DNA of 64,000 bases from Thermoproteota archaeon (GTDB lineage Archaea > Korarchaeota > Korarchaeia > Korarchaeales > Korarchaeaceae), in assembly GCA_030130125.1 (NCBI GenBank), contig JARZZM010000014.1, positions 1 through 64,000 on the forward strand, read 5' to 3'. The position numbers and the translations under genes were made by a program. The notes under the pieces are model-generated. The model was not told the origin of the DNA. It searched no databases and saw only the letters and a list, made by a program, of their open reading frames with translations. The stretch's first letter is position 1. Each line of letters begins with the position of its first letter. Of the stretch, positions 1-64,000 are shown one piece after another.

Positions 1-1289
1 GGATAACTGGGCTGACTCCGAAGCAGATAGCGGACAGATCATCTGGAATCGCCCAGCAATTGTACGAGGCAGGTCTCATCAGCTACATCGGAACGGAGAG
101 TCAAAAGTACCCGAAAAACTGGACCAAGGAGGACTTCGTCAGGATGGTTGAGCTCATAGGAAGTTATCCCCCCCTCGAGGAGGACGCTTCCTTCGTGTTA
201 AGGAACATGAGGGACAGGCCCGTGGAGGGGGAGAAGGATGATCCAGCCCACCCGACCATCCATGTCGTCGGCTCTCCCGAGGAGGAGTTCCAGAGCAGGA
301 ACCACAGGCGAGTTTACGAGATAATAGCCAGGAGGAATCTAGCCACCCTAGCACCGGATGCCCTCATCAGGAGGGTGAATGTGGAGGTCTCAGTGGAGGA
401 ATACAGGTTCAAGGCAAGTGGCGCTGCCCTACTAGAGGAGGGATGGCTCAGGGTCTACCCCTACGCTAAGAGGGATTACTCGATGCCCCCAGTGGACAAT
501 GGAGAGGAAGTTAAGTGCATTGACGTAAAGATAGAGGAGAAGGAGACCCAGCCACCCAAGAGGTACACACCGGTCTCGATAATTAAAGAGATGGAGAAGT
601 TGGGATTGGGAACAAAGAACACCAGGGTTCAGATACTGGATATACTCAAGGAGAGGGGATACATAGAGGGGAAAAGTTTCAAGCCCACGCCGCTGGGAGA
701 GGCGGTCGCGGAAGTGCTTGAGGAGTACGTTCCAGATCTCACAAGCCCGGAGCTCACTGCTAAGCTTGAAGAAGCCATGGCGAAGATTGAGAGAGGGGAG
801 TTAGACCACAGCTCCTTCCTCAGCGATGCGTTACTGAAACTAGAGCAGATAATGAGGGACTTCAAGAGTAAGGAAGGGCTCATCTCAGAGAAGCTGGCCA
901 AGGCTGTTCAGGCATACAGGTTAACCCAGAACGTCGTCGGGAAATGCCCGAAGTGCGGAAGGGATCTCCTCCTCAAGAAGAGCAAGTACGGCTACTTCGT
1001 CATATGCTCCGGCTATCCTGACGACTGCGATGTGAAGTTCAACCTCTTACCTGGGGAGCGCATATTGAGGGAGGAGTGCAAGTGCGGTCTCCCGCTGGTG
1101 GAAGGGAAGATCAGAACTAAGAGTAAGAAGACCCTCAAGTACATCAGGTGCTTGGGTAATTGCGAGGAGAGCCCGGTGAGGTGCGCCAAATGCGGCGGAG
1201 TGATGGTTCCGAAGAAGGGAAAGTTTGGGGTGTACCTGCAGTGCAGGGAGTGCGGATCCGTGAACTTCTTCAGAGTAAGAAAGCGCTGA
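1..1289 (+). CDS. topA: DNA topoisomerase I (type IA), 3' part
   Basis: The reading frame is open from the window edge, so the 5' part is missing and the TTG at 60 is not the start. The visible part begins just before the catalytic tyrosine segment (LISYIGTESQKYP). It continues through the GLGTKNTR helix-turn segment typical of type IA enzymes and ends in three cysteine clusters (CPKC near 945, CKCG near 1080, CAKCG near 1190) that form C-terminal zinc ribbons. Type IA topoisomerases relax negatively supercoiled DNA through a 5'-phosphotyrosine. Reverse gyrase is less likely because of the C-terminal zinc ribbons. The residue two after the tyrosine is Gly where the family has Arg (see findings). 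Confidence 0.93.
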   Translation, partial: ITGLTPKQIADRSSGIAQQLYEAGLISYIGTESQKYPKNWTKEDFVRMVELIGSYPPLEEDASFVLRNMRDRPVEGEKDDPAHPTIHVVGSPEEEFQSRNHRRVYEIIARRNLATLAPDALIRRVNVEVSVEEYRFKASGAALLEEGWLRVYPYAKRDYSMPPVDNGEEVKCIDVKIEEKETQPPKRYTPVSIIKEMEKLGLGTKNTRVQILDILKERGYIEGKSFKPTPLGEAVAEVLEEYVPDLTSPELTAKLEEAMAKIERGELDHSSFLSDALLKLEQIMRDFKSKEGLISEKLAKAVQAYRLTQNVVGKCPKCGRDLLLKKSKYGYFVICSGYPDDCDVKFNLLPGERILREECKCGLPLVEGKIRTKSKKTLKYIRCLGNCEESPVRCAKCGGVMVPKKGKFGVYLQCRECGSVNFFRVRKR

Positions 1290-1843
1290 TAGCCGATCTG
1301 GATGGGACCTTGGTCGACCTCCGCATAGATTGGGATTCCCTCAGGGAGAGGGTAAGGCGGGCGATGGGATGGGATCATCCCCTCAGGCCTTTGGGGAGGA
1401 GCATACCGCTAGCTGCAAGGAACGAGGAGGAGGTCAAACGAGCATTCGAGATAGTAGAGGAGGAGGAATTGAAAGCAGCATCGAGGGCTCGACCGGACGA
1501 GGAACTGAGAGAATTCTTCGTTTCCTTAAGGAGGAAGGGCCTCCAAATAGGACTTGTAACAATGCAGGCTAGCAGATCGGCCGTTTTAGTCCTGAGGAAT
1601 ATGGATCTAGCCGATCTGTTCGACGTAATCGTCACTAGAGAGTACTCTCTAGACAGGAGAGGACAGTTAGTTTACGCTCTGAAAAAATTGGGTGTTAGGG
1701 GTGGAGATTGCGTATTTCTAGGGGACATGGAGTGGGATGTAAGGTCCGGGAAGGAGGTCGGGTGCCTCACCATATGCGTTGGAGGGGAGATAGAAGGTGC
1801 GGATCTCTATGTGCGGGACCTCAAGGAAATATTCAAGTATTGA
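1250..1843 (+). CDS. HAD-superfamily phosphatase
   Basis: This is a haloacid dehalogenase-type hydrolase of about 197 residues. The nucleophile motif I is ADLDGTLVDL near the N-terminus. Motif II is the Thr in GLVTMQ, motif III a Lys in YALKKLG, and motif IV is VFLGDMEWDV. The order and spacing fit phosphoglycolate phosphatase-like members, but the substrate cannot be read from sequence. I chose the GTG at 1250 because motif I follows closely. A longer frame back to 1160 would only add antisense-like residues overlapping the topoisomerase zinc ribbon. The gene overlaps topA by about 40 bases, which suggests translational coupling. Confidence 0.8.
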   Translation: MRIRELLQSKKALIADLDGTLVDLRIDWDSLRERVRRAMGWDHPLRPLGRSIPLAARNEEEVKRAFEIVEEEELKAASRARPDEELREFFVSLRRKGLQIGLVTMQASRSAVLVLRNMDLADLFDVIVTREYSLDRRGQLVYALKKLGVRGGDCVFLGDMEWDVRSGKEVGCLTICVGGEIEGADLYVRDLKEIFKY

Positions 1844-2081
1844 CCAAGAGCTCGGGTTTCTCCTTTTCCAGCCTTTCAAGGAGTTTCTTCGCCCTTTCGG
1901 TGGCGTAAACCCTCATCCCGCCGCCGCTGTAAGTGACCCTCACTAGGCCCTCGCTCTCCAAGTATTTGATGACCTTGACACGGTACTCCCTCTTAGCAAT
2001 CAGCTTGCTGGCCGTCATGCCCTTGTCGCCGCGCTTTACCAGCTCCTTTAGGATCCGAACATGGGACTTCAGTAATACCAC
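1833..2081 (-). CDS. Small winged-helix DNA-binding protein
   Basis: An 82-residue basic protein with a single winged-helix fold: a helical N-terminus (LLKSHVRILKELVKRG), a recognition helix region (MTASKLIAKREYRVKVIKYLESEG) and a beta-wing (LVRVTYSGGGMRVYAT). The start is a GTG preceded by a strong Shine-Dalgarno sequence (GAGGAGGTGG). It ends convergently, overlapping the HAD gene by 11 bases. It is probably a chromatin or transcription factor of the small archaeal wHTH type; the target is unknown. The 217 bases upstream are AT-rich and contain nothing else I recognise. Confidence 0.75.
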   Translation of the reverse strand: MVLLKSHVRILKELVKRGDKGMTASKLIAKREYRVKVIKYLESEGLVRVTYSGGGMRVYATERAKKLLERLEKEKPELLVNT

Positions 2082-2298
2082 CTGACCACCTCCTCATTCA
2101 CTCTAGTACCGGTATTCTTAATAAATGTTTACCGACTTTAGGCTAAATCCATGCTGTATAAGGATGTAATAACAATAGTAAAGCCACAAATTTTACCAAC
2201 ATTCTCTGGAGAGTATAATTAGGGATCCTTACGACTTCGATGAACGACTTATTTGAACATAATGTGAACATTAAGTAACCTTACCAATGAGATGGAAA

Positions 2299-2745
2299 CT
2301 AGGCTCCTTCCACATTTCTCAAGTATTCTCTTATGTAGGATGACAGAGATCTTACCAGTCTCTTCATTTCTCTCGCCTTTCTTCGTCTCTCTTCCATTTC
2401 TCTCTGGAGGGAGGCTAGTTGTTTCTCTAACTTTTGTATACCATCTGACGAAGAAATGGCAACCAGAACCCTCTCCAGAGTTATGCGGTCCAGCCTCTCT
2501 AGAAAGTATTCTATCTGCTGAACCAAGTGTTTACCGACTGAATCGCCGGAGTCTCCCAGTCTCTTCAGCCTATGCTTGAACGAGATCAAATTCTGCCTCT
2601 CCTGACCTAGAGGGTCGTAGATTATCTCGACCCTTATCATCCTACCCATTCTGGAGACTCGGGTGAACTCCTCAAGTCCCAAGTCGCTTATCACCCTATA
2701 TATAGTTTCCGCTGGATTCCCTATCCCCCTTGGCCTCATCCTCAT
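2299..2745 (-). CDS. Uncharacterised coiled-coil protein
   Basis: A 148-residue charged protein I do not recognise. The N-terminal 80 residues are mixed alpha/beta. From about residue 100 to the end it is a predicted coiled coil rich in Glu, Arg and Lys (KLEKQLASLQREMEERRRK). There is no membrane segment and no cysteine. Its start overlaps the 3' end of the upstream zinc-ribbon gene by 50 bases, so the two are probably co-transcribed. The zinc-ribbon partner suggests a nucleic-acid or ribosome-associated role, but that is inference only. Confidence 0.6.
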   Translation of the reverse strand: MRMRPRGIGNPAETIYRVISDLGLEEFTRVSRMGRMIRVEIIYDPLGQERQNLISFKHRLKRLGDSGDSVGKHLVQQIEYFLERLDRITLERVLVAISSSDGIQKLEKQLASLQREMEERRRKAREMKRLVRSLSSYIREYLRNVEGA

Positions 2746-2947
2746 CCACCTCTATCTCGGCCACGATGGGGCCTCTGTACCCACAGTCCAGACAGATATA
2801 TTCCTCCGGCAGTAGCCAGCCAGAGAAGGGGGAGAGCTTCCTTATATTAGTGCTCCCACAAACGGGACACACAGTTATCTTGATCGTCTTCTTTGACCTA
2901 CCCACTTCCATCACACTTTCCCATTTCCTCCGTGATGTCGGTTCCAT
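2696..2947 (-). CDS. Zinc-ribbon protein
   Basis: An 83-residue protein with one zinc ribbon: CPVCGSTNIRKLS, then about 18 residues later CLDCGYRGPI, followed by an acidic tail (EIEVDEDEAKGD). Small proteins with the pattern CPVCG-x(n)-P-x-x-Y-x-C-x-x-CGYRGP are widespread in archaea and of unknown function. The ATG at 2947 sits about 20 bases from an AT-rich element (TTTTTAATTA) shared with the divergent gene at 2984. An internal ATG at 2911 with an upstream GGAGG is an alternative start. Confidence 0.75.
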   Translation of the reverse strand: MEPTSRRKWESVMEVGRSKKTIKITVCPVCGSTNIRKLSPFSGWLLPEEYICLDCGYRGPIVAEIEVDEDEAKGDRESSGNYI

Positions 2948-2983
2948 ATATGCCGTGCTCCCTAATTAAAAATTGGTGATGTC

Positions 2984-3217
2984 ATGCAGAGGAGGAAGGG
3001 GGTTACCGGCACGCTGGAGCAGGCTCTCCTCATAGCCGTGACCTTAGCATTCTTCTTGGGTATAGTTGTCACTCCAATGGCGAATGCAGCCAAGTTCGTC
3101 TGGGAAATGCCTCAGAACGCTTGGGAAAACTGGAACAACTTCGTTGATTGGTTGGATGATCTCATAAGCAACGTGTTCAGTCTCGATAGTGGTGGAAGCG
3201 GCGGCCAGAACGGCTGA
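2984..3217 (+). CDS. Small pilin-like membrane-anchored protein
   Basis: A 77-residue protein with a basic N-terminus (MQRRKG), then a hydrophobic helix (LLIAVTLAFFLGIVV), an aromatic amphipathic region (three Trp between residues 39 and 60) and a Gly/Ser-rich end. RRKG followed by a hydrophobic stretch with an early Glu (VTGTLEQ) resembles a class III (prepilin-type) signal peptide cut after the Gly. This would make it a very short pilin or surface filament subunit. A plain single-span membrane protein is the alternative. An SD-like GGTGATG precedes the ATG. No pilus assembly genes are nearby. Confidence 0.55.
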   Translation: MQRRKGVTGTLEQALLIAVTLAFFLGIVVTPMANAAKFVWEMPQNAWENWNNFVDWLDDLISNVFSLDSGGSGGQNG

Positions 3218-3314
3218 CCGAACCCTCTTTCTTTCATTCACATAGTAGGCTGAGGGTAACTTTTTCATTGGCGCTGTCCCATTTGAGCGATTCCGGTGGA
3301 GAAGGTGGTGATAT

Positions 3315-6185
3315 TTGGAGGCGGAGGCCAACCTCGTCAGTAAGCTCAGGCGGATAGAGAGGAAGTGGCAGGCCAAGTGGGAGGAAGCTAGAATATTCGA
3401 GGCGGATCCAGACAGCAGAGAGAAATTCTACCTCACTGTGGCTTATCCCTATCCCAACAGCCCGCAGCACGTGGGTCACGGGAGGACCTATGGACTTACA
3501 GATGCGTATGCCCGTTTCAAGAGGATGCAGGGCTACAATGTGCTCTTCCCCATGGCCTTTCATTACACCGGAACTCCGATCCTCGCTATGGCAAAGAGGC
3601 TCAGAGAGGGTGACAAGGAGCTTATACGCATATTCACAGAGATATTCCACATACCCAAGGAGAAGCTTAAGGAGCTGGAGGACCCGCTCAAGATGGCTCG
3701 CTACTTTCACGAGGAAATTAAGTCGGGAATGAAGCTCATGGGGTACTCTATAGACTGGAGGAGGGAGTTCACCACCATAGACCCGCCCTACAACAACTTC
3801 ATAACGTGGCAGTTCCACAAGCTCCACGAGAAAGGCCTCCTCACCAAGGGTAGACATCCTGTCGGTTGGTGCCCGAGGTGCAATAATGCGGTAGGTCAAC
3901 ACGACACAATAGGTGATGTAGAACCGGAGATCGCTGAGACTACTCTGATAAAGTTCGAGGATGAATTCATCATCCCGGTCGTTACCTTCAGACCAGAAAC
4001 CATCCTTGGCGTCACCAATATCTGGATAAATCCGGAGGTGAAGTACAAGATCATAGAGGTGAGCGGGGAGAAGTGGGTGGTCTCCGAGGAGGCTCTGATA
4101 AAGCTCAAGTTCCAGAAGTTCCCCGTGAAGAAGGAGATTGGTGAAATCTGGGGCAGAGATCTGCTGGGGAAGAAAGTGAGAAACCCCATGACCCGAGAGG
4201 AGATCGTGATACTCCCAGCCAAGTTCGTTGATCCAGATTACGGGACCGGTATTGTGATGTCCGTCCCCGGGCATGCTCCTTACGACTATCTCGCCCTCAT
4301 GGACCTCAAGAGGAATCCGGATGCTCTCAGGAAGTACGAGCTCTCTCCAGGGGTGCTCGATGGCCTCGAGCCGGTATCCATAATTGAGGTGGAGGGATTC
4401 GGCGAGTTCCCGGCCAAAGATGCCGTGGAATCCCTCGGGGTCAGGGACCAGAATGATGAGAGGGCTGAGGAGGCCACCGAGCTCGTCTACTCCAAGGAGT
4501 ATCACTCCGGAAGGATGAAACCAAATACTGGGAAGTACGCGGGCTTGCCAGTGAGTGAGGCGAAGGAAAGGGTCAAGGAGGATCTGATAGCTGAGGGGAA
4601 GGCTTACATGTTCTACGAGATAGCCAACGCCCCTGTGTACTGCAGGTGCGGGGCCAAGATAGTCGTGAACATAGTTGAGGACCAGTGGTTCATCGACTAC
4701 TCTAATCCCGAGTGGAAGAGGTTGGCCCATGAGGCCCTCAACAGCATGAGGATAGTTCCTAGGGAGGTCAGGAGGGAGTTTGAGGAGGCAATAGATTGGA
4801 TGAGAGAGAAGGCCTGTGCTAGAAAGAGTGGCCTCGGGACCAAGCTTCCGTTCGATCCGGATTGGATGATAGAGAGTCTCAGCGATTCCACTATTTACAT
4901 GGCCTACTACACGATAAGTAAGTTCATAAATGAGGGACTGGTTACCGCAGAGCACCTTGACGATGAGGCCTTCGACTACATATTCCTCGGGAAGGGAGAT
5001 CCGGAGGACATCGCCCGCAGGAAGGGGCTCGATGAAGAGGTCCTCAAGAGGCTCAGGCAGGAGTTCACCTACTGGTACCCGCTCGACTCCAGGCACAGTG
5101 GTAGGGATCTCATATGGAACCATCTCACCTTCTTCATTTTCAATCATGTAGCCATATTCCCCAGAGAGCTCTGGCCCAGGCAGATAGTCGTGAACGGCTC
5201 GGTCACCATGGAAGGAAAGAAGATGTCCAAATCCTTGGGCAATATAATCCCGATAAGGGAGGCAGTGGAGATATTCGGTGCTGACCCCATCAGGCTGTCC
5301 GTTCTCGGTTCTGCCGAGCTTCTGTCAGATGCAGACTTCTCCCCTCAGGTAGCAGCCAGCACCCTCAGGAGGTTGTTTAGAATACACGAGATAGCCACGC
5401 AGTTCTCGGGAGCGGAGGAGAGAAAGGAACCGGAGGACTTCTGGGACAAGTGGATACTCAGCAGGACGAGAACCCACATAATAGCCACGACCGAGTCCAT
5501 GGAGGAGTGCAGGAGCAGGGAGGCGATACAGCACTCACTCTACCTGATCCTCAACGAGATGGAGGAGTATTTAGATGCTAAGGAGAGGCCTAACGAGGGC
5601 ATCATCAAGGCGATCCTCAAGATATGGGCCAGACTGCTCGCCCCCTTCGCGCCCCACATGGCCGAGGAGATCTGGGAGATAGTTGGCGGGGAAGGTTTCG
5701 TGTCCCTCGCTAGGTGGCCCGATCCCGAGGAGATGCCCCAGTACCCAGAGGCGGAGCTCTCATACGAGGTCGTGTCCAATGTTCTCGAGGATGTGAGGAG
5801 CATCCTCGCTTCAGGGGTGAAGGGAAGCAAGCTTTACCTCTACTTAGCGTCAGACTGGAAGTACGACCTCTTTAGGAGGATCGACGAGTTGAAGAGGGTG
5901 CATGGACTCGATCCGCGCAGGATAATACCTGAAGTGATGAAGGAGGAGAGGTTCAAGATCAAGAGCAAACAAGCGATTGACCTGATCAGGCAGTTCACCT
6001 CAGGCGGATGGCCGTGGCTGCCCAGCAAGGAAGCCGAGCTCGGAGCCCTCAAGGATGCTAAGTCCTTCTTGGAGAAGAAGCTGGGCTTGGAGATGGTGTT
6101 CGAGGACGAGGATTCACCGTCCTACGATCCTAAAAAGAGGGCCGGGAGGGCCGCCCCCGGGAAACCGGCCATCTACATAGAGTGA
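3315..6185 (+). CDS. leuS: Leucyl-tRNA synthetase
   Basis: Class Ia aminoacyl-tRNA synthetase of 956 residues, the usual size for archaeal/eukaryotic-type LeuRS. The HIGH motif is HVGH (residues 52-55) within PYPNSPQHVGHGRTYG. The CP1 editing domain follows (about 200-450). The KMSKS loop reads GKKMSKSLGN near residue 637, followed by the anticodon-binding helical domain (ILKIWARLLAPFAPHMAEEIWE). The start is TTG with GGTGGTGAT eight bases upstream. A long open frame on the opposite strand is a shadow of biased codon use. Confidence 0.96.
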   Translation: MEAEANLVSKLRRIERKWQAKWEEARIFEADPDSREKFYLTVAYPYPNSPQHVGHGRTYGLTDAYARFKRMQGYNVLFPMAFHYTGTPILAMAKRLREGDKELIRIFTEIFHIPKEKLKELEDPLKMARYFHEEIKSGMKLMGYSIDWRREFTTIDPPYNNFITWQFHKLHEKGLLTKGRHPVGWCPRCNNAVGQHDTIGDVEPEIAETTLIKFEDEFIIPVVTFRPETILGVTNIWINPEVKYKIIEVSGEKWVVSEEALIKLKFQKFPVKKEIGEIWGRDLLGKKVRNPMTREEIVILPAKFVDPDYGTGIVMSVPGHAPYDYLALMDLKRNPDALRKYELSPGVLDGLEPVSIIEVEGFGEFPAKDAVESLGVRDQNDERAEEATELVYSKEYHSGRMKPNTGKYAGLPVSEAKERVKEDLIAEGKAYMFYEIANAPVYCRCGAKIVVNIVEDQWFIDYSNPEWKRLAHEALNSMRIVPREVRREFEEAIDWMREKACARKSGLGTKLPFDPDWMIESLSDSTIYMAYYTISKFINEGLVTAEHLDDEAFDYIFLGKGDPEDIARRKGLDEEVLKRLRQEFTYWYPLDSRHSGRDLIWNHLTFFIFNHVAIFPRELWPRQIVVNGSVTMEGKKMSKSLGNIIPIREAVEIFGADPIRLSVLGSAELLSDADFSPQVAASTLRRLFRIHEIATQFSGAEERKEPEDFWDKWILSRTRTHIIATTESMEECRSREAIQHSLYLILNEMEEYLDAKERPNEGIIKAILKIWARLLAPFAPHMAEEIWEIVGGEGFVSLARWPDPEEMPQYPEAELSYEVVSNVLEDVRSILASGVKGSKLYLYLASDWKYDLFRRIDELKRVHGLDPRRIIPEVMKEERFKIKSKQAIDLIRQFTSGGWPWLPSKEAELGALKDAKSFLEKKLGLEMVFEDEDSPSYDPKKRAGRAAPGKPAIYIE

Positions 6186-6201
6186 TGGAAATCCTTCCAT
6201 C

Positions 6202-7212
6202 TCACATTTTATTCGCTATATAGTCGAGGAGATCGACTACTCTAGCCGAATAGCCCCACTCATTGTCGTACCATCCGAACACCTTGATGAAGTTGCCATC
6301 CACAACCTGGGTCAGCTCGGGATCGAAGATGACGCTGTGCTCATCGCCCACCAAGTCTACCGATACTACGGGATCGTGGGCTATTCCTATGTACCTTGAC
6401 AAGGGGCCGCTGGCGGCCTTCTCAAAGGCCCTGTTCACCTCATGGATGTTGGTCTCCCTCTCGACCTCTGCGGAGAAATCGACTATGGACACATCCGGGG
6501 TGGGTACCCTTAGGGCTATCGCGGCCAGCCTCCCCCTCAGCTCAGGGAATATCAGCTCTATGGCCTTCGCCGCGCCGGTGGATGTGGGTATTATGGACAT
6601 GGCAGCAGCCCTAGCCCTCCTAAGGTCCCTGTGGGGCGCGTCCAGTATCCTCTGATCGTTGGTGTAGGCGTGAACCGTGGTCATCAATCCTCTTCTTATT
6701 CTGAAGCTCTCATGCAGCACCTTGACCAACATGGCGAAGGCGTTGGTAGTGCAGGAGGCGTTGCTTATCACGTGATGCTTGTCCAGATCCAGACCGCCCT
6801 CGTTGACACCCATAACAACTGTATAGTCTGCAGGTTCGCCCTTGGCCGGCGCTGTAATCACTACCTTCTTGACGCTGCCCCTCAGATGCTTTGCAGCATC
6901 GCTCCTAGACCTGAAGAGTCCTGTGGCCTCAACCACCACATCAATATCCAGCTCTTCCCACGGGATCTTCGCCGGATCCCTGACGCTGAACACCCTGATC
7001 TCCTTGCCATCCACGATTATGCTGGATCCCTCGGCCACTACGGTCCCGGGATACCTGCCGAAGACGGAGTCGTATTTCAGCAAGTGAGATAGCGTCTTGG
7101 GGTCCGCTATGTCGTTCACCGCTACGAATTCCAAGTTAGGGTTCCTCTGTCCTATCTTGAATACCTGCCTCCCTATCCTCCCGAATCCGTTAATCCCGAT
7201 CCTGATCGGCAT
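6202..7212 (-). CDS. gap: Glyceraldehyde-3-phosphate dehydrogenase, bacterial type
   Basis: A 336-residue phosphorylating GAPDH. It has the NAD-binding motif INGFGRIGRQVF at the N-terminus, the catalytic SNASCTTNAFAM segment with the nucleophilic Cys, and the C-terminal WYDNEWGYSARVVDL. These are signatures of the class I enzyme of bacteria and eukaryotes rather than the class II archaeal GAPDH. An Asp in the VNDIAD segment suggests NAD preference. It acts in glycolysis or gluconeogenesis. It is the most downstream gene of the minus-strand block starting at 10579, but the 47-base gap from CDC48-A leaves co-transcription uncertain. Acquisition from bacteria is plausible. Confidence 0.95.
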   Translation of the reverse strand: MPIRIGINGFGRIGRQVFKIGQRNPNLEFVAVNDIADPKTLSHLLKYDSVFGRYPGTVVAEGSSIIVDGKEIRVFSVRDPAKIPWEELDIDVVVEATGLFRSRSDAAKHLRGSVKKVVITAPAKGEPADYTVVMGVNEGGLDLDKHHVISNASCTTNAFAMLVKVLHESFRIRRGLMTTVHAYTNDQRILDAPHRDLRRARAAAMSIIPTSTGAAKAIELIFPELRGRLAAIALRVPTPDVSIVDFSAEVERETNIHEVNRAFEKAASGPLSRYIGIAHDPVVSVDLVGDEHSVIFDPELTQVVDGNFIKVFGWYDNEWGYSARVVDLLDYIANKM

Positions 7213-7259
7213 AAGGCATACTGAGGAGGAAAGTAAAAAGATTTCCTAAAGAAGGGGAG

Positions 7260-10008
<2,749 letters not shown>

Positions 10009-10063
10009 ACTCTCGACCTCCCATTATCCGTTAAGTTAAGTTAATATAAAAACTTTTCCAAAT

Positions 10064-10579
10064 TTAGCGTGAAAATCTCTTCAGATTCCGGAGGATCTCC
10101 TCCCTCATCCAGAGTAGATGAGACTCTACAGACTCCAGTTCCAGCAATAAGGTATCTATATCTTGTATCAAGTTGGATGTCCTCGTCACTGTCTCGCTAA
10201 AGGAATTGAGGTTGCTCAAACTCTCCAGCCTTGATCTGATTTCGTCGAATCTCTCCCTTATGTCCTTAGATGGAGAGGTTGAAGTTGGTTCTATCTCCAG
10301 TGCCCTTATCTGGAGGGAGTCCTCTGTCAAAGTCACGACTAGGCGTATTGAACGTGATATCTTGTAGTACTTCCTAGGCCTCCCAGGCCCCATGTTGACC
10401 GAGTAAGATTCAACTATACCCAAGGATTCAAGTTCCCTCATGTGCTTTAGGGCAGCAGGCGGAGTTATACCCAGCATATCAGCTATCTCCTTAAGGGTTA
10501 GAGGCTTCCTCGTTAGCATAGATACTATTCTTCTCCTAGTCTCACCTGATAGGGCCTCGATTATGTCCTCGGCTCTCAT
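10064..10579 (-). CDS. ArsR-family regulator, Phr-like
   Basis: A 171-residue regulator. The N-terminal winged helix (residues 5-75) includes LSGETRRRIVSMLTRKPLT, ITPPAALKHMRELESLGIVE and the wing GPGRPRKYYKI. The rest is a helical, probably coiled-coil, dimerisation region. The GETRRRI and RGRPRKYY-type segments match my memory of Phr, the heat-shock repressor of Pyrococcus, which controls hsp20 and an AAA+ ATPase. Here those two genes directly follow. An AT-rich promoter with TTATATACT lies about 25-30 bases upstream of the ATG and may be autoregulated. No metal-binding cysteines are present. Confidence 0.8.
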   Translation of the reverse strand: MRAEDIIEALSGETRRRIVSMLTRKPLTLKEIADMLGITPPAALKHMRELESLGIVESYSVNMGPGRPRKYYKISRSIRLVVTLTEDSLQIRALEIEPTSTSPSKDIRERFDEIRSRLESLSNLNSFSETVTRTSNLIQDIDTLLLELESVESHLLWMREEILRNLKRFSR

Positions 10580-10698
10580 TTCCCATCTGGTAAAATAGTA
10601 TATAAGGAATTATTTAAGCATTTATTTGGATGTGTCAAGGACTACAACGTTCAATAACTAGTTTAACTGAAACGTGAGGCGGCTCCTCGGGTGAGAAC

Positions 10699-11226
10699 TT
10701 GACCTTAAAGGAGGAGATCGATGCTAGGGTCTCTCCAGGCGTCGCTTCATCTAGGGGCGTTGCAACCATTGGTGTTATGGCTGCTCTGGTGGCAGTAGCC
10801 ACGATGGTGATCCAGATCCCCACACCAGCGACTCAAGGTTACATAAACCTAGGAGATACCATCGTCATGCTCTCGGGGATCCTCTTCGGGTCCGTGGTGG
10901 GATCCCTCTCGGGCGGAATAGGATCGGCATTAGCGGACCTGCTAAGTGGATACGGTCACTGGGCACCGTTCACTTTGGTGATAAAGGGTGTAGAGGGATT
11001 CCTAGCGGGCATTGCCAAAGGGAAGGGCAATGTGATCTCCTTGCTCATCTTAGCCGTTGCTGGTGCTGAGATGGTAGCTGGTTACTTCGTAGTGGAATGG
11101 TACCTCTACGGCCTAGGAGGGGCCCTTCAGGAGGTGCCAGGTAACACATTCCAAGCAGTATCGGGAATAGTTTTCTCCTACCTGCTCGCCCCCGTCATCA
11201 GGAGGGCGTTAGGGGAATGGTCGTGA
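10699..11226 (+). CDS. ECF transporter S component (substrate-binding membrane subunit)
   Basis: A 175-residue membrane protein with five or six hydrophobic segments and the family signature YINLGDTIVMLSGILFG...GSLSGGIGSALADLLSGY. S components bind vitamins or precursors and couple to a shared EcfT/EcfA module, which is not in this window. The substrate cannot be told from sequence; thiamine-, pyridoxine- or riboflavin-related compounds are typical of this family. The start is the TTG at 10699, preceded by GGGTGAG. The stronger AAAGGAGGAG lies inside the gene and serves an out-of-frame ATG. It overlaps the next gene by 10 bases. Confidence 0.75.
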   Translation: MTLKEEIDARVSPGVASSRGVATIGVMAALVAVATMVIQIPTPATQGYINLGDTIVMLSGILFGSVVGSLSGGIGSALADLLSGYGHWAPFTLVIKGVEGFLAGIAKGKGNVISLLILAVAGAEMVAGYFVVEWYLYGLGGALQEVPGNTFQAVSGIVFSYLLAPVIRRALGEWS

Positions 11227-12218
11227 AACATAGGGGAAAGCTTCCCCCAGACTTCCTTTTCAGAAACATCATAGGGAAGCTACCGATCGAAGGTGATGGG
11301 ATCCTGTTAGGCCCCTCCTTGGGCGAAGATGCCGCTATACTTGAGGTGAAAGAACCTCTGCTGGCTGTGCACTCAGATCCGGTGACAGGAGGCGGGAAGC
11401 TAGCTGGCTGGCTCTCTGTGTACGTGGCATCCAACGACATAGCGACAAGAGGTCTGAGTCCTAAGTGGCTACTCGTAGTCTTGCTTTTTAGGGATGGAGT
11501 GGATGAAAGCGAGATCTCTGAGCTAGTAGATCAGGTAGGGGAGGCGGCTAGGGAGATAGGTGCCGTGGTGATCGGCGGACACACAGAGATCACCCCCGGA
11601 CTTCCGTTCAACATAGTGGTGACTACAGCCATGGGTGCTGGCGGGGTTGTTCTCAACACCAGAGACGCCAAGGAGGGCGACTCCCTCATCCTGACCAAAG
11701 CTGCCGCATTGGAAGGGACCGCCATCCTAGCCACCGAGCTGAGAGGCCTCTTGGAGGAGAAGGGCGTGGATCCTCATATCCTAGACAGGGCATCTGGGTT
11801 CATAAGGGAGATAAGCGTTGTGAGGGATGCTATGTTAGCTGCTAACCTAGCTAGGGCGATGCACGATCCTACAGAGGGTGGACTTATCGGGGGAGTCCAA
11901 GAGATGGCTCTAGCCTCGGGGAACGGATTCGTAATATATGAGGAGAACATACCCCTGAGAGAAGAAACGCTCGCTGTATGCGAGGCGCTGGAGATAGATC
12001 CTTTGAGGCTGATAAGCTCGGGGAGCCTCCTCATATCCGTGAGCGAGGAAAGGACAGACGAGTTGATCAGCGAGCTCAGGAGGGAGGGGATAGAGGCCTC
12101 CGTAATAGGCAGATTAACGGGGAGAGGGGAGGGGATGAGGCTCGTAAGAGCCAACGGTATGGTAGAGGATGTCAGTGAGCCTGTGATGGATGAGCTGTGG
12201 AGGGTCCTTCCCTCCTGA
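11217..12218 (+). CDS. AIR synthase-related (PurM/HypE/ThiL-fold) protein
   Basis: A 333-residue protein of the PurM/SelD/HypE/ThiL ATP-grasp-like superfamily. The N-terminal ATP-binding half has GPSLGEDAAIL and DIATRGLSPKW. The glycine-rich GGHTEITPGLPF follows, and the C-terminal half has HDPTEGGLIGGVQEMA. That last motif resembles HypE/SelD more than ThiL, but no hydrogenase maturation genes are nearby. The 10-base overlap with the ECF S component upstream suggests a shared cofactor pathway, for example thiamine. That is inference. The exact substrate is unknown. Confidence 0.7.
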   Translation: MVVKHRGKLPPDFLFRNIIGKLPIEGDGILLGPSLGEDAAILEVKEPLLAVHSDPVTGGGKLAGWLSVYVASNDIATRGLSPKWLLVVLLFRDGVDESEISELVDQVGEAAREIGAVVIGGHTEITPGLPFNIVVTTAMGAGGVVLNTRDAKEGDSLILTKAAALEGTAILATELRGLLEEKGVDPHILDRASGFIREISVVRDAMLAANLARAMHDPTEGGLIGGVQEMALASGNGFVIYEENIPLREETLAVCEALEIDPLRLISSGSLLISVSEERTDELISELRREGIEASVIGRLTGRGEGMRLVRANGMVEDVSEPVMDELWRVLPS

Positions 12219-12288
12219 ACCATTCAATTAAAGATCCCACCTTCTTTTATGTTTAAAAAATAAACCCAGCTGGAGTTCGGGGATTCCC

Positions 12289-13050
12289 TTGGAGGTCGTG
12301 GCATGCGTTAAGTTGGTTTACGATGAGACCCAGATGCCTGTGGAGGGGGATCGCCTCTTAGTGGATCAAGCTCCCGTGAAGATTAGTGATATAGACAGGA
12401 ATGCTATCGAGGAAGCTGTCAAGATAAAGGAGGAGCTTGGTGGAAGAGTGACTCTAGCTGTCGTTGTTACAGGACCCTTAGATGAGGCTATCTTGAAGGA
12501 GGCCCTCGCCATGGGGGCTGATAGAGCTCTAATCGTGGAAGGAGATGCCGTTAAAGGGCATAATCCCTATAGGACAGCTCAAGCCATAGTGAAAGCCTTG
12601 AAGAGAGACGGAATCGATCCCAATCTTGTGGTGTGCGGGGAAGGCTCTTCCGATCAGTACAGCTGTGCCCTGCCAGCGATGATCGCCGAGATGCTATCCC
12701 TCCCGGTGGCGACATTCGTGGGGAAGCTGGAGGTAAAGGAGGGCAAGCTAGTGGTGGAGAGATACTTAGAAGGGGGCTTCGAGACAGCGGAAGTTCCACT
12801 CCCCGCGGTCATCTCAGTAACCTCGGAGGTCAATGAGCCTAGGATCCCGACGGTCCTCCAGATAATGAAGGCCGGCAAGAAGGAGAGGAGCTCGGTAGAT
12901 GCCTCTGAACTTGATCTGAAGTTTCCACCCATCGAGCTGGTGGAGATAAAGGCTTACGTGAAGGAGAGGAGAAGGGAGAAGGTTGAGGGAAGCGTGAACG
13001 AGGTGGTAGATAGGATAGTGAAAGTCCTAGAGGAGAAGGGGGTGATCTGA
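12289..13050 (+). CDS. etfB: Electron transfer flavoprotein, beta subunit
   Basis: A 253-residue EtfB with the N-terminal adenine-nucleotide alpha hydrolase-like fold: VACVKLVYDETQMP, then ADRALIVEGD. The family signature region is VATFVGKLEVKEGKLVVERYLEGG, followed by LPAVISVTSEVNEPRIPT. EtfAB carries electrons from dehydrogenases to a quinone oxidoreductase or, in bifurcating versions, splits them. It starts with TTG and is preceded by an AT-rich promoter (TTTAAAAAATA) about 30 bases upstream. Its stop overlaps the etfA start (TGATG). Confidence 0.93.
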   Translation: MEVVACVKLVYDETQMPVEGDRLLVDQAPVKISDIDRNAIEEAVKIKEELGGRVTLAVVVTGPLDEAILKEALAMGADRALIVEGDAVKGHNPYRTAQAIVKALKRDGIDPNLVVCGEGSSDQYSCALPAMIAEMLSLPVATFVGKLEVKEGKLVVERYLEGGFETAEVPLPAVISVTSEVNEPRIPTVLQIMKAGKKERSSVDASELDLKFPPIELVEIKAYVKERRREKVEGSVNEVVDRIVKVLEEKGVI

Positions 13051-13931
13051 TGAAGATAGTTGTGGCCTCCGACCCGTCCAATCTGCCCAAGCTGGTTGGT
13101 GCCGCTAAGTCCCTGTCTCCCGAGGTCATTGAGGCTGTAAGTACTGACAGGGTCTCTATACCAGTTGACAAGCTCGTAATCGCTGATCTGACCCTTAATG
13201 ACTGCTGGACCAGCGCCTTGAGTGAGAGGGAATTCGATTTGATGCTTCTTCCCTCAACGAGGGACTTCAAGGAGATAGGGGCTAGAGTGGCCGCTCGCAA
13301 AGGTATTTCTTACCTGTCAGATGTCCAAGAGCTCGAGCTAGGCGATCAATTGGTGGTATCGAGGATGGTGTTCAGCGGGAGGGGCATAGAGAAGCTGAAG
13401 GCTCCTCTTCCCGCTGTCATCACTATAGAATTGGATGCATTCGAGCCTATTTCCGAGGGTGGGGGCCCCTCTTCAGTAGAGGAGTTGAAGGTGGATTGTT
13501 CCCCGAGGATCAACTTGCTTGAGAGGAGGGAGAGGGAGGCAGAGGTCGACCTCTCAAAGGCCGAGATAATAGTGTCCGTCGGCAGGGGTCTCAAGAAGAA
13601 GGAGGATCTAGAGATGATAAGGGAGTTAGCATCCCTTCTGGGCGCGGAGATCGCGTGCACTAGACCCATCTCTGCGGACTTCAAGTGGCTGCCCGAGGAG
13701 AGGCATGTTGGAATGACCGGTGTGAGAGTGAAGCCGAGGATCTACCTAGCCTTGGGTATCTCCGGCCAGATACAGCATGTGGTCGGTTTCAGGGACGCAG
13801 AAACTGTTATATCAGTAAACACGGATCCTGATGCTCCTATATCAGAGGTGAGCGACTACTTCGTTGTGGCCGATCTTTACGAGGTGGTCCCCAAGCTGAT
13901 AGAGGAGATAAGGAATAAAAGAGGCTCCTAG
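13050..13931 (+). CDS. etfA: Electron transfer flavoprotein, alpha subunit
   Basis: A 293-residue EtfA. The C-terminal FAD-binding domain is clear: SVGRGLKKKEDLEMI, then YLALGISGQIQHVVG with the conserved SGxxQH, and INxDPxAPI as VNTDPDAPISEVSDYF. The N-terminal domain is short, as in other archaeal versions. It is translationally coupled to etfB. No FixC/FixX-type quinone reductase or acyl-CoA dehydrogenase lies next to it, so the redox partners must be encoded elsewhere. Confidence 0.93.
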   Translation: MKIVVASDPSNLPKLVGAAKSLSPEVIEAVSTDRVSIPVDKLVIADLTLNDCWTSALSEREFDLMLLPSTRDFKEIGARVAARKGISYLSDVQELELGDQLVVSRMVFSGRGIEKLKAPLPAVITIELDAFEPISEGGGPSSVEELKVDCSPRINLLERREREAEVDLSKAEIIVSVGRGLKKKEDLEMIRELASLLGAEIACTRPISADFKWLPEERHVGMTGVRVKPRIYLALGISGQIQHVVGFRDAETVISVNTDPDAPISEVSDYFVVADLYEVVPKLIEEIRNKRGS

Positions 13932-13946
13932 GGTTTAAAACTGATT

Positions 13947-15149
13947 TTAATCCTCCAGCAGTTCCCCTCCTAACACTTTTATCGCGTCCTCTACTCCCTC
14001 TTTCGGGCCGGTCAGGATTAGGATATCGCCCTCTCTGAGAATCTCCTCGTCCTTAGGTGCGTATATCCACCTAACTCCCCTCTTTATAGCAAGTATCCAC
14101 ATACCTGTCTTCTCCTCTAGGTCTAGATCCTCTATCCTCCATCCCACCGCCTCGCTGTCCTCCCTCAGTGCTACCCTCACCACGGTATCCTCGCTCTCCT
14201 CCACTACGATCTCTAAGACTGGGTGAGCCGGAACTCCTCTCTCCACTATTAGGGCCATCCTAGAGGCTGCGTCCCCTAGCCTTTCAGATGCTGATGCTGC
14301 CCTTATCAGCGGTACGATCTCCTCGGGCCTCGAGCTCGGGAGGAGATCCTTGATCACCTTGGCGAAGAGCTCGTCTTCCAGTTCATCGAGCTCGTCTTCC
14401 AGTCTAGATACTTCAGAAGCCATAGCTGGATTGTTATAGAGGATGGAAGCATAGGCTAGATATATCGCGAGCTCCGATAGGCTTTTCATACTGTTCAGTC
14501 TCTCAGCTATCTCTTTAGAGGCCTCATCGACCTTCTCCAATGGTCTCTCTGGTACCACAGGCTTGGAGTTCTCTCCTCGAGCTAAGGCTCTAGCTGTCTC
14601 TATGCTGTCCTTTGTGCCTTCCAGCAGAAGCAAGTCCCCTACTTCAAGCTCCAAGTCGGGCGGAACATCAAATATCCACCTTCCTTTCTTCTTAACAGCT
14701 AGTACCTCGCAGCCAGCCATGTTCGCGGGATCGTATAGATCCTCACCCCTCATGGATATTAGAGGAGACGTTTCCTCGATCCTCACGAGCCCTATGATTT
14801 CCTCTGCAGTGTAGAGCATCCAGCTTAAGGCTGGATGGACGGGGTATCCTTTGAGGACCAGTCTCACAAGGTCGGCCATTGCATCCGATATCTCGTCCAC
14901 AGCTATGCCTATATCCAGCAGGGCAGCGAGCTCCTCAGCCTCTTTGGGAGATCTACCAGCGACTATTGTCATCTTGAAGAGGTTATATCTCAGTTCATCG
15001 AGTTCTGATTCCAGACCTAAGACCTCCTCAGCTAACTCCCTGTCTTGATACATTAGAGAAGCGTATGCGAGGCTCAAGGCGAACTCGGATGCGTCCTTCA
15101 TCTCGACTAGGATATCCCTTACGCTCCTTGGCTCACCCTCTGAGGCCAT
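13947..15149 (-). CDS. Tandem PhoU/TrkA-C domain protein
   Basis: A 400-residue soluble protein made of two copies of the same module. Each copy has a PhoU-like helical domain (residues about 10-110 and 210-300; compare SEFALSLAYASLMYQDRELAEEV with SELAIYLAYASILYNNPAMASEV). Each PhoU-like domain is followed by a TrkA-C/RCK-C domain (GRWIFDVPPDLELEVGDLLLL and VRWIYAPKDEEILREGDILIL). TrkA-C domains bind ligands such as nucleotides in potassium-channel regulation. In many archaea this module is encoded once or as two genes; here it is a single fused chain. No channel gene is adjacent. Confidence 0.75.
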   Translation of the reverse strand: MASEGEPRSVRDILVEMKDASEFALSLAYASLMYQDRELAEEVLGLESELDELRYNLFKMTIVAGRSPKEAEELAALLDIGIAVDEISDAMADLVRLVLKGYPVHPALSWMLYTAEEIIGLVRIEETSPLISMRGEDLYDPANMAGCEVLAVKKKGRWIFDVPPDLELEVGDLLLLEGTKDSIETARALARGENSKPVVPERPLEKVDEASKEIAERLNSMKSLSELAIYLAYASILYNNPAMASEVSRLEDELDELEDELFAKVIKDLLPSSRPEEIVPLIRAASASERLGDAASRMALIVERGVPAHPVLEIVVEESEDTVVRVALREDSEAVGWRIEDLDLEEKTGMWILAIKRGVRWIYAPKDEEILREGDILILTGPKEGVEDAIKVLGGELLED

Positions 15150-15173
15150 TCCTCTCCTTCCCCAAAGGCAAGG

Positions 15174-16541
15174 TTAAAAACCTGATTCGTCCACATCGTC
15201 GCTCCCTAAGTACTCTCCTGTGGCGATCTCTATCATGTCTAGGGGGATCTTCCCGGGATTCTCCAGCGTGTACGAGTATCCCACGGGTACCTCTGCTCCC
15301 TTTCCCCTAGTTATTATCCTCTCCTCCCCGTTGACCGTGACTCTAGCAGTTCCGGTGAGCACCTGCCAGTAGATGCTCCTGTGGTAATGCTTCCTAGGCC
15401 CGAACCCCTTCCCCGGATATATCCTCAGCCTGCTCACCTCATAACTCTCCCCCCTGAGGAGGGTAGTCTTAGTTCCCCATGGCTCGTAAGTCACTCTGTG
15501 CCTCAGCACCTCAGGCACATTCTCCCTGAGCATGGTTTCGACGAGTCCCCTGAGTTCCTGTCCTCTTCCCTTGGGCATTACCAGAATGGCGTCCTCGTCA
15601 TCCACCACAATCATGTCCCGGACACCGACCAAGGCAACCAATCTCTTCGACAGTACCAAGTTTCCATCGGACTTAGCATGCTTCACACGTCCGCTTATGG
15701 CGTTTCCCCTGTCATCCTTATCCAGAAGTTCGTATATCGAGTCGAAATTCCCTAGGTCGCTCCATCCTAAATTCTTCGTGGGAACGATGGATAGCAGGTG
15801 CGGCACCTTGGCTAGCACGCCTGAGCTCACATCTACCTTCTGAACGTTCCTGTACGCTTCCCTTGGATCATCAAATCTTTTGAAGGGCTCCGAAACCCCA
15901 GGCAGATTCTCTTCAATGGCCTTCACCATTACATGGGCTTTGAACGACATGATCATGGTGCTCCAGTACCAGTTTCCCTCCTCCAGCATCTCCCTCGCCC
16001 GCTCAACCCCCGGCTTCTCGACGAACTCCTCTACCTCGTAAACTCCCTCATAGATTTCCCTCCCAGCTTTTATGTAACCGAATCCGGGTTCGGGCTTCGA
16101 TGGGGGAACGGAGATGAGGGATATTCTCCCATGATCCGCGGACTTGAGGGAGGAGGAGAGTGCCTTGAACAACTCCGATTCATTCAGGATCATGTGATCT
16201 GACGGGAAGACAGTCACATTGATGGGGGAGTCGAACAGGTCCATGGCCCTTATGAGTCCGTAGTAGATAGCGGGCGCAGTATCCTTTCTATCAGGCTCTA
16301 AAATGACCTTCTCCTCGTCCAGATCTATGTCCATCTCCCTAGCCTGACCTATCACTTGATACTTGTACATCTCCGATGTGATGACCATCACATCATCGGC
16401 CACGATGGTGGCCCGCTTGAGGGCCTGCTGATAGGTGGAAAGATCGCCTAGGACTTTAGCAAACTGTTTTGGATATTCTTTACGGCTGAGCGGCCAGAGT
16501 CTAGTTCCGAAACCACCAGCCAAGATCATGGCTATCTTCAT
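15174..16541 (-). CDS. manC: Mannose-1-phosphate guanylyltransferase / mannose-6-phosphate isomerase
   Basis: A 455-residue bifunctional-type enzyme. The N-terminal nucleotidyltransferase has ILAGGFGTRLWPLSRKEYPKQ (the GTP-binding signature) and VFPSDHM. The C-terminal cupin domain (from about 340) has PGKGFGPRKHYHRSIYWQVL with the metal-binding His pair and an E/H pattern. It makes GDP-mannose from mannose-1-phosphate, and the cupin may interconvert mannose-6-phosphate and fructose-6-phosphate. GDP-mannose feeds dolichol-phosphate mannose synthesis; a DPM1-like enzyme and a PMT-like enzyme are encoded at 39.2-42.9 kb. Confidence 0.93.
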   Translation of the reverse strand: MKIAMILAGGFGTRLWPLSRKEYPKQFAKVLGDLSTYQQALKRATIVADDVMVITSEMYKYQVIGQAREMDIDLDEEKVILEPDRKDTAPAIYYGLIRAMDLFDSPINVTVFPSDHMILNESELFKALSSSLKSADHGRISLISVPPSKPEPGFGYIKAGREIYEGVYEVEEFVEKPGVERAREMLEEGNWYWSTMIMSFKAHVMVKAIEENLPGVSEPFKRFDDPREAYRNVQKVDVSSGVLAKVPHLLSIVPTKNLGWSDLGNFDSIYELLDKDDRGNAISGRVKHAKSDGNLVLSKRLVALVGVRDMIVVDDEDAILVMPKGRGQELRGLVETMLRENVPEVLRHRVTYEPWGTKTTLLRGESYEVSRLRIYPGKGFGPRKHYHRSIYWQVLTGTARVTVNGEERIITRGKGAEVPVGYSYTLENPGKIPLDMIEIATGEYLGSDDVDESGF

Positions 16542-16896
16542 GGCAGCTTACCAGCCCGTGATGTAGGTAGATCCTATTAAGCGTTGGTAGGAATCACGTA
16601 TGATCATTCTTTAAAGTATTCTATTATACGTGTCTTAATGAGGTAAAAATACTTCATCGCGTTCTAGGAAATAAGCCGGTTGACGGCGGTTTTGGCGAGG
16701 CTTGACAACCGGTATTGTGCGACTGGAAAATTAAGAGTTTTTAATTAAATGAGTAGAGGCGTTAGTTTCTCTCATGGAAGAACCAGTTAATCATCTTAAT
16801 TAATGTTCACGATAAGGCAGTATTTATAAGTAAGCGTTCCAGAGCACTTAGTAGCACCCTTCCCGCACGTCTTGTGTGAAAAGGGAGGTACTTCCC
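16542..16896 (+). promoter_or_regulatory. Intergenic region with liv promoter
   Basis: A 355-base AT-rich stretch between divergent manC and livK. I see a TATA element TTTATAAG at 16823-16830, which would put the livK transcript start near 16850 and leave a leader of about 45 bases ending in a GGGAGGT ribosome-binding site seven bases before the ATG. A separate inverted repeat lies at 16676-16712. No open frame of note is present. Confidence 0.6.
16676..16712. repeat. Inverted repeat (7-bp arms)
   Basis: The arms CCGGTTG (16676-16682) and CAACCGG (16706-16712) are perfectly complementary and flank a GC-rich 23-base centre. The element stands out from AT-rich surroundings. It could be an operator for the manC or livK promoter or the stem of a small RNA; neither is shown. 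Confidence 0.4.
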
Positions 16897-18273
16897 ATGA
16901 GGAGGTATGGAGTTTCCAAGTATGTGACCGCGGTAGCGTTTCTAGTAATAGGCCTTATCGTGGGCGCCGCAATCGCTATGTCCTCACCCGGACAGGTGGT
17001 CACTACTACTGTCACCCAAAGCAGGGTTGTCACGGTCACCAAGACGATCACCCCCGCAGCGCCAACCACTACCCCAACCACCACTCAGAAACCAACGGGA
17101 TTTACTGGCACTATCTACATAGGTACCACGATCTCCCTGAAGGGCAAGTTCGCCCATGAGGGAGAGTACGCTCTGAACGGATTTAAGGTCGCTATAAAGT
17201 GGCTGAACGAGGTGCATGGAGGTATAAAGGTTGGAGACAAGGTTTACAAGGTTGAACTGAAGTATTATGACGACGAAAGCAGCAGTCAGAGAGTACCGGA
17301 GCTCTACAGTAAGCTGATAACTGAGGACAAAGTGAACTTCCTGCTAGCCCCGTATTCATCCGGTCTGACAAAGGCTGCCGCCCCAGTCGCCGAGCAGAAC
17401 AAGATAATCATGGTGAGCCATGGAGGCGCTAGCGATTCCATCTTCCAGCAGGGTTACAAGTACGTGGTACAGACTCTGAGCCCGGCCTCCACCTACCTGA
17501 GGAGCGTGGTGGACCTCATAGCTGAGAAGGATCCGAACGCCAAGATCGCTTTAATATACGAGAACGCCGCCTTCGCCGCTACGGTAGCCAAGGGAGCTAA
17601 AGACGAGATCCAGAAGAGGGGTCTCAAACTAGTCTACGAGAAGCCCTATGAGAAGGGAGCCACCGAGTTCGGATCCATAATAAACGAGGCAATGGCTGCC
17701 GGTGCTGAAGTGCTCCTCGGTGGTGGTCACTTCGCCGATGGTACTGCCCTAGTGCAGCAGGCTTGGCAGCTCGGATGGAAGCTGAAGGGCATAGGCATAA
17801 TAGTGGCACCTGCGCTGGCCGAATTCAAGGAACAGCTGAAGGAAGCCGCTGACGGTGTGATGTACCCTGCCCAGTGGGAGATAGGGGTCAAGTACAGTCC
17901 AGAAGCTGCCAAGAAGCTCGGGATAGAATGGTTCGGGCCAACCAACGAGGAATACATACAGATGTACAAGGAGATCTCCGGAGGAGGTATGCCTGACTAC
18001 CACGCTGCCGAAGCCACTGCCGCCATACTGCACCTAGCTAAGGCGATAGAAGTCGCTGGAAGCTTGGACTCTGACGCCGTCAGGGCGGCCTTCAACAAGG
18101 TGGACATAATGACCTTCTTCGGAAGGCTCAAGATAGATCCGGCCACCGGACTGCAAGTGGGCCACCAGATGGTGGTCGTGCAGTGGCAGGCCGGTGAGAA
18201 GAAGATAGTTTATCCGCCGGAGGCGGCTCAGGCGGGCCCAATATACCCGGCCGAGAACTGGTACAAGAGGTAA
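16897..18273 (+). CDS. livK: ABC transporter substrate-binding protein (LivK/branched-chain amino acid type)
   Basis: A 458-residue exported binding protein. Residues about 8-28 are a hydrophobic signal/anchor (VTAVAFLVIGLIVGAAIAM), followed by a Thr-rich linker of about 30 residues typical of archaeal surface-anchored binding proteins. The type I periplasmic-binding fold starts at IYIGTTISLKGKFAHEG. Internal features such as LLAPYSSGLTKAAAPVAEQ fit the LivK/UrtA group. The ATG at 16897 is preferred over the GTG at 16876 because GGGAGGT lies seven bases before it. It is the first gene of a five-gene transporter operon. The ligand may be an amino acid, amide or aromatic acid. Confidence 0.88.
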   Translation: MRRYGVSKYVTAVAFLVIGLIVGAAIAMSSPGQVVTTTVTQSRVVTVTKTITPAAPTTTPTTTQKPTGFTGTIYIGTTISLKGKFAHEGEYALNGFKVAIKWLNEVHGGIKVGDKVYKVELKYYDDESSSQRVPELYSKLITEDKVNFLLAPYSSGLTKAAAPVAEQNKIIMVSHGGASDSIFQQGYKYVVQTLSPASTYLRSVVDLIAEKDPNAKIALIYENAAFAATVAKGAKDEIQKRGLKLVYEKPYEKGATEFGSIINEAMAAGAEVLLGGGHFADGTALVQQAWQLGWKLKGIGIIVAPALAEFKEQLKEAADGVMYPAQWEIGVKYSPEAAKKLGIEWFGPTNEEYIQMYKEISGGGMPDYHAAEATAAILHLAKAIEVAGSLDSDAVRAAFNKVDIMTFFGRLKIDPATGLQVGHQMVVVQWQAGEKKIVYPPEAAQAGPIYPAENWYKR

Positions 18274-18313
18274 GTCTCCTTCCCTTCCTCTCCCCTATTT
18301 TTGGGTGGTCGTT

Positions 18314-19231
18314 ATGGATGTGTCGATCCTCGCGATTAACCTCGTTAACGGTTTCCTATGGGGCATAATCCTAGGATTCGCTGCCGTGGGACTCACCCTG
18401 CTGTGGGGGGTCATGAAGGTAGTGAACTTGGCTCAGGGAGAAGCAATACTGATGGGGTCCTACGTGGCGATAATCCTGTTCACGCAGTACGGTCTGAACC
18501 CATTGATAGGCGGTTTAGTGGCCTTACTAGTGGGACTAGCTGCCGGATTCCTGATTTACTGGGCGCTACTACACAAGCTGGTGGGCAAGGTCGAGAAGAT
18601 AACGCTGAAGATAGAGATGTCTACCTTGCTGGCCATGTTCGCGTTGAGCATAGCCTTGCTCAACTTCTACTACTACACCTTCGGGAGTGAGCCCAGAGGT
18701 TTCGGTCTCTGGAGCATAGGCCTTCCCTTCATAAGGGTTCTGGGAACAACCATCAGAACAAACATCCTGCTTGCGGACGCTCTCGCTTTGATAAGCGTTG
18801 CAATCGTCTACCTCTTCTTGGACAGAACCATACTTGGCAAGTCCATAAGGGCCGTAATGCAGGACGCTCAAGCAGCCTCTCTAGTCGGGATCAATCCCGT
18901 GAGGATAAAGTTGCTTACCACGGTCTTGGGAATCGGCCTAACCGTCTTCTCGGGGTTCATGGTCCTCCTATTCGAGGCCTCAGTGACTCCGGAGATAGCG
19001 TACAAGTATGCTCCTCTCGGCTTCGTAGTCGTGGTGCTAGGAGGACTCGGAAGCGTGGTTGGGTCGTTGGTCGCCGGCATCATAATAGGGATAATCTATG
19101 GCCTGTCTAAAGTAGTGGTATCTATCTTCAATCCGAGGATCAGTGACCCAGTAGCCCTGTCCACCGCTTTCATAGTCCTCATACTAATCCTGCTGTTCAA
19201 GCCGGAGGGAATATTCGGGAGGAAGAGGTGA
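18314..19231 (+). CDS. livH: Branched-chain amino acid-type ABC permease, LivH
   Basis: A permease of about 305 residues with eight or more hydrophobic helices. It has the LivH signature GLTLLWGVMKVVNLAQGEAILMGSY, a coupling-helix region RAVMQDAQAASLVGINPVRIK and a conserved GGLGSVVGSLVAGIIIG near the end. It forms the translocation pore with LivM. The ATG at 18314 is preceded by GGGTGGTC. It lies 40 bases after livK and one base before livM. Confidence 0.92.
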   Translation: MDVSILAINLVNGFLWGIILGFAAVGLTLLWGVMKVVNLAQGEAILMGSYVAIILFTQYGLNPLIGGLVALLVGLAAGFLIYWALLHKLVGKVEKITLKIEMSTLLAMFALSIALLNFYYYTFGSEPRGFGLWSIGLPFIRVLGTTIRTNILLADALALISVAIVYLFLDRTILGKSIRAVMQDAQAASLVGINPVRIKLLTTVLGIGLTVFSGFMVLLFEASVTPEIAYKYAPLGFVVVVLGGLGSVVGSLVAGIIIGIIYGLSKVVVSIFNPRISDPVALSTAFIVLILILLFKPEGIFGRKR

Positions 19232-19232
19232 G

Positions 19233-20246
19233 ATGGCCGGTAAGGAGAGCACTCTATCCCACTACCTAAAGAGTCCCACCCTCTTAGTGATCGTGTTCGT
19301 GGTGCTCGGGATACTCGTCGCAAGGATGCTGGGAATGAGCACCTTAGACACGTTAATGACCATCATGTACTTCATGGGCATCGCTCTTTCGCTGAACATA
19401 ATCATGGGATTCGCCGGCTATGTGAGCTTCGGACACGCGGTGTTCTTGGGACTGGGAGGATACGCCTATGTACTCTTAGTGTACTTCATCAAACCCCTAG
19501 CCGAACTCCAGAACATGGGCTTCGGCCTTGGAGCATTCTTGGTCGCCGTGCTCGCTGGCCTCTTCGCAGCTACCATAGCTGCCAGCGTCGGAGCTGCGGT
19601 GCTGAGGCTCAGGGGCGCCTTCTTCGCCATAGCCACTATAGGATTGGACTTCACGGCCCTCTATCTGATGAAGGCCATAGTGCCCGAGCTTAATCCGGAG
19701 CAGTTCTTCGGAGCGCAGATAATCCTGCCAGCTGACAAGATAGTGGAGAAGGATGTTGTGTTCAACGCCATGTTCCTGACCCTGATCATCCTGCTAGCCG
19801 TGAACTACTACATCAGGAAGTCGCCTTTCGGCGTGGGACTGACAGCTATAAAGGAGGATGAGGACGCTGCTGAGGTATTGGGGGTCCCCACCACTATGTT
19901 CAAGATAATAGCCTTCACCTTAGCTGGGTTCTTCGCTGGAATGGTTGGTGCTCTATTCTCGCTCAACGGTGGAGGCGTGGACGAGACCCTATTCAACTTG
20001 GGACACAGTATAGACATGATAGTCATGATAGTCATAGGGGGGTTGGGAACCGTATTGGGACCCGTTGTGGGTTCATTGATATACTTCGAACTCTATGACC
20101 TCCTATTAGTACACTATCCAGGCGTGAACCTGATCATCTTGGGAATCATAGTTGCGATAGTGGTCTTATTCTTCCCTGAGGGGCTCATAGGACTCCTGAG
20201 GAAGTATAAGGTGGGGGGAGTGAGACTAAGGGACCTTTTGGAGTAG
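19233..20246 (+). CDS. livM: Branched-chain amino acid-type ABC permease, LivM
   Basis: A 337-residue membrane protein with about nine hydrophobic segments. It has the LivM signature GFAGYVSFGHAVFLGLGGYAY, the cytoplasmic coupling segment GLTAIKEDEDAAEVLGVPT and the C-terminal GGLGTVLGPVVGSLIYFEL. It pairs with LivH. The start is one base after the livH stop. Confidence 0.92.
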   Translation: MAGKESTLSHYLKSPTLLVIVFVVLGILVARMLGMSTLDTLMTIMYFMGIALSLNIIMGFAGYVSFGHAVFLGLGGYAYVLLVYFIKPLAELQNMGFGLGAFLVAVLAGLFAATIAASVGAAVLRLRGAFFAIATIGLDFTALYLMKAIVPELNPEQFFGAQIILPADKIVEKDVVFNAMFLTLIILLAVNYYIRKSPFGVGLTAIKEDEDAAEVLGVPTTMFKIIAFTLAGFFAGMVGALFSLNGGGVDETLFNLGHSIDMIVMIVIGGLGTVLGPVVGSLIYFELYDLLLVHYPGVNLIILGIIVAIVVLFFPEGLIGLLRKYKVGGVRLRDLLE

Positions 20247-20258
20247 GGAGGGGATTGA

Positions 20259-21044
20259 ATGGAGGATATCTTGGTTGTTGAGAATGTTACTAAGAGGTTC
20301 GGTGGCTTAGTCGCCAACAGCAAAGTCACCTTCTCGATGAAGAGGGGCGAGATCTTGGGCCTCATAGGTCCTAACGGGGCCGGGAAGACCACGCTCTTCA
20401 ACGTCATAACTGGTGTCTATAAGCCAGATGAGGGTAGGGTGATATTCAAGGGGGAGGACATAACGGGGAAGCCGCCTCACGTCATCACTAGGAAGGGTAT
20501 AGCGAAGACACACCAGATAGTGAAGCCGTTCAACGACATGACGGTACTGGAGAACGCCATGGTCGGGGCGCTCTTCGGGAAGAGAGCTCGCCAGATAACT
20601 ATAGGGGAGGCTAAGGAAATCGCTTACCAGTCCCTAGAGCTAGTAGGGTTAGAGGAGAAGGCCGAGGAGCTCGCCGTGAAGCTGACACTCAGGCAGAAGA
20701 AAATGTTAGAGTTGGCTAGGGCCCTCTCCGCCGAACCTGAGTTGCTCCTGCTTGATGAAGTGCTGGCAGGTCTAAACCCGAAGGAGGTGGAGGAGGCCCT
20801 TGAGATCATAAAGAAGGTCAAGGAGGAGAGGGATCTGAGCATCATAATGATAGAGCATGTGATGCATGCAGTGATGAACATTGCCGGCAGGATAGTGGTA
20901 CTGCATTTCGGCTGGAAGATTGCCGAAGGTACTCCCGAAGAGGTGGCCAACAACCCGGAGGTGATAACCGCCTACCTAGGGGATCCGAGATATGCCTTGA
21001 GGTTCGTCAAGAGGAAAGGAGGTGAAGGAGATGGCTCTTCTTGA
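20259..21044 (+). CDS. livG: ABC transporter ATP-binding protein, LivG
   Basis: A 261-residue ATPase. Walker A is GPNGAGKTT, the Q-loop region follows, the signature is the degenerate LTLRQKKMLELARAL common in LivG, Walker B is LLLLDEVLAGLNP, and the switch His is in IIMIEHVMH. It powers the LivHM permease. Its end overlaps the livF start by 14 bases. Confidence 0.92.
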   Translation: MEDILVVENVTKRFGGLVANSKVTFSMKRGEILGLIGPNGAGKTTLFNVITGVYKPDEGRVIFKGEDITGKPPHVITRKGIAKTHQIVKPFNDMTVLENAMVGALFGKRARQITIGEAKEIAYQSLELVGLEEKAEELAVKLTLRQKKMLELARALSAEPELLLLDEVLAGLNPKEVEEALEIIKKVKEERDLSIIMIEHVMHAVMNIAGRIVVLHFGWKIAEGTPEEVANNPEVITAYLGDPRYALRFVKRKGGEGDGSS

Positions 21045-21744
21045 GTTGAAGGACATAGATGCTGGGTATGGGGAGACTCAAGTCCTCTGGAACATCAACC
21101 TGCAGGCCGACGAGGGTATCATAACAGTCATGCTCGGGAGTAACGGCGCCGGAAAGACCACCACGCTCAGGGTAACCAGTGGCATCCTACCGCCTTGGAA
21201 GGGCCAGATCCTGTTGGGAAACGAGGATGTAACTAAGCTCCCAGCGCACAAGAGGGTCGAGCTGGGGATAGTAATGGTCCCTGAGGGTAGGAGGCTCTGG
21301 CCCGAGCTCACGGTCTTCGAGAACCTTGAGTTGGGCGCTTACACCAAGAGAGCGAGGGATAAGTTCGACAGCAGCTTGGATCTGGTGTACAGTCTGTTTC
21401 CTAGGTTGAGGGAGAGGAGAAGCCAGCTGGCCGGTACTCTGAGCGGTGGGGAGCAGCAGATGCTCGCCATCGGGAGGGCTCTCATGGCAGATCCGAAGAT
21501 TCTGCTTATGGACGAGCCCTCCTTAGGCCTAGCACCCAAGCTTGTCGGTGAGATAATGAATGTCATCAGGAAGCTGAGGGACGACGAGAAGCTTACCGTC
21601 TTCCTAGTCGAGCAGAATGTGCACATGTCCCTTGAGATAGCGGACTATGGCTACGTGATAGAGCAGGGGAGAATAGTCCTGTCGGGTCCCAAGGAAGAGT
21701 TGGAGGGTAGTGAGAGGATAAAGAAGGCCTATCTGGGCCTCTAA
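21031..21744 (+). CDS. livF: ABC transporter ATP-binding protein, LivF
   Basis: An ATPase of about 237 residues. Walker A is GSNGAGKTT, the signature is LSGGEQQMLAIGRAL, Walker B is ILLMDEPSLGLAP and the switch His sits in FLVEQNVHM. The ATG at 21031 follows AAAGGAGGTGA, so it is preferred over the GTG at 21022. It is the last gene of the operon; an AT-rich run with ACTTTTATT follows. Confidence 0.92.
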   Translation: MALLELKDIDAGYGETQVLWNINLQADEGIITVMLGSNGAGKTTTLRVTSGILPPWKGQILLGNEDVTKLPAHKRVELGIVMVPEGRRLWPELTVFENLELGAYTKRARDKFDSSLDLVYSLFPRLRERRSQLAGTLSGGEQQMLAIGRALMADPKILLMDEPSLGLAPKLVGEIMNVIRKLRDDEKLTVFLVEQNVHMSLEIADYGYVIEQGRIVLSGPKEELEGSERIKKAYLGL

Positions 21745-21796
21745 ATCCCAACTTTTATTGCTATCTGTTAAATCTTGTAAGGCACCCTCATTCTAG

Positions 21797-22690
21797 ATGA
21801 GGCTCGTCAGCTTCTGGGGAAAGGGTGGAGTAGGTAAGACGACAAGCTCGGCTTCCTTGGCGGCTGGGCTTTCCGAGGAGGGGATGGATGTCCTCCTTCT
21901 GACGACGGACCCGACCCCTACTCTTTCTGATGTGCTGGACTTTCCCTTGAAGAGTGAGCCCTCCAAGGTAAACGGGTTCAGGGGGCTGTGGGCGGCGGAA
22001 CTGAGTGAGAGCGCCGTGATCGAAATGTGGAAGGAGAGATTCGGAGAGGAGGTCTACGAGGTGGCTTCCTCCTTCCTGCCGGTGGGGAGGGACTTCATAG
22101 ACTACGTGGCTAGAGCCCCTGGCATAGCGGATCAGTTCATGCTCTACCTCCTGCACGAGTTCTGGAGAAAGGGGGGTTACGACATCATAGTCTGGGACAC
22201 ACCCGCGTCCAGCGGAAGCATCAGATTGCTGAGGATAGAGGAGGAGTTCTACTCCCACATGAACGACGCCATACGCATGTATCTAAAGTTGAAAGGATTC
22301 TTGGAGAGGATAAGGAGGGGAAGGAGGGATCCCTTGGCACTGATAGAGGAATGGAAGTCCATAGCTCGAGGTATAATGGACATGCTGTCAAGCGACTCCC
22401 ACCACCTCATACTGGTGGCCATTCCCGAGAAGATCTCCTATCTCCTGACGCTAAGGATGAGGGATGAGTTGGAGGGGATGGGCATAAAGGTCAGGGCGCT
22501 GGTCGTGAACAGGCTACTCAGGGACTGCAAATGTGATAAATTGAACAGGATGGCCGAGATCCACGCGAGGGTGCTGGAAGAGTTTAAGGCATCCTTCAAC
22601 CATGTAAGGGTGATAGAGAACGTCGACTATGAACCGGTGGGTAGGGAGGGTTTGCTTAGGTTTTACGACTACCTGAGGGAGTTGGTATGA
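21797..22690 (+). CDS. ArsA/Get3-family ATPase
   Basis: A 297-residue single-domain P-loop ATPase. The deviant Walker A is GKGGVGKTT (residues 8-16), switch I contains TTDPTPTLSDVL, and switch II is WDTPASSGSIRLL, which parallels the DTAPTGHTLRLL of Get3/ArsA. A CKC segment near residue 235 could be metal-binding. Archaeal members may target tail-anchored proteins or act in metal resistance; no arsenic genes are present here. The stop overlaps the next gene by four bases. Confidence 0.82.
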   Translation: MRLVSFWGKGGVGKTTSSASLAAGLSEEGMDVLLLTTDPTPTLSDVLDFPLKSEPSKVNGFRGLWAAELSESAVIEMWKERFGEEVYEVASSFLPVGRDFIDYVARAPGIADQFMLYLLHEFWRKGGYDIIVWDTPASSGSIRLLRIEEEFYSHMNDAIRMYLKLKGFLERIRRGRRDPLALIEEWKSIARGIMDMLSSDSHHLILVAIPEKISYLLTLRMRDELEGMGIKVRALVVNRLLRDCKCDKLNRMAEIHARVLEEFKASFNHVRVIENVDYEPVGREGLLRFYDYLRELV

Positions 22691-22869
22691 GAGACAGGGC
22701 CTATCTGGTGTGGAGCCTGCTCGTCTTAACCCTATCCTACACGGTGCCTCACCTCGCTCTCAGGGAGTGTAGGGACCTCTCGCTATACGCGTTCTGGCTG
22801 GTTCTCACGCTGGTTCACTTCACCGTCACCCTGATCTACCTCAGGGGGGATGCCTCGTGGAGGAGCTAG
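22687..22869 (+). CDS. Small two-helix membrane protein, symporter partner
   Basis: A 60-residue protein with two hydrophobic helices (AYLVWSLLVLTLSYTV and FWLVLTLVHFTVTLIYL) joined by a short charged loop. It overlaps the symporter gene by 13 bases. In bacteria, short two-helix proteins (DUF3311/DUF997-type) commonly precede sodium/solute symporters, and this has the same layout. A family assignment cannot be made from sequence alone. Confidence 0.65.
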   Translation: MRDRAYLVWSLLVLTLSYTVPHLALRECRDLSLYAFWLVLTLVHFTVTLIYLRGDASWRS

Positions 22870-24281
22870 CCGCAGCGGTGATCACCCTCACCCTCTACCT
22901 GCTGATGGGGACGATTATAGCCCTCCTATCTAGGAGAGTGGGAATAAAGACTACGAGCGATTACTACGTGGCGGGCCACAGGCTGGGCGGCATACTAGCT
23001 GCTATATCCTACGCAGCGACTACCTACTCCGCTTTCATGATGGTCGGGCTGGTCGGGCTCACGTACGCGACCGGTGTGGGAGCTTTCGGGTTCGAGATAA
23101 CCTACCTCCTATCCACCATATTCCTCCTGAGCTACGTCGCACCCAAGGTCTGGAAGTTGGCAAGGGAGAGGAACTGGGTGAGTCCAGCTGAGATGATATC
23201 AGACCTTTATGGCCTGAAGCCGCTATCTCTCATCGTGGCTGCCATGTACCTCATAGCCCTGATACCCTACGCCTCGGCACAGCTCATAGCCGTCGGTAGA
23301 ATGGTTGAGGGGATGGCTCCCGGCCTCTATTGGCTCGGCATCCTGCTGGGAGTGGTTGCAGCCCTGATATGGACAGGACTATCTGGGATGTGGAGCCTCG
23401 CCTCTACCGACCTGTACCAAGGCCTGTGGATGATACTGGCCGCCATCGGATTCGTGGTATGGCTCTTCCTGTGGGGTGGATCGGATATAGCGAGCGGCAC
23501 AGCCAAAATGGCTGAGAAGGGCCTCCTAGGTATGAAGTGGTCTCCCCTAGTCTTCGTGTCCTACTCGATTCCTTGGGCCTTCTTCGCGGTGACCAACCCC
23601 CAAGTGGTCCAGAAGCTGTACACGCCCAAGGACGAGAAGGCCCTTAGGAGGCTCATAACCCTCTTCACCCTGTTCGGCCTTTCCTACACGGTCATAGTGA
23701 CGGTAATAGGACTCGCGAGCAGGGCCCTGACCGAGATCGGACGCCTCCCCGTCATCAAGGTGGGCGATCAGGTCACCCCCTCGCTGCTCAGCTACGCTCC
23801 CCTTCCCCTTGCCGTCTTCGTCTTCACCTCCATCGTGGCGGCTGCGATGACCACCATGGACGCGATAGTCTTAGCTCTCTCCTCCACCGCCTCTAGGGAC
23901 GTGTACCAGCGCTACTTGGGAGGGAAGGACAGAGCGGCGATAAACTTGGGTAGGATCTCCATCCTCATCCTACTGCTCGTCCTGAGTTACGTGGCTTACC
24001 TGAAGATCGGTTTCATAGTGGATCTATCTGTGCTTGCATCGGCGCTGCTACTCCCCCTAGCCCCAGTTACCTTGATCGGATGGTTCTACGGTAGGAGGAG
24101 TAGGGTAATGGGCTACGCCGCGGCAGCATCTCTCGCCTCCGGGTTCCTGATAGGCCTGTACTGGGCATTGGTGCACGGCGCGAGGAAGTCTCTGACTACA
24201 CCCATATTCGGGCTCCCTTCCACCCTGTTCATCCTCTTAGTGTCCACCCTTATAATGATGGTTCCGCTCGTGAGGAGGTGA
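22857..24281 (+). CDS. Sodium:solute symporter (SSS family)
   Basis: A 474-residue membrane protein with about 13 predicted helices. It has the family features DYYVAGHRLGGILAAISYAAT near residue 40, GLVGLTYATGVGAF, and a LASTDLYQGLWMILAAIGF segment. The later AAAMTTMDAIVLALSSTASRDVY region corresponds to the Na+-binding SxxS area. The substrate could be a carboxylate, proline or pantothenate-like compound; I cannot tell which. The start is GTG, coupled to the small partner gene. Confidence 0.88.
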   Translation: MEELAAAVITLTLYLLMGTIIALLSRRVGIKTTSDYYVAGHRLGGILAAISYAATTYSAFMMVGLVGLTYATGVGAFGFEITYLLSTIFLLSYVAPKVWKLARERNWVSPAEMISDLYGLKPLSLIVAAMYLIALIPYASAQLIAVGRMVEGMAPGLYWLGILLGVVAALIWTGLSGMWSLASTDLYQGLWMILAAIGFVVWLFLWGGSDIASGTAKMAEKGLLGMKWSPLVFVSYSIPWAFFAVTNPQVVQKLYTPKDEKALRRLITLFTLFGLSYTVIVTVIGLASRALTEIGRLPVIKVGDQVTPSLLSYAPLPLAVFVFTSIVAAAMTTMDAIVLALSSTASRDVYQRYLGGKDRAAINLGRISILILLLVLSYVAYLKIGFIVDLSVLASALLLPLAPVTLIGWFYGRRSRVMGYAAAASLASGFLIGLYWALVHGARKSLTTPIFGLPSTLFILLVSTLIMMVPLVRR

Positions 24282-24285
24282 AGCG

Positions 24286-24669
24286 ATGTCAGGTGTGAGG
24301 CCTGGCCTGACCGGTGAGTTCACCTATCTAGTTGATGAGAATATGGCCGCGAGCCATTTGGGGGTTGGGGTCCTCTCCACTCCCAGCATGATAGCCCTTA
24401 TGGAGATCTCGTGCCACAGAACCGTGGAGCCCTACCTAGAAGAGGGTTACACCACCGTGGGTACGTATGTGTGCGTTTTTCACAGAGCCCCTGCTCCAAT
24501 CGGCGGAGAGGTCAGGGTGAAGGCGACCCTTGTGGACATGGATGGAAGGAAGCTTGTCTTCAGGGTCGAGGCCTACTGGAAGGAGAAGCTCATAGGTGAG
24601 GGAGAGCATCACCGCTTCATAGTGAATGAGGAGAGGTTCGCTTCCAAGCTGAAGGAGGAGTTGGGTTGA
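24286..24669 (+). CDS. Hotdog-fold thioesterase (FlK-like)
   Basis: A 127-residue single hotdog domain. The pattern STPSMIALMEISCHRTVEPYL carries a Thr and a Glu in the places of the FlK (fluoroacetyl-CoA thioesterase) catalytic Thr/Glu, and FHRAPAPIGGEV supplies a His in the expected position. The C-terminal GEGEHHRFIV is family-typical. It likely hydrolyses a small acyl-CoA. It sits between the symporter and endonuclease III with tight spacing. Confidence 0.78.
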   Translation: MSGVRPGLTGEFTYLVDENMAASHLGVGVLSTPSMIALMEISCHRTVEPYLEEGYTTVGTYVCVFHRAPAPIGGEVRVKATLVDMDGRKLVFRVEAYWKEKLIGEGEHHRFIVNEERFASKLKEELG

Positions 24670-25352
24670 TCGAGGGAGTGGATGGGAAGGCAATCCTGAG
24701 GAGGCTAGAGGGGGCCTTGGACTTCAAGGAGGAGGAGTTCGTCTCCCTCATGGCCAGCAAATCCAAGAACCCATTTGAGGTGCTGGTAACCACCATAGTC
24801 TCCCAGAACACCAACGATAAGAATACCGCAAAGGCTATGAAGAGATTGAAGAATATTCTGGGCAGGATAGTTCCCGGAAGGATAGAGAAGCTCAGTTTGA
24901 GGGAGCTGGAGGAGGCCCTGAGACCGGCGGGCCTTTATAGACAGAAAGCGAGGGTCATCAAGAGGGTTGCCTCCCTCCTGAGCGGCGGCAGGCTAGAGAG
25001 AATACTAGAGAAGGACCTCGAGGAGGCCAGGAGGGAATTGATCAGCCTGCCTGGAGTTGGACCCAAGACTGCTGACGTGCTGTTGAGCTTAATGGGGAGG
25101 AGACCCACCATAGCGGTGGACAGGCACATCACTAGGGTGGCAGTCAGACTTGGTCTAGCAAGTAGCGACGACTACGAGGAGATAAGAGGATCGTTAATGA
25201 GGTTGTTCGACCCAGAAGACTACTTGAAGGCGCACCTCCTCCTGATAAAGTTGGGAAGGGTTTACTGCCGTCCTAAGAACCCGAAGTGCGAAGAGTGTCC
25301 CCTCAGGGACATGTGCGATTACGCCAAGTCCAAGAAGAAAATTGGAAGGTGA
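24666..25352 (+). CDS. nth: Endonuclease III
   Basis: A 228-residue HhH-GPD DNA glycosylase/AP lyase. The helix-hairpin-helix is LPGVGPKTADVLL with the catalytic Lys, and the catalytic Asp is in AVDRHITRV. The C-terminal iron-sulfur loop has four cysteines in C-x6-C-x2-C-x5-C (CRPKNPKCEECPLRDMC). It removes oxidised pyrimidines. The TTG start overlaps the thioesterase stop (TTGA). Confidence 0.95.
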   Translation: MIEGVDGKAILRRLEGALDFKEEEFVSLMASKSKNPFEVLVTTIVSQNTNDKNTAKAMKRLKNILGRIVPGRIEKLSLRELEEALRPAGLYRQKARVIKRVASLLSGGRLERILEKDLEEARRELISLPGVGPKTADVLLSLMGRRPTIAVDRHITRVAVRLGLASSDDYEEIRGSLMRLFDPEDYLKAHLLLIKLGRVYCRPKNPKCEECPLRDMCDYAKSKKKIGR

Positions 25353-25359
25353 GGATGTT

Positions 25360-27270
25360 TTACATCCTCTCCAGCCTCGGCACGCCGATGAGGTCTAGCG
25401 CCTTTCCTAGGACCCCTCTCACCCCCATAACGAGCCACATCCTAGCTTCCCTTGCTCCCTCAGGAGCGTTGATAACCGGATGGGTCTCGTAGAACTTATT
25501 GAAGGTCGAGGCCAGCTCATTAGCGTATTGGGAGATCAGATCCGGTCTTAGAAGCTGGTAAGCACTCCTCACCTTCTCCGGAAACTCTGCCAACATGTAA
25601 ACTAGGGACACCTCCAGATCGGACGACAATTCGGATGGATCGAAGGATTCAGGGATCTCTCCTGCCTTTTTCAAGATGTTATGGGCCCTAGTGTAGGAGT
25701 ACTGGACGAAAGGTCCACTGTTCGTCTCGAAGTCGAGGACCCTCTCCCACCTAAACTGGACTACCTTGGTGGGGGAGACATTGATCAGGGCATACTTCAG
25801 GGCACCTACAGCTACCCTCTCGGCTATCTCCTCTATCCCTGGATCCCTGTCCATTCCCCTCTCCTGAAGTATCTTCATAACCTTGCCTTTTGCCTCGTCC
25901 AAGAGATCGTCTAACGTTATGTAGAGGGCCTTCCTCCCAGACATCCTCACCCCTATAAGGTTGACCATCTCGTAAGCGAAGTGTACGAGGAAGTCCGGAT
26001 CATAGCCCATCAGGGCGAGGCTCGCCCTCACCTCCTTCTGCTCCAAAGTCTGCTCGGTGGCGATCACGTTGTAGCACCTTCTGACGTCGGTAGCCTCCAC
26101 CTTGAAGAGGGAGTAAGCCACATCAGTCCCCGTGTACAGCCAAGTACCGTCCGATCTGGTGAGGTAGAACCTCGGAGGTACTACCTCCTCCAGCCTGCCC
26201 TCCTCCTCTAATCTCCTCACCTCGTCCTCCGTCAGTCCGAATATCCTCCTGACATCCTCCCTCTCCCTGATCGCCCTCTCAAGATCGATGTATATCGCTT
26301 CACCGTCCCTACCCAGATAACCGGAGGATTCAAGCTTCTCTAGGGATTTCCTCACCCAGCTCTTCCATATGAGCTCGCTCTCCCAGTCGAACTGATCGTA
26401 GGTTATGCCCATCCTGCCCAAGGTCTGGAGGAAACCTCTTAGGACCGATTCTGCTACCTCCCTGAAGACCTCCCTCGCATCCGGGTCTCCGGACTGGTAC
26501 CTCTTTAGGAGATCCATGACGTAGCGGTCGTCAAGCTCGGTCAGTCCTTTGGCTATCTCGGGATCTTGGGCTCTAACCCTCTCTATGGTCTCCTCCCACT
26601 CCTTCAGATCCCCCTCCTCAGATTCACCCCTCTTGATCCTGTCTATCTCCAGCACCGCGTTAGCCATGGCGTATACCAGACCGAACCAGTGATCCAGCTT
26701 CCCCTTCGGCTTGAGGTGCCTCGTCTTGGACCTGCCAGCTGCTAGTATCGCAACCTGCAGGTTGCAGTCGTTCACCAAGTAGTGCCTCCTAACATCCCAG
26801 CCTAGGAAGTCCAGTATCCTAGCGAAGGAGTCGCCTATTATAGCGTTCCTCCCGCTTCCTACGTGGAGGGGATGTACTGGGTTGACGCTGGTGTGCTCCA
26901 CCATTAGCTTCTCTCCCTTCCTCTCCCCCCTGCCCAGCTCCTCCCTAGACGCCAAGGAGAGGACGTCCTTGAAGAGGGTCTCACGAGAAACCCTCACGTT
27001 GAGGTATCCATTTTCAACCCTCACTTCCTCCGTATACGGTATGCTGGAAGCATCTATCCTCCCAGCCACTAAAAGCGCCGCTTCGTCCGGCTTCCTCCTC
27101 AGGTATCTAGCTATCTTGAATCCGACCGGTAGTCCGTAGACATCCGCGTCCTTGGGGGATCGAGCTACTTGGAGGGGGGAGAAGGACCCCTTCACTCCTA
27201 TCTCTGAGAGGGCCTTATTCACTTCATCAGCTAGAGCTAATTTCATGGAGCCGAGCGGATCTGTGGTCAT
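25360..27270 (-). CDS. argS: Arginyl-tRNA synthetase
   Basis: Class Ia synthetase of about 636 residues. The HIGH-like motif is VHPLHVGSGRNAIIGDSFAR. The KMSKS-like loop is the MSGRKALYITLDDLL segment, and the C-terminal DALR anticodon domain has SYTRAHNILKKA. The frame is open to 27384, but the ATG at 27270 is preferred: a TATA element (GTTTTAAATA on the minus strand, 27291-27300) is centred 25 bases upstream, implying a leaderless mRNA. The N-terminal Add-1 domain then begins normally. It is divergent from the endonuclease V fusion. Confidence 0.94.
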   Translation of the reverse strand: MTTDPLGSMKLALADEVNKALSEIGVKGSFSPLQVARSPKDADVYGLPVGFKIARYLRRKPDEAALLVAGRIDASSIPYTEEVRVENGYLNVRVSRETLFKDVLSLASREELGRGERKGEKLMVEHTSVNPVHPLHVGSGRNAIIGDSFARILDFLGWDVRRHYLVNDCNLQVAILAAGRSKTRHLKPKGKLDHWFGLVYAMANAVLEIDRIKRGESEEGDLKEWEETIERVRAQDPEIAKGLTELDDRYVMDLLKRYQSGDPDAREVFREVAESVLRGFLQTLGRMGITYDQFDWESELIWKSWVRKSLEKLESSGYLGRDGEAIYIDLERAIREREDVRRIFGLTEDEVRRLEEEGRLEEVVPPRFYLTRSDGTWLYTGTDVAYSLFKVEATDVRRCYNVIATEQTLEQKEVRASLALMGYDPDFLVHFAYEMVNLIGVRMSGRKALYITLDDLLDEAKGKVMKILQERGMDRDPGIEEIAERVAVGALKYALINVSPTKVVQFRWERVLDFETNSGPFVQYSYTRAHNILKKAGEIPESFDPSELSSDLEVSLVYMLAEFPEKVRSAYQLLRPDLISQYANELASTFNKFYETHPVINAPEGAREARMWLVMGVRGVLGKALDLIGVPRLERM

Positions 27271-27289
27271 CCCTTTAACTTTGGGTTCG

Positions 27290-27300
27290 TTATTTAAAAC
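27290..27300. promoter_or_regulatory. Shared divergent TATA element (argS / EndoV fusion)
   Basis: The A/T run TTATTTAAAAC reads as a TATA box on both strands. It is 25 bases from the argS ATG on the minus strand and about 25 bases from the proposed start of the repair fusion on the plus strand, so one element may serve both genes. Confidence 0.5.
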
Positions 27301-27317
27301 GGTGGTGAGATATCCGA

Positions 27318-28184
27318 CTGACGCGCTTCCAAGAGATACTTGCTGAGGCCTTGCAGAGCATTCCCCCGGGCAGGGTTTCATCATTCGGTGACATAGCCTC
27401 CGCCCTGGGGGATGTCAGGGCCGCTCTCGCTGTGAGAAACGAGTGCCTAAGGCTATCTAACCTCGCACCTCATGTTCCTTGGTGGAGGGCTGTGTCCTCA
27501 GACGGTAAACCACTTCCGGGAGCCTTAAAGAGAATTAGAGAGGAAGGAGGACTTGAACATCTCAGGGGGAGGAAGTTCTTCCACGATGTTAGGGCCTGGC
27601 CCATCTTCCGGTTGATGGCGGAGGCTCAGTTAATGCTCTCCTCTAAGCTGGATTTAAGGTCCCTGAAAGGGGTGGAAGTGGCTGCCGGTGTCGACGTCAG
27701 TTATGGGGACGAGGAGGCTGTCGCGGCCTGCGTCTCGGTCGATTCCAGATTGGAGATCGTCGAGGTGGCTTACGAGAGGTTCGTCCCCCAGATACCTTAT
27801 GTGCCGACCTACTTGGCATTCAGGGAGTTGAGGGGCATGCTCCCCTCCGCCCTCAAGTGCGATTTCGATGTGATATTTGTGGATGGGCACGGCCTCTCCC
27901 ATCCGAGGATGCTAGGGGAGGCCTCACATTTGGGGTTGCTGCTGGGGAAACCCTCCATAGGAGTTGCGAAGTCTAAGCTGGTGGGGAGATTGGAGGGGGA
28001 CCGCGTCGTCCTCCGAGGCAGGGAGGTCGGTGCTGTTGTGAGGAGGGGTTTCGTCTCTCCCGGTCACCTGATGGACTTGGAGAGCAGCATAGAGATATCC
28101 AAGAAGTTCTGGAGGGAAGGAAAGCAGCCTCTACCCCTCATACTAGCCCACAGGATTTCCAAGGAGACTATACGGGGATCCTGA
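27318..28184 (+). CDS. Alkyltransferase-like domain fused to endonuclease V
   Basis: Two DNA-repair domains in one chain. Residues about 1-90 match the DNA-binding half of O6-alkylguanine-DNA alkyltransferase (IPPGRVSSFGDIA, then RNECLRLSNLAPHVPWWRAV), but the catalytic PCHR is PWWR. It should therefore act as an alkyltransferase-like (ATL) lesion-binding domain and not as a suicide enzyme. The rest is endonuclease V: GVDVSYGDE (first catalytic Asp), FVDGHGLSHPR and KPSIGVAKSKLVG. Conserved residues (RFQEILAEALQ) continue upstream of the first TTG at 27351, with no ATG/GTG/TTG before the upstream stop. A CTG at 27318, nine bases after GGTGGTGA, is the best candidate start. The last 17 bases overlap the next gene convergently. 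Confidence 0.85.
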   Translation: MTRFQEILAEALQSIPPGRVSSFGDIASALGDVRAALAVRNECLRLSNLAPHVPWWRAVSSDGKPLPGALKRIREEGGLEHLRGRKFFHDVRAWPIFRLMAEAQLMLSSKLDLRSLKGVEVAAGVDVSYGDEEAVAACVSVDSRLEIVEVAYERFVPQIPYVPTYLAFRELRGMLPSALKCDFDVIFVDGHGLSHPRMLGEASHLGLLLGKPSIGVAKSKLVGRLEGDRVVLRGREVGAVVRRGFVSPGHLMDLESSIEISKKFWREGKQPLPLILAHRISKETIRGS

Positions 28185-29619
28185 TCTCGTGCGATTTCCC
28201 GGCCTCCAGATCGACCCTCATGATGGAGTCCTTGCCCTCGGGATTTATCACCCTGAGTTGAAGGTCCTTCACTTCACTGTAGGGCATTATCTTACCCTCC
28301 AAGTACTTCCTGTCGTACCTGAAGGTGCCCTTCACATCGCTCACCGCCCTGAACCTCTCAACTAGAATGCTGGGCGGGGCGACCCATATCCCTCTCTCAT
28401 GAGCGTTCCTGAGGAGCGAGAGGGTGGATAGCTCGTCCATCGCGTCAACCGCCACCATGCACCCCCAATTGGCCACGAACTCCGCTGCTCTCGAAGCTGA
28501 TCCTCTATCAGAGACCCTTCCCACCAGTGGGATGTTCCAGACGAGGCCGTTAGGCCTGAACGGACATCCGATGCCGACCGGGAACCCGAATTCTCCAGCG
28601 ATCTCGCCAGCCAGTACGTATCCCGCCTCGACGTATACCGCCGACCTCCAAGCATCCATCAGGGTGGAGGCTATACCCTTGAACCTGATCCCTATGCCTC
28701 CCCTCTTTATGAGGGCGGCTACCTCCTCGTACTCCTCGGCCATCGACATGTGATCTATGGAGGCCCTGACTGAGGCTAGGAGGCCCACCTCATGACCGCC
28801 CTCCTCCATTGATATGAGCAGGTCCCTGATCTTATTCGGAGTGTAGTCTTCTCCCCTCCCCACGAAGAACGTGAGGTCCTCAGTTCCTTTAATCAACCTC
28901 TCTATCCAGGATTCCGTTCTTCGAAGCAACTTTCTCAGGTCGAACCTCAGGCCGGAACGCCCCGTCCTGTATATAGGAATGGAGACGGACATTCCTCCCT
29001 TGTAGCCAGAAGGGGGGATCTGCTTCATTATGAGAGGGAGCTTCTCCCTTTTGTGGAGGAGTAGAATAGAGAAGAGGAGGAACTTAGCATGCAGATCAAC
29101 TACAGGGGTGGATACGGGGACCCCTCTGAGGTCCTCCAAGACCTTGGGGTTGAAGCGCCTGTCGCTGGTCCTTATCCTCTTCATGCCCAAGGAGGACTCG
29201 GCCCCCTTTAGGAAGTAGCTCACGTTCCTGAAGAGGTCGTATCCCAAGAGAAGGTGCGAATCCTTGGAGTAGAGGGGGGCCTGCCTGAGCAGTCTCTCGC
29301 CTTCTAGATCATACTTGGCTCCAAAGTAGGGTATCTTTATCCTATCCACTACCATGAAGCCTGCAGGCTCAGGTGGGGATTTCTTCACCTCAGTCTTATC
29401 TCCCCCGTAGTAGGAGAGGGCCGTCTCGCCCACGAATATAGAGGGGATGGTTACGGGGACGAATTCGGTTGCCTCGGGGAATATGGCCACGGAGTGCTTC
29501 AAGGGATCTGGTTCATCCACCTCCTCCCAGAACAGTCCCAGTGAATTCAAGGTGTGTTTGACCGCATCCCTCACATCCCTGTCCAAGGATCTAACAGCCG
29601 CAATGTTCGTCGGGACCAC
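28168..29619 (-). CDS. Polysaccharide deacetylase-like protein
   Basis: About 483 residues. The C-terminal half (from about 270) has the layout of large polysaccharide-deacetylase-fold proteins: LRFDLRKLLRR, MEEGGHEVGLLASVRASID, then GIGIRFKGIAS in place of the usual G-x-R-x-H-x-L, and GFPVGIGCPFRP followed by IP. Key metal-binding His positions appear replaced, so it may be non-catalytic. The N-terminal half is alpha/beta and unrecognised. The frame extends into the tRNA gene, so I place the start at the GTG at 29619 (VVPTNIAAV). Family membership is moderate, function low. Confidence 0.5.
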   Translation of the reverse strand: MVPTNIAAVRSLDRDVRDAVKHTLNSLGLFWEEVDEPDPLKHSVAIFPEATEFVPVTIPSIFVGETALSYYGGDKTEVKKSPPEPAGFMVVDRIKIPYFGAKYDLEGERLLRQAPLYSKDSHLLLGYDLFRNVSYFLKGAESSLGMKRIRTSDRRFNPKVLEDLRGVPVSTPVVDLHAKFLLFSILLLHKREKLPLIMKQIPPSGYKGGMSVSIPIYRTGRSGLRFDLRKLLRRTESWIERLIKGTEDLTFFVGRGEDYTPNKIRDLLISMEEGGHEVGLLASVRASIDHMSMAEEYEEVAALIKRGGIGIRFKGIASTLMDAWRSAVYVEAGYVLAGEIAGEFGFPVGIGCPFRPNGLVWNIPLVGRVSDRGSASRAAEFVANWGCMVAVDAMDELSTLSLLRNAHERGIWVAPPSILVERFRAVSDVKGTFRYDRKYLEGKIMPYSEVKDLQLRVINPEGKDSIMRVDLEAGKSHEIRIPV

Positions 29620-29638
29620 GCCCCCTATAGAACGGAGG

Positions 29639-29773
29639 TGGTGGGGCCGGTGGGACTTGAACCCACGTCCTACGGGTCTCCCCCTCAGTGCTCCAATGAC
29701 TGGAGCCCGCCGCCCTACCTTTCCAGGGCGTTCCCCCAATCATGGGGGGAGAGCCAGGCTGGGCCACGGCCCC
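29639..29773 (-). tRNA. tRNA-Trp (CCA) with two introns and encoded CCA
   Basis: On the minus strand the exons fold into a complete cloverleaf: acceptor GGGGCCG/CGGCCCC, D-stem GCCC/GGGC, anticodon stem GCGGG/CCCGT, T-arm GTGGG-TTCAAGT-CCCAC, discriminator A, then genomic CCA (29641-29639). To form the D-arm, about 36 bases (29753-29718) must be removed after AGCCTGG in the D-loop. That insert contains a CCCCC/GGGGG hairpin. The anticodon loop CTCCAGA requires removal of 22 bases (29699-29678) at or near the canonical 37/38 position. The splice points are ambiguous by up to two bases. The anticodon CCA is the same for every alternative in that range. The mature length is about 74 plus CCA. 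A TATA-like ATTTAAAG (29789-29796) lies upstream. Confidence 0.88.
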
Positions 29774-29802
29774 CCAGATCCTCCTCCCTTTAAATCGAGG
29801 AA

Positions 29803-29811
29803 GTTATATAA
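29803..29811 (+). promoter_or_regulatory. TATA box of the ttuA operon
   Basis: TTATATAAA is centred about 26 bases before the ATG at 29833, which predicts a leaderless transcript. It is divergent from, and about 10 bases away from, the tRNA-Trp promoter element. Confidence 0.6.
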
Positions 29812-29832
29812 ATAGTTTGTCCGGTGTTAGCG

Positions 29833-30717
29833 ATGAAATGCCATTACTGCCAGCGTGAAGGTACCATATTCGTGGAGAATTTAGGTGATTGGGTTTGCGA
29901 GGAGCACTTCGAGAGGTATTTCCTGAAAAGAGTTGACCGCGTGTTGAGGAGGGTCAGGAAAGGTAGTTCCCTCCTGTTCGGGGTGTCGGGCGGGAAGGAT
30001 TCCGTGGCGGCCCTGCATGCATCCAGTTTAATTGCACCCAAGTATCGGCTCAGGTTAGGGGCCGCGATAGTGTACACTGGCCTAGCCCCCGATTGCCTCG
30101 AGGTCTTCAAATCCTTGACCGAGGAGCTGGGGGTGGAGGGGATCGTGATAGATGTGAGGGAGTGGGGGATAAGGATCCCTCCCGACCCCTGGGCCGCCTG
30201 TTTCGTCTGCGGGGTGGTCAACAGGTACCTGTTGAATAGATACGCTGTGGAGAGGGGGTATGATTACGTCGCTACGGGCCATAACTTGGATGACATAGCC
30301 TACTTTGGGTTCAACAACCTCATCACTCATTCCCTTGATTACCTCTTCTACCAGTACGATTCCGTCACCAAGCCGATGCCCGAGTACAAGATGGCCGGAA
30401 AGGTGAAGCCCCTCTTCTGGGTCAGCGACTCAGATGCCTTGAACTACGTGAAGATGAAGGGCCTCCCAACCTGCGTTACCAAGTGCCCTTACGAGGGAAG
30501 GGATAAGCAGGCTGAAATCAAACCCCTGCTTAATCAGGTCAGGAGGAAGTGGCCTCCATCCTTAGTCAATTTCGTGAGCAGTTTGAGGGAGCTTGCGAAG
30601 ATGGCTGAACCTCCACCACGCAAAATTAATCTATGTGAGAGGTGCGGTTACCCGACATCGGGCAGGGTTTGCGCTTTCTGCAGGCTGAAGGAGAGGCTCG
30701 AGAGGGAGGTAGTGTGA
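29833..30717 (+). CDS. tRNA 2-thiouridine synthase, TtuA/Ncs6 family
   Basis: About 294 residues. An N-terminal zinc finger (MKCHYCQREG ... CEEHF), an ATP pyrophosphatase PP-loop (FGVSGGKDSVAAL), the cysteine-bearing ACFVCG and TCVTKCPYEG that hold an iron-sulfur or catalytic centre, ATGHNLDDIA, and a C-terminal zinc finger (CERCGYPTSGRVCAFC). It adenylates and thiolates uridine in tRNA (U34 or U54). The ATG at 29833 is supported by TATA spacing. It is followed directly by a TatD gene with overlapping stop and start. Confidence 0.92.
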   Translation: MKCHYCQREGTIFVENLGDWVCEEHFERYFLKRVDRVLRRVRKGSSLLFGVSGGKDSVAALHASSLIAPKYRLRLGAAIVYTGLAPDCLEVFKSLTEELGVEGIVIDVREWGIRIPPDPWAACFVCGVVNRYLLNRYAVERGYDYVATGHNLDDIAYFGFNNLITHSLDYLFYQYDSVTKPMPEYKMAGKVKPLFWVSDSDALNYVKMKGLPTCVTKCPYEGRDKQAEIKPLLNQVRRKWPPSLVNFVSSLRELAKMAEPPPRKINLCERCGYPTSGRVCAFCRLKERLEREVV

Positions 30718-31478
30718 TGAGGCTCTTCGATGCCCACTGTCACCTTGAGGAGGAGGCCTTCGACGGGGATAGGGATGAGGTGATTGAGAGGGCGAGGGAA
30801 GCGGGACTAGTGGGCATAGTGACCTCTCCCATATATCCAGAAGACGCGGAGAAGGCTCTGAGGTTGTTCAGGAGCCATCGGCTGGTGAGGGTGTCCATCG
30901 GATTAGATGTCTCTGAGTACGGGGACGAGGAGGAGGTGGAGGCCACCATGGATCTGATAAGGACTCACGTCGATGAGATAGTCGCGGTAGGAGAGGTGGG
31001 GCTGGATTACAGGATTCTAAGGTCGGGTGGTCCCCCGAAGGAGAAGCAGAAGGAGGTATTTAGGCTCTTCATAAGGCTCGCCAGAGAGCTGGACAAACCA
31101 TTGGTAATTCACAGCCTGTGGGCTCAAAGACCCGTTCTAAGAGTGTTAGACGAGGAAGGAGCTGAGAGGGTCGTCCTACACGCGTTTGGAGGAACCCCGG
31201 AGGATGTCAGGTTTGCAGTGGAGAGGGGATGGATGGTCAGTATCCCCACTAACGTGATGAGGTCCAACAACGTTCAAAGGGTGGCTAAGGCCACTCCAGT
31301 GGATCACATGATGCTTGAGTCTGACTCGCCCGTGCTAGCTCCCAACCCCAAGGAGAGGAACGAACCCGCGAACATCAGGATATCAGCAGAGTTCGTGGCC
31401 GAAATGAAGGGGATCGATGTCGAGGATTTGGCAGAGATAACCACCGGAAACGCCATGAGGGTGTACGGTCTTGGGTAA
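30717..31478 (+). CDS. tatD: TatD-family metal-dependent hydrolase
   Basis: About 253 residues with an amidohydrolase fold. The metal ligands are FDAHCHL at the start, GEVGLDYR, VIHSLWAQ (usually HxR), LHAFGG and LESDSPVL. TatD enzymes are DNA exonucleases, and archaeal members are linked to DNA or RNA repair. The ATG at 30717 overlaps the ttuA stop (TGATG). An upstream extension to 30642 would lie within ttuA and is rejected. Confidence 0.9.
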   Translation: MRLFDAHCHLEEEAFDGDRDEVIERAREAGLVGIVTSPIYPEDAEKALRLFRSHRLVRVSIGLDVSEYGDEEEVEATMDLIRTHVDEIVAVGEVGLDYRILRSGGPPKEKQKEVFRLFIRLARELDKPLVIHSLWAQRPVLRVLDEEGAERVVLHAFGGTPEDVRFAVERGWMVSIPTNVMRSNNVQRVAKATPVDHMMLESDSPVLAPNPKERNEPANIRISAEFVAEMKGIDVEDLAEITTGNAMRVYGLG

Positions 31479-32283
31479 GAGAAAGGGGCCTAGGGTACCT
31501 TATGATCTCATAGGCTCCAGGGAGACGGGAGCTGTGGCTATCGTAGAGGTACCCGAGGGCATGGATCCGGAGGAGGCGACTAGGGAGGTGATGAGTCGCC
31601 ATCCACACGTCAAGTCCGTTCTATTGAAGGCAGGGGCTAGAGAGGGTGAGTTCAGGGTGAGGCCCCTGAAGCTCTTAGCCGGCAGTGAGGAGACGGAGGT
31701 CATCCACAAGGAACACGGATACAGGATAAAGCTCGATCCCCGTAGAGTCTACTTCTCCCCTAGGGAATCGACCGAGAGGCAGCTGGTGGCGGAAAGCGTG
31801 AGGGACGGAGAGCTGGTACTAGTCATGTTCGCGGGAGCCGGCCCCTACGCGATCGCCATTGCCAAGCGCAGGAGGGCCCAAGTGGTCGGGATCGAGCTGA
31901 ACCCGATAGCTGTCAGGTACTTCCAAGAGAATGTGATCCTCAACAGGGTGGGGCACCTCGTCTTCCCCGTTGAGGGGGACGTGGCTTACGTCACGCCCGC
32001 CATGTACGGCAGATTCGACAGGGTGATCATGCCCCTGCCTAAGGGAGCTTACGCCTTCATTAGTCACGCCCTCCGAGCGCTTAGGGGATGGAGGGGAGTC
32101 ATCCACTTCTATTACTGGGGGGGAGATGAGGCCCTCTCGGAGGCCGAGGAGATGTTCAGGAAGGAGGCTGCTTCCATAGGTTTAGAGGCCATCTCCATAG
32201 GTCACCGCATTGTCTCCAGCTATGCTCCTAGGGTGTACAAGGTGCGTGTGGATTTTTTAGTGAGACCTTTAAATGTAGAGTGA
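31471..32283 (+). CDS. tRNA (guanine37-N1)-methyltransferase, Trm5/Tyw2 family
   Basis: A 270-residue SAM-dependent methyltransferase. The SAM site is VMFAGAGPYAIAIAK, the acidic loop is VVGIELNPIAVRY, and the catalytic-type motif is MPLPKGAYAFI (in place of NLP). The substrate-side YFSPRESTER matches Trm5 'R.YFSPRL..ER'. It methylates G37 next to the anticodon or makes the wyosine precursor. It overlaps the tatD end by eight bases and starts with TTG. Confidence 0.88.
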   Translation: MGKRKGPRVPYDLIGSRETGAVAIVEVPEGMDPEEATREVMSRHPHVKSVLLKAGAREGEFRVRPLKLLAGSEETEVIHKEHGYRIKLDPRRVYFSPRESTERQLVAESVRDGELVLVMFAGAGPYAIAIAKRRRAQVVGIELNPIAVRYFQENVILNRVGHLVFPVEGDVAYVTPAMYGRFDRVIMPLPKGAYAFISHALRALRGWRGVIHFYYWGGDEALSEAEEMFRKEAASIGLEAISIGHRIVSSYAPRVYKVRVDFLVRPLNVE

Positions 32284-32339
32284 AGTTTGAAAATTAGGTT
32301 TTTAGTTCAACCCCCAGTACCGTTAGAGGGGATTCCAAA

Positions 32340-33134
32340 TTGGCTGGGAATTTACGAGACGACATCAAAGATCTTCTAAACAGTCTCTCGCCGGAAATGA
32401 GAACCAGAGTCATCGATCACTTGGACCGACTAAACAAAACGTTCCCCCTAAATGAGGGTCCCCTCTACGAACTCATCTCATCCTTTAAGAAGAGCTTGGA
32501 GGCGGTGAATCACATTCCCAGCCTCCTCACTGACAAGTTGACCGATCATTTCAGGATGAATAGGGATAGATTCGCTAATCAGTTCCAGCAGGACGTCGAA
32601 TTTCTCATCAAGGCCGGGGACATCAGGGAGTTGGACGAGGCTGAGGTGAGGCTGCTCACGCAGGCCGCCAAGGACTCCATGGAGGCCATGTTCTCCTCAC
32701 TGATAGATGCGATGAGTAAGGTACTGAACGATTATCTCAGGTGGGCCCCCAAGGCACTAGGTCCCTCCGCTGGTAACGGAGTTGCCGAGAGGACATTGGA
32801 CCTGTTCGCTACCCTCATGTACCAGCTGGCACTGGCTAAGGCGGAGAAGGATCTCTGCAGAGAGGAGATCGAATCGCTCAAGAACGCAGTGATGCCTAAG
32901 GTTACGGGGAGGTACAGGGTGCTTGAGGTCCTCGAGAAGGCAACTGAACCCATGAGGATCATAGCCATAGCTTCGGAGCTCGGACTGGCCGAAGTGACGG
33001 TGAGGAGGTACATAAAGGACTTGGAGGAGGAGGGGCTCGTGGAGAGGGTCAGCAACGGCAAGCCCTACAAGTACATCCTGAGGGATAGGAATTGGAGGAA
33101 GAGGTTGGTGGAGCGGAGGAAGAAGGAGAAATAA
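32340..33134 (+). CDS. Helical protein with C-terminal winged-helix domain
   Basis: A 264-residue protein. Residues 1-185 are mostly helical with no recognised family. Residues 190-250 form a winged helix (RYRVLEVLEKATEPMRIIAIASELGLAEVTVRRYIKDLEEEGLVERV). It looks like a transcriptional regulator with a helical sensing or dimerisation domain. TTG start with GAGGGGA upstream. Its 3' end overlaps the thioredoxin-fold gene. Confidence 0.65.
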   Translation: MAGNLRDDIKDLLNSLSPEMRTRVIDHLDRLNKTFPLNEGPLYELISSFKKSLEAVNHIPSLLTDKLTDHFRMNRDRFANQFQQDVEFLIKAGDIRELDEAEVRLLTQAAKDSMEAMFSSLIDAMSKVLNDYLRWAPKALGPSAGNGVAERTLDLFATLMYQLALAKAEKDLCREEIESLKNAVMPKVTGRYRVLEVLEKATEPMRIIAIASELGLAEVTVRRYIKDLEEEGLVERVSNGKPYKYILRDRNWRKRLVERRKKEK

Positions 33135-33352
33135 TCGTTCTAGTATCGCCTATATGCGAACCCTCCTTGGATGCTGCCCGCCGACTGAAGGAGTGGGCCC
33201 ATCGCAGGGGCTTGAAGATCAGAGAGGTCTCCACCTTGGAGCCGGAAGGGCAGAGCTACATACTGGAATTAGGTATAAGGAAAATCCCGGCCATCATAAT
33301 CAGGGGAAAGCTGATCTCTGAGGGGAGAATAGAGCTTCCAGAGGTCTCCTGA
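33092..33352 (+). CDS. Small thioredoxin-fold protein without CxxC
   Basis: About 86 residues. The fold is suggested by IIVLVSPICEPSLDAARRLKEWA followed by the cis-Pro segment LGIRKIPAIIIRGKLISEG. The usual CxxC is replaced by a single Cys (CEPS), so a disulfide-isomerase or -reductase role is doubtful. The start is uncertain: the TTG at 33092 overlaps the upstream gene by 43 bases. The stop overlaps the next ATG, so it is coupled to the flavoprotein. Confidence 0.6.
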   Translation: MEEEVGGAEEEGEIIVLVSPICEPSLDAARRLKEWAHRRGLKIREVSTLEPEGQSYILELGIRKIPAIIIRGKLISEGRIELPEVS

Positions 33353-34470
33353 TGCGTACCGAAGTGCTCATAGTTGGAGGAGGTATCTCGGGCTCCACAC
33401 TCGCCTATCTGTTGTCGAGGAAGGGCTTCTCCGTTATCATAGTTGAGAGGAGGAGAGTCATAGGGCATCCGCACCACTGCTCCGGTATACTGGGTCCCGA
33501 CGCCTTAAGCGAGCTTATACTCTTCTCCGAGGAATGGGTCATCGGAGAGGTAAACTGGGCGACCTTCGCATCCCCCGGAGGTAATGAGATAGAGGTACGG
33601 AGGCACCTAGCCACGCTCGTCGACAGGACCCAGATGGACAGGGAGACCTGGGAGGCGGCGCTCTCAGAGGGAGCTAGAGGGTTCCTCTCGACAGGATTCA
33701 AGGGATTAAGATCGAAGAACGAGGCTCTCGTGGACGATATGATCGTCGAGTACGACCTGCTGGTGGGGGCGGATGGGGCCCTCTCCTCTGTGGCTGACGA
33801 GCTCGGCTTCCCACCCATGAGAATCGAGATTGGGGTTCACAAGATCGTGGAGGGCGGGAAGATGGATGGCTACCAAGTGAGAGTGAGGAAGGGTAGCAGG
33901 TTCAGCTGGATCCAGCCCTGGAAGGGAGGGAGGAAGGTGGGGGCGCTGGGAAGGATCGATGACCCGCTGCTCACATGGATCCAAGAGACATCGGGAGATC
34001 CGGCGATCGGGTACGAGGGAGGGGTGATCCCGGTAGGTCCGAGAAAGAGGTTCTGGATGGATAATGTGGCGCTGGTGGGAGATGCGGCTGGCCAAATAAA
34101 GCCTGTTAGTAGGGGAGGGGTCCTCCTAGCGGTTAGGGGAGCCAAGAATCTAGCCAGCTGCCTCGAGGACTTGGACGACTTGGAGAGGGCCCTGAGATGC
34201 TACGAGTCAAGGTGGTGGGGGCACAACAGGCGTGAGATCTCCCTAGGATGGGCAGTAAGGAGGTATCTGGAATCCCTGAATGACCGACAGATTGACACCA
34301 TCTTCACCTTAATTCGTGAGGAGGGCCTCGTGGAAGGGGACTTCCACGTGGACAGGCAGTCAGCACCAATCAGAATCAGTCGTTTACCTAAAATTCTTAA
34401 ATTAGCTTCCGTGAATATAGGATCAGCTGCGTCGGCCCTCGCCGAGGCACTGAAGTACATGCTACGGTGA
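33352..34470 (+). CDS. Geranylgeranyl reductase-family flavoprotein
   Basis: A 372-residue FAD-dependent oxidoreductase. The N-terminal Rossmann motif is VLIVGGGISGSTLAYLLSRKGF, the GGR-family cysteine segment is HHCSGILGPDAL, and the second FAD motif is LVGDAAGQIKPVSRGGV. The family saturates isoprenoid chains of archaeal ether lipids or quinones, and some members have other substrates. The preceding thioredoxin-fold gene could be a reductant partner, although its active site is incomplete. It overlaps the rhomboid gene by four bases. Confidence 0.82.
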   Translation: MRTEVLIVGGGISGSTLAYLLSRKGFSVIIVERRRVIGHPHHCSGILGPDALSELILFSEEWVIGEVNWATFASPGGNEIEVRRHLATLVDRTQMDRETWEAALSEGARGFLSTGFKGLRSKNEALVDDMIVEYDLLVGADGALSSVADELGFPPMRIEIGVHKIVEGGKMDGYQVRVRKGSRFSWIQPWKGGRKVGALGRIDDPLLTWIQETSGDPAIGYEGGVIPVGPRKRFWMDNVALVGDAAGQIKPVSRGGVLLAVRGAKNLASCLEDLDDLERALRCYESRWWGHNRREISLGWAVRRYLESLNDRQIDTIFTLIREEGLVEGDFHVDRQSAPIRISRLPKILKLASVNIGSAASALAEALKYMLR

Positions 34471-35123
34471 TCGAAAAGATGATGGAACTCTTGACTGAGA
34501 TCCTGCTGGGCATTGGCGTCACCCTCTTCTCGTTCATCCTCTTTAAAATGTATTCCAGCATTCCTGAGGTTACCTCGGCCCTGATCTCGATCAATCTCGG
34601 GCTCTACGCAATGACATCCCCTGCACTCCTCGAGGCGAACAGGTACATGCTCCTATACTTCGGCAGTTCGGGCCTCTACTTGATGCATGGTAGGTACTAC
34701 ACATTGATCACATCGATGTTCCTCCATGCCAACATCCTACACCTGGGGCTGAACATGTACGCCCTTTACATATTAGGTAAGGTGGTTGAGCTATCCCTAG
34801 GCAGGGTCAAGTACCTCCTCATGTACTTCATCTCGGGCGTGGTTGGGAACCTCCTGTCAGCTTTCCTCGATCCCCGAACGGTGGGAGTGGGAGCTTCAGG
34901 GGCTATAATGGGCCTCTTGGGGTACATGGTGGCCATGGAGTACAGGGTGACTGGGAAGCTGAGTTCCTCCACCATATTCATAGCGCTCTTCGTGATCTTC
35001 GGTGGTTTCTCAGCCAATGTGGATGTGTTGGCCCACGCTGGCGGCTTCGTCGTGGGGTTGATGTGGGGTCTGGGCAGGAGGTTCAGGCCCTCCTACACCG
35101 TCAGCTATGACCTCTATTATTGA
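34467..35123 (+). CDS. Rhomboid-family intramembrane serine protease
   Basis: A 218-residue membrane protein with six or seven helices. It carries HANILHLGLNM (conserved His/Asn), GVGASGAIMGLLGY (the catalytic GxSG Ser) and LAHAGGFVVGLMWG (the catalytic His). It cleaves transmembrane substrates within the membrane. GTG start, coupled to the flavoprotein. Confidence 0.92.
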   Translation: MIEKMMELLTEILLGIGVTLFSFILFKMYSSIPEVTSALISINLGLYAMTSPALLEANRYMLLYFGSSGLYLMHGRYYTLITSMFLHANILHLGLNMYALYILGKVVELSLGRVKYLLMYFISGVVGNLLSAFLDPRTVGVGASGAIMGLLGYMVAMEYRVTGKLSSSTIFIALFVIFGGFSANVDVLAHAGGFVVGLMWGLGRRFRPSYTVSYDLYY

Positions 35124-35173
35124 GGTAATAAGGGGAAATAACAGGCATCAGCACCCCATTTTAAGAGTTTTAG

Positions 35174-35491
35174 GTGGACGATCATCGGGTCGGGTGGATG
35201 TTCAAGGTCAGAGAGGTGAAGAGAGTTAACGACATTAGATGGGAACCCGGGTTGAGGCTGGTTCACATAAGGGACGAACAGAGGTGGCCAGAGCAGTTCT
35301 ATTCGGAGGAGGGCTACCACGTGGAGATCAAGGCCCCCATGTCGTATCACAAGGGGAGCTGGATCTCACCTCGGGGAATCTACGCCATGGTCGATTACGA
35401 GATAACCTTGAAGGGGAGGAGGATAAAGGTCAGGAGGGTCATTCATGAGAGCGATCCATACTTCCTGAAGGTGGTTCAGGAGATGCTCTAG
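35174..35491 (+). CDS. Uncharacterised 105-residue protein
   Basis: I do not recognise this protein. It is basic and beta-rich (EEGYHVEIKAPMSYH, GIYAMVDYEITLKGRRIKVRR) and ends in a helix. No cysteine, signal or membrane segment is seen. The GTG at 35174 and the ATG at 35198 (after GGGTGG) are alternative starts. It stands between rhomboid and archaemetzincin on the same strand with its own short upstream gap. Confidence 0.6.
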   Translation: MDDHRVGWMFKVREVKRVNDIRWEPGLRLVHIRDEQRWPEQFYSEEGYHVEIKAPMSYHKGSWISPRGIYAMVDYEITLKGRRIKVRRVIHESDPYFLKVVQEML

Positions 35492-35527
35492 TTATATAGT
35501 CTGGCGGCGCTGTAGCGGAGGTAAAGC

Positions 35528-36100
35528 ATGCTGCTAGGGAAGCTTGTGATCGTTCCAGCTGGCTTCATATACCATTGGATACTAGAATTCCTCGCCGAGA
35601 AGCTGCCTCAGGCTTATCCAATTGATGTGGAAATCGATTATACTGAGATTAAGATTCCTCCAACGTTGTACGACCACAACACTCAACAGCTGAGGAGCGA
35701 GAAGTTCCTAGAGTACCTGTGGCAGATCGACAGATGGGCATCCGATGAGAAAGTACTTGCCGTGGTGGATGAAGATGCATACACCAAAGGGACCAACTTC
35801 ATCTTTGGTCAGGCTGAGCTTGGAGGGAGGTTCGGGTCCGTCTACCTCTCCAGACTCAAGCCAGAATTCTACGGTGAGAGGGAGAACAGGGCCCTTTTCC
35901 TCCTGAGAACTCTTAAGGAGGCCTCCCATGAGCTAGGTCACCTCCTAGGCTTAAACCACTGTCCCACTCCGGGCTGCGTCATGAACTTCAGCCTCTCTGT
36001 GTGGGACGTTGACAGGAAGGACTGGAGACCCTGCGACAGGTGCCTAGGGAAGCTGGGTGTTCTCGATGTCAGGGCGAGGACCAGACGTCGGCAGATATGA
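35528..36100 (+). CDS. amzA: Archaemetzincin zinc protease
   Basis: A 190-residue metalloprotease. The metzincin active site is HELGHLLGLNHC, extended by the archaemetzincin-specific CPTPGCVMNFS and RPCDRC (four cysteines binding a second zinc). These are the defining family motifs. It is cytosolic, with no signal peptide. A TATA-like GTTATATAG (35491-35499) and GCGGAGGT precede the ATG. The stop overlaps the following HAD gene by 35 bases. Confidence 0.95.
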   Translation: MLLGKLVIVPAGFIYHWILEFLAEKLPQAYPIDVEIDYTEIKIPPTLYDHNTQQLRSEKFLEYLWQIDRWASDEKVLAVVDEDAYTKGTNFIFGQAELGGRFGSVYLSRLKPEFYGERENRALFLLRTLKEASHELGHLLGLNHCPTPGCVMNFSLSVWDVDRKDWRPCDRCLGKLGVLDVRARTRRRQI

Positions 36101-36833
36101 TCTGCTGCTCGTGGATATAGACGGCGTCGTCTGGCTTGATGGAGAGCCAATAAGAGGCGCCGTGGAGGCCCTCAACGAGCTCTCATCTATGATCGAAATC
36201 AGGTTCGTAACTAACAACTCCACCCGCCACAGACGCGTAATAGCCTCCCTTCTGAGGGATGCAGGCTTGGGATGGGTTGGGGAGGAGCATGTGATAACGA
36301 GCGCTAGCACGCTTGCCGACATAGCCCCCTCGATAGGGGTGAGGAGGTGTTACGTGGTCGGTGAGGAGGGCCTCAGGGGGGAGTTAAGGGAGAGAGGCGT
36401 GGACATCTCGGATGAGGGTGACGTGTGCGTGGGAATGGACAGATCCTTCAATTACCGGAAGCTGACGAGGGCCCTGAGGAACATATTGAGAGGGAGGCTC
36501 TTTCTAGCCACTAACGAGGATCGCACCCTTCCCACGTCAGATGGACCGATTCCCGGAGCTGGTTCCATGGTTTCAGCAATTTCCGGCGCTTGTGGTAGAA
36601 GACCGGATCTTGTAGTGGGTAAACCGAATCCCCTCATGTTCCTCCTCGCCTCCCGAAGCGTAGGAGCGTCCCATCCTTTAGTGATCGGGGACAGACCGGA
36701 GACGGACATTCTGGGGGCCTTGAGGGCGGGAATAGACTCCGCTTTGGTCCTCACCGGAGTGGTGAAGGAGTATGAGGGGGTGGTACCTCGACCCAAGTAC
36801 GTTTTGAGGAGCTTGATGGACCTGATCCGCTGA
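36066..36833 (+). CDS. HAD-superfamily phosphatase, NagD/class IIA type
   Basis: About 255 residues. The nucleophile motif is LLVDIDGVVWLDGEPI, motif II is RFVTNNSTR, and the C2 cap follows. Motif III/IV is VGKPNP ... VIGDRPETDILGALRAGI. This is the layout of NagD, phosphoglycolate and p-nitrophenyl phosphatases. The ATG at 36066 is preferred over the GTG at 36057. Its stop TGA is embedded in the possible CTG start of the next gene. Confidence 0.88.
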   Translation: MSGRGPDVGRYDLLLVDIDGVVWLDGEPIRGAVEALNELSSMIEIRFVTNNSTRHRRVIASLLRDAGLGWVGEEHVITSASTLADIAPSIGVRRCYVVGEEGLRGELRERGVDISDEGDVCVGMDRSFNYRKLTRALRNILRGRLFLATNEDRTLPTSDGPIPGAGSMVSAISGACGRRPDLVVGKPNPLMFLLASRSVGASHPLVIGDRPETDILGALRAGIDSALVLTGVVKEYEGVVPRPKYVLRSLMDLIR

Positions 36834-37273
36834 GGGGAGTTAAGGGAGCTTATATCCTCCTGTTAATATCTCCCGGCACCATCCTTGAAGTGGGAAGGTT
36901 GGGAACCTTCGAGTTCCCGGTTGGTGTTCTCGCGTATGTCGGCTCAGCAGCGGGACCCGGTGGCCTGGGAGCTAGGATAAGGAGGCATTTCAGGAAGGGG
37001 AAGACCTTGAGGTGGCACGTGGACTACCTGACAGAGGTCATGGACGTGCCATGCGCCTTGGCATTTCCTGACGCTGAAGAGGGGTCCTTATCTAGGATCC
37101 TCAGGGGGGTGGGAGTCCCGATCGTCAGGGGGTTCGGCTGCTCGGACAGGAGAGCCGATGAGACCCATCTCTACCTGATGGGTGAGGATCTCAGGGAAGC
37201 CCTGGGGATCTTGGGAAAGATCGAATGGGAGAGGGCCTATCTGATATGGAACCCCTTTTACAGGCTTAGATGA
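36830..37273 (+). CDS. DUF123 / GIY-YIG-like protein
   Basis: A short protein of the DUF123 family, known fused to endonuclease III or alone in archaea: RLGTFEFPVGVLAYVGSAAGPGGLGARIRRHFR and LRWHVDYLTEV. The first in-frame GTG is at 36890. The conserved N-terminus (GAYILLLISPGTILEVG) lies upstream of it, in a frame with no ATG, GTG or TTG before the stop at 36773. The only near-cognate codon in a sensible place is the CTG at 36830, which overlaps the HAD stop (CTGA). A sequencing error or non-AUG initiation would explain this. Confidence 0.8.
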   Translation: MRGVKGAYILLLISPGTILEVGRLGTFEFPVGVLAYVGSAAGPGGLGARIRRHFRKGKTLRWHVDYLTEVMDVPCALAFPDAEEGSLSRILRGVGVPIVRGFGCSDRRADETHLYLMGEDLREALGILGKIEWERAYLIWNPFYRLR

Positions 37274-38057
37274 GCCCTAGATCCTTGGGAGTGACATAAA
37301 AGATGAGCTTGTACCTATGGTAATCTCTGATCACCTGCCTAGCTGCCTCTTCCACGTTGGGTTCCCCGTCTTTGAACCTCCAGCCTCTCTTCTCCGCCAA
37401 CCTCTCCAGTATCTCGATGGGATCCGTCCCCTCGATGCCATAGATCCTCTTCACGATCCCGGGATTGGATCTGAGGGCCCTCTCCAAGAGGGACACGGCG
37501 ACCTCCACGGGGTTCTTCAGTTCCTCAGGGGGATAGCCTCTTATGGCCATTTCGAGCGGACCACCCTCTACCGGAAGGATTCCCGGGGAATCCAGTATGT
37601 ACAGGTTCCTGTCTATCCTGTAGAGCTGGAAGTGGCGCGTGTACCCGGGATTGCCGGGCACAGGGCTGGTTGAGGCGGAGCTCCTCCCCTTGAGGACATT
37701 TATTATCGAGCTCTTTCCCACCTTCGGGAAGCCTGCTATGAGTACCTTGGCTGGCAGCTCGGGGGCTTCCCTCTTGATGAACCTCCTCAGCCTCATGGTG
37801 CCCAGTCTCTCCCTCGCGCTCAAGTAGGTCGCTTTCAAGCCATCCTCCTCGAATATCCCCACCCACTGGTCTAGTATCTCCCTAGGAACCAGATCTGACT
37901 TGTTTATCGCCACGAGGATCTTCCTTCCCCTTCTCTTAGCCATCTCCTCGAGTTTGCGGCTTCTAGTCGTCCAAGGGTCCCTAGAGTCGACGACCTCCAG
38001 CACCACATTTACCCTGTCCATAGCTTTCGCTATTTCCTTCCAGCTGGCTACCTTCAT
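37266..38057 (-). CDS. Circularly permuted GTPase, YlqF/RbgA family
   Basis: About 263 residues with the permuted G-motif order: NKSD (G4), SAR (G5), GFPKVGKSS (G1, Walker A), PGYTRH (G2), DSPG (G3). Family members act in large-subunit ribosome assembly. The frame opens at 38075, but a TATA element (TAATATAAA on the minus strand, 38079-38087) centred 26 bases from the ATG at 38057 points to a leaderless start there. It overlaps the DUF123 gene convergently by eight bases. Confidence 0.92.
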   Translation of the reverse strand: MKVASWKEIAKAMDRVNVVLEVVDSRDPWTTRSRKLEEMAKRRGRKILVAINKSDLVPREILDQWVGIFEEDGLKATYLSARERLGTMRLRRFIKREAPELPAKVLIAGFPKVGKSSIINVLKGRSSASTSPVPGNPGYTRHFQLYRIDRNLYILDSPGILPVEGGPLEMAIRGYPPEELKNPVEVAVSLLERALRSNPGIVKRIYGIEGTDPIEILERLAEKRGWRFKDGEPNVEEAARQVIRDYHRYKLIFYVTPKDLGLI

Positions 38058-38153
38058 CCAGGGTAAGTGTGGCAATGCTTTATATTACTTCCGCGCCGCA
38101 TGGGGGTTGGTAGGTAAGTTAAGGTTAAGGGATTCGCCCAAGCCCATCCCCAG

Positions 38154-39191
38154 ATGAAGTTCGTCTACGATGATTCCATATCCTCATACGACTTCGGTCC
38201 GGGTCATCCATTCAGAGGAGACAGGTTTCCCTCCTTCATCAGATTTCTCGAGGAGAGGGGTGAGCCTTTCGAGCTTGTGGGGTACGTCGGCGAACCACCG
38301 ACCATCGAGGACTTGAAGGCAGTTCACGACGGAGAGTACTTGAACTTCCTCAGGGTCAGGAGTCAGACCGGGCACGGTATGGTCTCCCTAGATACGCCGG
38401 CATTCAAGGGGATGTGGGAAGCTGCGCTCAGCATGGTCTACTCCTCCATGTCAGCTGTCAGGCTCGCTTTAAAGGAGAGAGGTGCTGCGGGATTCGGAGG
38501 CGCCCACCACGCCGGTGTCAATTATGGGGGAGGCTTCTGCCTGCTGAACGACATCGCGATCGCGACCAGATGGGCCCTTAGGAACGGTATTGAGTCCGCG
38601 GCGATATTCGACCACGACGCCCATCACGGGAATGGCACCATGGATATATTCTACGATGACGACACGGTCCTTTACGTGAGCATTCACCAAGATCCGACCA
38701 CTATCTATCCGGGCGTGGGTTTCGCGAGACAGGTGGGGAGGGGGAGGGGGGAAGGGTACACGGTTAACATCCCCCTGCCTCCCGGAGCGGGACCCTCCTC
38801 CTATGAGATGGCTTTCGAGGAGCTGGTAAGGCCCATTGTGGAGTCCTTCGCGCCTAAGCTGCTCATAGCTCACGGAGGAAGCGATCCTCACTTTCTGGAT
38901 CCCCTCACACAGTTGGGATTGGATTTGAGGGGGCTCTGGAAGTTGGGGAGGTGGGCATCCTCACTTCCAGCCGATCACAGGGTGGAACTCCTCATAAGCG
39001 GTTACAACGAGCATGTGAGGAACTGGGGGTGGCTGGGGATAGTTAGAGGATTCGCATCCCTAGACATGGGCTTCGACCCGGAGGAGATTGAAGGCAGGGC
39101 TCCGAAAGAGGACGATTACGTTATTCGAAGGGCCAAGCTGTCCATAGACGATGCAAAGAGCGTACTCTCCAAGTACTGGAACCTCTCCTGA
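38154..39191 (+). CDS. Histone deacetylase-fold (arginase/deacetylase) enzyme
   Basis: 345 residues, class II HDAC/acetylpolyamine amidohydrolase/AcuC fold. Catalytic residues are in GGAHHAGVNYGGGFCLLND (tandem His), DHDAHHGNGT (zinc Asp and His) and HGGSDPHFLDP (zinc Asp). The usual catalytic Tyr region near 300 reads SGYNEHVRNWGW. In archaea these enzymes may deacetylate chromatin proteins, polyamines or metabolites. Divergent from the GTPase gene. Confidence 0.9.
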   Translation: MKFVYDDSISSYDFGPGHPFRGDRFPSFIRFLEERGEPFELVGYVGEPPTIEDLKAVHDGEYLNFLRVRSQTGHGMVSLDTPAFKGMWEAALSMVYSSMSAVRLALKERGAAGFGGAHHAGVNYGGGFCLLNDIAIATRWALRNGIESAAIFDHDAHHGNGTMDIFYDDDTVLYVSIHQDPTTIYPGVGFARQVGRGRGEGYTVNIPLPPGAGPSSYEMAFEELVRPIVESFAPKLLIAHGGSDPHFLDPLTQLGLDLRGLWKLGRWASSLPADHRVELLISGYNEHVRNWGWLGIVRGFASLDMGFDPEEIEGRAPKEDDYVIRRAKLSIDDAKSVLSKYWNLS

Positions 39192-39241
39192 CGGGGAAAT
39201 TTTTTACGCGGGCCTATCCGATCCCAGAGGAGGCACCGGCC

Positions 39242-40288
39242 TTGATAAGCATAATCATTCCCACCTACAACGAGAGAGAGAACCTAGAGGAGCTGGTGAG
39301 TCGAATAGATAGGGCATTGGCCGGTGTGGATTATGAGATAGTGATAGTGGACGATAACTCGCCTGACGGAACGGCTGACCTGGCTAGAGAGCTCTCCTCC
39401 AAGTACCCCATCAAGGTCAAGGTGAGGCCGGGGAAGATGGGACTATCCTCTGCCGTGGTGGAGGGATTGGAGCTGACCGAGGGGGATGTAGTGGCTGTTA
39501 TGGATGCTGACCTCCAACATCCGCCTGAGCTGCTTCCTGAATTGTACAGGAAGGTAACGGAGGGTTGCGACATAGCCATAGCCTCTAGGTACGTGGAGGG
39601 AGGGTCCGTGGCTGGGTGGGGGCTGGTAAGGAGGATAATCTCTAGGGGATCGATACTGCTCGCTTGGATCCTCCTTCCCAGGGTTAGGGGTATCAGGGAC
39701 CCTTCTTCTGGTTACTTCATGTTCAAGAGATCTGTAGTGGAGGAGATCGTTGAGTATCTGGACCCCAAGGGCTTCAAGATCCTCTTGGAGGTGCTGGTGA
39801 AGGGGAACTATTCCAAGGTGTGTGAGGTCCCCTACACCTTCGGCCTGAGGAGAAGAGGTTCCTCAAAGCTTGGAGGCGGCGTCATACTGAGTTACCTGTT
39901 GCATGTACTGGAGCTCAGCCCTCCTATAGTCAGGTTCGCCATAGTGGGGGCAGTCGGTACCGTGGTGAATCTGACTGTCCTCTGGATTCTGCGGTACGGT
40001 CTCAAGCTGATACACGAGATCGCATCCGCCGTCGCCATAGAGGTATCCCTTCTGAGCAACTTCCTCCTCAACGACATCTGGACATTTAGGAGGAGGAGAA
40101 GGAGCGGGTTCATTCAGAGCATTCTGAGGTACCATGTGGCCAACCTGGCCGGCATAATCACCCAGTACGGCGTCTCGGTATCCCTTCACAGGTTCCTAGG
40201 TGTGGAATCTCTGGCTTCCCAGTTCGTGGGTATCTTGGTCGGGTTCCTAGTGAACTACGCCCTCAGCAAGAGCGTGGTGTGGTGGTGA
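39242..40288 (+). CDS. Dolichol-phosphate mannosyltransferase with GtrA domain
   Basis: 348 residues. The N-terminal GT2 domain (SIIIPTYNERENLEELV, VDDNSPDGTAD, VMDADLQHPPELL, and the DxSSGYFMFKR segment) matches DPM1. The C-terminal four-helix GtrA-like domain (VRFAIVGAVGTVVNLTVLWIL to the end) anchors it in the membrane. It transfers mannose from GDP-mannose to the polyprenol phosphate, supplying the following PMT-like enzyme. TTG start. Confidence 0.92.
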   Translation: MISIIIPTYNERENLEELVSRIDRALAGVDYEIVIVDDNSPDGTADLARELSSKYPIKVKVRPGKMGLSSAVVEGLELTEGDVVAVMDADLQHPPELLPELYRKVTEGCDIAIASRYVEGGSVAGWGLVRRIISRGSILLAWILLPRVRGIRDPSSGYFMFKRSVVEEIVEYLDPKGFKILLEVLVKGNYSKVCEVPYTFGLRRRGSSKLGGGVILSYLLHVLELSPPIVRFAIVGAVGTVVNLTVLWILRYGLKLIHEIASAVAIEVSLLSNFLLNDIWTFRRRRRSGFIQSILRYHVANLAGIITQYGVSVSLHRFLGVESLASQFVGILVGFLVNYALSKSVVWW

Positions 40289-40289
40289 G

Positions 40290-42920
40290 ATGAGAAGGTC
40301 CTTCCTGATAGGCCTCCTATTGAGTCTCCTCATGGCTACAGCCTATATCAGCTACGCCTACTGGGAGATGTCGTCAGGAAAATACAGAGGAGATGATTAC
40401 TACGTGAGTGACGAGGTATGGTACGCCACCTCGGCCAGGAACTTATTGAAAGAGGTGTTTGGCGTCAATGCAAAGTACGTGAGGGAGGGTTACGCTTACG
40501 CGACTCTCGTCTTCACATCCAACGAGTTCTTGGAGGAGCACCTGAGCGATGTTGAGAGGTGCCTCTCCGAGCTTGACGGGAGCGTGATGAGGGCCAACTA
40601 CACGGAGACGGGGGACAAGGTCCCCCTTCTCTGGGTGAGGGTGCCGGAATCCAACCTATCAAAGCTTGAGGGATGTGGGGGAGCCATAAAGGTGATACCA
40701 GGCTTCGAGTATCCTTCGAAGAAGGGTATCCATGACTACCTGAATCTGGAGCACCCTCCCCTAGGGAAGTACCTGATAATGGCCTCGATTATCTTGTTCG
40801 GAGATGAGCCGATGAGCTGGAGGCTCCCAGGTTTAATTGAAGGCTTCATCATGGTTATCCTCGTTTACCTGATAGGAAGCAGGTTGCTCAATCCCTTCTG
40901 GGGGGTCGTGGCATCCCTCGCCCTAGTGCTCGATCCCATGTTCGTGTCAATGAGCATGGTGGCCATGCTAGACATACACCTAGCCTTCTTCACGACCCTT
41001 GCCCTCCTGTTCGTGGTGTACGATAGGCCACTGGCGGCCTCCGTCGCTGGATGGCTCGCGTTCTCCGTAAAATTCAGCGGGCTGTTCGTTGTCCTAGCCG
41101 TCTACCTCTATATCAGGATATACGGGAGGGAGAGGGTCCTTCCCTCCTTGGTCAAGGCTCTAGCGCCGGCCGTAACGTACATCCTCATTTCCATCCCAGT
41201 AATCTCCTACTTGGGAGTGGATAGGTGGATTATTGAGAACCTTAATGCCGCGGCATGGCACACAACGAGCAGGGGAAGCGGTCCAACTCCCTCCCCTCCG
41301 TGGGGGTGGTTCTTTAACCTTGCGCCGATGGCCCTTCATTACAATCCAGACCTCATAGCCAGAGTGAACCTTGTGTCCTACGCGTTCGTGTTCGCGTTCT
41401 CCTTCATCCTGCTTCCGGCCCTTCTAGAGAGGAGGAGAGAGTACATACCCATCTTGTTCGTCGGCTCCATCGTATTAGGCTATACTGCCGTGTTCTTGAA
41501 GGGCAACAGGACCCTTTACAGCTTCTACGCGATACAGCTGTCCTCAGCTGTAGCCGTCTCGTTCTCGGTGATCATGGCCTACCTCTCCCTCTGGGAGGGC
41601 GAGGTTAACAGGTACCTCAGCGAGGGATGGAGGAGGACCTCGAGGGCGCTGCTCGGTGAGGGACTGAAGTTACCTGAGGAGCTGTCCTTCCTGAGACCGC
41701 TCCTGACCATGGATGCAAGGAGCCTCTCCCTCTCCCTTGGAATCCTCACGGCTGCGTTCTCCTCCCTCGTCCTCTACTACATGGCCTTCATGCCCACCAG
41801 CCCTGCTGCGCTCCTCGGGCTGGATGATATCGGCCTCTCCAACGTGCTTACCCAGTTCCTCACCGAGTCTTCATCCGAACTCTGGATTAGGGGAGCAGCC
41901 TACGGGACAGTTGTAATGCTCTCCTCCCTGATAATCCTCTTAGACCTCTACGAGGGAAGTGGGGGCCTCACCTACGCACCTCTCCTAGCCGTGCTGCTCC
42001 TCTCCTCATCCGACTGGACAATGCTGGCAGTGGCTCTTGCCATGGACTCGATGATGTTGGCCAGAAGGAGAAGGCGCCTGTCCTCGTCGGTCCTGTTAGG
42101 GATCTCGGGTGCCGTGAACCCGCTTACCCTGACCGCGGCCCCGTTAGTCATCTCGATGAACGGGCGTATCTATGCGCTCGGGGTAATAGCTGGACTGATC
42201 CCGCCCATGCTTATCCCGGGATCGATCCATTGGCCCTCTGACGTGACCGGAGGATTGTTGAGACCCCTACTCGGTGAATACTCCCTTTTAGCAGGTCTCG
42301 TTGCCGCTCTTGTACCCATCCTCATCTGGAGGGACGAGAGAGAAGCTTCGGTCATCTCCGCCGGGGTCTTCCTTTTAATTGCCGGTGGAAGGCCCTACTG
42401 GTCCCTCATACCCCTCCTCATGGTATCGATGATGGGTGGGGGACCAGGACTGGCCCTGATGGAGCTGGCCGCCTCCGTCCCGGTTCTGTCCTGGGTCACT
42501 CCCAAGCTGATAAGTGGGCCCCTATTCAAGTGTGATCCGGCAGGACCCGCCGATCCCTGTTCTGATCCCTTCATCGCGCTGACTCTCCTCTCCCTCGCCC
42601 TCGTCTACTGGGGAGTGAGGAGGATCCTACTGAGGAGAGGTTATCACGGGTATGAGGGCGAGGGGCTCAATTCTCCTAGCGAGGTAACGGAATGTAACGG
42701 CGAACATCCTCACTCCCCTATTTTCGGCCTCTCTGAGGGCTTCAGCAAACTTGGGATCGGTCCTAGCGTTTGGGATGAGGAGCTCGGCGTCCGGCCTCAT
42801 CACGAGGAAGAGAACGGCCGCGCTATGTCCCTCATCGACGGCCCGGATCAGGTTCAGCACATGCCTCCTCCCTCTCTCGGTGGGGGCATCCGGGAACAGG
42901 GCCGTGCCGTCCCTGACTAG
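40290..42920 (+). CDS. PMT-like dolichol-phosphate-mannose protein mannosyltransferase
   Basis: 876 residues. An N-terminal anchor is followed by an extracytoplasmic loop, and the motif LEHPPLGKYLIMASI at about residue 150 is the signature of GT39/PMT-type transferases; YYVSDEVWYATSARNLL near the N-terminus carries the acidic D-E pair. Twelve or more hydrophobic helices follow, up to about residue 775. The last 98 residues are hydrophilic and antisense to the 3' end of sfsA, so they are probably an accidental extension. It starts two bases after the DPM1-GtrA stop and presumably uses its product. Confidence 0.85.
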   Translation: MRRSFLIGLLLSLLMATAYISYAYWEMSSGKYRGDDYYVSDEVWYATSARNLLKEVFGVNAKYVREGYAYATLVFTSNEFLEEHLSDVERCLSELDGSVMRANYTETGDKVPLLWVRVPESNLSKLEGCGGAIKVIPGFEYPSKKGIHDYLNLEHPPLGKYLIMASIILFGDEPMSWRLPGLIEGFIMVILVYLIGSRLLNPFWGVVASLALVLDPMFVSMSMVAMLDIHLAFFTTLALLFVVYDRPLAASVAGWLAFSVKFSGLFVVLAVYLYIRIYGRERVLPSLVKALAPAVTYILISIPVISYLGVDRWIIENLNAAAWHTTSRGSGPTPSPPWGWFFNLAPMALHYNPDLIARVNLVSYAFVFAFSFILLPALLERRREYIPILFVGSIVLGYTAVFLKGNRTLYSFYAIQLSSAVAVSFSVIMAYLSLWEGEVNRYLSEGWRRTSRALLGEGLKLPEELSFLRPLLTMDARSLSLSLGILTAAFSSLVLYYMAFMPTSPAALLGLDDIGLSNVLTQFLTESSSELWIRGAAYGTVVMLSSLIILLDLYEGSGGLTYAPLLAVLLLSSSDWTMLAVALAMDSMMLARRRRRLSSSVLLGISGAVNPLTLTAAPLVISMNGRIYALGVIAGLIPPMLIPGSIHWPSDVTGGLLRPLLGEYSLLAGLVAALVPILIWRDEREASVISAGVFLLIAGGRPYWSLIPLLMVSMMGGGPGLALMELAASVPVLSWVTPKLISGPLFKCDPAGPADPCSDPFIALTLLSLALVYWGVRRILLRRGYHGYEGEGLNSPSEVTECNGEHPHSPIFGLSEGFSKLGIGPSVWDEELGVRPHHEEENGRAMSLIDGPDQVQHMPPPSLGGGIREQGRAVPD

Positions 42921-43325
42921 CGTGCACCCCTTTACTTCGAGATAGAGGACCCTATCCGGATATTCCAGCATGAAATCCACCCTGCTGTCACCGTACTTCA
43001 CTTCACTCCTAATCGAGACGAAGCCCCGGAGCTCCGGCAAGAATCCCGAGGCTAGAAGCTCGGTAGCTAGCTCCGAATGGAGGCCGGAATTGACTACCGT
43101 CCACACCCTGCCGTCCCACACTAGGAGAACCTCGCAATCAGTTTTTCTCCCCGGATTGGATCTCTCTAGGAAGACAACTGGGGCTCCCCTCACGAACAGT
43201 TCGGTGAGCCTCCCCGGATCCCTTACATGGCATCTTCTCCTCCCCTCTAGCGTGTTCAAGACTGCTAAGAAACGATTGGGCCTCTCGAGGAACTTACCGG
43301 ATCCAAGCTTGCCTTTTATGAACAT
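42627..43325 (-). CDS. sfsA: SfsA-family nuclease-fold protein
   Basis: About 232 residues. It has the conserved SfsA motifs: FLAVLNTLEGRRRCHVRDPGRL near the N-terminus, DSRVDFMLE and LEVKGCTL (PD-(D/E)XK-like core), and FPDAPTERGRRHV. The biochemical role is unsettled; the family was named for sugar fermentation stimulation. The ATG at 43325 is chosen because a TATA-like CATAAAAA lies 26 bases upstream; the frame opens at 43370. Its last 294 bases overlap the PMT-like frame on the other strand. Confidence 0.88.
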   Translation of the reverse strand: MFIKGKLGSGKFLERPNRFLAVLNTLEGRRRCHVRDPGRLTELFVRGAPVVFLERSNPGRKTDCEVLLVWDGRVWTVVNSGLHSELATELLASGFLPELRGFVSIRSEVKYGDSRVDFMLEYPDRVLYLEVKGCTLVRDGTALFPDAPTERGRRHVLNLIRAVDEGHSAAVLFLVMRPDAELLIPNARTDPKFAEALREAENRGVRMFAVTFRYLARRIEPLALIPVITSPQ

Positions 43326-43375
43326 ACGGGCCCCTATGCTACCAACATTTTTATGAATTCCCCGCCTCAAGGCGC

Positions 43376-44569
43376 GTGAGTCCCATGAGCTGGTTCAAGA
43401 GGGAGATAGCGGAGGGGGTTACCCTCGTCAGGATCCTGAACACGAAGCTTCCAAGGTTCGAGAACTTCTGGCCCATCCCCAACGGAACATCATACAACTT
43501 CTATGTGGTAGAGGGAAGTGAGGGAAATGCCCTCATAGACGGAGCCGATTTCAGGTTCTCCAAGGAGTTCTTCGAGGCCCTCGAGAGCGTGGTCAGGATC
43601 GAGGATCTGAGGTACGTGATCACTCAGCACACCGAGCCGGACCACTCCGGCACCCTGGCGGAGGTCATGAGGAGGGCGGGGGAGGCGGTTCTCTTGGGAA
43701 CTAAGCAAGCCCTCAGCATAGGTGAGGCGCTAGCCGACTTCCCCATGGACAGGGCCAGAGAGGTGAGGGACGGGGACGAGGTCAGCTTGGGGAACAAGAC
43801 CCTGCGCTTCGTCCTGTCCCCCATGGTCCACTGGCCCGATACAATGCTCACCTATCTAGTGGAAGACTCCATCCTGTTCACGTGCGACCTGTTCGGTTCT
43901 CACGGTGCCAGTGAAAAGGTCTTCTACGATGAGGCTCCCGACTCCTTCGAGTTACTGGATTACTATGCCTCCATACTTATGCCCTATTACGCAATGGCTG
44001 CGAAGGCCGTTGCTAAGGTCAGAGAGCTGAATCCCAAGATAGTAGCTCCATCCCACGGAGCCCTCCACAGGGAAATCGAGGGACTGCTGAGCACGTACGA
44101 GAGGTGGACCTCCTGGAAGCCGCTTAAGAAGGCTCTGGTCGTGGTAGGAAGCCAGTACGAGAATACGGCAAGGGCGGCCGAGGCTGCTGCTGAGGGGTTG
44201 AGGGATATCGGCCTCGAGGTAGCTTTGGTGGACAGCGCGGAGACCGACCCAGATGATCTGCTCGCCCACACGCTGGAGGCTGCCGCGATACTCGTAGCTA
44301 CCTCGACGCATAACGGTCACCCCTTCCTAGGCATCACCTTTTACTTGGACCTCCTCAGGGAGTACAGGCCCAAGAACAAAGTAGCAGCGGTGCTCGGGTC
44401 CTTCGGGTGGGGGGGAGGCGGTACTAGGGCCGTCAAGAAGGAGCTGGAGGCTCTGGGCATACCTGTAGTGGACGAGCTGGCGTTCAAGGGTAAACCCAAG
44501 GAGAGCGATCTCAGCAGGGCCAAGGAGCTAGGTAAGAGACTTGGAGAGGAGGCATTGAAGCTCCTGTGA
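43376..44569 (+). CDS. fprA: Flavodiiron protein (F-type A flavoprotein)
   Basis: 397 residues. The N-terminal metallo-beta-lactamase-like domain carries the diiron ligands HTEPDHSG, the His in SPMVHWPD, the Asp in CDLFGSHG and the His in PSHGALH. The C-terminal flavodoxin-like FMN domain (ALVVVGSQYENTARAAEAAAE) follows. These enzymes reduce O2 to water or NO to N2O. GTG 43376 or ATG 43385 are both possible starts. The following gene is a membrane protein possibly in the same unit. Confidence 0.94.
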   Translation: MSPMSWFKREIAEGVTLVRILNTKLPRFENFWPIPNGTSYNFYVVEGSEGNALIDGADFRFSKEFFEALESVVRIEDLRYVITQHTEPDHSGTLAEVMRRAGEAVLLGTKQALSIGEALADFPMDRAREVRDGDEVSLGNKTLRFVLSPMVHWPDTMLTYLVEDSILFTCDLFGSHGASEKVFYDEAPDSFELLDYYASILMPYYAMAAKAVAKVRELNPKIVAPSHGALHREIEGLLSTYERWTSWKPLKKALVVVGSQYENTARAAEAAAEGLRDIGLEVALVDSAETDPDDLLAHTLEAAAILVATSTHNGHPFLGITFYLDLLREYRPKNKVAAVLGSFGWGGGGTRAVKKELEALGIPVVDELAFKGKPKESDLSRAKELGKRLGEEALKLL

Positions 44570-44578
44570 GCGCTATAG

Positions 44579-45583
44579 GTGATCCAAGTAGCCGGTGGCC
44601 GAGACGCCATATCCTACCTCAAGCTAGCTAGGAAGCTGAGCGCCCTAGCCGTATTAGGCAGTTTCGCCTACATCGGCGTGGGGTTGCTCTCCCTCCCGCT
44701 GAGGTGGTATCAAGTCCACATGCACTTCATGGGGATGGGCGTGGCCTCGTTCGCCGCCGGCGTCAACATCTCGTTTTGGACCTCGGTGACGAGGAGGCGA
44801 GGCTCGGTTCTAGCGGCTCTCCTTCACTCCCTCTCTCTGCTCCTCCTGCCGCTCGGCTCGCTGTTGGGATGGGGAACCGTTACGATTGCTTTCGTCTCCC
44901 TCACTGGTCTCTTCTTCCTCATCCCATTGAGGAAAAGGTCCTTGATCTATCTGCTGGAGTTGTATTCCTTCCTCTCCCTCCTCTCCACGGCCCTCATTAG
45001 CTACCAAGGAATGGAGGTTTGGATCACAGCTGTGGAGTGGGCTCACCCGGTGCCCCTCATATACGCGGTAACCCTTCACGCCCTCCCTAAGACCTACAGA
45101 TACCGGGCCAGCTTACCCCTTACCATCCTGATGACCGCTCTTCACGCGCTTGCTCTCTCTGGATTCGGTCCAAGCAGGCACCTGATGTGGGCGAGCATGC
45201 TCTCCTACTTAGGGGCAGCTAGGCTGGATTTGGCGCTTCGCGGGTTGAGATCCGTCAGGGTGAGGGAGGCCCTGCCGGCTCACCGCTACCTCATAGCGGG
45301 CTACCTCCTCCTCATTCCCCTGCTGATCCCGTCGTGGTTTATGCCCGTGAACTCGTTAGGCCTACTGCACATTCTCCTATTGGGTTTTGTAGGCCTCCAC
45401 ATATATGCCCATGCTCCAATGATGATCCCAGTTCTCCTTGGGATTAGGAACGCGAAGAGGTTCAACTACTCGGCTCTCCTTTTACTGTTGTTGGCTGCCC
45501 TCTCTTGGCCATTCAACAGGGATGTAGCCCTTTACTTCCTCTCGGGAAGCCTCTTCCTAGTCATTTACATAGTGAAGCCCTAG
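44579..45583 (+). CDS. Polytopic membrane protein next to fprA
   Basis: A 334-residue protein with about ten hydrophobic helices. Several histidines lie in or near helices (YQVHMHFMGMGVASF, VEWAHPVPLIYAVTLHALP, LGLLHILLLGFVGLHIYAHAPMMIPVLLG). The last segment resembles the helix pattern of NnrS and other haem-copper-oxidase-like proteins, but I cannot assign the family with confidence. It begins nine bases after fprA with GTG, so it likely shares its function in O2 or NO handling. Confidence 0.6.
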   Translation: MIQVAGGRDAISYLKLARKLSALAVLGSFAYIGVGLLSLPLRWYQVHMHFMGMGVASFAAGVNISFWTSVTRRRGSVLAALLHSLSLLLLPLGSLLGWGTVTIAFVSLTGLFFLIPLRKRSLIYLLELYSFLSLLSTALISYQGMEVWITAVEWAHPVPLIYAVTLHALPKTYRYRASLPLTILMTALHALALSGFGPSRHLMWASMLSYLGAARLDLALRGLRSVRVREALPAHRYLIAGYLLLIPLLIPSWFMPVNSLGLLHILLLGFVGLHIYAHAPMMIPVLLGIRNAKRFNYSALLLLLLAALSWPFNRDVALYFLSGSLFLVIYIVKP

Positions 45584-45657
45584 AAAAAACGAAATTGAAT
45601 TTGATACTGACTCCCAAAAAAGGGGAATGATTGTGAAGGGTCGAAGGGACAGAACAA

Positions 45658-46263
45658 TCAGGAGAAGGTTATCTTCCTGTCTTTGAGGCTCCTGTTCAGC
45701 AGATCGGCGTGTTCGAGGGTCACCTGATACTCTGCCAGTTTCGTCAGCTCGAGGGACGGGATGGTCACCTTGTTCACATAGACCTTGCCATCGTCGAACC
45801 CCACCGTGTAGACGAAGACTTCCTTAGTTTCTAGGTACTTCTTCACCTCTTCGTGCTCTAGGGCTTCCTTCAGGCCGCCAGCAGCGAATATCCTCACATG
45901 GACGACCAAGCTGCCGGGCACATCCTCCTCGGCCATGGCCTTTAGGAGATCGACGAAACTCTTCTTCGTCTCATCGAACGGAGTCTCTCCTCCGAACTGG
46001 AGCAGTACTGCCTGGGCAGCGAACTCCTTCAGCCTCTTGGCCAGCTCCTTCTCCCTCCCGTGTTCCACCATGAAGTGATAGGTGACGCCCCCGCTCAGGG
46101 TCAGGAAGGTGGCTTCAGTGGCCGCTGCTATGCTGGAGCATATGATGTTCTTGGAGGCCACCACGGCGACCTTGTTGAGTCCTAGGTCGGATAGAGCCTT
46201 CCCGACCAATCTTCCGGTGAGGGCGCGCAGGTATATCTCCTCTTCGAATGTGGTCAGGGGCAT
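45658..46263 (-). CDS. Uncharacterised 201-residue protein
   Basis: I do not recognise this soluble alpha/beta protein. Features: a helical N-terminus (FEEEIYLRALTGRLVGKALSDLG), a Cys in KNIICSSIAAATEATF, and a beta-rich C-terminus (KVYVNKVTIPSLELTKLAEYQVTLEH). No signal peptide or membrane helix. It lies downstream of the MtrH-like gene on the same strand but has its own AT-rich promoter region and a GGTGATC before the ATG. A role with the methyl-transfer genes is possible but unproven. Confidence 0.6.
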   Translation of the reverse strand: MPLTTFEEEIYLRALTGRLVGKALSDLGLNKVAVVASKNIICSSIAAATEATFLTLSGGVTYHFMVEHGREKELAKRLKEFAAQAVLLQFGGETPFDETKKSFVDLLKAMAEEDVPGSLVVHVRIFAAGGLKEALEHEEVKKYLETKEVFVYTVGFDDGKVYVNKVTIPSLELTKLAEYQVTLEHADLLNRSLKDRKITFS

Positions 46264-46313
46264 GCATGATCACCATACCTAATAATATTAGATTAATTTA
46301 ACTTTTACGCGTG

Positions 46314-47207
46314 TCATACCTCTCCCTTGGACATCTCCTGAAATACCCTCTGCAGTTCCCTGAGAACGGAGAAGGGGTGCTCTCTGAGTTTACTTCTAGG
46401 CACGTTGGCTTCCATGGCCAGCATAGACTCGAGAAATGCGAGTCCTCTCGCAACACCCCTGAACCTGCCGGCCGGTCCGAAGATCATGAAGTCAGCACCT
46501 CTCATCCTTAGGTATGAGAGAGCAGCCGTCAGCATCGTATAGGCCTCATCCCCGTACCTCCTCTTGCTCAGGAAGGCTAAAGCGTTGGCTGGAGCGCAGC
46601 CTACCACGTACCCCTTGGATCTAAGGAAGCTCATGGACTCGGCCACAGAGGCCAGTGAGGCGGGATCCAGCACGACCGCGTCCACTAGGAACTCCTCTAC
46701 CCCCGCCTCCTCGGCCTTAGGTACGAGTTTCTCCTCCAGAATCGATAGCTTCACCTCGGGTTTGAGGCTCTTCAGTGCGTTTTTCGGATCGAAAGCCACC
46801 AGAACGGCCTTCTTGATTCCAGAGGTCTTTATGGCGTTCAGCTCCTCCTCGGTGCTGTCTGGATATATGGCGTTTGCTATCGCCAGATCCGACAAGCCCA
46901 ACTCACCTGCGATCCTATAGGCGTGGGCCCTGACCTCTGGATCTATCCCGTCGACTAGGACGGGGACATCGAATCGCGAGGCGAATTTCAGGTAGGGCTC
47001 CGCGGCGCTCTTGCTAGTTATGATGACATCCAAGGCGTATGGGAAATTCAGATGCCGTGCTACCCTCAGATCCGATTCTATGAGCTTCTCCTCAGCCTCC
47101 TCATCAAACACGCCTCTCTCGTGATCTTTAACCCTCCTGTCTCCCCTGTAGAAGACGGATCCTATCATCAGAGGGGGGTTCTCTCCCAGCTTGCCTCCCA
47201 GCCGCAT
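46314..47207 (-). CDS. MtrH-like tetrahydropterin methyltransferase
   Basis: 297 residues. The start LGGKLGENPPLMIGSVFYRGDR and the downstream FDEEAEEKLIESD strongly resemble subunit H of tetrahydromethanopterin S-methyltransferase, the subunit that moves the methyl group from methyl-H4MPT to a corrinoid. The TIM-barrel continues with VLVDGIDPEVR and FLVDAVVLDP. No MtrA-G or mcr genes are nearby. It begins four bases after the MTHFR-like gene, so the two are surely co-expressed. It may supply methyl groups to a corrinoid protein for methionine synthesis or a C1 branch. Confidence 0.82.
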   Translation of the reverse strand: MRLGGKLGENPPLMIGSVFYRGDRRVKDHERGVFDEEAEEKLIESDLRVARHLNFPYALDVIITSKSAAEPYLKFASRFDVPVLVDGIDPEVRAHAYRIAGELGLSDLAIANAIYPDSTEEELNAIKTSGIKKAVLVAFDPKNALKSLKPEVKLSILEEKLVPKAEEAGVEEFLVDAVVLDPASLASVAESMSFLRSKGYVVGCAPANALAFLSKRRYGDEAYTMLTAALSYLRMRGADFMIFGPAGRFRGVARGLAFLESMLAMEANVPRSKLREHPFSVLRELQRVFQEMSKGEV

Positions 47208-47210
47208 GCG

Positions 47211-47897
47211 CTAACCTCCCAAGACCTCCAAAATTCTCGAGTGGTTCCTCGGGGAGCTGATTATAACTCCCTTGACCAGTCCTGACTCCTCCAACCTGTC
47301 CATGAGTTCCTTATAGTCCACATCAAGCACCTCCTCTATGTCCATGGCCCTGAGAACGGACTCCTCCATCTCCGCCAAGGTGAGCATCAGCATGGTGTAT
47401 AGGGGCGTGTCCCCGATAAAGTCTGATATGGGATAGAGCTCTTCAACCCTCTGTATTGGCTGGGTGACAACGAAATCCGCTCCCGCTTCCAGCTTAGCCC
47501 TGAGCCTCTCTCCCGGCTTGAGGGAGGTGGCCACACCCAGCTTCACCTTCACGCCCCACTCCCTCACGAGGGTTATCGCCCTCACGGCGTCGAGGCCCGT
47601 GGGCCTGCCTATGCTGGGGGGATCCCCTCCAACCAGCAGAACCCTCTTCATACCCAGCTCGGCCAGACCCATCATCTCGGAGAGCAGGGCAAGCTCGTTC
47701 CTGTCCATCAGCCTGTAGTTGGGGACCGCATTCACCCCTATATTCCTGAGCAGGACGGCCAAGGCCAAGGAGGAGGGTGCGGGCTTTCCGAAGGGAGAAT
47801 CGGGTATGGAGATGAAGTCCGCCTTCCCTATGAGGGAGGAGACTCTCCTGAGGAACCTCGGTTTCGGGGAAGGAGGAACCTCCACTCCTATCTCCAA
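47211..47897 (-). CDS. Methylenetetrahydrofolate reductase-like protein
   Basis: A 228-residue TIM-barrel protein related to MetF/MTHFR: VEVPPSPKPRFLRRV at the start, ISIPDSPFGKPAPSSLALAVLL, YRLMDRNELALLSEMMG, VLLVGGDPPSIGRPTGLDAVRA and ADFVVTQPIQRVEELY. It is shorter than bacterial MetF (about 290). It should make methyl-tetrahydropterin for the adjacent MtrH-like protein. The TTG start follows the adenine deaminase stop directly, with GGAGGTGATC upstream. Confidence 0.78.
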   Translation of the reverse strand: MEIGVEVPPSPKPRFLRRVSSLIGKADFISIPDSPFGKPAPSSLALAVLLRNIGVNAVPNYRLMDRNELALLSEMMGLAELGMKRVLLVGGDPPSIGRPTGLDAVRAITLVREWGVKVKLGVATSLKPGERLRAKLEAGADFVVTQPIQRVEELYPISDFIGDTPLYTMLMLTLAEMEESVLRAMDIEEVLDVDYKELMDRLEESGLVKGVIISSPRNHSRILEVLGG

Positions 47898-49559
47898 TTA
47901 GATCACCTCCAAGAGAGGGAGAACTATCTCCTGCCTGTTCACATCGACCAGTCCCTTCGGGGTCAGCTTCAGCTTTGGGATCACCGAGAGAGCCAAGAAA
48001 GAGAGTTCCATGAACGGATCCTCTCTAGTACCTCCGAGGGACCTGTACGCCCTGTCCAGCTCTTCCTCCAGCGAGGCCACCTCCTCTGCCGGTCTGTCAG
48101 ACATTAGGCCACCCACCGGAAGTGGGAGTATCGAGATCGGTTTGCCATTAGAGACCACCACCTGGCCGCCCCTGACTCGCTCCAGCTCGCGGGCCGCCAC
48201 GACCATGTCCTTCAAATCGCTGCCAGCCACTATCAGGTTGTGGCTATCGTGTGCGACCGTGGAGGCTATCGCTCCGCTCATTCCGAACCCCCTAACAAAT
48301 CCCCTTCCGATGTGCCCCGTTCTCCCATGCCTTTCCACTACCGCCAAGTGTTGAACCTCTCTCCCCGCCTTGACCAGTCCTTCCTCAATGGGAAGCCACT
48401 CCTCACCCTCCTCAGTAAGGAGAGATCCAGTCAGTTCAATGACCCTCACTCTAGCCCTCCTTCCCTGGGCCTTCACGGCGAGATCCCTAGGTGAGAGGGA
48501 GGGGAGCTTCATAGTACCTATCCTTTTGACCCTCACCGCGCTGAATAGGGGTTCACCGTTGGAGGCCACGAGCTCTCCCCCTATGTAGACCCTGAGGGCC
48601 TCGAACCTCTTGAGATCCCTCACCACCACCAGGTCAGCTAGCCTGCCGGGAGCGATGCCGTCCAGCTCCCTTATGCCGAACCTCTCGGCCACATTTATCG
48701 TCACAGCCTGAACCGCTTCCACGGGGTCGAGGCCCTCCTCAACGGCCCTCCTGAGGAGGTGATCCACATGCCCTTCCCTCATAAGGTCGGACGCGCTCCT
48801 GTCATCCGATACTAGGAGGATCCTCCTCTTCTGGACTCCGAGGAGTCCCCTAATTATGCTCATATCCTTTGATGCGGTTCCCTCCCTCACCATCACATAC
48901 GTACCCTTTCTGGCCTTCTCCAAGGCTTCCTCCTCTGTAGTAGACTCATGATCGGACTCTACCCCCCTGAAGAGGTAGAGACAGAGTTCCTCGCCCATGA
49001 GGAGGGGCGCGTGCCCGTCGACCGGCATTCTTCTCCTCCTAGCCTCTTCCACCTTCCGGAGTAGATCCTCCTCACCCGAGATCACCCCAGGGAAGTTCAT
49101 CACCTCCCCGAGCCCCATAGCCTCGTCTAGGAGTTCCGAGACGGCAGCAGCATCGAGATGGAAGGGGGATTCCTCGAGGGGGGAAGCGGGAACGCAAGAA
49201 GGTACCATCAGGTGAACCCTTAGTGGGGTCTTACCCGATTCCTCTAGCATGAACTTGAAGCCTTCCTTCCCAGCGACATTCACTATCTCGTGAGGATCCG
49301 CGAAGACGGAGGTGGTACCCCTAGGTACCACCAGCCGAGCGAACTCCCCGGGAGGGAGTTTGCTGCTCTCTATGTGGATATGACCGTCCTTCAGTCCGGG
49401 AATAATTGTCCCATCTACTCTCTCCACCCTTCTGGCCTCGATCCTCTCCCTGACGCAGAGGATCCGGTCTCCCAGAATGGCCACGGGTCCGTCGAGAAGT
49501 TCGCCCGTGTAGACATTCAAGTACTGACCATCCAGTAGGAGGTCTGCCTTCAGTTCCAT
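47898..49559 (-). CDS. ade: Adenine deaminase
   Basis: 553 residues of the amidohydrolase superfamily. Metal ligands are in GLKDGHIHIESSKLPPGEF, ADPHEIVNVAG, VDGHAPLLMG (His) and LLVSDDRSASDLM (Asp). The C-terminal Ade domain has TVAHDSHNLIVAGS and NGKPISILPLPVGGLMS. It converts adenine to hypoxanthine in purine salvage. A TATA element (ATATATTT, 49581-49588) is 25 bases from the ATG, which predicts a leaderless mRNA. It is the first gene of the minus-strand cluster. Confidence 0.93.
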   Translation of the reverse strand: MELKADLLLDGQYLNVYTGELLDGPVAILGDRILCVRERIEARRVERVDGTIIPGLKDGHIHIESSKLPPGEFARLVVPRGTTSVFADPHEIVNVAGKEGFKFMLEESGKTPLRVHLMVPSCVPASPLEESPFHLDAAAVSELLDEAMGLGEVMNFPGVISGEEDLLRKVEEARRRRMPVDGHAPLLMGEELCLYLFRGVESDHESTTEEEALEKARKGTYVMVREGTASKDMSIIRGLLGVQKRRILLVSDDRSASDLMREGHVDHLLRRAVEEGLDPVEAVQAVTINVAERFGIRELDGIAPGRLADLVVVRDLKRFEALRVYIGGELVASNGEPLFSAVRVKRIGTMKLPSLSPRDLAVKAQGRRARVRVIELTGSLLTEEGEEWLPIEEGLVKAGREVQHLAVVERHGRTGHIGRGFVRGFGMSGAIASTVAHDSHNLIVAGSDLKDMVVAARELERVRGGQVVVSNGKPISILPLPVGGLMSDRPAEEVASLEEELDRAYRSLGGTREDPFMELSFLALSVIPKLKLTPKGLVDVNRQEIVLPLLEVI

Positions 49560-49563
49560 CCCT

Positions 49564-49575
49564 GTGAGCGCTCAC
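49564..49575. promoter_or_regulatory. Palindrome between TATA box and start of ade
   Basis: GTGAGCGCTCAC is a perfect 12-base palindrome between the predicted TATA box (49581-49588) and the ade ATG at 49559. A dimeric repressor bound here would block initiation, so it is a candidate operator for the ade-MTHFR-MtrH unit. Confidence 0.45.
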
Positions 49576-49665
49576 CACCTAAATATATCCGTTCTCATGG
49601 GATGTCGCCGCCCTTATGCAAAATTAATAAACCCTTCCTCGGAGGATGGATTCGAGGTGTGATCG

Positions 49666-51906
49666 TTGGGGAGGAAACAGCCCCCTAAGAAGGGAGACAA
49701 GAGGGATGACAAGGAGGTAAAGGATGTAACGCTCATAGTGGCGGATGTGGTGAAGCAGGCGGACTTCGGCAGGGGGATAGTGAGGATTGATCCCGAGGTG
49801 ATGAAGCAGCTCAACCTGACTAGCGGCGATTACGTGAGGATTTACGGCTCTAGGGTGACCCACGCCAGGGTCATGCCGTCCGTGAGTATGGACGTGGGCA
49901 CCAGATACATAAGGATGGACAAGATCATCAAGGGAAACGCGGGAGTTAGGACCGGTGAGAAGGTCAGGGTAAGACCTGTTGAGGTTGGGGAGGCCAGCAA
50001 GGTAGTTTTGGCCCCGCAAGACCACATGATAAGGGTGGCGCCCGACTTCCACAACTGGGTAAAGAGGAGGCTCTACGACTTCGTAGTTACCAAGGGAGAT
50101 GTTGTCCTCATCCCCATATTCCAGAGGTTCATCCCCCTAGTGGTGGTCAGCGTCACGCCCGGTACCTTCGGGAAGGTCGGGGCGAACACAGTCATAGAGG
50201 TAAGGGAGAGACCCGTGGAGCTCTCCAAGATAATAGTGCCCACCGTCACATATGAGGACATAGGAGGGCTGAAGGAGGAGATACAGAGGATAAGGGAGAT
50301 GGTGGAGCTCCCACTCAAGCATCCCGAGCTCTTCAGGCACCTCGGCATTGAGCCGCCCAAGGGCGTGCTGCTCTATGGACCACCGGGCTGCGGTAAAACG
50401 TTGCTGGCGAAGGCTGTTGCCAACGAGAGCAACGCCCACTTCATAAGCATCTCGGGCCCGGAGATAAAGTCCAAGTACTACGGTGAGAGCGAGAAGAGGC
50501 TCAGGGAGATATTCGAGGAGGCTGAGAAGAACGCTCCCTCGATAATATTCATAGATGAGATAGACTCCATTGCGCCGAACAGGAACGAGGTAACTGGAGA
50601 GGTTGAGAGGCGTGTAGTGGCCCAGCTCCTCGCTCTCATGGATGGCCTGAAGGGTAGGGGAGAGGTAATAGTTATTGGGGCTACGAACAGGCCAGAGGCT
50701 CTCGACCCGGCTTTAAGGAGGCCTGGCAGGTTCGACAGGGAGATAGAGATAGGGGTGCCGGATAGGGGGGGCAGGAAGGAGATACTGCAGATACACACGA
50801 GAAACGTGCCTCTCTCAGACGACGTGGACTTGGACGAGCTGGCTGACATAACCCACGGGTTCGTGGGCGCTGACCTCGCGGCTCTGGTGAGGGAGGCTGC
50901 CATGGCCGCTCTTAGGAGGGTCCTCCCCAAGATAGATCTGGACGCGGAGACGATCCCTATAGAGATTCTGGAGGAGCTTCAGGTCACGAAGGACGACTTC
51001 ATGGAGGCTCTGAAGCTGGTTCAGCCCTCAGCTCTGAGGGAGATCTCGATAGAGGTTCCGGACATTTCTTGGGACGATATAGGTGGGTTAGATGAGGTGA
51101 AGAGGGAGCTCAGGGAGGTCGTGGAGCTGCCCTTGAAGAACCCTGACGCCTTCAGGAGGCTCGGGATTGAGCCGCCCAAGGGCGTGCTGCTCTATGGACC
51201 ACCGGGTTGCGGTAAAACGTTGCTGGCGAAGGCCGTCGCTAACGAGAGCGAGGCGAACTTCATAAGCGTGAAGGGCCCGGAGATCCTCAGCAAGTGGGTG
51301 GGAGAGAGCGAGAAGGCCGTGAGACAGATCTTCAGGAAGGCGAGGCAGGTGGCCCCGGCCATCATATTCATCGACGAGATAGACTCCCTCTTCCCGAGGA
51401 GGGGCACCAGCTTCGATTCCGGAGTGACGGAGAGGGTGGTGAGCCAGATGCTCACCGAGATCGATGGGATACAGCCTCTGAGGGACGTGGTCGTGATAGG
51501 AGCCACGAACAGGCCAGATCTCGTGGATCCAGCTGTCCTCAGGCCAGGAAGATTGGAGAGGCTGGTCTACGTTGGGCCACCGGACCTTAACACTAGGTTC
51601 GAGATACTCAAGGTCCTGACGAAGGAGATGCCCCTCTCAGACGATGTCGATCTCTGGAAGATAGCCCTAGCAACGGAGAGGTTCAGTGGAGCGGATCTAG
51701 CGGCTCTAGTGAGGGAAGCCGCGATGGCCGCGCTGAGGGAGGACATAAACGTCAAAGAGGTTGAGATGAGACACTTCGAGCAGGCGCTAACGAAAGTGAA
51801 ACCCAGCCTCACCGACGATATGCTGAAGTACTACGAGGAGGTGAAGAGGACCTTGAGAGCTGCTACAACTCCAGAGGAGAGGAAAGAAGAGTCGTATGTC
51901 TACTGA
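49666..51906 (+). CDS. cdc48: CDC48/VCP AAA+ ATPase, paralogue B
   Basis: 746 residues: a basic N-terminal tail ([18 protein letters not shown]), the CDC48 N-domain, then D1 and D2. Both AAA+ domains have the Walker A GPPGCGKT, whereas D2 of paralogue A has GPPGTGKT. Walker B sequences are [10 protein letters not shown] and [14 protein letters not shown] start is preceded by GAGGTG. The basic tail and the changes in the N-domain suggest a different adaptor or location. The D1 module is almost identical in DNA to paralogue A on the opposite strand. Confidence 0.95.
50344..50564 (+). repeat. Near-identical tract shared with CDC48-A (copy B)
   Basis: These 221 bases match the reverse complement of 8611-8831 with one mismatch (AAG versus ATG codon), covering D1 Walker A to Walker B. 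The two genes differ much more on both sides. Further identical blocks occur up to about 50810. Confidence 0.9.
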
Positions 51907-52769
51907 ATGTTTTTTGATCCTCCTCTCTCACCATTAACCCACTTCCTGAGGAGCGAGGGGATAAGTACACTCTTACTCTCGCTCTCCTTAAGAGAATCCC
52001 ACTCGCTAAGTATCTTGACGGCCTCGTTCGCCACCATTATCGCCTCTTCCTCTCCCCTCACATCAAATTCATCCCTGTTTCTCTGAGCGAAGACGGCGTG
52101 GACGGCTCCGGCCCTCAGACCGAAGAGGGAGGCCAAAACGAAGAGAGCCGAGGACTCCATCTCGAAGTTGAGGACCCTCGCTGCCATGAGGTCTCCTACT
52201 AAGTCCCTATGCCAACTCTGCTCATACCTGTTGAAGCCGGGCCTCCCCTGGCCCGGGTAGAAGCTGTCTGTCGTTGCCGTAATACCCACGTGGTACCTGT
52301 AACCCAAGGAATCGGCGGCCTCTATCAGTGCCAGGAGGACCTCATAGCTGGCGTGAGCAGGATATCCCTTTGAAACGTACTGGTCACTCGTCCCCTCCAT
52401 CCTGACAGCAGCCGATGTTATCACCAAATCTCCGAGCTCTATCTCTGGCTGTATCGCCCCCGTGCTCCCGACCCTTATGATGGTGTCCACTCCTACCCTA
52501 GCCAGCTCCTCGACAGCTATTGCTGTGGCAGGGGCCCCAATGCCCGTGGATACCGCCAGTAATCCAGTACCCTTGTAGGCACCCCTGTGGACAATGTACT
52601 GCCTGTGCCTAGCAACCTCCTCGAACCAGTCCCAATGTGCAGATATCTTGGGAACCCTATCCGGATCTCCTGGGAGTAATGCGTACCTCTCAGCCTCCTC
52701 CCTAGATATCTGCACATGATACTGCTTGCCACCCTCCATCTCGGGATGCTCAGCGCTCTTGAACCTCAT
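51900..52769 (-). CDS. udp: Uridine phosphorylase
   Basis: 289 residues of the nucleoside phosphorylase family: [12 protein letters not shown] near the N-terminus binds phosphate, [17 protein letters not shown] and [13 protein letters not shown] line the active site, and [14 protein letters not shown] carries the ribose-binding Glu/Met. The [12 protein letters not shown]-like segment ([14 protein letters not shown]) is typical of Udp. It releases uracil and ribose-1-phosphate. It overlaps the 3' end of CDC48-B convergently by seven bases and is divergent from the leu operon. Confidence 0.9.
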
Positions 52770-52799
52770 GGCGAGTACATAGGGAGGGGAGGTAATAAT

Positions 52800-52832
52800 G
52801 GTATGCTCAGCTCAGCGCTAGCTGAGTATACC
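52800..52832. promoter_or_regulatory. 33-base inverted repeat between udp and leu promoters
   Basis: The arms GGTATGCTCAGCT and AGCTGAGTATACC are complementary over 13 bases with one G:T mispair, around a seven-base centre. A T-rich run (TTTTTAAT, 52833-52840) that could be the leu TATA box follows at once, with the ATG at 52856. The size and place fit a dimeric regulator site, for example Lrp-type. A hairpin followed by T5 could also act as a terminator or attenuator. Confidence 0.6.
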
Positions 52833-52855
52833 TTTTTAATTGGACCTATCCAGCG

Positions 52856-54439
52856 ATGGGCAGGTGGTCCCTTGGAACTAGAGTAGCCTACGTTTCCGAT
52901 ATCAACTCATCGGTCAGGGAAGCCATGAGGCTTCCCGAGAGGGCTAGAGTTTTTGATACCACCTTAAGGGACGGCGAGCAGACACCTGGAGTCTCACTCA
53001 CACCGGAGGAGAAGATTGAAATAGCTATAGCCTTGGACGAGCTGGGAGTGGATGTTATAGAGGCTGGCTTCCCCATCACCTCAAAGGGAGAGTCCCAGTC
53101 TGTAAGGGAGATAGCTAGGGCAATCAAGGAGATGGAGGGCAGCGTCAGGGCCGAGATATGCGCACTGGCCAGATCCACGCCTAAGGACATAGATATGGCG
53201 GTGGACGCTGGCGTCGACTCGGTCCACGTCTTCATAGCCACCTCCCCCCTGCACAGGGAGTACAAGCTGAGGATGAGCGAGGAGGAGGTGCTGGAGAGGG
53301 CTGTGAGGGCCGTGGAGTACGCGAAGTCGAGGGGCGTGAAGGTGGAGTTCTCCGCTGAGGACGCTACTAGGACAGAGGTGGACTTCCTCCTCGAGGTGTT
53401 CAAGGCCGTAGAGGGGGCTGGGGCCGACAGGGTGGATATACCTGACACAGTCGGTGTCATGTCGCCCCCAGCCATGAGAGCTCTGGTCAGCAGAGTGGTG
53501 GACGAGCTCAGGATACCAGTGAGCGTCCACTGTCACAACGACTTCGGACTGGCGGTGGCCAACTCCCTAGCCGGGGTGGAGGCCGGGGCCCAGCAGGCTC
53601 ACGTGACCATCAACGGGATAGGGGAGAGAGCCGGTAATGCCTCTTTGGAGCAGTTCGTCACCTCTCTGAAGTTCCTCTACGGCGTGGAGACTGGTGTGGA
53701 TCTCTCAAAGCTCAGATCGGTATCGGAACTCGTGGAGAAGCTCACTGGAATACAGGTACCCCCTAACGCTCCCATCATAGGGGACAATGCCTTCTCCCAC
53801 GAGTCCGGCATCCATGTCCACGGGGTGCTCGGCCACCCAGGAACCTACGAGCCCCTGAGCCCCGAGGTGGTGGGGATGAGGAGGCGCATAGTGCTGGGGA
53901 AGCACACGGGGAGGCACGCAGTGGAGCAAGCGGTGAAGCAGCTCGGTTACGATGTGAGTAAGGAGGAGTTGAACCTCATAATCCAGAGAGTGAAGGAGTT
54001 AGGGGATAAGGGCGTCAAGGTGACCGAGAGGAGGTTTTCTAAGATAGTTGCTGAGGTCGTTGGCGGTAGACCGGGGGCGAGGATCATGGAGGTGCCAGAG
54101 TGGACAGTAGTTACGGGCAGCAGCACCACCCCCTCAGCCTGGGTGAGGGTCAGGTTAAAGGGCGAGGAGAGAAGGAGTGCCGGCTGGGGAGTGGGTCCCG
54201 TCGACGCGATAGCCAACGCACTCAAGTCCATAGATGGAATGCCTGAGTTCAGGCTGACGAGGTTCGAGCTCAACGCCGTCAGCAGGGGGACTGAAGCGGT
54301 GGGTGAGGTCTACGTCAGGGTAGAGTCCAACGGGCTCGCAGCGGAGGGATTCGGGCTCAGCGATGATATAGTGGATGCCAGCATAGAGGCGCTGGTCGAT
54401 GCCCTGAACAAGGTGATGACCCTTGAGGACGGCGGTTGA
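52856..54439 (+). CDS. leuA: 2-Isopropylmalate synthase
   Basis: 527 residues. The DRE-TIM barrel has FDTTLRDGEQTPGVSLTPEEK, VHCHNDFGLAVANSLAGVEAG and INGIGERAGNASLEQ. The C-terminal LeuA regulatory domain (from about 405; VTGSSTTPSAWVRVRL, GVGPVDAIANALKSI) supports isopropylmalate or citramalate synthase with feedback control. The position ahead of leuCDB favours the leucine pathway. The ATG at 52856 or at 52925 may start it. Confidence 0.9.
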   Translation: MGRWSLGTRVAYVSDINSSVREAMRLPERARVFDTTLRDGEQTPGVSLTPEEKIEIAIALDELGVDVIEAGFPITSKGESQSVREIARAIKEMEGSVRAEICALARSTPKDIDMAVDAGVDSVHVFIATSPLHREYKLRMSEEEVLERAVRAVEYAKSRGVKVEFSAEDATRTEVDFLLEVFKAVEGAGADRVDIPDTVGVMSPPAMRALVSRVVDELRIPVSVHCHNDFGLAVANSLAGVEAGAQQAHVTINGIGERAGNASLEQFVTSLKFLYGVETGVDLSKLRSVSELVEKLTGIQVPPNAPIIGDNAFSHESGIHVHGVLGHPGTYEPLSPEVVGMRRRIVLGKHTGRHAVEQAVKQLGYDVSKEELNLIIQRVKELGDKGVKVTERRFSKIVAEVVGGRPGARIMEVPEWTVVTGSSTTPSAWVRVRLKGEERRSAGWGVGPVDAIANALKSIDGMPEFRLTRFELNAVSRGTEAVGEVYVRVESNGLAAEGFGLSDDIVDASIEALVDALNKVMTLEDGG

Positions 54440-55673
54440 GAAGATACTGGCGAGGGCCTCTGGCAGGGACGTGAGCGTGGGAGACATAGTGGAGGCTGAG
54501 ATAGATGTCTACATGACCCACGACCCCATGGGGGCGCTGGTCGAGGACGCGCTGAACGAGATAGGTGCTGGGGTGAAGTACCCGGGGAGGGTGGTGGCCA
54601 TACAGGACCACTTCGTACCTGCGAAGGACATAGAGTCTGCGGTACTGAGCATGAGGTTGAGGGAGTTTCACAGGAGGTTCAACTTCGGCTCATATTACGA
54701 GGTGGGGAGGGGAGGGATATGCCACATAGTCCTGCCGGAGGAGGGGCACGTCGTTCCCGGAGATGTGGTGGTGGGCACTGACTCCCACACCCCCACATCG
54801 GGAGCTTTAGGGGCATTCGCGGTAGGAATAGGAGCTACAGAGATGGCCGCAGCTATGGCCCTCGGCAAGCTCTGGTTCAAGGTGCCCCCCACCATCTTGA
54901 TAAGGGGCGAGGGGTCCTTCCCCCCTCTGGTGCACGCCAAGGACCTTATCCTTGAGGTGATAGCGAATATAGGAACCGATGGCGCCATATACAAGGTGCT
55001 GGAGTTCGACGGACCTGCTGTGAGGGAGCTAGGGATGGACGAGAGGTTCGTGCTCACCAACATGTCCGTTGAGGCCGGCGCGAAGACGGGCTTCATCTCC
55101 CCGGACGAGGTCACCTTCCGCTACCTAGAGGGCAGGACCTTCAAGCCGCCTAGACCGGAGTACTCCGATAAGGGAAGCTTCGAGGACGAGCTGACCTTCG
55201 ATGTGAGCTCTCTAGAGCCCTTGGTGGCCGCTCCCCACTCTCCTGCGAATGTAAAGGCCGCGAGCGAGGTGGACGAGGAGGTGGACCAAGCGTTCATAGG
55301 CTCCTGCACCGGAGGGAGGCTTAGCGATTTGAAGGCGGCCGTCAGAATTCTGAGGGGCAGGAGGGTGAGCGAGAGGGTCAGGCTGATCGTGATACCTGGG
55401 AGCCAGAGGGTGTACAGGGAGGCCCTGAGGATGGGGCTCATAGACGCTCTGGTCGAGAGCGGAGCGGCGATAGGGCCACCGAGCTGCGGGCCCTGCTTGG
55501 GCGCCCATCTGGGCGTGCTAGGGCCAAATGAGGTTGGTATCTCCTCATCCAACAGGAACTTCAGGGGCAGGATGGGACACCCCGATTCGCGCGTCTACCT
55601 AGCTAGCCCGAGCACGGTCGCTGCCAGCGCCCTTACCGGGCGAGTGACCGACCCTAGGGAGGTGGTCTCTTGA
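54423..55673 (+). CDS. leuC: 3-Isopropylmalate dehydratase, large subunit
   Basis: 416 residues of the short archaeal HacA/LeuC type. The [4Fe-4S] cysteines are in GSCTGGR and PSCGPCLG; GTDSHTPTSGALGAFAVGIG, IGTDGAIYKVLEF and SSNRNFRGRMG are family motifs. TTG start, overlapping leuA by 17 bases. The related homoaconitase (lysine pathway) is the alternative; context favours leucine. Confidence 0.93.
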   Translation: MRTAVEKILARASGRDVSVGDIVEAEIDVYMTHDPMGALVEDALNEIGAGVKYPGRVVAIQDHFVPAKDIESAVLSMRLREFHRRFNFGSYYEVGRGGICHIVLPEEGHVVPGDVVVGTDSHTPTSGALGAFAVGIGATEMAAAMALGKLWFKVPPTILIRGEGSFPPLVHAKDLILEVIANIGTDGAIYKVLEFDGPAVRELGMDERFVLTNMSVEAGAKTGFISPDEVTFRYLEGRTFKPPRPEYSDKGSFEDELTFDVSSLEPLVAAPHSPANVKAASEVDEEVDQAFIGSCTGGRLSDLKAAVRILRGRRVSERVRLIVIPGSQRVYREALRMGLIDALVESGAAIGPPSCGPCLGAHLGVLGPNEVGISSSNRNFRGRMGHPDSRVYLASPSTVAASALTGRVTDPREVVS

Positions 55674-56182
55674 TAAGGGGTAAGGTGATCAAGTACGGCG
55701 ACGATGTCGATACGGATGTGATAATCCCGGCCCGCTACCTGAAGCATGGGGCCGATCCCCAAGTCCTCAGGGAGCATGCTATGGAGGACTTGGATCCGGA
55801 TTTCAGGGAGAAAGTGAAGGAGAGAAGGATAATAGTGGCGGGGAGGAACTTCGGTTACGGCTCGAGCAGGGAGCAGGCTCCCTTAGCCCTCAAGTACGCG
55901 GGCATAGAGGTGGTGCTGGCGGAGAGCTTCGCTAGGATCTTCTTCAGGAATGCCATCAACGTGGGACTGCCCGTTATGGAGGTTCCTGGTGTGAGCAAGG
56001 TTGTGGAGGATGGCGACGTGGTAGAGGTGAATCTGCTTTCGGGCGTGGTCAGAGTTATCGGCAAAGGCGAGCTTAAGGGCACGAGTATACCCGAATTCCT
56101 GATGGAGATACTGGAGGCCGGAGGCTTGGTTCCCTACTTGAGGAGGAGATTTCGTGCCGAGAATAGCCCTGATACCCGGTGA
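55670..56182 (+). CDS. leuD: 3-Isopropylmalate dehydratase, small subunit
   Basis: 170 residues. It has DVDTDVIIPARYL near the start, AGRNFGYGSSREQAPLALK (substrate loop) and AESFARIFFRNAINVGLPV. It forms the swivelling domain of the isomerase with LeuC. TTG start overlapping leuC by four bases and leuB by 29. Confidence 0.93.
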   Translation: MIRGKVIKYGDDVDTDVIIPARYLKHGADPQVLREHAMEDLDPDFREKVKERRIIVAGRNFGYGSSREQAPLALKYAGIEVVLAESFARIFFRNAINVGLPVMEVPGVSKVVEDGDVVEVNLLSGVVRVIGKGELKGTSIPEFLMEILEAGGLVPYLRRRFRAENSPDTR

Positions 56183-57140
56183 CGGTGTCGGTCCGGAGAT
56201 AATGGATGCTGTTATCCCAGTACTAGAGACACTAGCGGATAAACATGGGATACCTATACAGATGGAGGTTTACGAGGCTGGAGATGAGACGAAGAGGAGA
56301 AGGGGAGTTGCTCTTCCTGAGGACACGTTCGAGGGTGTGCGCAAGGCCGACGCGACGCTGATGGTAGCGGTAGGTGAGACGGCTAAGGAGGTGATCCTCC
56401 CGATCAGGCAGGAGCTCGACCTCTACGTTAATTTAAGGCCAGCCAAGTCATATCCAGTGCCAAACGCCGTTCAGGGATTTGACGTAACAATAGTTAGGGA
56501 GAATACCGAGGGACTTTACGTCAGGGCCGGCTGGACAAATGTGGATACCGCGGTGGATCTTAGGGTAACCACCAGAAGGGGAAGCGAGCGTATCTGCAGG
56601 TACGGATACAGATATGCCAAAGAGATAGGGAGGGAGAGGGTCTACGTGGTGCACAAGGCCAACGTTCTCTTGGGCTGCAGGCTGTTCAGGGATGTATGCT
56701 CCTCCGTGGCGAAGGAGGAGGGGTTGGAGTTCAGGGAGATGTATGTTGACGCGGCGGCGATGAGGCTGGCCATGGACAGGCCCTTCGATGTAATAATAAC
56801 GACAAACATGTTCGGCGATATACTGGCCGACCTAGCAGCCGCCTACATCGGTGGATTGGGCATGTATCCGAGCGGGAATATAGGGGATGAGAGGGCGGTC
56901 TTCGAGCCCGTTCATGGAACGGCTCCTGACATAGCCGGGAAGGGCATAGCTAATCCCATGGCAACTCTGCTTTCAGCGGCGATGATGTTCAGGTGGTTGG
57001 GATACAGGGAAGCGGGTGAGGAGCTAGAGGAAGCCGTGCGGAGAGCGTGCGAATTGGGATATACCACCCCAGATGTCGGAGGGAAGATGAAAACTTGGGA
57101 AGTCTGCGCTAGCGTGAGAGATCTCATATCAGCTGGGTGA
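56154..57140 (+). CDS. leuB: 3-Isopropylmalate dehydrogenase family protein
   Basis: 328 residues of the isocitrate/isopropylmalate dehydrogenase family. It starts with GTG (VPRIALIPGDGVGPEI). Motifs: VRENTEGLYVRAG, VVHKANVLLGCRLFRDV (catalytic Lys), ITTNMFGDILADLAAAYIGG and the NAD-binding FEPVHGTAPDIAGKGIANP. It decarboxylates 3-isopropylmalate in leucine synthesis. Homoisocitrate dehydrogenase is close in sequence, so the call rests partly on the leuACD context. Confidence 0.9.
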   Translation: MPRIALIPGDGVGPEIMDAVIPVLETLADKHGIPIQMEVYEAGDETKRRRGVALPEDTFEGVRKADATLMVAVGETAKEVILPIRQELDLYVNLRPAKSYPVPNAVQGFDVTIVRENTEGLYVRAGWTNVDTAVDLRVTTRRGSERICRYGYRYAKEIGRERVYVVHKANVLLGCRLFRDVCSSVAKEEGLEFREMYVDAAAMRLAMDRPFDVIITTNMFGDILADLAAAYIGGLGMYPSGNIGDERAVFEPVHGTAPDIAGKGIANPMATLLSAAMMFRWLGYREAGEELEEAVRRACELGYTTPDVGGKMKTWEVCASVRDLISAG

Positions 57141-57880
57141 TCGATCCCTTCGACCTTAAATGAAGCTGTTAATGCGATCTCAAGGTTAGTAGGAGACCTA
57201 TTGCCTGAGAAGGAGAGATCTCACTAAATTTTCAGCTTAATTGAAGTGCTTAACTTTACTACTGAGGCATCAGGTAGCATCAGCGAGGTTCGTCAAGCTT
57301 CTCTCCCAAATTCAGCGCGCCAGCAAGGGGAAGAAGGTCCACGTGCCTTACACGGCCAGCGCTTTCTCTGAGGAGGACATCGCATTCCTAGTCGAGAAGA
57401 GAGCTCACTGCACGGCTTCACCGAGAAGAGCAATTGTATTTCTCTAGAGCATGGCACCTTCAGGAGAGTCTCCTCGCTCATTCCGGTCTCATCAGCCAGC
57501 TTGATCAGGCTGGCCACAGCGCCTTATGGGAGGGCCAAGGAATTTAGGAATGTCTCGCTTTGAAGTTGGAGAGGAAAATTAACTTCATATGTCTTCCGAA
57601 AGACCTAGAGGTTTCCCTCTCCTATGCCCAAATGATCCGAACTTGAATACTTAACATTATCAACAAAGTTGAAACGGGACGCTATTCCCTGTTAATCCTA
57701 CATCCATACAATTCATAACATTAATTTTTATTTTTTAATGTGTTGGGGGATTATGTTAGAACGACCTAATTGATCAGGAGAATTTCCTTAAGATCATCAA
57801 TCCTACTTAATGCCTTGTGGGCCTCATCTCATTCCCAAGATATGGCAGCGATTATATCTGGTCCCTCCTAGATATCGTGA
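57141..57880 (+). other. 740-base stretch without an intact gene
   Basis: The frames at 57241-57447 (+) and 57293-57517 (-) are short, have no recognisable domain and no good start context. The right half is AT-rich (57640-57770). On the minus strand, 57867-57766 reads as a short degenerate coding remnant (separate entry). It looks like a decayed region next to the toxin-antitoxin genes. Confidence 0.5.
57766..57867 (-). pseudogene. Possible degenerate coding remnant
   Basis: On the minus strand this frame reads EGPDIIAAISWE, stop, DEAHKALSRIDDLKEILLIN, stop. The residue composition looks like the tail of a real protein interrupted by one TGA (57829-57831). I do not know the family. It may be part of a broken toxin-antitoxin gene given the neighbours. 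Confidence 0.3.
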
Positions 57881-58282
57881 ATGAGCATTGAGAAAATTGT
57901 AATTGAATTGAGAAGAGTTCTCTCAGTAGAGGATAACGTCATTTACGCCATACTCTTTGGATCGGTCGTGGAGGGAAGGATGAGGGAGGATAGCGACATG
58001 GATGTCGCCATCAAATTCTTCATAAGACCCGAGCCCTTGGAGCTAGGGAGGCTCTCCTCCCTAATGGAATCCGCCGTAGGGAGACCCGTCCACATAGTGG
58101 ATGTGGATACGGCTCCGCCTCCCCTGAGGTATGAGATCTTCAGGACTGGCATCACAATCTTGGTGAGAGACGAGACTCTCATGGCTGAGGATAAGGCAAG
58201 GGCCATAATGGAGTACTTGGACTCCAAGCCCTATTACGAGAGAATGGTTAAGGGCATGATAAGGGCGATGATGAATGCCTAG
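57881..58282 (+). CDS. mntA: MNT-type nucleotidyltransferase (HEPN/MNT antitoxin)
   Basis: 133 residues. The minimal nucleotidyltransferase signature GSVVEGRMREDSDMDVAI (G-S-x10-D-x-D) is complete, as is the third acidic position in VHIVDVDTAP. MntA antitoxins AMPylate a HEPN RNase partner to silence it. The partner frame begins inside the end of this gene (ATG 58275) but is broken, so this may be an orphan antitoxin. Confidence 0.85.
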   Translation: MSIEKIVIELRRVLSVEDNVIYAILFGSVVEGRMREDSDMDVAIKFFIRPEPLELGRLSSLMESAVGRPVHIVDVDTAPPPLRYEIFRTGITILVRDETLMAEDKARAIMEYLDSKPYYERMVKGMIRAMMNA

Positions 58283-58704
58283 TCCTGGGCTTGTGGGGAG
58301 GATTAGCAGATTCAGGACGGCTGTGTCCAAGCTGAAGAGCATCAGATCGATGGGTAGAGAAGGTTACTTCAGCAATCCCTTCGTCATGGACTCGGCCGAG
58401 AGGAACTTTTAGGTGGCCATCGAGGCCGTACTTGACGTAGGGAGCTTCATAATCGCTAAGAAGGGAGGTCCAGTTCCCTCGAAGCACAGGGAGATAGGGC
58501 TACTCTTAGTCAATATGGGAGTTCTCGACGGGGCAGATGGAGAGTTAGTATCTTCTCTAGCGGGATTGAGGAATTCTCCTCGTTCACTCATATTCCGAGG
58601 TGGATCACGAGATCCTGCTATCGCTACTCGGCCAAGTGGAGGAGTTGGAGCGGATAATGTCCGTGATGCTAGGCTACATGGAGAAGGAAGGGATGGATCC
58701 CTGA
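58275..58704 (+). pseudogene. hepT: HEPN toxin (DUF86/HepT) pseudogene
   Basis: The frame starts at an ATG overlapping mntA and reads a DUF86 HEPN protein in two pieces. An amber codon (TAG, 58410-58412) sits where the family has a polar residue in AERNF-x-VAIEAVLDV; CAG to TAG is one change. After GLRN an extra base near 58575-58578 shifts the frame; reading on in the new frame gives LVHSYSEVDHEILLSLLGQ, restoring the catalytic R-N-x-L-V-H motif. The gene therefore carries two independent lesions and cannot make a full toxin without recoding. Confidence 0.85.
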
Positions 58705-58797
58705 GATTGAGGGGCCTGATCAGCTCAGGCGCGCGATTTCAGGACCTCAACTAGCTCGCTAGCTAACTTTTTCCCATTTCCGAATCCACTTACTAGG

Positions 58798-59580
58798 ATG
58801 AGATGCGCCTTCCTAGACCTAGACCATACCGTGATAAAGACCGGATATAGAGAGTACCTCATAGGTAGACCGGCTCGCTTACTCGCTAGGAGGCTAGGTA
58901 TTCCGGATGATGAGGCCGCTCTCATTTTGAGAGAAAAAGTAAGGGAGATCATGAGGGAGAAGATCCTCAATGGAGATTATCTGCATGCCTTCGACTGGGA
59001 TGTCGTAATCCCTGAGGCACTAAGGCGACTGGGTTTGAGGATGAGTGAGTTCGACGCCCTGTCCCTCCTGCTGGAGGCCGTGAGGAGCGGTGCTACCAGC
59101 GTTTATCCCGATTCTGTTGAAGCCATCCAAGAGCTCAGACGGGATCGCAGGGTCTGCCTAATGACCGGCGGCCTTTCCAAGTACCAAGAAGCCATCCTGA
59201 GCGAGCTGGGGATTAGAGAAATGTTTGACGATGTCTTGACCACAGATAGGCTTGGAGTCCTCAAAGTAAGGCCCGAGGCGTTCACGAAGGCCATGGAGAT
59301 ATGCGGTTGCTCTGCCGCATTTCACACCGGAGATTCCCCAAGTCACGATGTTGCTGGGGCTAAAGGCGCTGGCCTAGCTGCGTTCCTGATGGTAAGGGAA
59401 CTGAACCATCTGAGGGAAGTAGATCCATTCAAGAGGGTAGATCTACTCCTGAAAAGCGGTTACCTCAGAGATTTAATGAGGAAGGACATCCTGTACGGAT
59501 TCATCCCCGAGGAGATGATGATACCCGATGCTGTGGTGGTTGAGCTGAGGGAGGTAGTTTCCCTAAGCAGGAGGCTCTAA
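58798..59580 (+). CDS. HAD-superfamily hydrolase
   Basis: 260 residues. Motif I is FLDLDHTVIKTGY, motif II is VCLMTGGLSKYQ, motif III Lys is in VLKVRPEAF, and motif IV is FHTGDSPSHDVAGAKGAGL. The cap is helical (C1). The substrate is unknown. It is not coupled to its neighbours; it follows the HEPN pseudogene by 93 bases and is convergent with vapC. Confidence 0.82.
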   Translation: MRCAFLDLDHTVIKTGYREYLIGRPARLLARRLGIPDDEAALILREKVREIMREKILNGDYLHAFDWDVVIPEALRRLGLRMSEFDALSLLLEAVRSGATSVYPDSVEAIQELRRDRRVCLMTGGLSKYQEAILSELGIREMFDDVLTTDRLGVLKVRPEAFTKAMEICGCSAAFHTGDSPSHDVAGAKGAGLAAFLMVRELNHLREVDPFKRVDLLLKSGYLRDLMRKDILYGFIPEEMMIPDAVVVELREVVSLSRRL

Positions 59581-59617
59581 ACTTTCCTAATCAGCGCTCT
59601 GATGATTGATGAGGGGA

Positions 59618-60037
59618 TTACCAATTCACGATGTTCCTAGGGTCTAACCTCTCGATCCCGGGGATCTTATCGTAAGCTCTATCAGTAGAGATGAGGGGTT
59701 CACCCTCCCTTAGAGCTAGGGCAGCGTAGTAGGCGTCAAAAATGGAGGAGAGACCATACTGCCTCATCAAGGAGATGGCCGCCAGATCGTCCTCCCAAGT
59801 GGTCTCCACAAACCTTAAGTTCTCAATAAGGGTGAGATGGGTTAACCGCTCCAAGATCTCATCTAGAGAGACTCCCTCTTCTATAGAAACGTAGTAGATC
59901 TCGTGAAGCACCTCCCTAGATGCCTTGACTTCTCCTAATTTGCCGCTTATGATCATCTTGATCAGTCTGAGGGCTACTGGTTTCAGCCAATCCTCTACCT
60001 TTACGTAGGCGTATAGCACATCCGTTTCAACTATCAT
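59618..60037 (-). CDS. vapC: PIN-domain ribonuclease toxin, VapC
   Basis: About 139 residues. The PIN acidic residues are the Asp in VETDVLYAYV, the Glu in SREVLHEIYY, the Asp in SSIFDAYYAALA and the Asp in LISTDRAYDKI. It is a magnesium-dependent RNase neutralised by the upstream VapB. I take the second ATG (60037) as the start; the frame opens at 60046. It lies 37 bases after vapB. Confidence 0.88.
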   Translation of the reverse strand: MIVETDVLYAYVKVEDWLKPVALRLIKMIISGKLGEVKASREVLHEIYYVSIEEGVSLDEILERLTHLTLIENLRFVETTWEDDLAAISLMRQYGLSSIFDAYYAALALREGEPLISTDRAYDKIPGIERLDPRNIVNW

Positions 60038-60074
60038 GGCAATCACCTAGAGTTAGATTTATAGGTAGGAGAGG

Positions 60075-60323
60075 TCACAGCTGCTTCCTCCTCTTGGCTC
60101 TCTTAACTGCATCCTCTCTAGCTAGCCTTTCAGCCTCCGCTTTTAGCTTCCTCCTCTCCTTATCCGTGTCGAGCCACCCCTCTGCGTACTTTTCAGGCTC
60201 TCCCCTTAGGGGGATTAGGACTAAGTGAGTGCCCACTGGTATTATTACCACCTTCTTGATCCCCTCTCTCAACCTCTTTGGAAGAGTTATCCTGCCCCTC
60301 TCATCTACGCCCACAACTGACAT
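60075..60323 (-). CDS. vapB: AbrB/SpoVT-type antitoxin, VapB
   Basis: 82 residues. The N-terminal swapped-hairpin AbrB domain (VVGVDERGRITLPKRLREG) binds DNA. The C-terminal charged helix (DTDKERRKLKAEAERLARED) should wrap the toxin. It is the first gene of a vapBC operon. An AT-rich promoter lies before the ATG. Confidence 0.88.
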   Translation of the reverse strand: MSVVGVDERGRITLPKRLREGIKKVVIIPVGTHLVLIPLRGEPEKYAEGWLDTDKERRKLKAEAERLAREDAVKRAKRRKQL

Positions 60324-60400
60324 TTTATCCCACTACATACAGGATATACCCACTTATAAAAGAGCCCTCCAGTTTTAAGTAAGGACTTCACGAGGGAGCT

Positions 60401-61285
60401 ATGCGCCTGGTCAGGTTCGTCCACGACAGGACCATAGACTACGGTGTGGAGCAGGATGGAGAGATAGCTCCCTCTAACGTCATCTCAGAGAAGATAGGAA
60501 AGGAATTACCTCCGAGCTTGGACGCTTTAATAAACCTCCCCCTCATAGATGAAGTGCTTAGACTCGAAGATAAGACACTGGATTGCACCATCCCGCTAGA
60601 AGAGGTGAAGCTCCTCAAGCCCCTCACTTCCCCAGCCAAGATAATTTGTCTAGGAAAGAACTACGCCGAGCATGCGGCTGAAACCGGTTTCGAACCACCA
60701 AAGGAGCCTGTTATCTTCATGAAGGCCCGCACATCGCTCAACGGTCCCTACGATGATGTGATAGTACCTGACGACTACGTTAGGGAGGTGGATTATGAGG
60801 GTGAGATAGCCTTTGTTATGAAGAAGGGTGGGCGTAGGCTCAACGAGAAGGAGGCCAAGGGGTCTATTCTGGGTTACATGGCCTTCAACGACGTCACCGC
60901 TAGGGACCTCCAGAGGAGGGATGGTCAGTGGGTCAGGGGCAAGAGTATCGACACCTTCGCCCCTATAGGACCGTGGATAGATACGTCTGTCGAGTTCGAG
61001 GAACTTGGAGTAACTACCTGGGTTAATGGGGAGAGAAGACAGCATGCCAGCTCTAGCCAGATGATATTCAAACCATGGGACATAATCTCAATTCTGAGTA
61101 AGGGTTTAACCCTAGAGCCGGGTGATATAATAGCTACAGGAACCCCTTCGGGGGTAGGTGGTTTCTCAAACCCTCCAAAGCTCCTCAAACATGGGGATGT
61201 CGTAGAGATAGAAATATGGAGTGTGGGCAGGATAAGGAACCGCATAGTCTACGAGAGCATGAGGGAGGGAGATGTGGTCTCCTGA
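60401..61285 (+). CDS. Fumarylacetoacetate hydrolase-family enzyme
   Basis: 294 residues. The catalytic core has KIICLGKNYAEHAAE, PVIFMKARTSLNGPYD, VDYEGEIAFVM (metal-binding Glu), YMAFNDVTARDLQRRDGQW and IIATGTPSGVGGF. Family members hydrolyse or isomerise 2-oxo acids such as fumarylpyruvate or oxaloacetate, or 2-hydroxyhepta-2,4-dienedioate. No aromatic degradation genes adjoin it, so the substrate is open. Confidence 0.9.
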   Translation: MRLVRFVHDRTIDYGVEQDGEIAPSNVISEKIGKELPPSLDALINLPLIDEVLRLEDKTLDCTIPLEEVKLLKPLTSPAKIICLGKNYAEHAAETGFEPPKEPVIFMKARTSLNGPYDDVIVPDDYVREVDYEGEIAFVMKKGGRRLNEKEAKGSILGYMAFNDVTARDLQRRDGQWVRGKSIDTFAPIGPWIDTSVEFEELGVTTWVNGERRQHASSSQMIFKPWDIISILSKGLTLEPGDIIATGTPSGVGGFSNPPKLLKHGDVVEIEIWSVGRIRNRIVYESMREGDVVS

Positions 61286-61892
61286 CCGATTCTTAGCATC
61301 TTAAACGCAAGCCCTGTGACCGCCCTCGGTGCTTTGCCAGCCTTACCTCAGCATGTAGGCTTCAGAAAGTCGCGGTATAGTTGTTCACTATAGGAGCCAT
61401 GTTAACAGCAAAACGCCCCTCGCGCGCAGCCATAGGCTCTAGGACATGGTTCGTGAATGGTAATTTATCACCTCTTGAGGGATATAGGACGGCTGCTCTA
61501 TGGTACCCTCATCCTCAATGCCCTAATTGGATCTTTAAAAGAACCTTGGGGTATATGAGGTAGCGATGAGTTTCTTTCCCCCGTAATGAGTTATAATAGA
61601 CGACGATGCCCGTGATGGACATAATAGTCCTCGAAAGTCGTGGTGGGAATTAGCCAATTCTTGCGGTGCCAATAGCACATCTGTTCGTCTATTAATCAAG
61701 TGGTATTCGGCACTCAACACTGCAATTACACAAATGTGGCTCTCAGTATGTATCACAATATTATCAAATTATTCCATGATATACAAATAAAAATTGTAAT
61801 CATCCTTTTCAATTTAATGAATATTAACGGTTAATTTGTCAAACCATAAGTCTTATAAGATTTATATCAATCGTTTGGGTTTAGGGATCTAC
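61286..61892 (+). other. 607-base stretch before cydA, no recognised gene
   Basis: Short frames (61381-61563 on +, 61535-61756 on -) show no domain I recognise and no convincing start sites. The last 120 bases are strongly AT-rich. Two TATA-like elements, TTATAAGA near 61854 and TTTATATCA near 61861, lie about 30-40 bases before the cydA ATG and probably form its promoter. The middle may be decayed coding DNA. Confidence 0.5.
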
Positions 61893-63491
61893 ATGGATCC
61901 GTTTGGACTAATTCAACAATGGTTGTCGGGTTATCCAGCGGGTTGGGAGAGAGTCCTATCAATGATAGGCATAGAGGTCCACTGGTTCATCCTGCAGTAC
62001 GTACTAGGACTCTCATTCCTCGCTGTTGTTGCTGAGGCCATATGGCTGAGAACAGGCAACGAGGACTGGAAAAGGCTCTCTAGAACTTTAGCTAAGGCGT
62101 TCGTAGCTGTGTTCGCTGTCGGAGCTGCTACTGGAACTGCATCGGAGTTCGGATTAGTTCTTCTATGGCCTAACCTCACAGAAGCCGCCGGGAGATACAT
62201 TTACTTCCCGCTCTACATGGAGATATTCGCATTCATCATGGAGGGTGTCTTCATCTACATGTACTTTTACGCGGAGCACAAGGTCTCCCCTAAGACTCAC
62301 CTCTTAATTGGGGTATTGGCGTTCGTAGGGGCTTGGTTCTCAGCCGCCATGATATTGAGCGTGAACTCCTTCATGCAGGCTCCGGTCAATGTAATAGCCC
62401 ATTACGACCCTATAGCGGGACCCAGTAGCTGGGCGCCTCCTGATGTATTGCTCTTCGTACCCGCTCAGATAGCTCAAGCCATTGATGTGAATAAGCTCGC
62501 CGCTGTCGGAGCCAAGGTAATTAACTCGTCCCCTGAGCAGGTAACGGTGACCTTGCCATCTGGCTTAGTTAGGATACTGATGGGGGAGGCTTTCTCCGGA
62601 AAAACCATAGGTGAAAGTACCTTAGCTGCTGTGCTCAAACCTGAGGCCCTCCAGACCCTCTCTTCAGTTCCACTAAAGGAGGTGATAGATGCCATTGTGG
62701 CTAATACAGTGGAGAATGCCGGGACTTTCATGATAACCTTCCTATCCAAGGGGTACTTAGCAACATTCGTCCATTCCCTGGGAGCCGCCATGACTGTTTC
62801 AGGCTTCACCTTACTGGGGGGGTATGCCCTCAGGATCCTCAGAACATCCGATGATGATAGGGACAGGGATTACTTCAGGAGAGCCTTGAAGTTCGCGGCC
62901 TTAGTTGCATTGATAACTGTGGCCATCCAAGGAACCGGCTCCGGCCATGCTATGGGAGCAGCCGTAGCCAAGTACAATCCCGAGAAGTTCGCGGCCATGG
63001 AGGCCACCACAACGAAGATTCAAAGCTTGCCGGGGATGATAGGTATGAAACAGCTAGTTGATCAGCTCATGCCTCTCCTAGCCTACGGTAATCCAAATGC
63101 GAAACTACCCTCCTATGATGTGATATCGGAGGAATTCAGACCTCCTCTGTTAGTGCACTATCTGTACTACACTAAGATAGGCCTGGGTGTCCTCCTCGGG
63201 TTGATAGGGCTGGTAGCAGTTTTCCTAGCGTTTAAGAGAGAAAATTGGCCTTCCTGGGCCCTGTGGGTGGCCGTGATATCTCCAGCCCTAGCTCACATAA
63301 CCAGCTTCTTGGGATGGGGTGTGAGGGAGATGGGCAGGAAGCCGTGGGCTATCTACGGCATAATGGATGTGAAGACCGAGCTAACGATAAATCCGCCTCC
63401 TCCATGGCAGCTTATGGGTGTGGCCCTCTACCTATCTTTGATCTTAGCGGTGCTTGTTATCGGAGTCTATTGGTTCCTGTGGAGGAGGTGA
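61893..63491 (+). CDS. cydA: Cytochrome bd-type oxygen reductase, CydA subunit
   Basis: About 532 residues with at least nine helices. Conserved positions: a His in GIEVHWFILQYVL (helix 1), EFGLVLLWPNL, two acidic residues in LYMEIFAFIMEGVF, a His in YLATFVHSLGAAMTVSGF (haem b558 ligand region), and MGRKPWAIYG, the counterpart of GRQPW in the Q-loop. The soluble segment at about 190-275 (including VTVTLPSGLVRILMGEAF) is unusual. It oxidises quinol and reduces O2. I choose the ATG at 61893 over the TTG at 61836. Confidence 0.85.
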   Translation: MDPFGLIQQWLSGYPAGWERVLSMIGIEVHWFILQYVLGLSFLAVVAEAIWLRTGNEDWKRLSRTLAKAFVAVFAVGAATGTASEFGLVLLWPNLTEAAGRYIYFPLYMEIFAFIMEGVFIYMYFYAEHKVSPKTHLLIGVLAFVGAWFSAAMILSVNSFMQAPVNVIAHYDPIAGPSSWAPPDVLLFVPAQIAQAIDVNKLAAVGAKVINSSPEQVTVTLPSGLVRILMGEAFSGKTIGESTLAAVLKPEALQTLSSVPLKEVIDAIVANTVENAGTFMITFLSKGYLATFVHSLGAAMTVSGFTLLGGYALRILRTSDDDRDRDYFRRALKFAALVALITVAIQGTGSGHAMGAAVAKYNPEKFAAMEATTTKIQSLPGMIGMKQLVDQLMPLLAYGNPNAKLPSYDVISEEFRPPLLVHYLYYTKIGLGVLLGLIGLVAVFLAFKRENWPSWALWVAVISPALAHITSFLGWGVREMGRKPWAIYGIMDVKTELTINPPPPWQLMGVALYLSLILAVLVIGVYWFLWRR

Positions 63492-63495
63492 TGAT

Positions 63496-64000
63496 ATGCA
63501 GGCGCCGCTGCCCATTTCCACTCTCCTATCTCTCGCATTCGGCGTGCATATAGTCCTAGTGAACCTAGACATAGCTCTAGCGACATTCATACCCTTCATG
63601 GAGTGGCTCGCTAGGAAGGGTAAAGACGATTTCCTCATGGAGAGGGCGAAGATCTTAATGAGGTATTATGCAAGTACATACGCCATAGCAGGGGTCTTCG
63701 GGACTGCCTTTACTGTGATGCTCCTGAGCTTCTATCCCCAGTTTATAGGGCTCGCTGGTCATCTCACTTGGGTGCCTTTCGGACTAGCCATCCTCATGAT
63801 AGCCCTGAGGTTCCTGACCATAGTGCTCTACTGGTACCTCTGGGACAGGGTTGCGGTGAACCTCCACCTGCTAATAGGAGCCTTACTCGCCATAAGCGGA
63901 TATCTTATACCTTTTGGCTTCAGAGCAGTGTTTGCCTTCCTGAACACACCCACGGGGCTACATCTGGAGCCCAAGCCCTATCTAGATGTGATCGAGGCAC
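63496..64000 (+). CDS. CydA-like second subunit (CydA'), 5' part
   Basis: The frame starts at the ATG after GGAGGAGGTGAT and runs off the window (168 residues seen). It is CydA-like and not CydB-like: helix 1 with a His (FGVHIVLVNLDIALA) and the run LYWYLWDRVAVNLHLLIG aligns without gaps with YMYFYAEHKVSPKTHLLIG of the first subunit. The two Glu of that subunit become Ala and Arg here. This matches the archaeal CydAA' type in which a paralogue replaces CydB. Confidence 0.75.
   Translation, partial: MQAPLPISTLLSLAFGVHIVLVNLDIALATFIPFMEWLARKGKDDFLMERAKILMRYYASTYAIAGVFGTAFTVMLLSFYPQFIGLAGHLTWVPFGLAILMIALRFLTIVLYWYLWDRVAVNLHLLIGALLAISGYLIPFGFRAVFAFLNTPTGLHLEPKPYLDVIEA

Follow-up and report, generated by a model that had tools for sequence, protein, structure and literature searches.

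The window, a stretch of 64,000 nucleotides from a korarchaeal genome of 1.5 Mb in 66 contigs (assembly GCA_030130125.1, contig JARZZM010000014.1), carries a gene in which an alkyltransferase-type DNA-binding domain is fused to endonuclease V (EndoV). Korarchaea are heat-loving archaea. Next to the fusion gene lie argS, in divergent orientation, and a convergent gene for a 503-residue protein, an arrangement conserved in the genus. The features of the locus are the following, with residues counted from the CTG codon at 27318.

25360..27270, minus strand: argS, divergent neighbour across the genus; the listed open reading frame extends to 27384, and a start at about 27270 is inferred
27301..27308, plus strand: Shine-Dalgarno-like GGTGGTGA, conserved in L001-L006, L008 and L012
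27312..28184, plus strand: whole fusion gene, from a likely ATC start to TGA (initially annotated as 27318-28184)
27318..27557, plus strand: winged-helix domain of alkyltransferase (AGT) or alkyltransferase-like (ATL) type, aa 1-80, by Pfam PF01035 and profile match to Atl1
27384..27386, plus strand: F23, at the base-flipping Tyr (Atl1 Y25, hAGT Y114), by alignment
27426..27428, plus strand: L37, at the Arg finger (Atl1 R39, hAGT R128), by alignment
27435..27437, plus strand: R40, Arg or Lys in the genus versus Gly in the AGTs of fusions, by alignment
27480..27488, plus strand: W55-W56-R57 (PWWR) at the PCHR/PWHR site, codons TGG TGG AGG, by alignments
27501..27545, plus strand: shortened active-site (lesion-binding) loop, aa 62-76, by HMMER alignment
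27558..27614, plus strand: variable linker, aa 81-99, with 10-90% identity versus 50-100% in the flanking domains
27615..28166, plus strand: EndoV domain, aa 100-283, by PF04493 and matches to EndoV structures (PDB 3hd0/2w35) at about 1e-26
27693..27695, plus strand: D126, metal ligand, D43 of Thermotoga maritima EndoV, by alignment
27798..27800, plus strand: Y161, wedge Y80 of PYIP, by alignment
27825..27827, plus strand: E170, T. maritima E89, by alignment
27882..27884, plus strand: D189, T. maritima D110, by alignment
27969..27971, plus strand: K218, T. maritima K139, by alignment
28149..28151, plus strand: H278, T. maritima H214, by alignment

The frame from 27309 to 28184 (plus strand) is open, has zero internal stops and encodes 288 residues counted from CTG 27318. 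The initial annotation placed the start at 27318, but this is a CTG codon, and ATC 27312 is the best candidate. Between the in-frame TGA at 27306 and the conserved F4, the window and its four nearest species offer no ATG, GTG or TTG codon. The codons upstream of the conserved part read GAT/GGG, ATC, CGA/CGG/AGG and CTG/TTA in these five species. Since the ATC is invariant and the next codon varies among Arg codons only, the five sequences suggest that translation starts from ATC 27312 by unusual AUC initiation. The ribosome-site-like GGTGGTGA precedes this ATC, and three other relatives (L006, L008 and L012) have TTG at the corresponding place.

Other elements were observed around the fusion. 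The convergent gene at 28168-29739 (minus strand) encodes a genus-conserved protein of about 500 residues with zero Pfam or NCBIfam matches. Two genes from the fusion, 24666-25352 (plus strand) encodes an Endonuclease III-like HhH-GPD glycosylase with an FeS motif. At about 29640-29776 (minus strand) there is a putative tRNA gene with one or more introns, the acceptor GGGGCCG/CGGCCCC and the T-arm GTGGGTTCAAGTCCCAC; ARAGORN and Rfam gave no call for it.

Concerning the N-terminal domain, residues 4-65 match Pfam DNA_binding_1 (PF01035, the C-terminal DNA-binding domain of AGT) above the curated cut-off (E=7.2e-12). Atl1 is its best match of solved structure in profile comparison (4.6e-17), and Atl1 and VpATL are the top matches, which supports the proposed kinship to AGT and ATL proteins. 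As in ATLs, the AGT N-terminal domain is absent and the protein starts at the AGT C-terminal-type domain. Alignment with HMMER to Atl1, VpATL, Ada and OGT places W55 where AGTs have the catalytic Cys and Atl1 a Trp, and W56 at the following His. Thus the motif is PWWR instead of PCHR, with both residues replaced by Trp as originally read. The NCBIfam model ogt (TIGR00589) scores 24.8 bits, below its cut-off of 46.4, and together with the missing Cys this rules out an active AGT. Owing to the loss of Cys and His, the first domain is predicted to perform no alkyl transfer, in agreement with the initial annotation. That annotation had allowed for reads showing PCHR. PWWR is found in all 13 same-genus sequences covering the site, each of another species and from independent assemblies, one of them a single-contig genome of 1,590,757 bp; a sequencing or assembly error is therefore ruled out.

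ATLs are described as retaining two HTH residues for base flipping, the Arg finger and the Tyr, and as having a loop that closes on the flipped base (PMC10779285). In the window domain, the Arg finger is L37 (Leu in 13/13 sequences of the genus), the base-flipping Tyr is F23, with Phe throughout the genus, and the lesion-binding loop falls short of that of Atl1 by about 8 residues and of that of VpATL by 6. Phe at the Tyr site has been reported in some AGT species (PMC10779285). These losses of Arg finger, Tyr and loop residues in the window's genus were missed by the initial annotation, whose statement that the domain binds or flips alkylguanine "as ATL proteins do" they do not support. They make canonical O6-alkylguanine flipping by this domain doubtful. 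Its Cys position is that of an ATL, but its Arg finger site and its loop are not, and we would not class it as an ordinary ATL. Lesion binding through another set of contacts may still occur, given that the closest solved relatives are two ATLs; VpATL (PWFR) is itself already without the His. R40 is possibly a relocated basic residue. AlphaFold2 models from six sequences were of low confidence, with a pLDDT of 33 (whole protein) and 61 (domain), and Foldseek returned zero significant matches for them, with 2kif and 1sfe ranked first; they carry no weight here as evidence.

By its sequence, the C-terminal part is an intact EndoV. Pfam Endonuclease_5 (PF04493) covers residues 117-279 with E=1.1e-40 and 139.8 bits versus a curated cut-off of 23.4; with both Pfam domains above their cut-offs, the annotated fusion of an AGT/ATL-type domain to EndoV is confirmed. 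In T. maritima EndoV we take the catalytic set to be D43, E89, D110, H214 and K139, together with wedge Y80. Compared with that enzyme, all catalytic residues are in place in the window fusion. A search of the genomes of the window's family found no second EndoV.

The fusion is present in 22 of 24 genomes of this family and in all 14 of those with at least 90% completeness and at most 5% contamination. In the remaining families of the phylum EndoV is a separate protein, apart from a fragmentary fusion in family f5. In this fragment (L047, G026:C37) the Cys site reads GVHR, with Val for Cys, and a TGA interrupts the frame of the EndoV part; it reflects either a sequencing error or a pseudogene. 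A search of 394 archaeal genomes revealed full-length fusions in six further archaeal families, and in all 12 fusions read from these six non-korarchaeal families the Cys is present (PCHR, PCYR or PCYK), as are Arg finger and Tyr. Trp, the usual replacement in ATLs, occupies the Cys position in 21/21 fusions of the window's family that cover the region. The next residue is Trp in 13/13 sequences of the window's genus (g1) and His or Tyr in the other genera. At the Arg finger site, g3 and g5 have Arg, g2 has Lys and g1 has Leu; g4 is mixed, with Arg in one sequence and Leu in the others. In a tree including 20 rows of the family, the fusion of family f75, which has a complete AGT site with PCHR, adjoins these 20 rows with moderate support (84/84). 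Parsimony on this tree gives one change for Cys to Trp, three for the Arg finger and three for the His position. On the tree, Cys was thus replaced by Trp a single time, in the korarchaea.

The altered domain is maintained and not decaying: it is under purifying selection, as seen from its low dN/dS and the invariance of its altered residues. Among five close species (85-94% overall identity), dN/dS is 0-0.07 for the N-domain (aa 3-79) versus 0.09-0.14 for the EndoV part, by a simple counting method on few close pairs. F23, L37, W55 and W56 are invariant across the 13 species of the genus, as are P54, R57, S61, P65 and E76. In the HTH segment I26, A27, G31, D32, A35, A38 and V39 are likewise invariant, and R34 and R40 are present in nearly all. 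That W55 and W56 are so strictly conserved suggests a more specific role than DNA tethering in general. These values bear directly on the idea that the N-domain is a degenerating remnant or a misread 5' extension. The stepwise loss of active-site residues and the lack of an upstream ATG, GTG or TTG in the window's clade would fit such a remnant, but a pseudo-domain is ruled out by dN/dS below that of the EndoV domain, and altered residues would hardly stay invariant across 13 species; we regard this explanation as scarcely credible.

A separate AGT with PCHR is found in nearly every genome of the family; 14 genomes of the genus have it about 3.3 kb from XPF. The window genome has its XPF starting at base 558 of contig C17, which puts the expected AGT site beyond the contig end; the genome probably appears to be without a separate AGT only for this reason. 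Of the 29 genomes of the phylum, 27 have XPF. UvrA is absent from 29/29, while the same search was positive in 12 of 14 control genomes. This rules out a hand-over to UvrA for the phylum. ATLs work through UvrA/UvrC or XPG-type nucleotide excision repair (NER); with UvrA absent and archaea being without XPG, the fusion probably does not use these routes. Further alkyltransferase variants were noted. Three genus genomes (G010, G013 and G016) carry an additional AGT paralogue, roughly 190 aa long and with IPCHR (L098, L099 and L100), whose HTH helix is altered (e.g. VKYVEVLAALM) and, judged by eye, has no Arg where the finger would be. A 187-residue MGMT-like protein (L097, G026:C283) with TPYWRT at the active site is a different Cys-less variant.

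Which function do the two domains serve together? We consider it about evenly balanced whether the fusion is a nickase for deaminated bases in which a repurposed, non-catalytic winged helix tethers or orients EndoV on DNA. As sole EndoV of the cell, the protein would be a nickase that depends on metal and is expected to cleave on the 3' side of deaminated bases, chiefly deoxyinosine. The winged helix at its N-terminus descends from a suicide alkyltransferase. Following the order on the tree, an archaeal AGT-EndoV with Cys became an ATL-EndoV by the korarchaeal change of Cys to Trp, and in the window's genus the Arg finger, the His, the Tyr hydroxyl and part of the lesion-binding loop were then lost. 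The strictly conserved, non-catalytic HTH that remains most likely binds DNA without reading out O6-alkylguanine. It could hold EndoV in orientation on duplex DNA and thereby help scanning or binding at high temperature, while O6-alkylguanine repair would be left to the separate intact AGT.

A true ATL-EndoV coupling, in which the domain flips O6-alkylguanine and EndoV nicks beside it in place of a hand-over to NER, is the main competitor, though we think it rather unlikely. It draws on Trp at the Cys site in every family fusion covering it, on Atl1 and VpATL leading the profile matches, on a phylum without UvrA, on the Arg finger retained in the korarchaeal genera g3 and g5, and on its earlier proposal in the literature. 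Against it stand Leu for the Arg finger, Phe for Tyr and the 8-residue shorter loop in the window's genus, as well as the dedicated AGT. Moreover, EndoV cuts at a fixed distance from the base held in its own pocket, so that a second flipping site would demand special geometry. ATLs are also described as retaining both Arg finger and Tyr (PMC10779285). Lesion recognition may alternatively have been re-invented, the Trp-Trp pair together with R40 instead of R37 replacing the Arg finger and Cys pocket; R40 would then be a basic residue displaced along the recognition helix by one turn. If true, one polypeptide would recognise alkylated or distorted DNA and nick it, a one-protein repair initiator without UvrA. 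We hold this quite improbable.

Two explanations dispense with duplex DNA as the partner of the domain. That it is a protein-interaction or folding module (for EndoV itself, PCNA or another repair protein) and binds no DNA would account for the invariance of residues such as P54, S61 and E76 despite the loss of the catalytic and flipping residues, yet the HTH segment is also invariant and has the basic R34 and R40 expected of a DNA-binding helix, which makes such a module unlikely. The fusion could also act mainly on RNA or branched nucleic acid, with the N-domain aiding substrate choice, as some EndoV enzymes are reported to prefer inosine in RNA (PMC4842958, PMC5561087). However, the EndoV of prokaryotes has been described as acting on DNA, the domain belongs to a family of duplex-DNA binders and no pointer to RNA is seen in the locus; this is very improbable. 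The tethered nickase remains our preferred reading.

The coupling of lesion sensing to nicking is not new here. In a review (PMC10779285), archaeal ATL-EndoV fusions are reported with reference to Tubbs et al. 2009, and an XPG-like role for EndoV with reference to Pegg 2011; both the fusions and the coupling are thus already published. The proposal of the initial annotation, coupling to a nuclease in place of NER, is consistent with the absence of UvrA from all 29 genomes but had been anticipated in that review. The Tubbs fusion combines a Cys-less ATL-type domain with EndoV, like the window fusion, and is very likely the korarchaeal protein itself, since the review cites the Korarchaeum genome paper in its species overview. 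The review is silent both on the distribution and on the missing Arg finger and shortened loop of the window's genus, and in the literature searched no paper was found on Korarchaeum and endonuclease V. A readable series leads from an active AGT-EndoV through an ATL-EndoV with PWHR and Arg finger (g3, g5) to one without that finger (g1). This makes the published idea directly testable through natural variants, and raises the question of what keeps the alkyltransferase fold once chemistry and base-flipping lever are gone.

Each half of the protein has well-studied relatives. T. maritima endonuclease V (2w35, 3hd0) belongs to the same nuclease family, its catalytic residues being all conserved in the window fusion, but has no fused N-terminal domain. 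Schizosaccharomyces pombe Atl1 (3gva) and Vibrio parahaemolyticus ATL (2kif) share with the window domain the absence of the AGT N-terminal domain and Trp for Cys, and VpATL with its PWFR also the loss of His. Unlike the window fusion, both are stand-alone proteins in which the Arg finger and the Tyr persist and the lesion-binding loop is longer. The Ferroplasma acidarmanus AGTendoV (Kanugula et al. 2005, via PMC10779285), cited correctly in the initial annotation as a known active fusion, is archaeal too and has the same order, the C-terminal AGT domain only and then EndoV. It is an active alkyltransferase, whereas in the window fusion the Cys has become Trp, the Arg finger Leu, and the loop is shortened.
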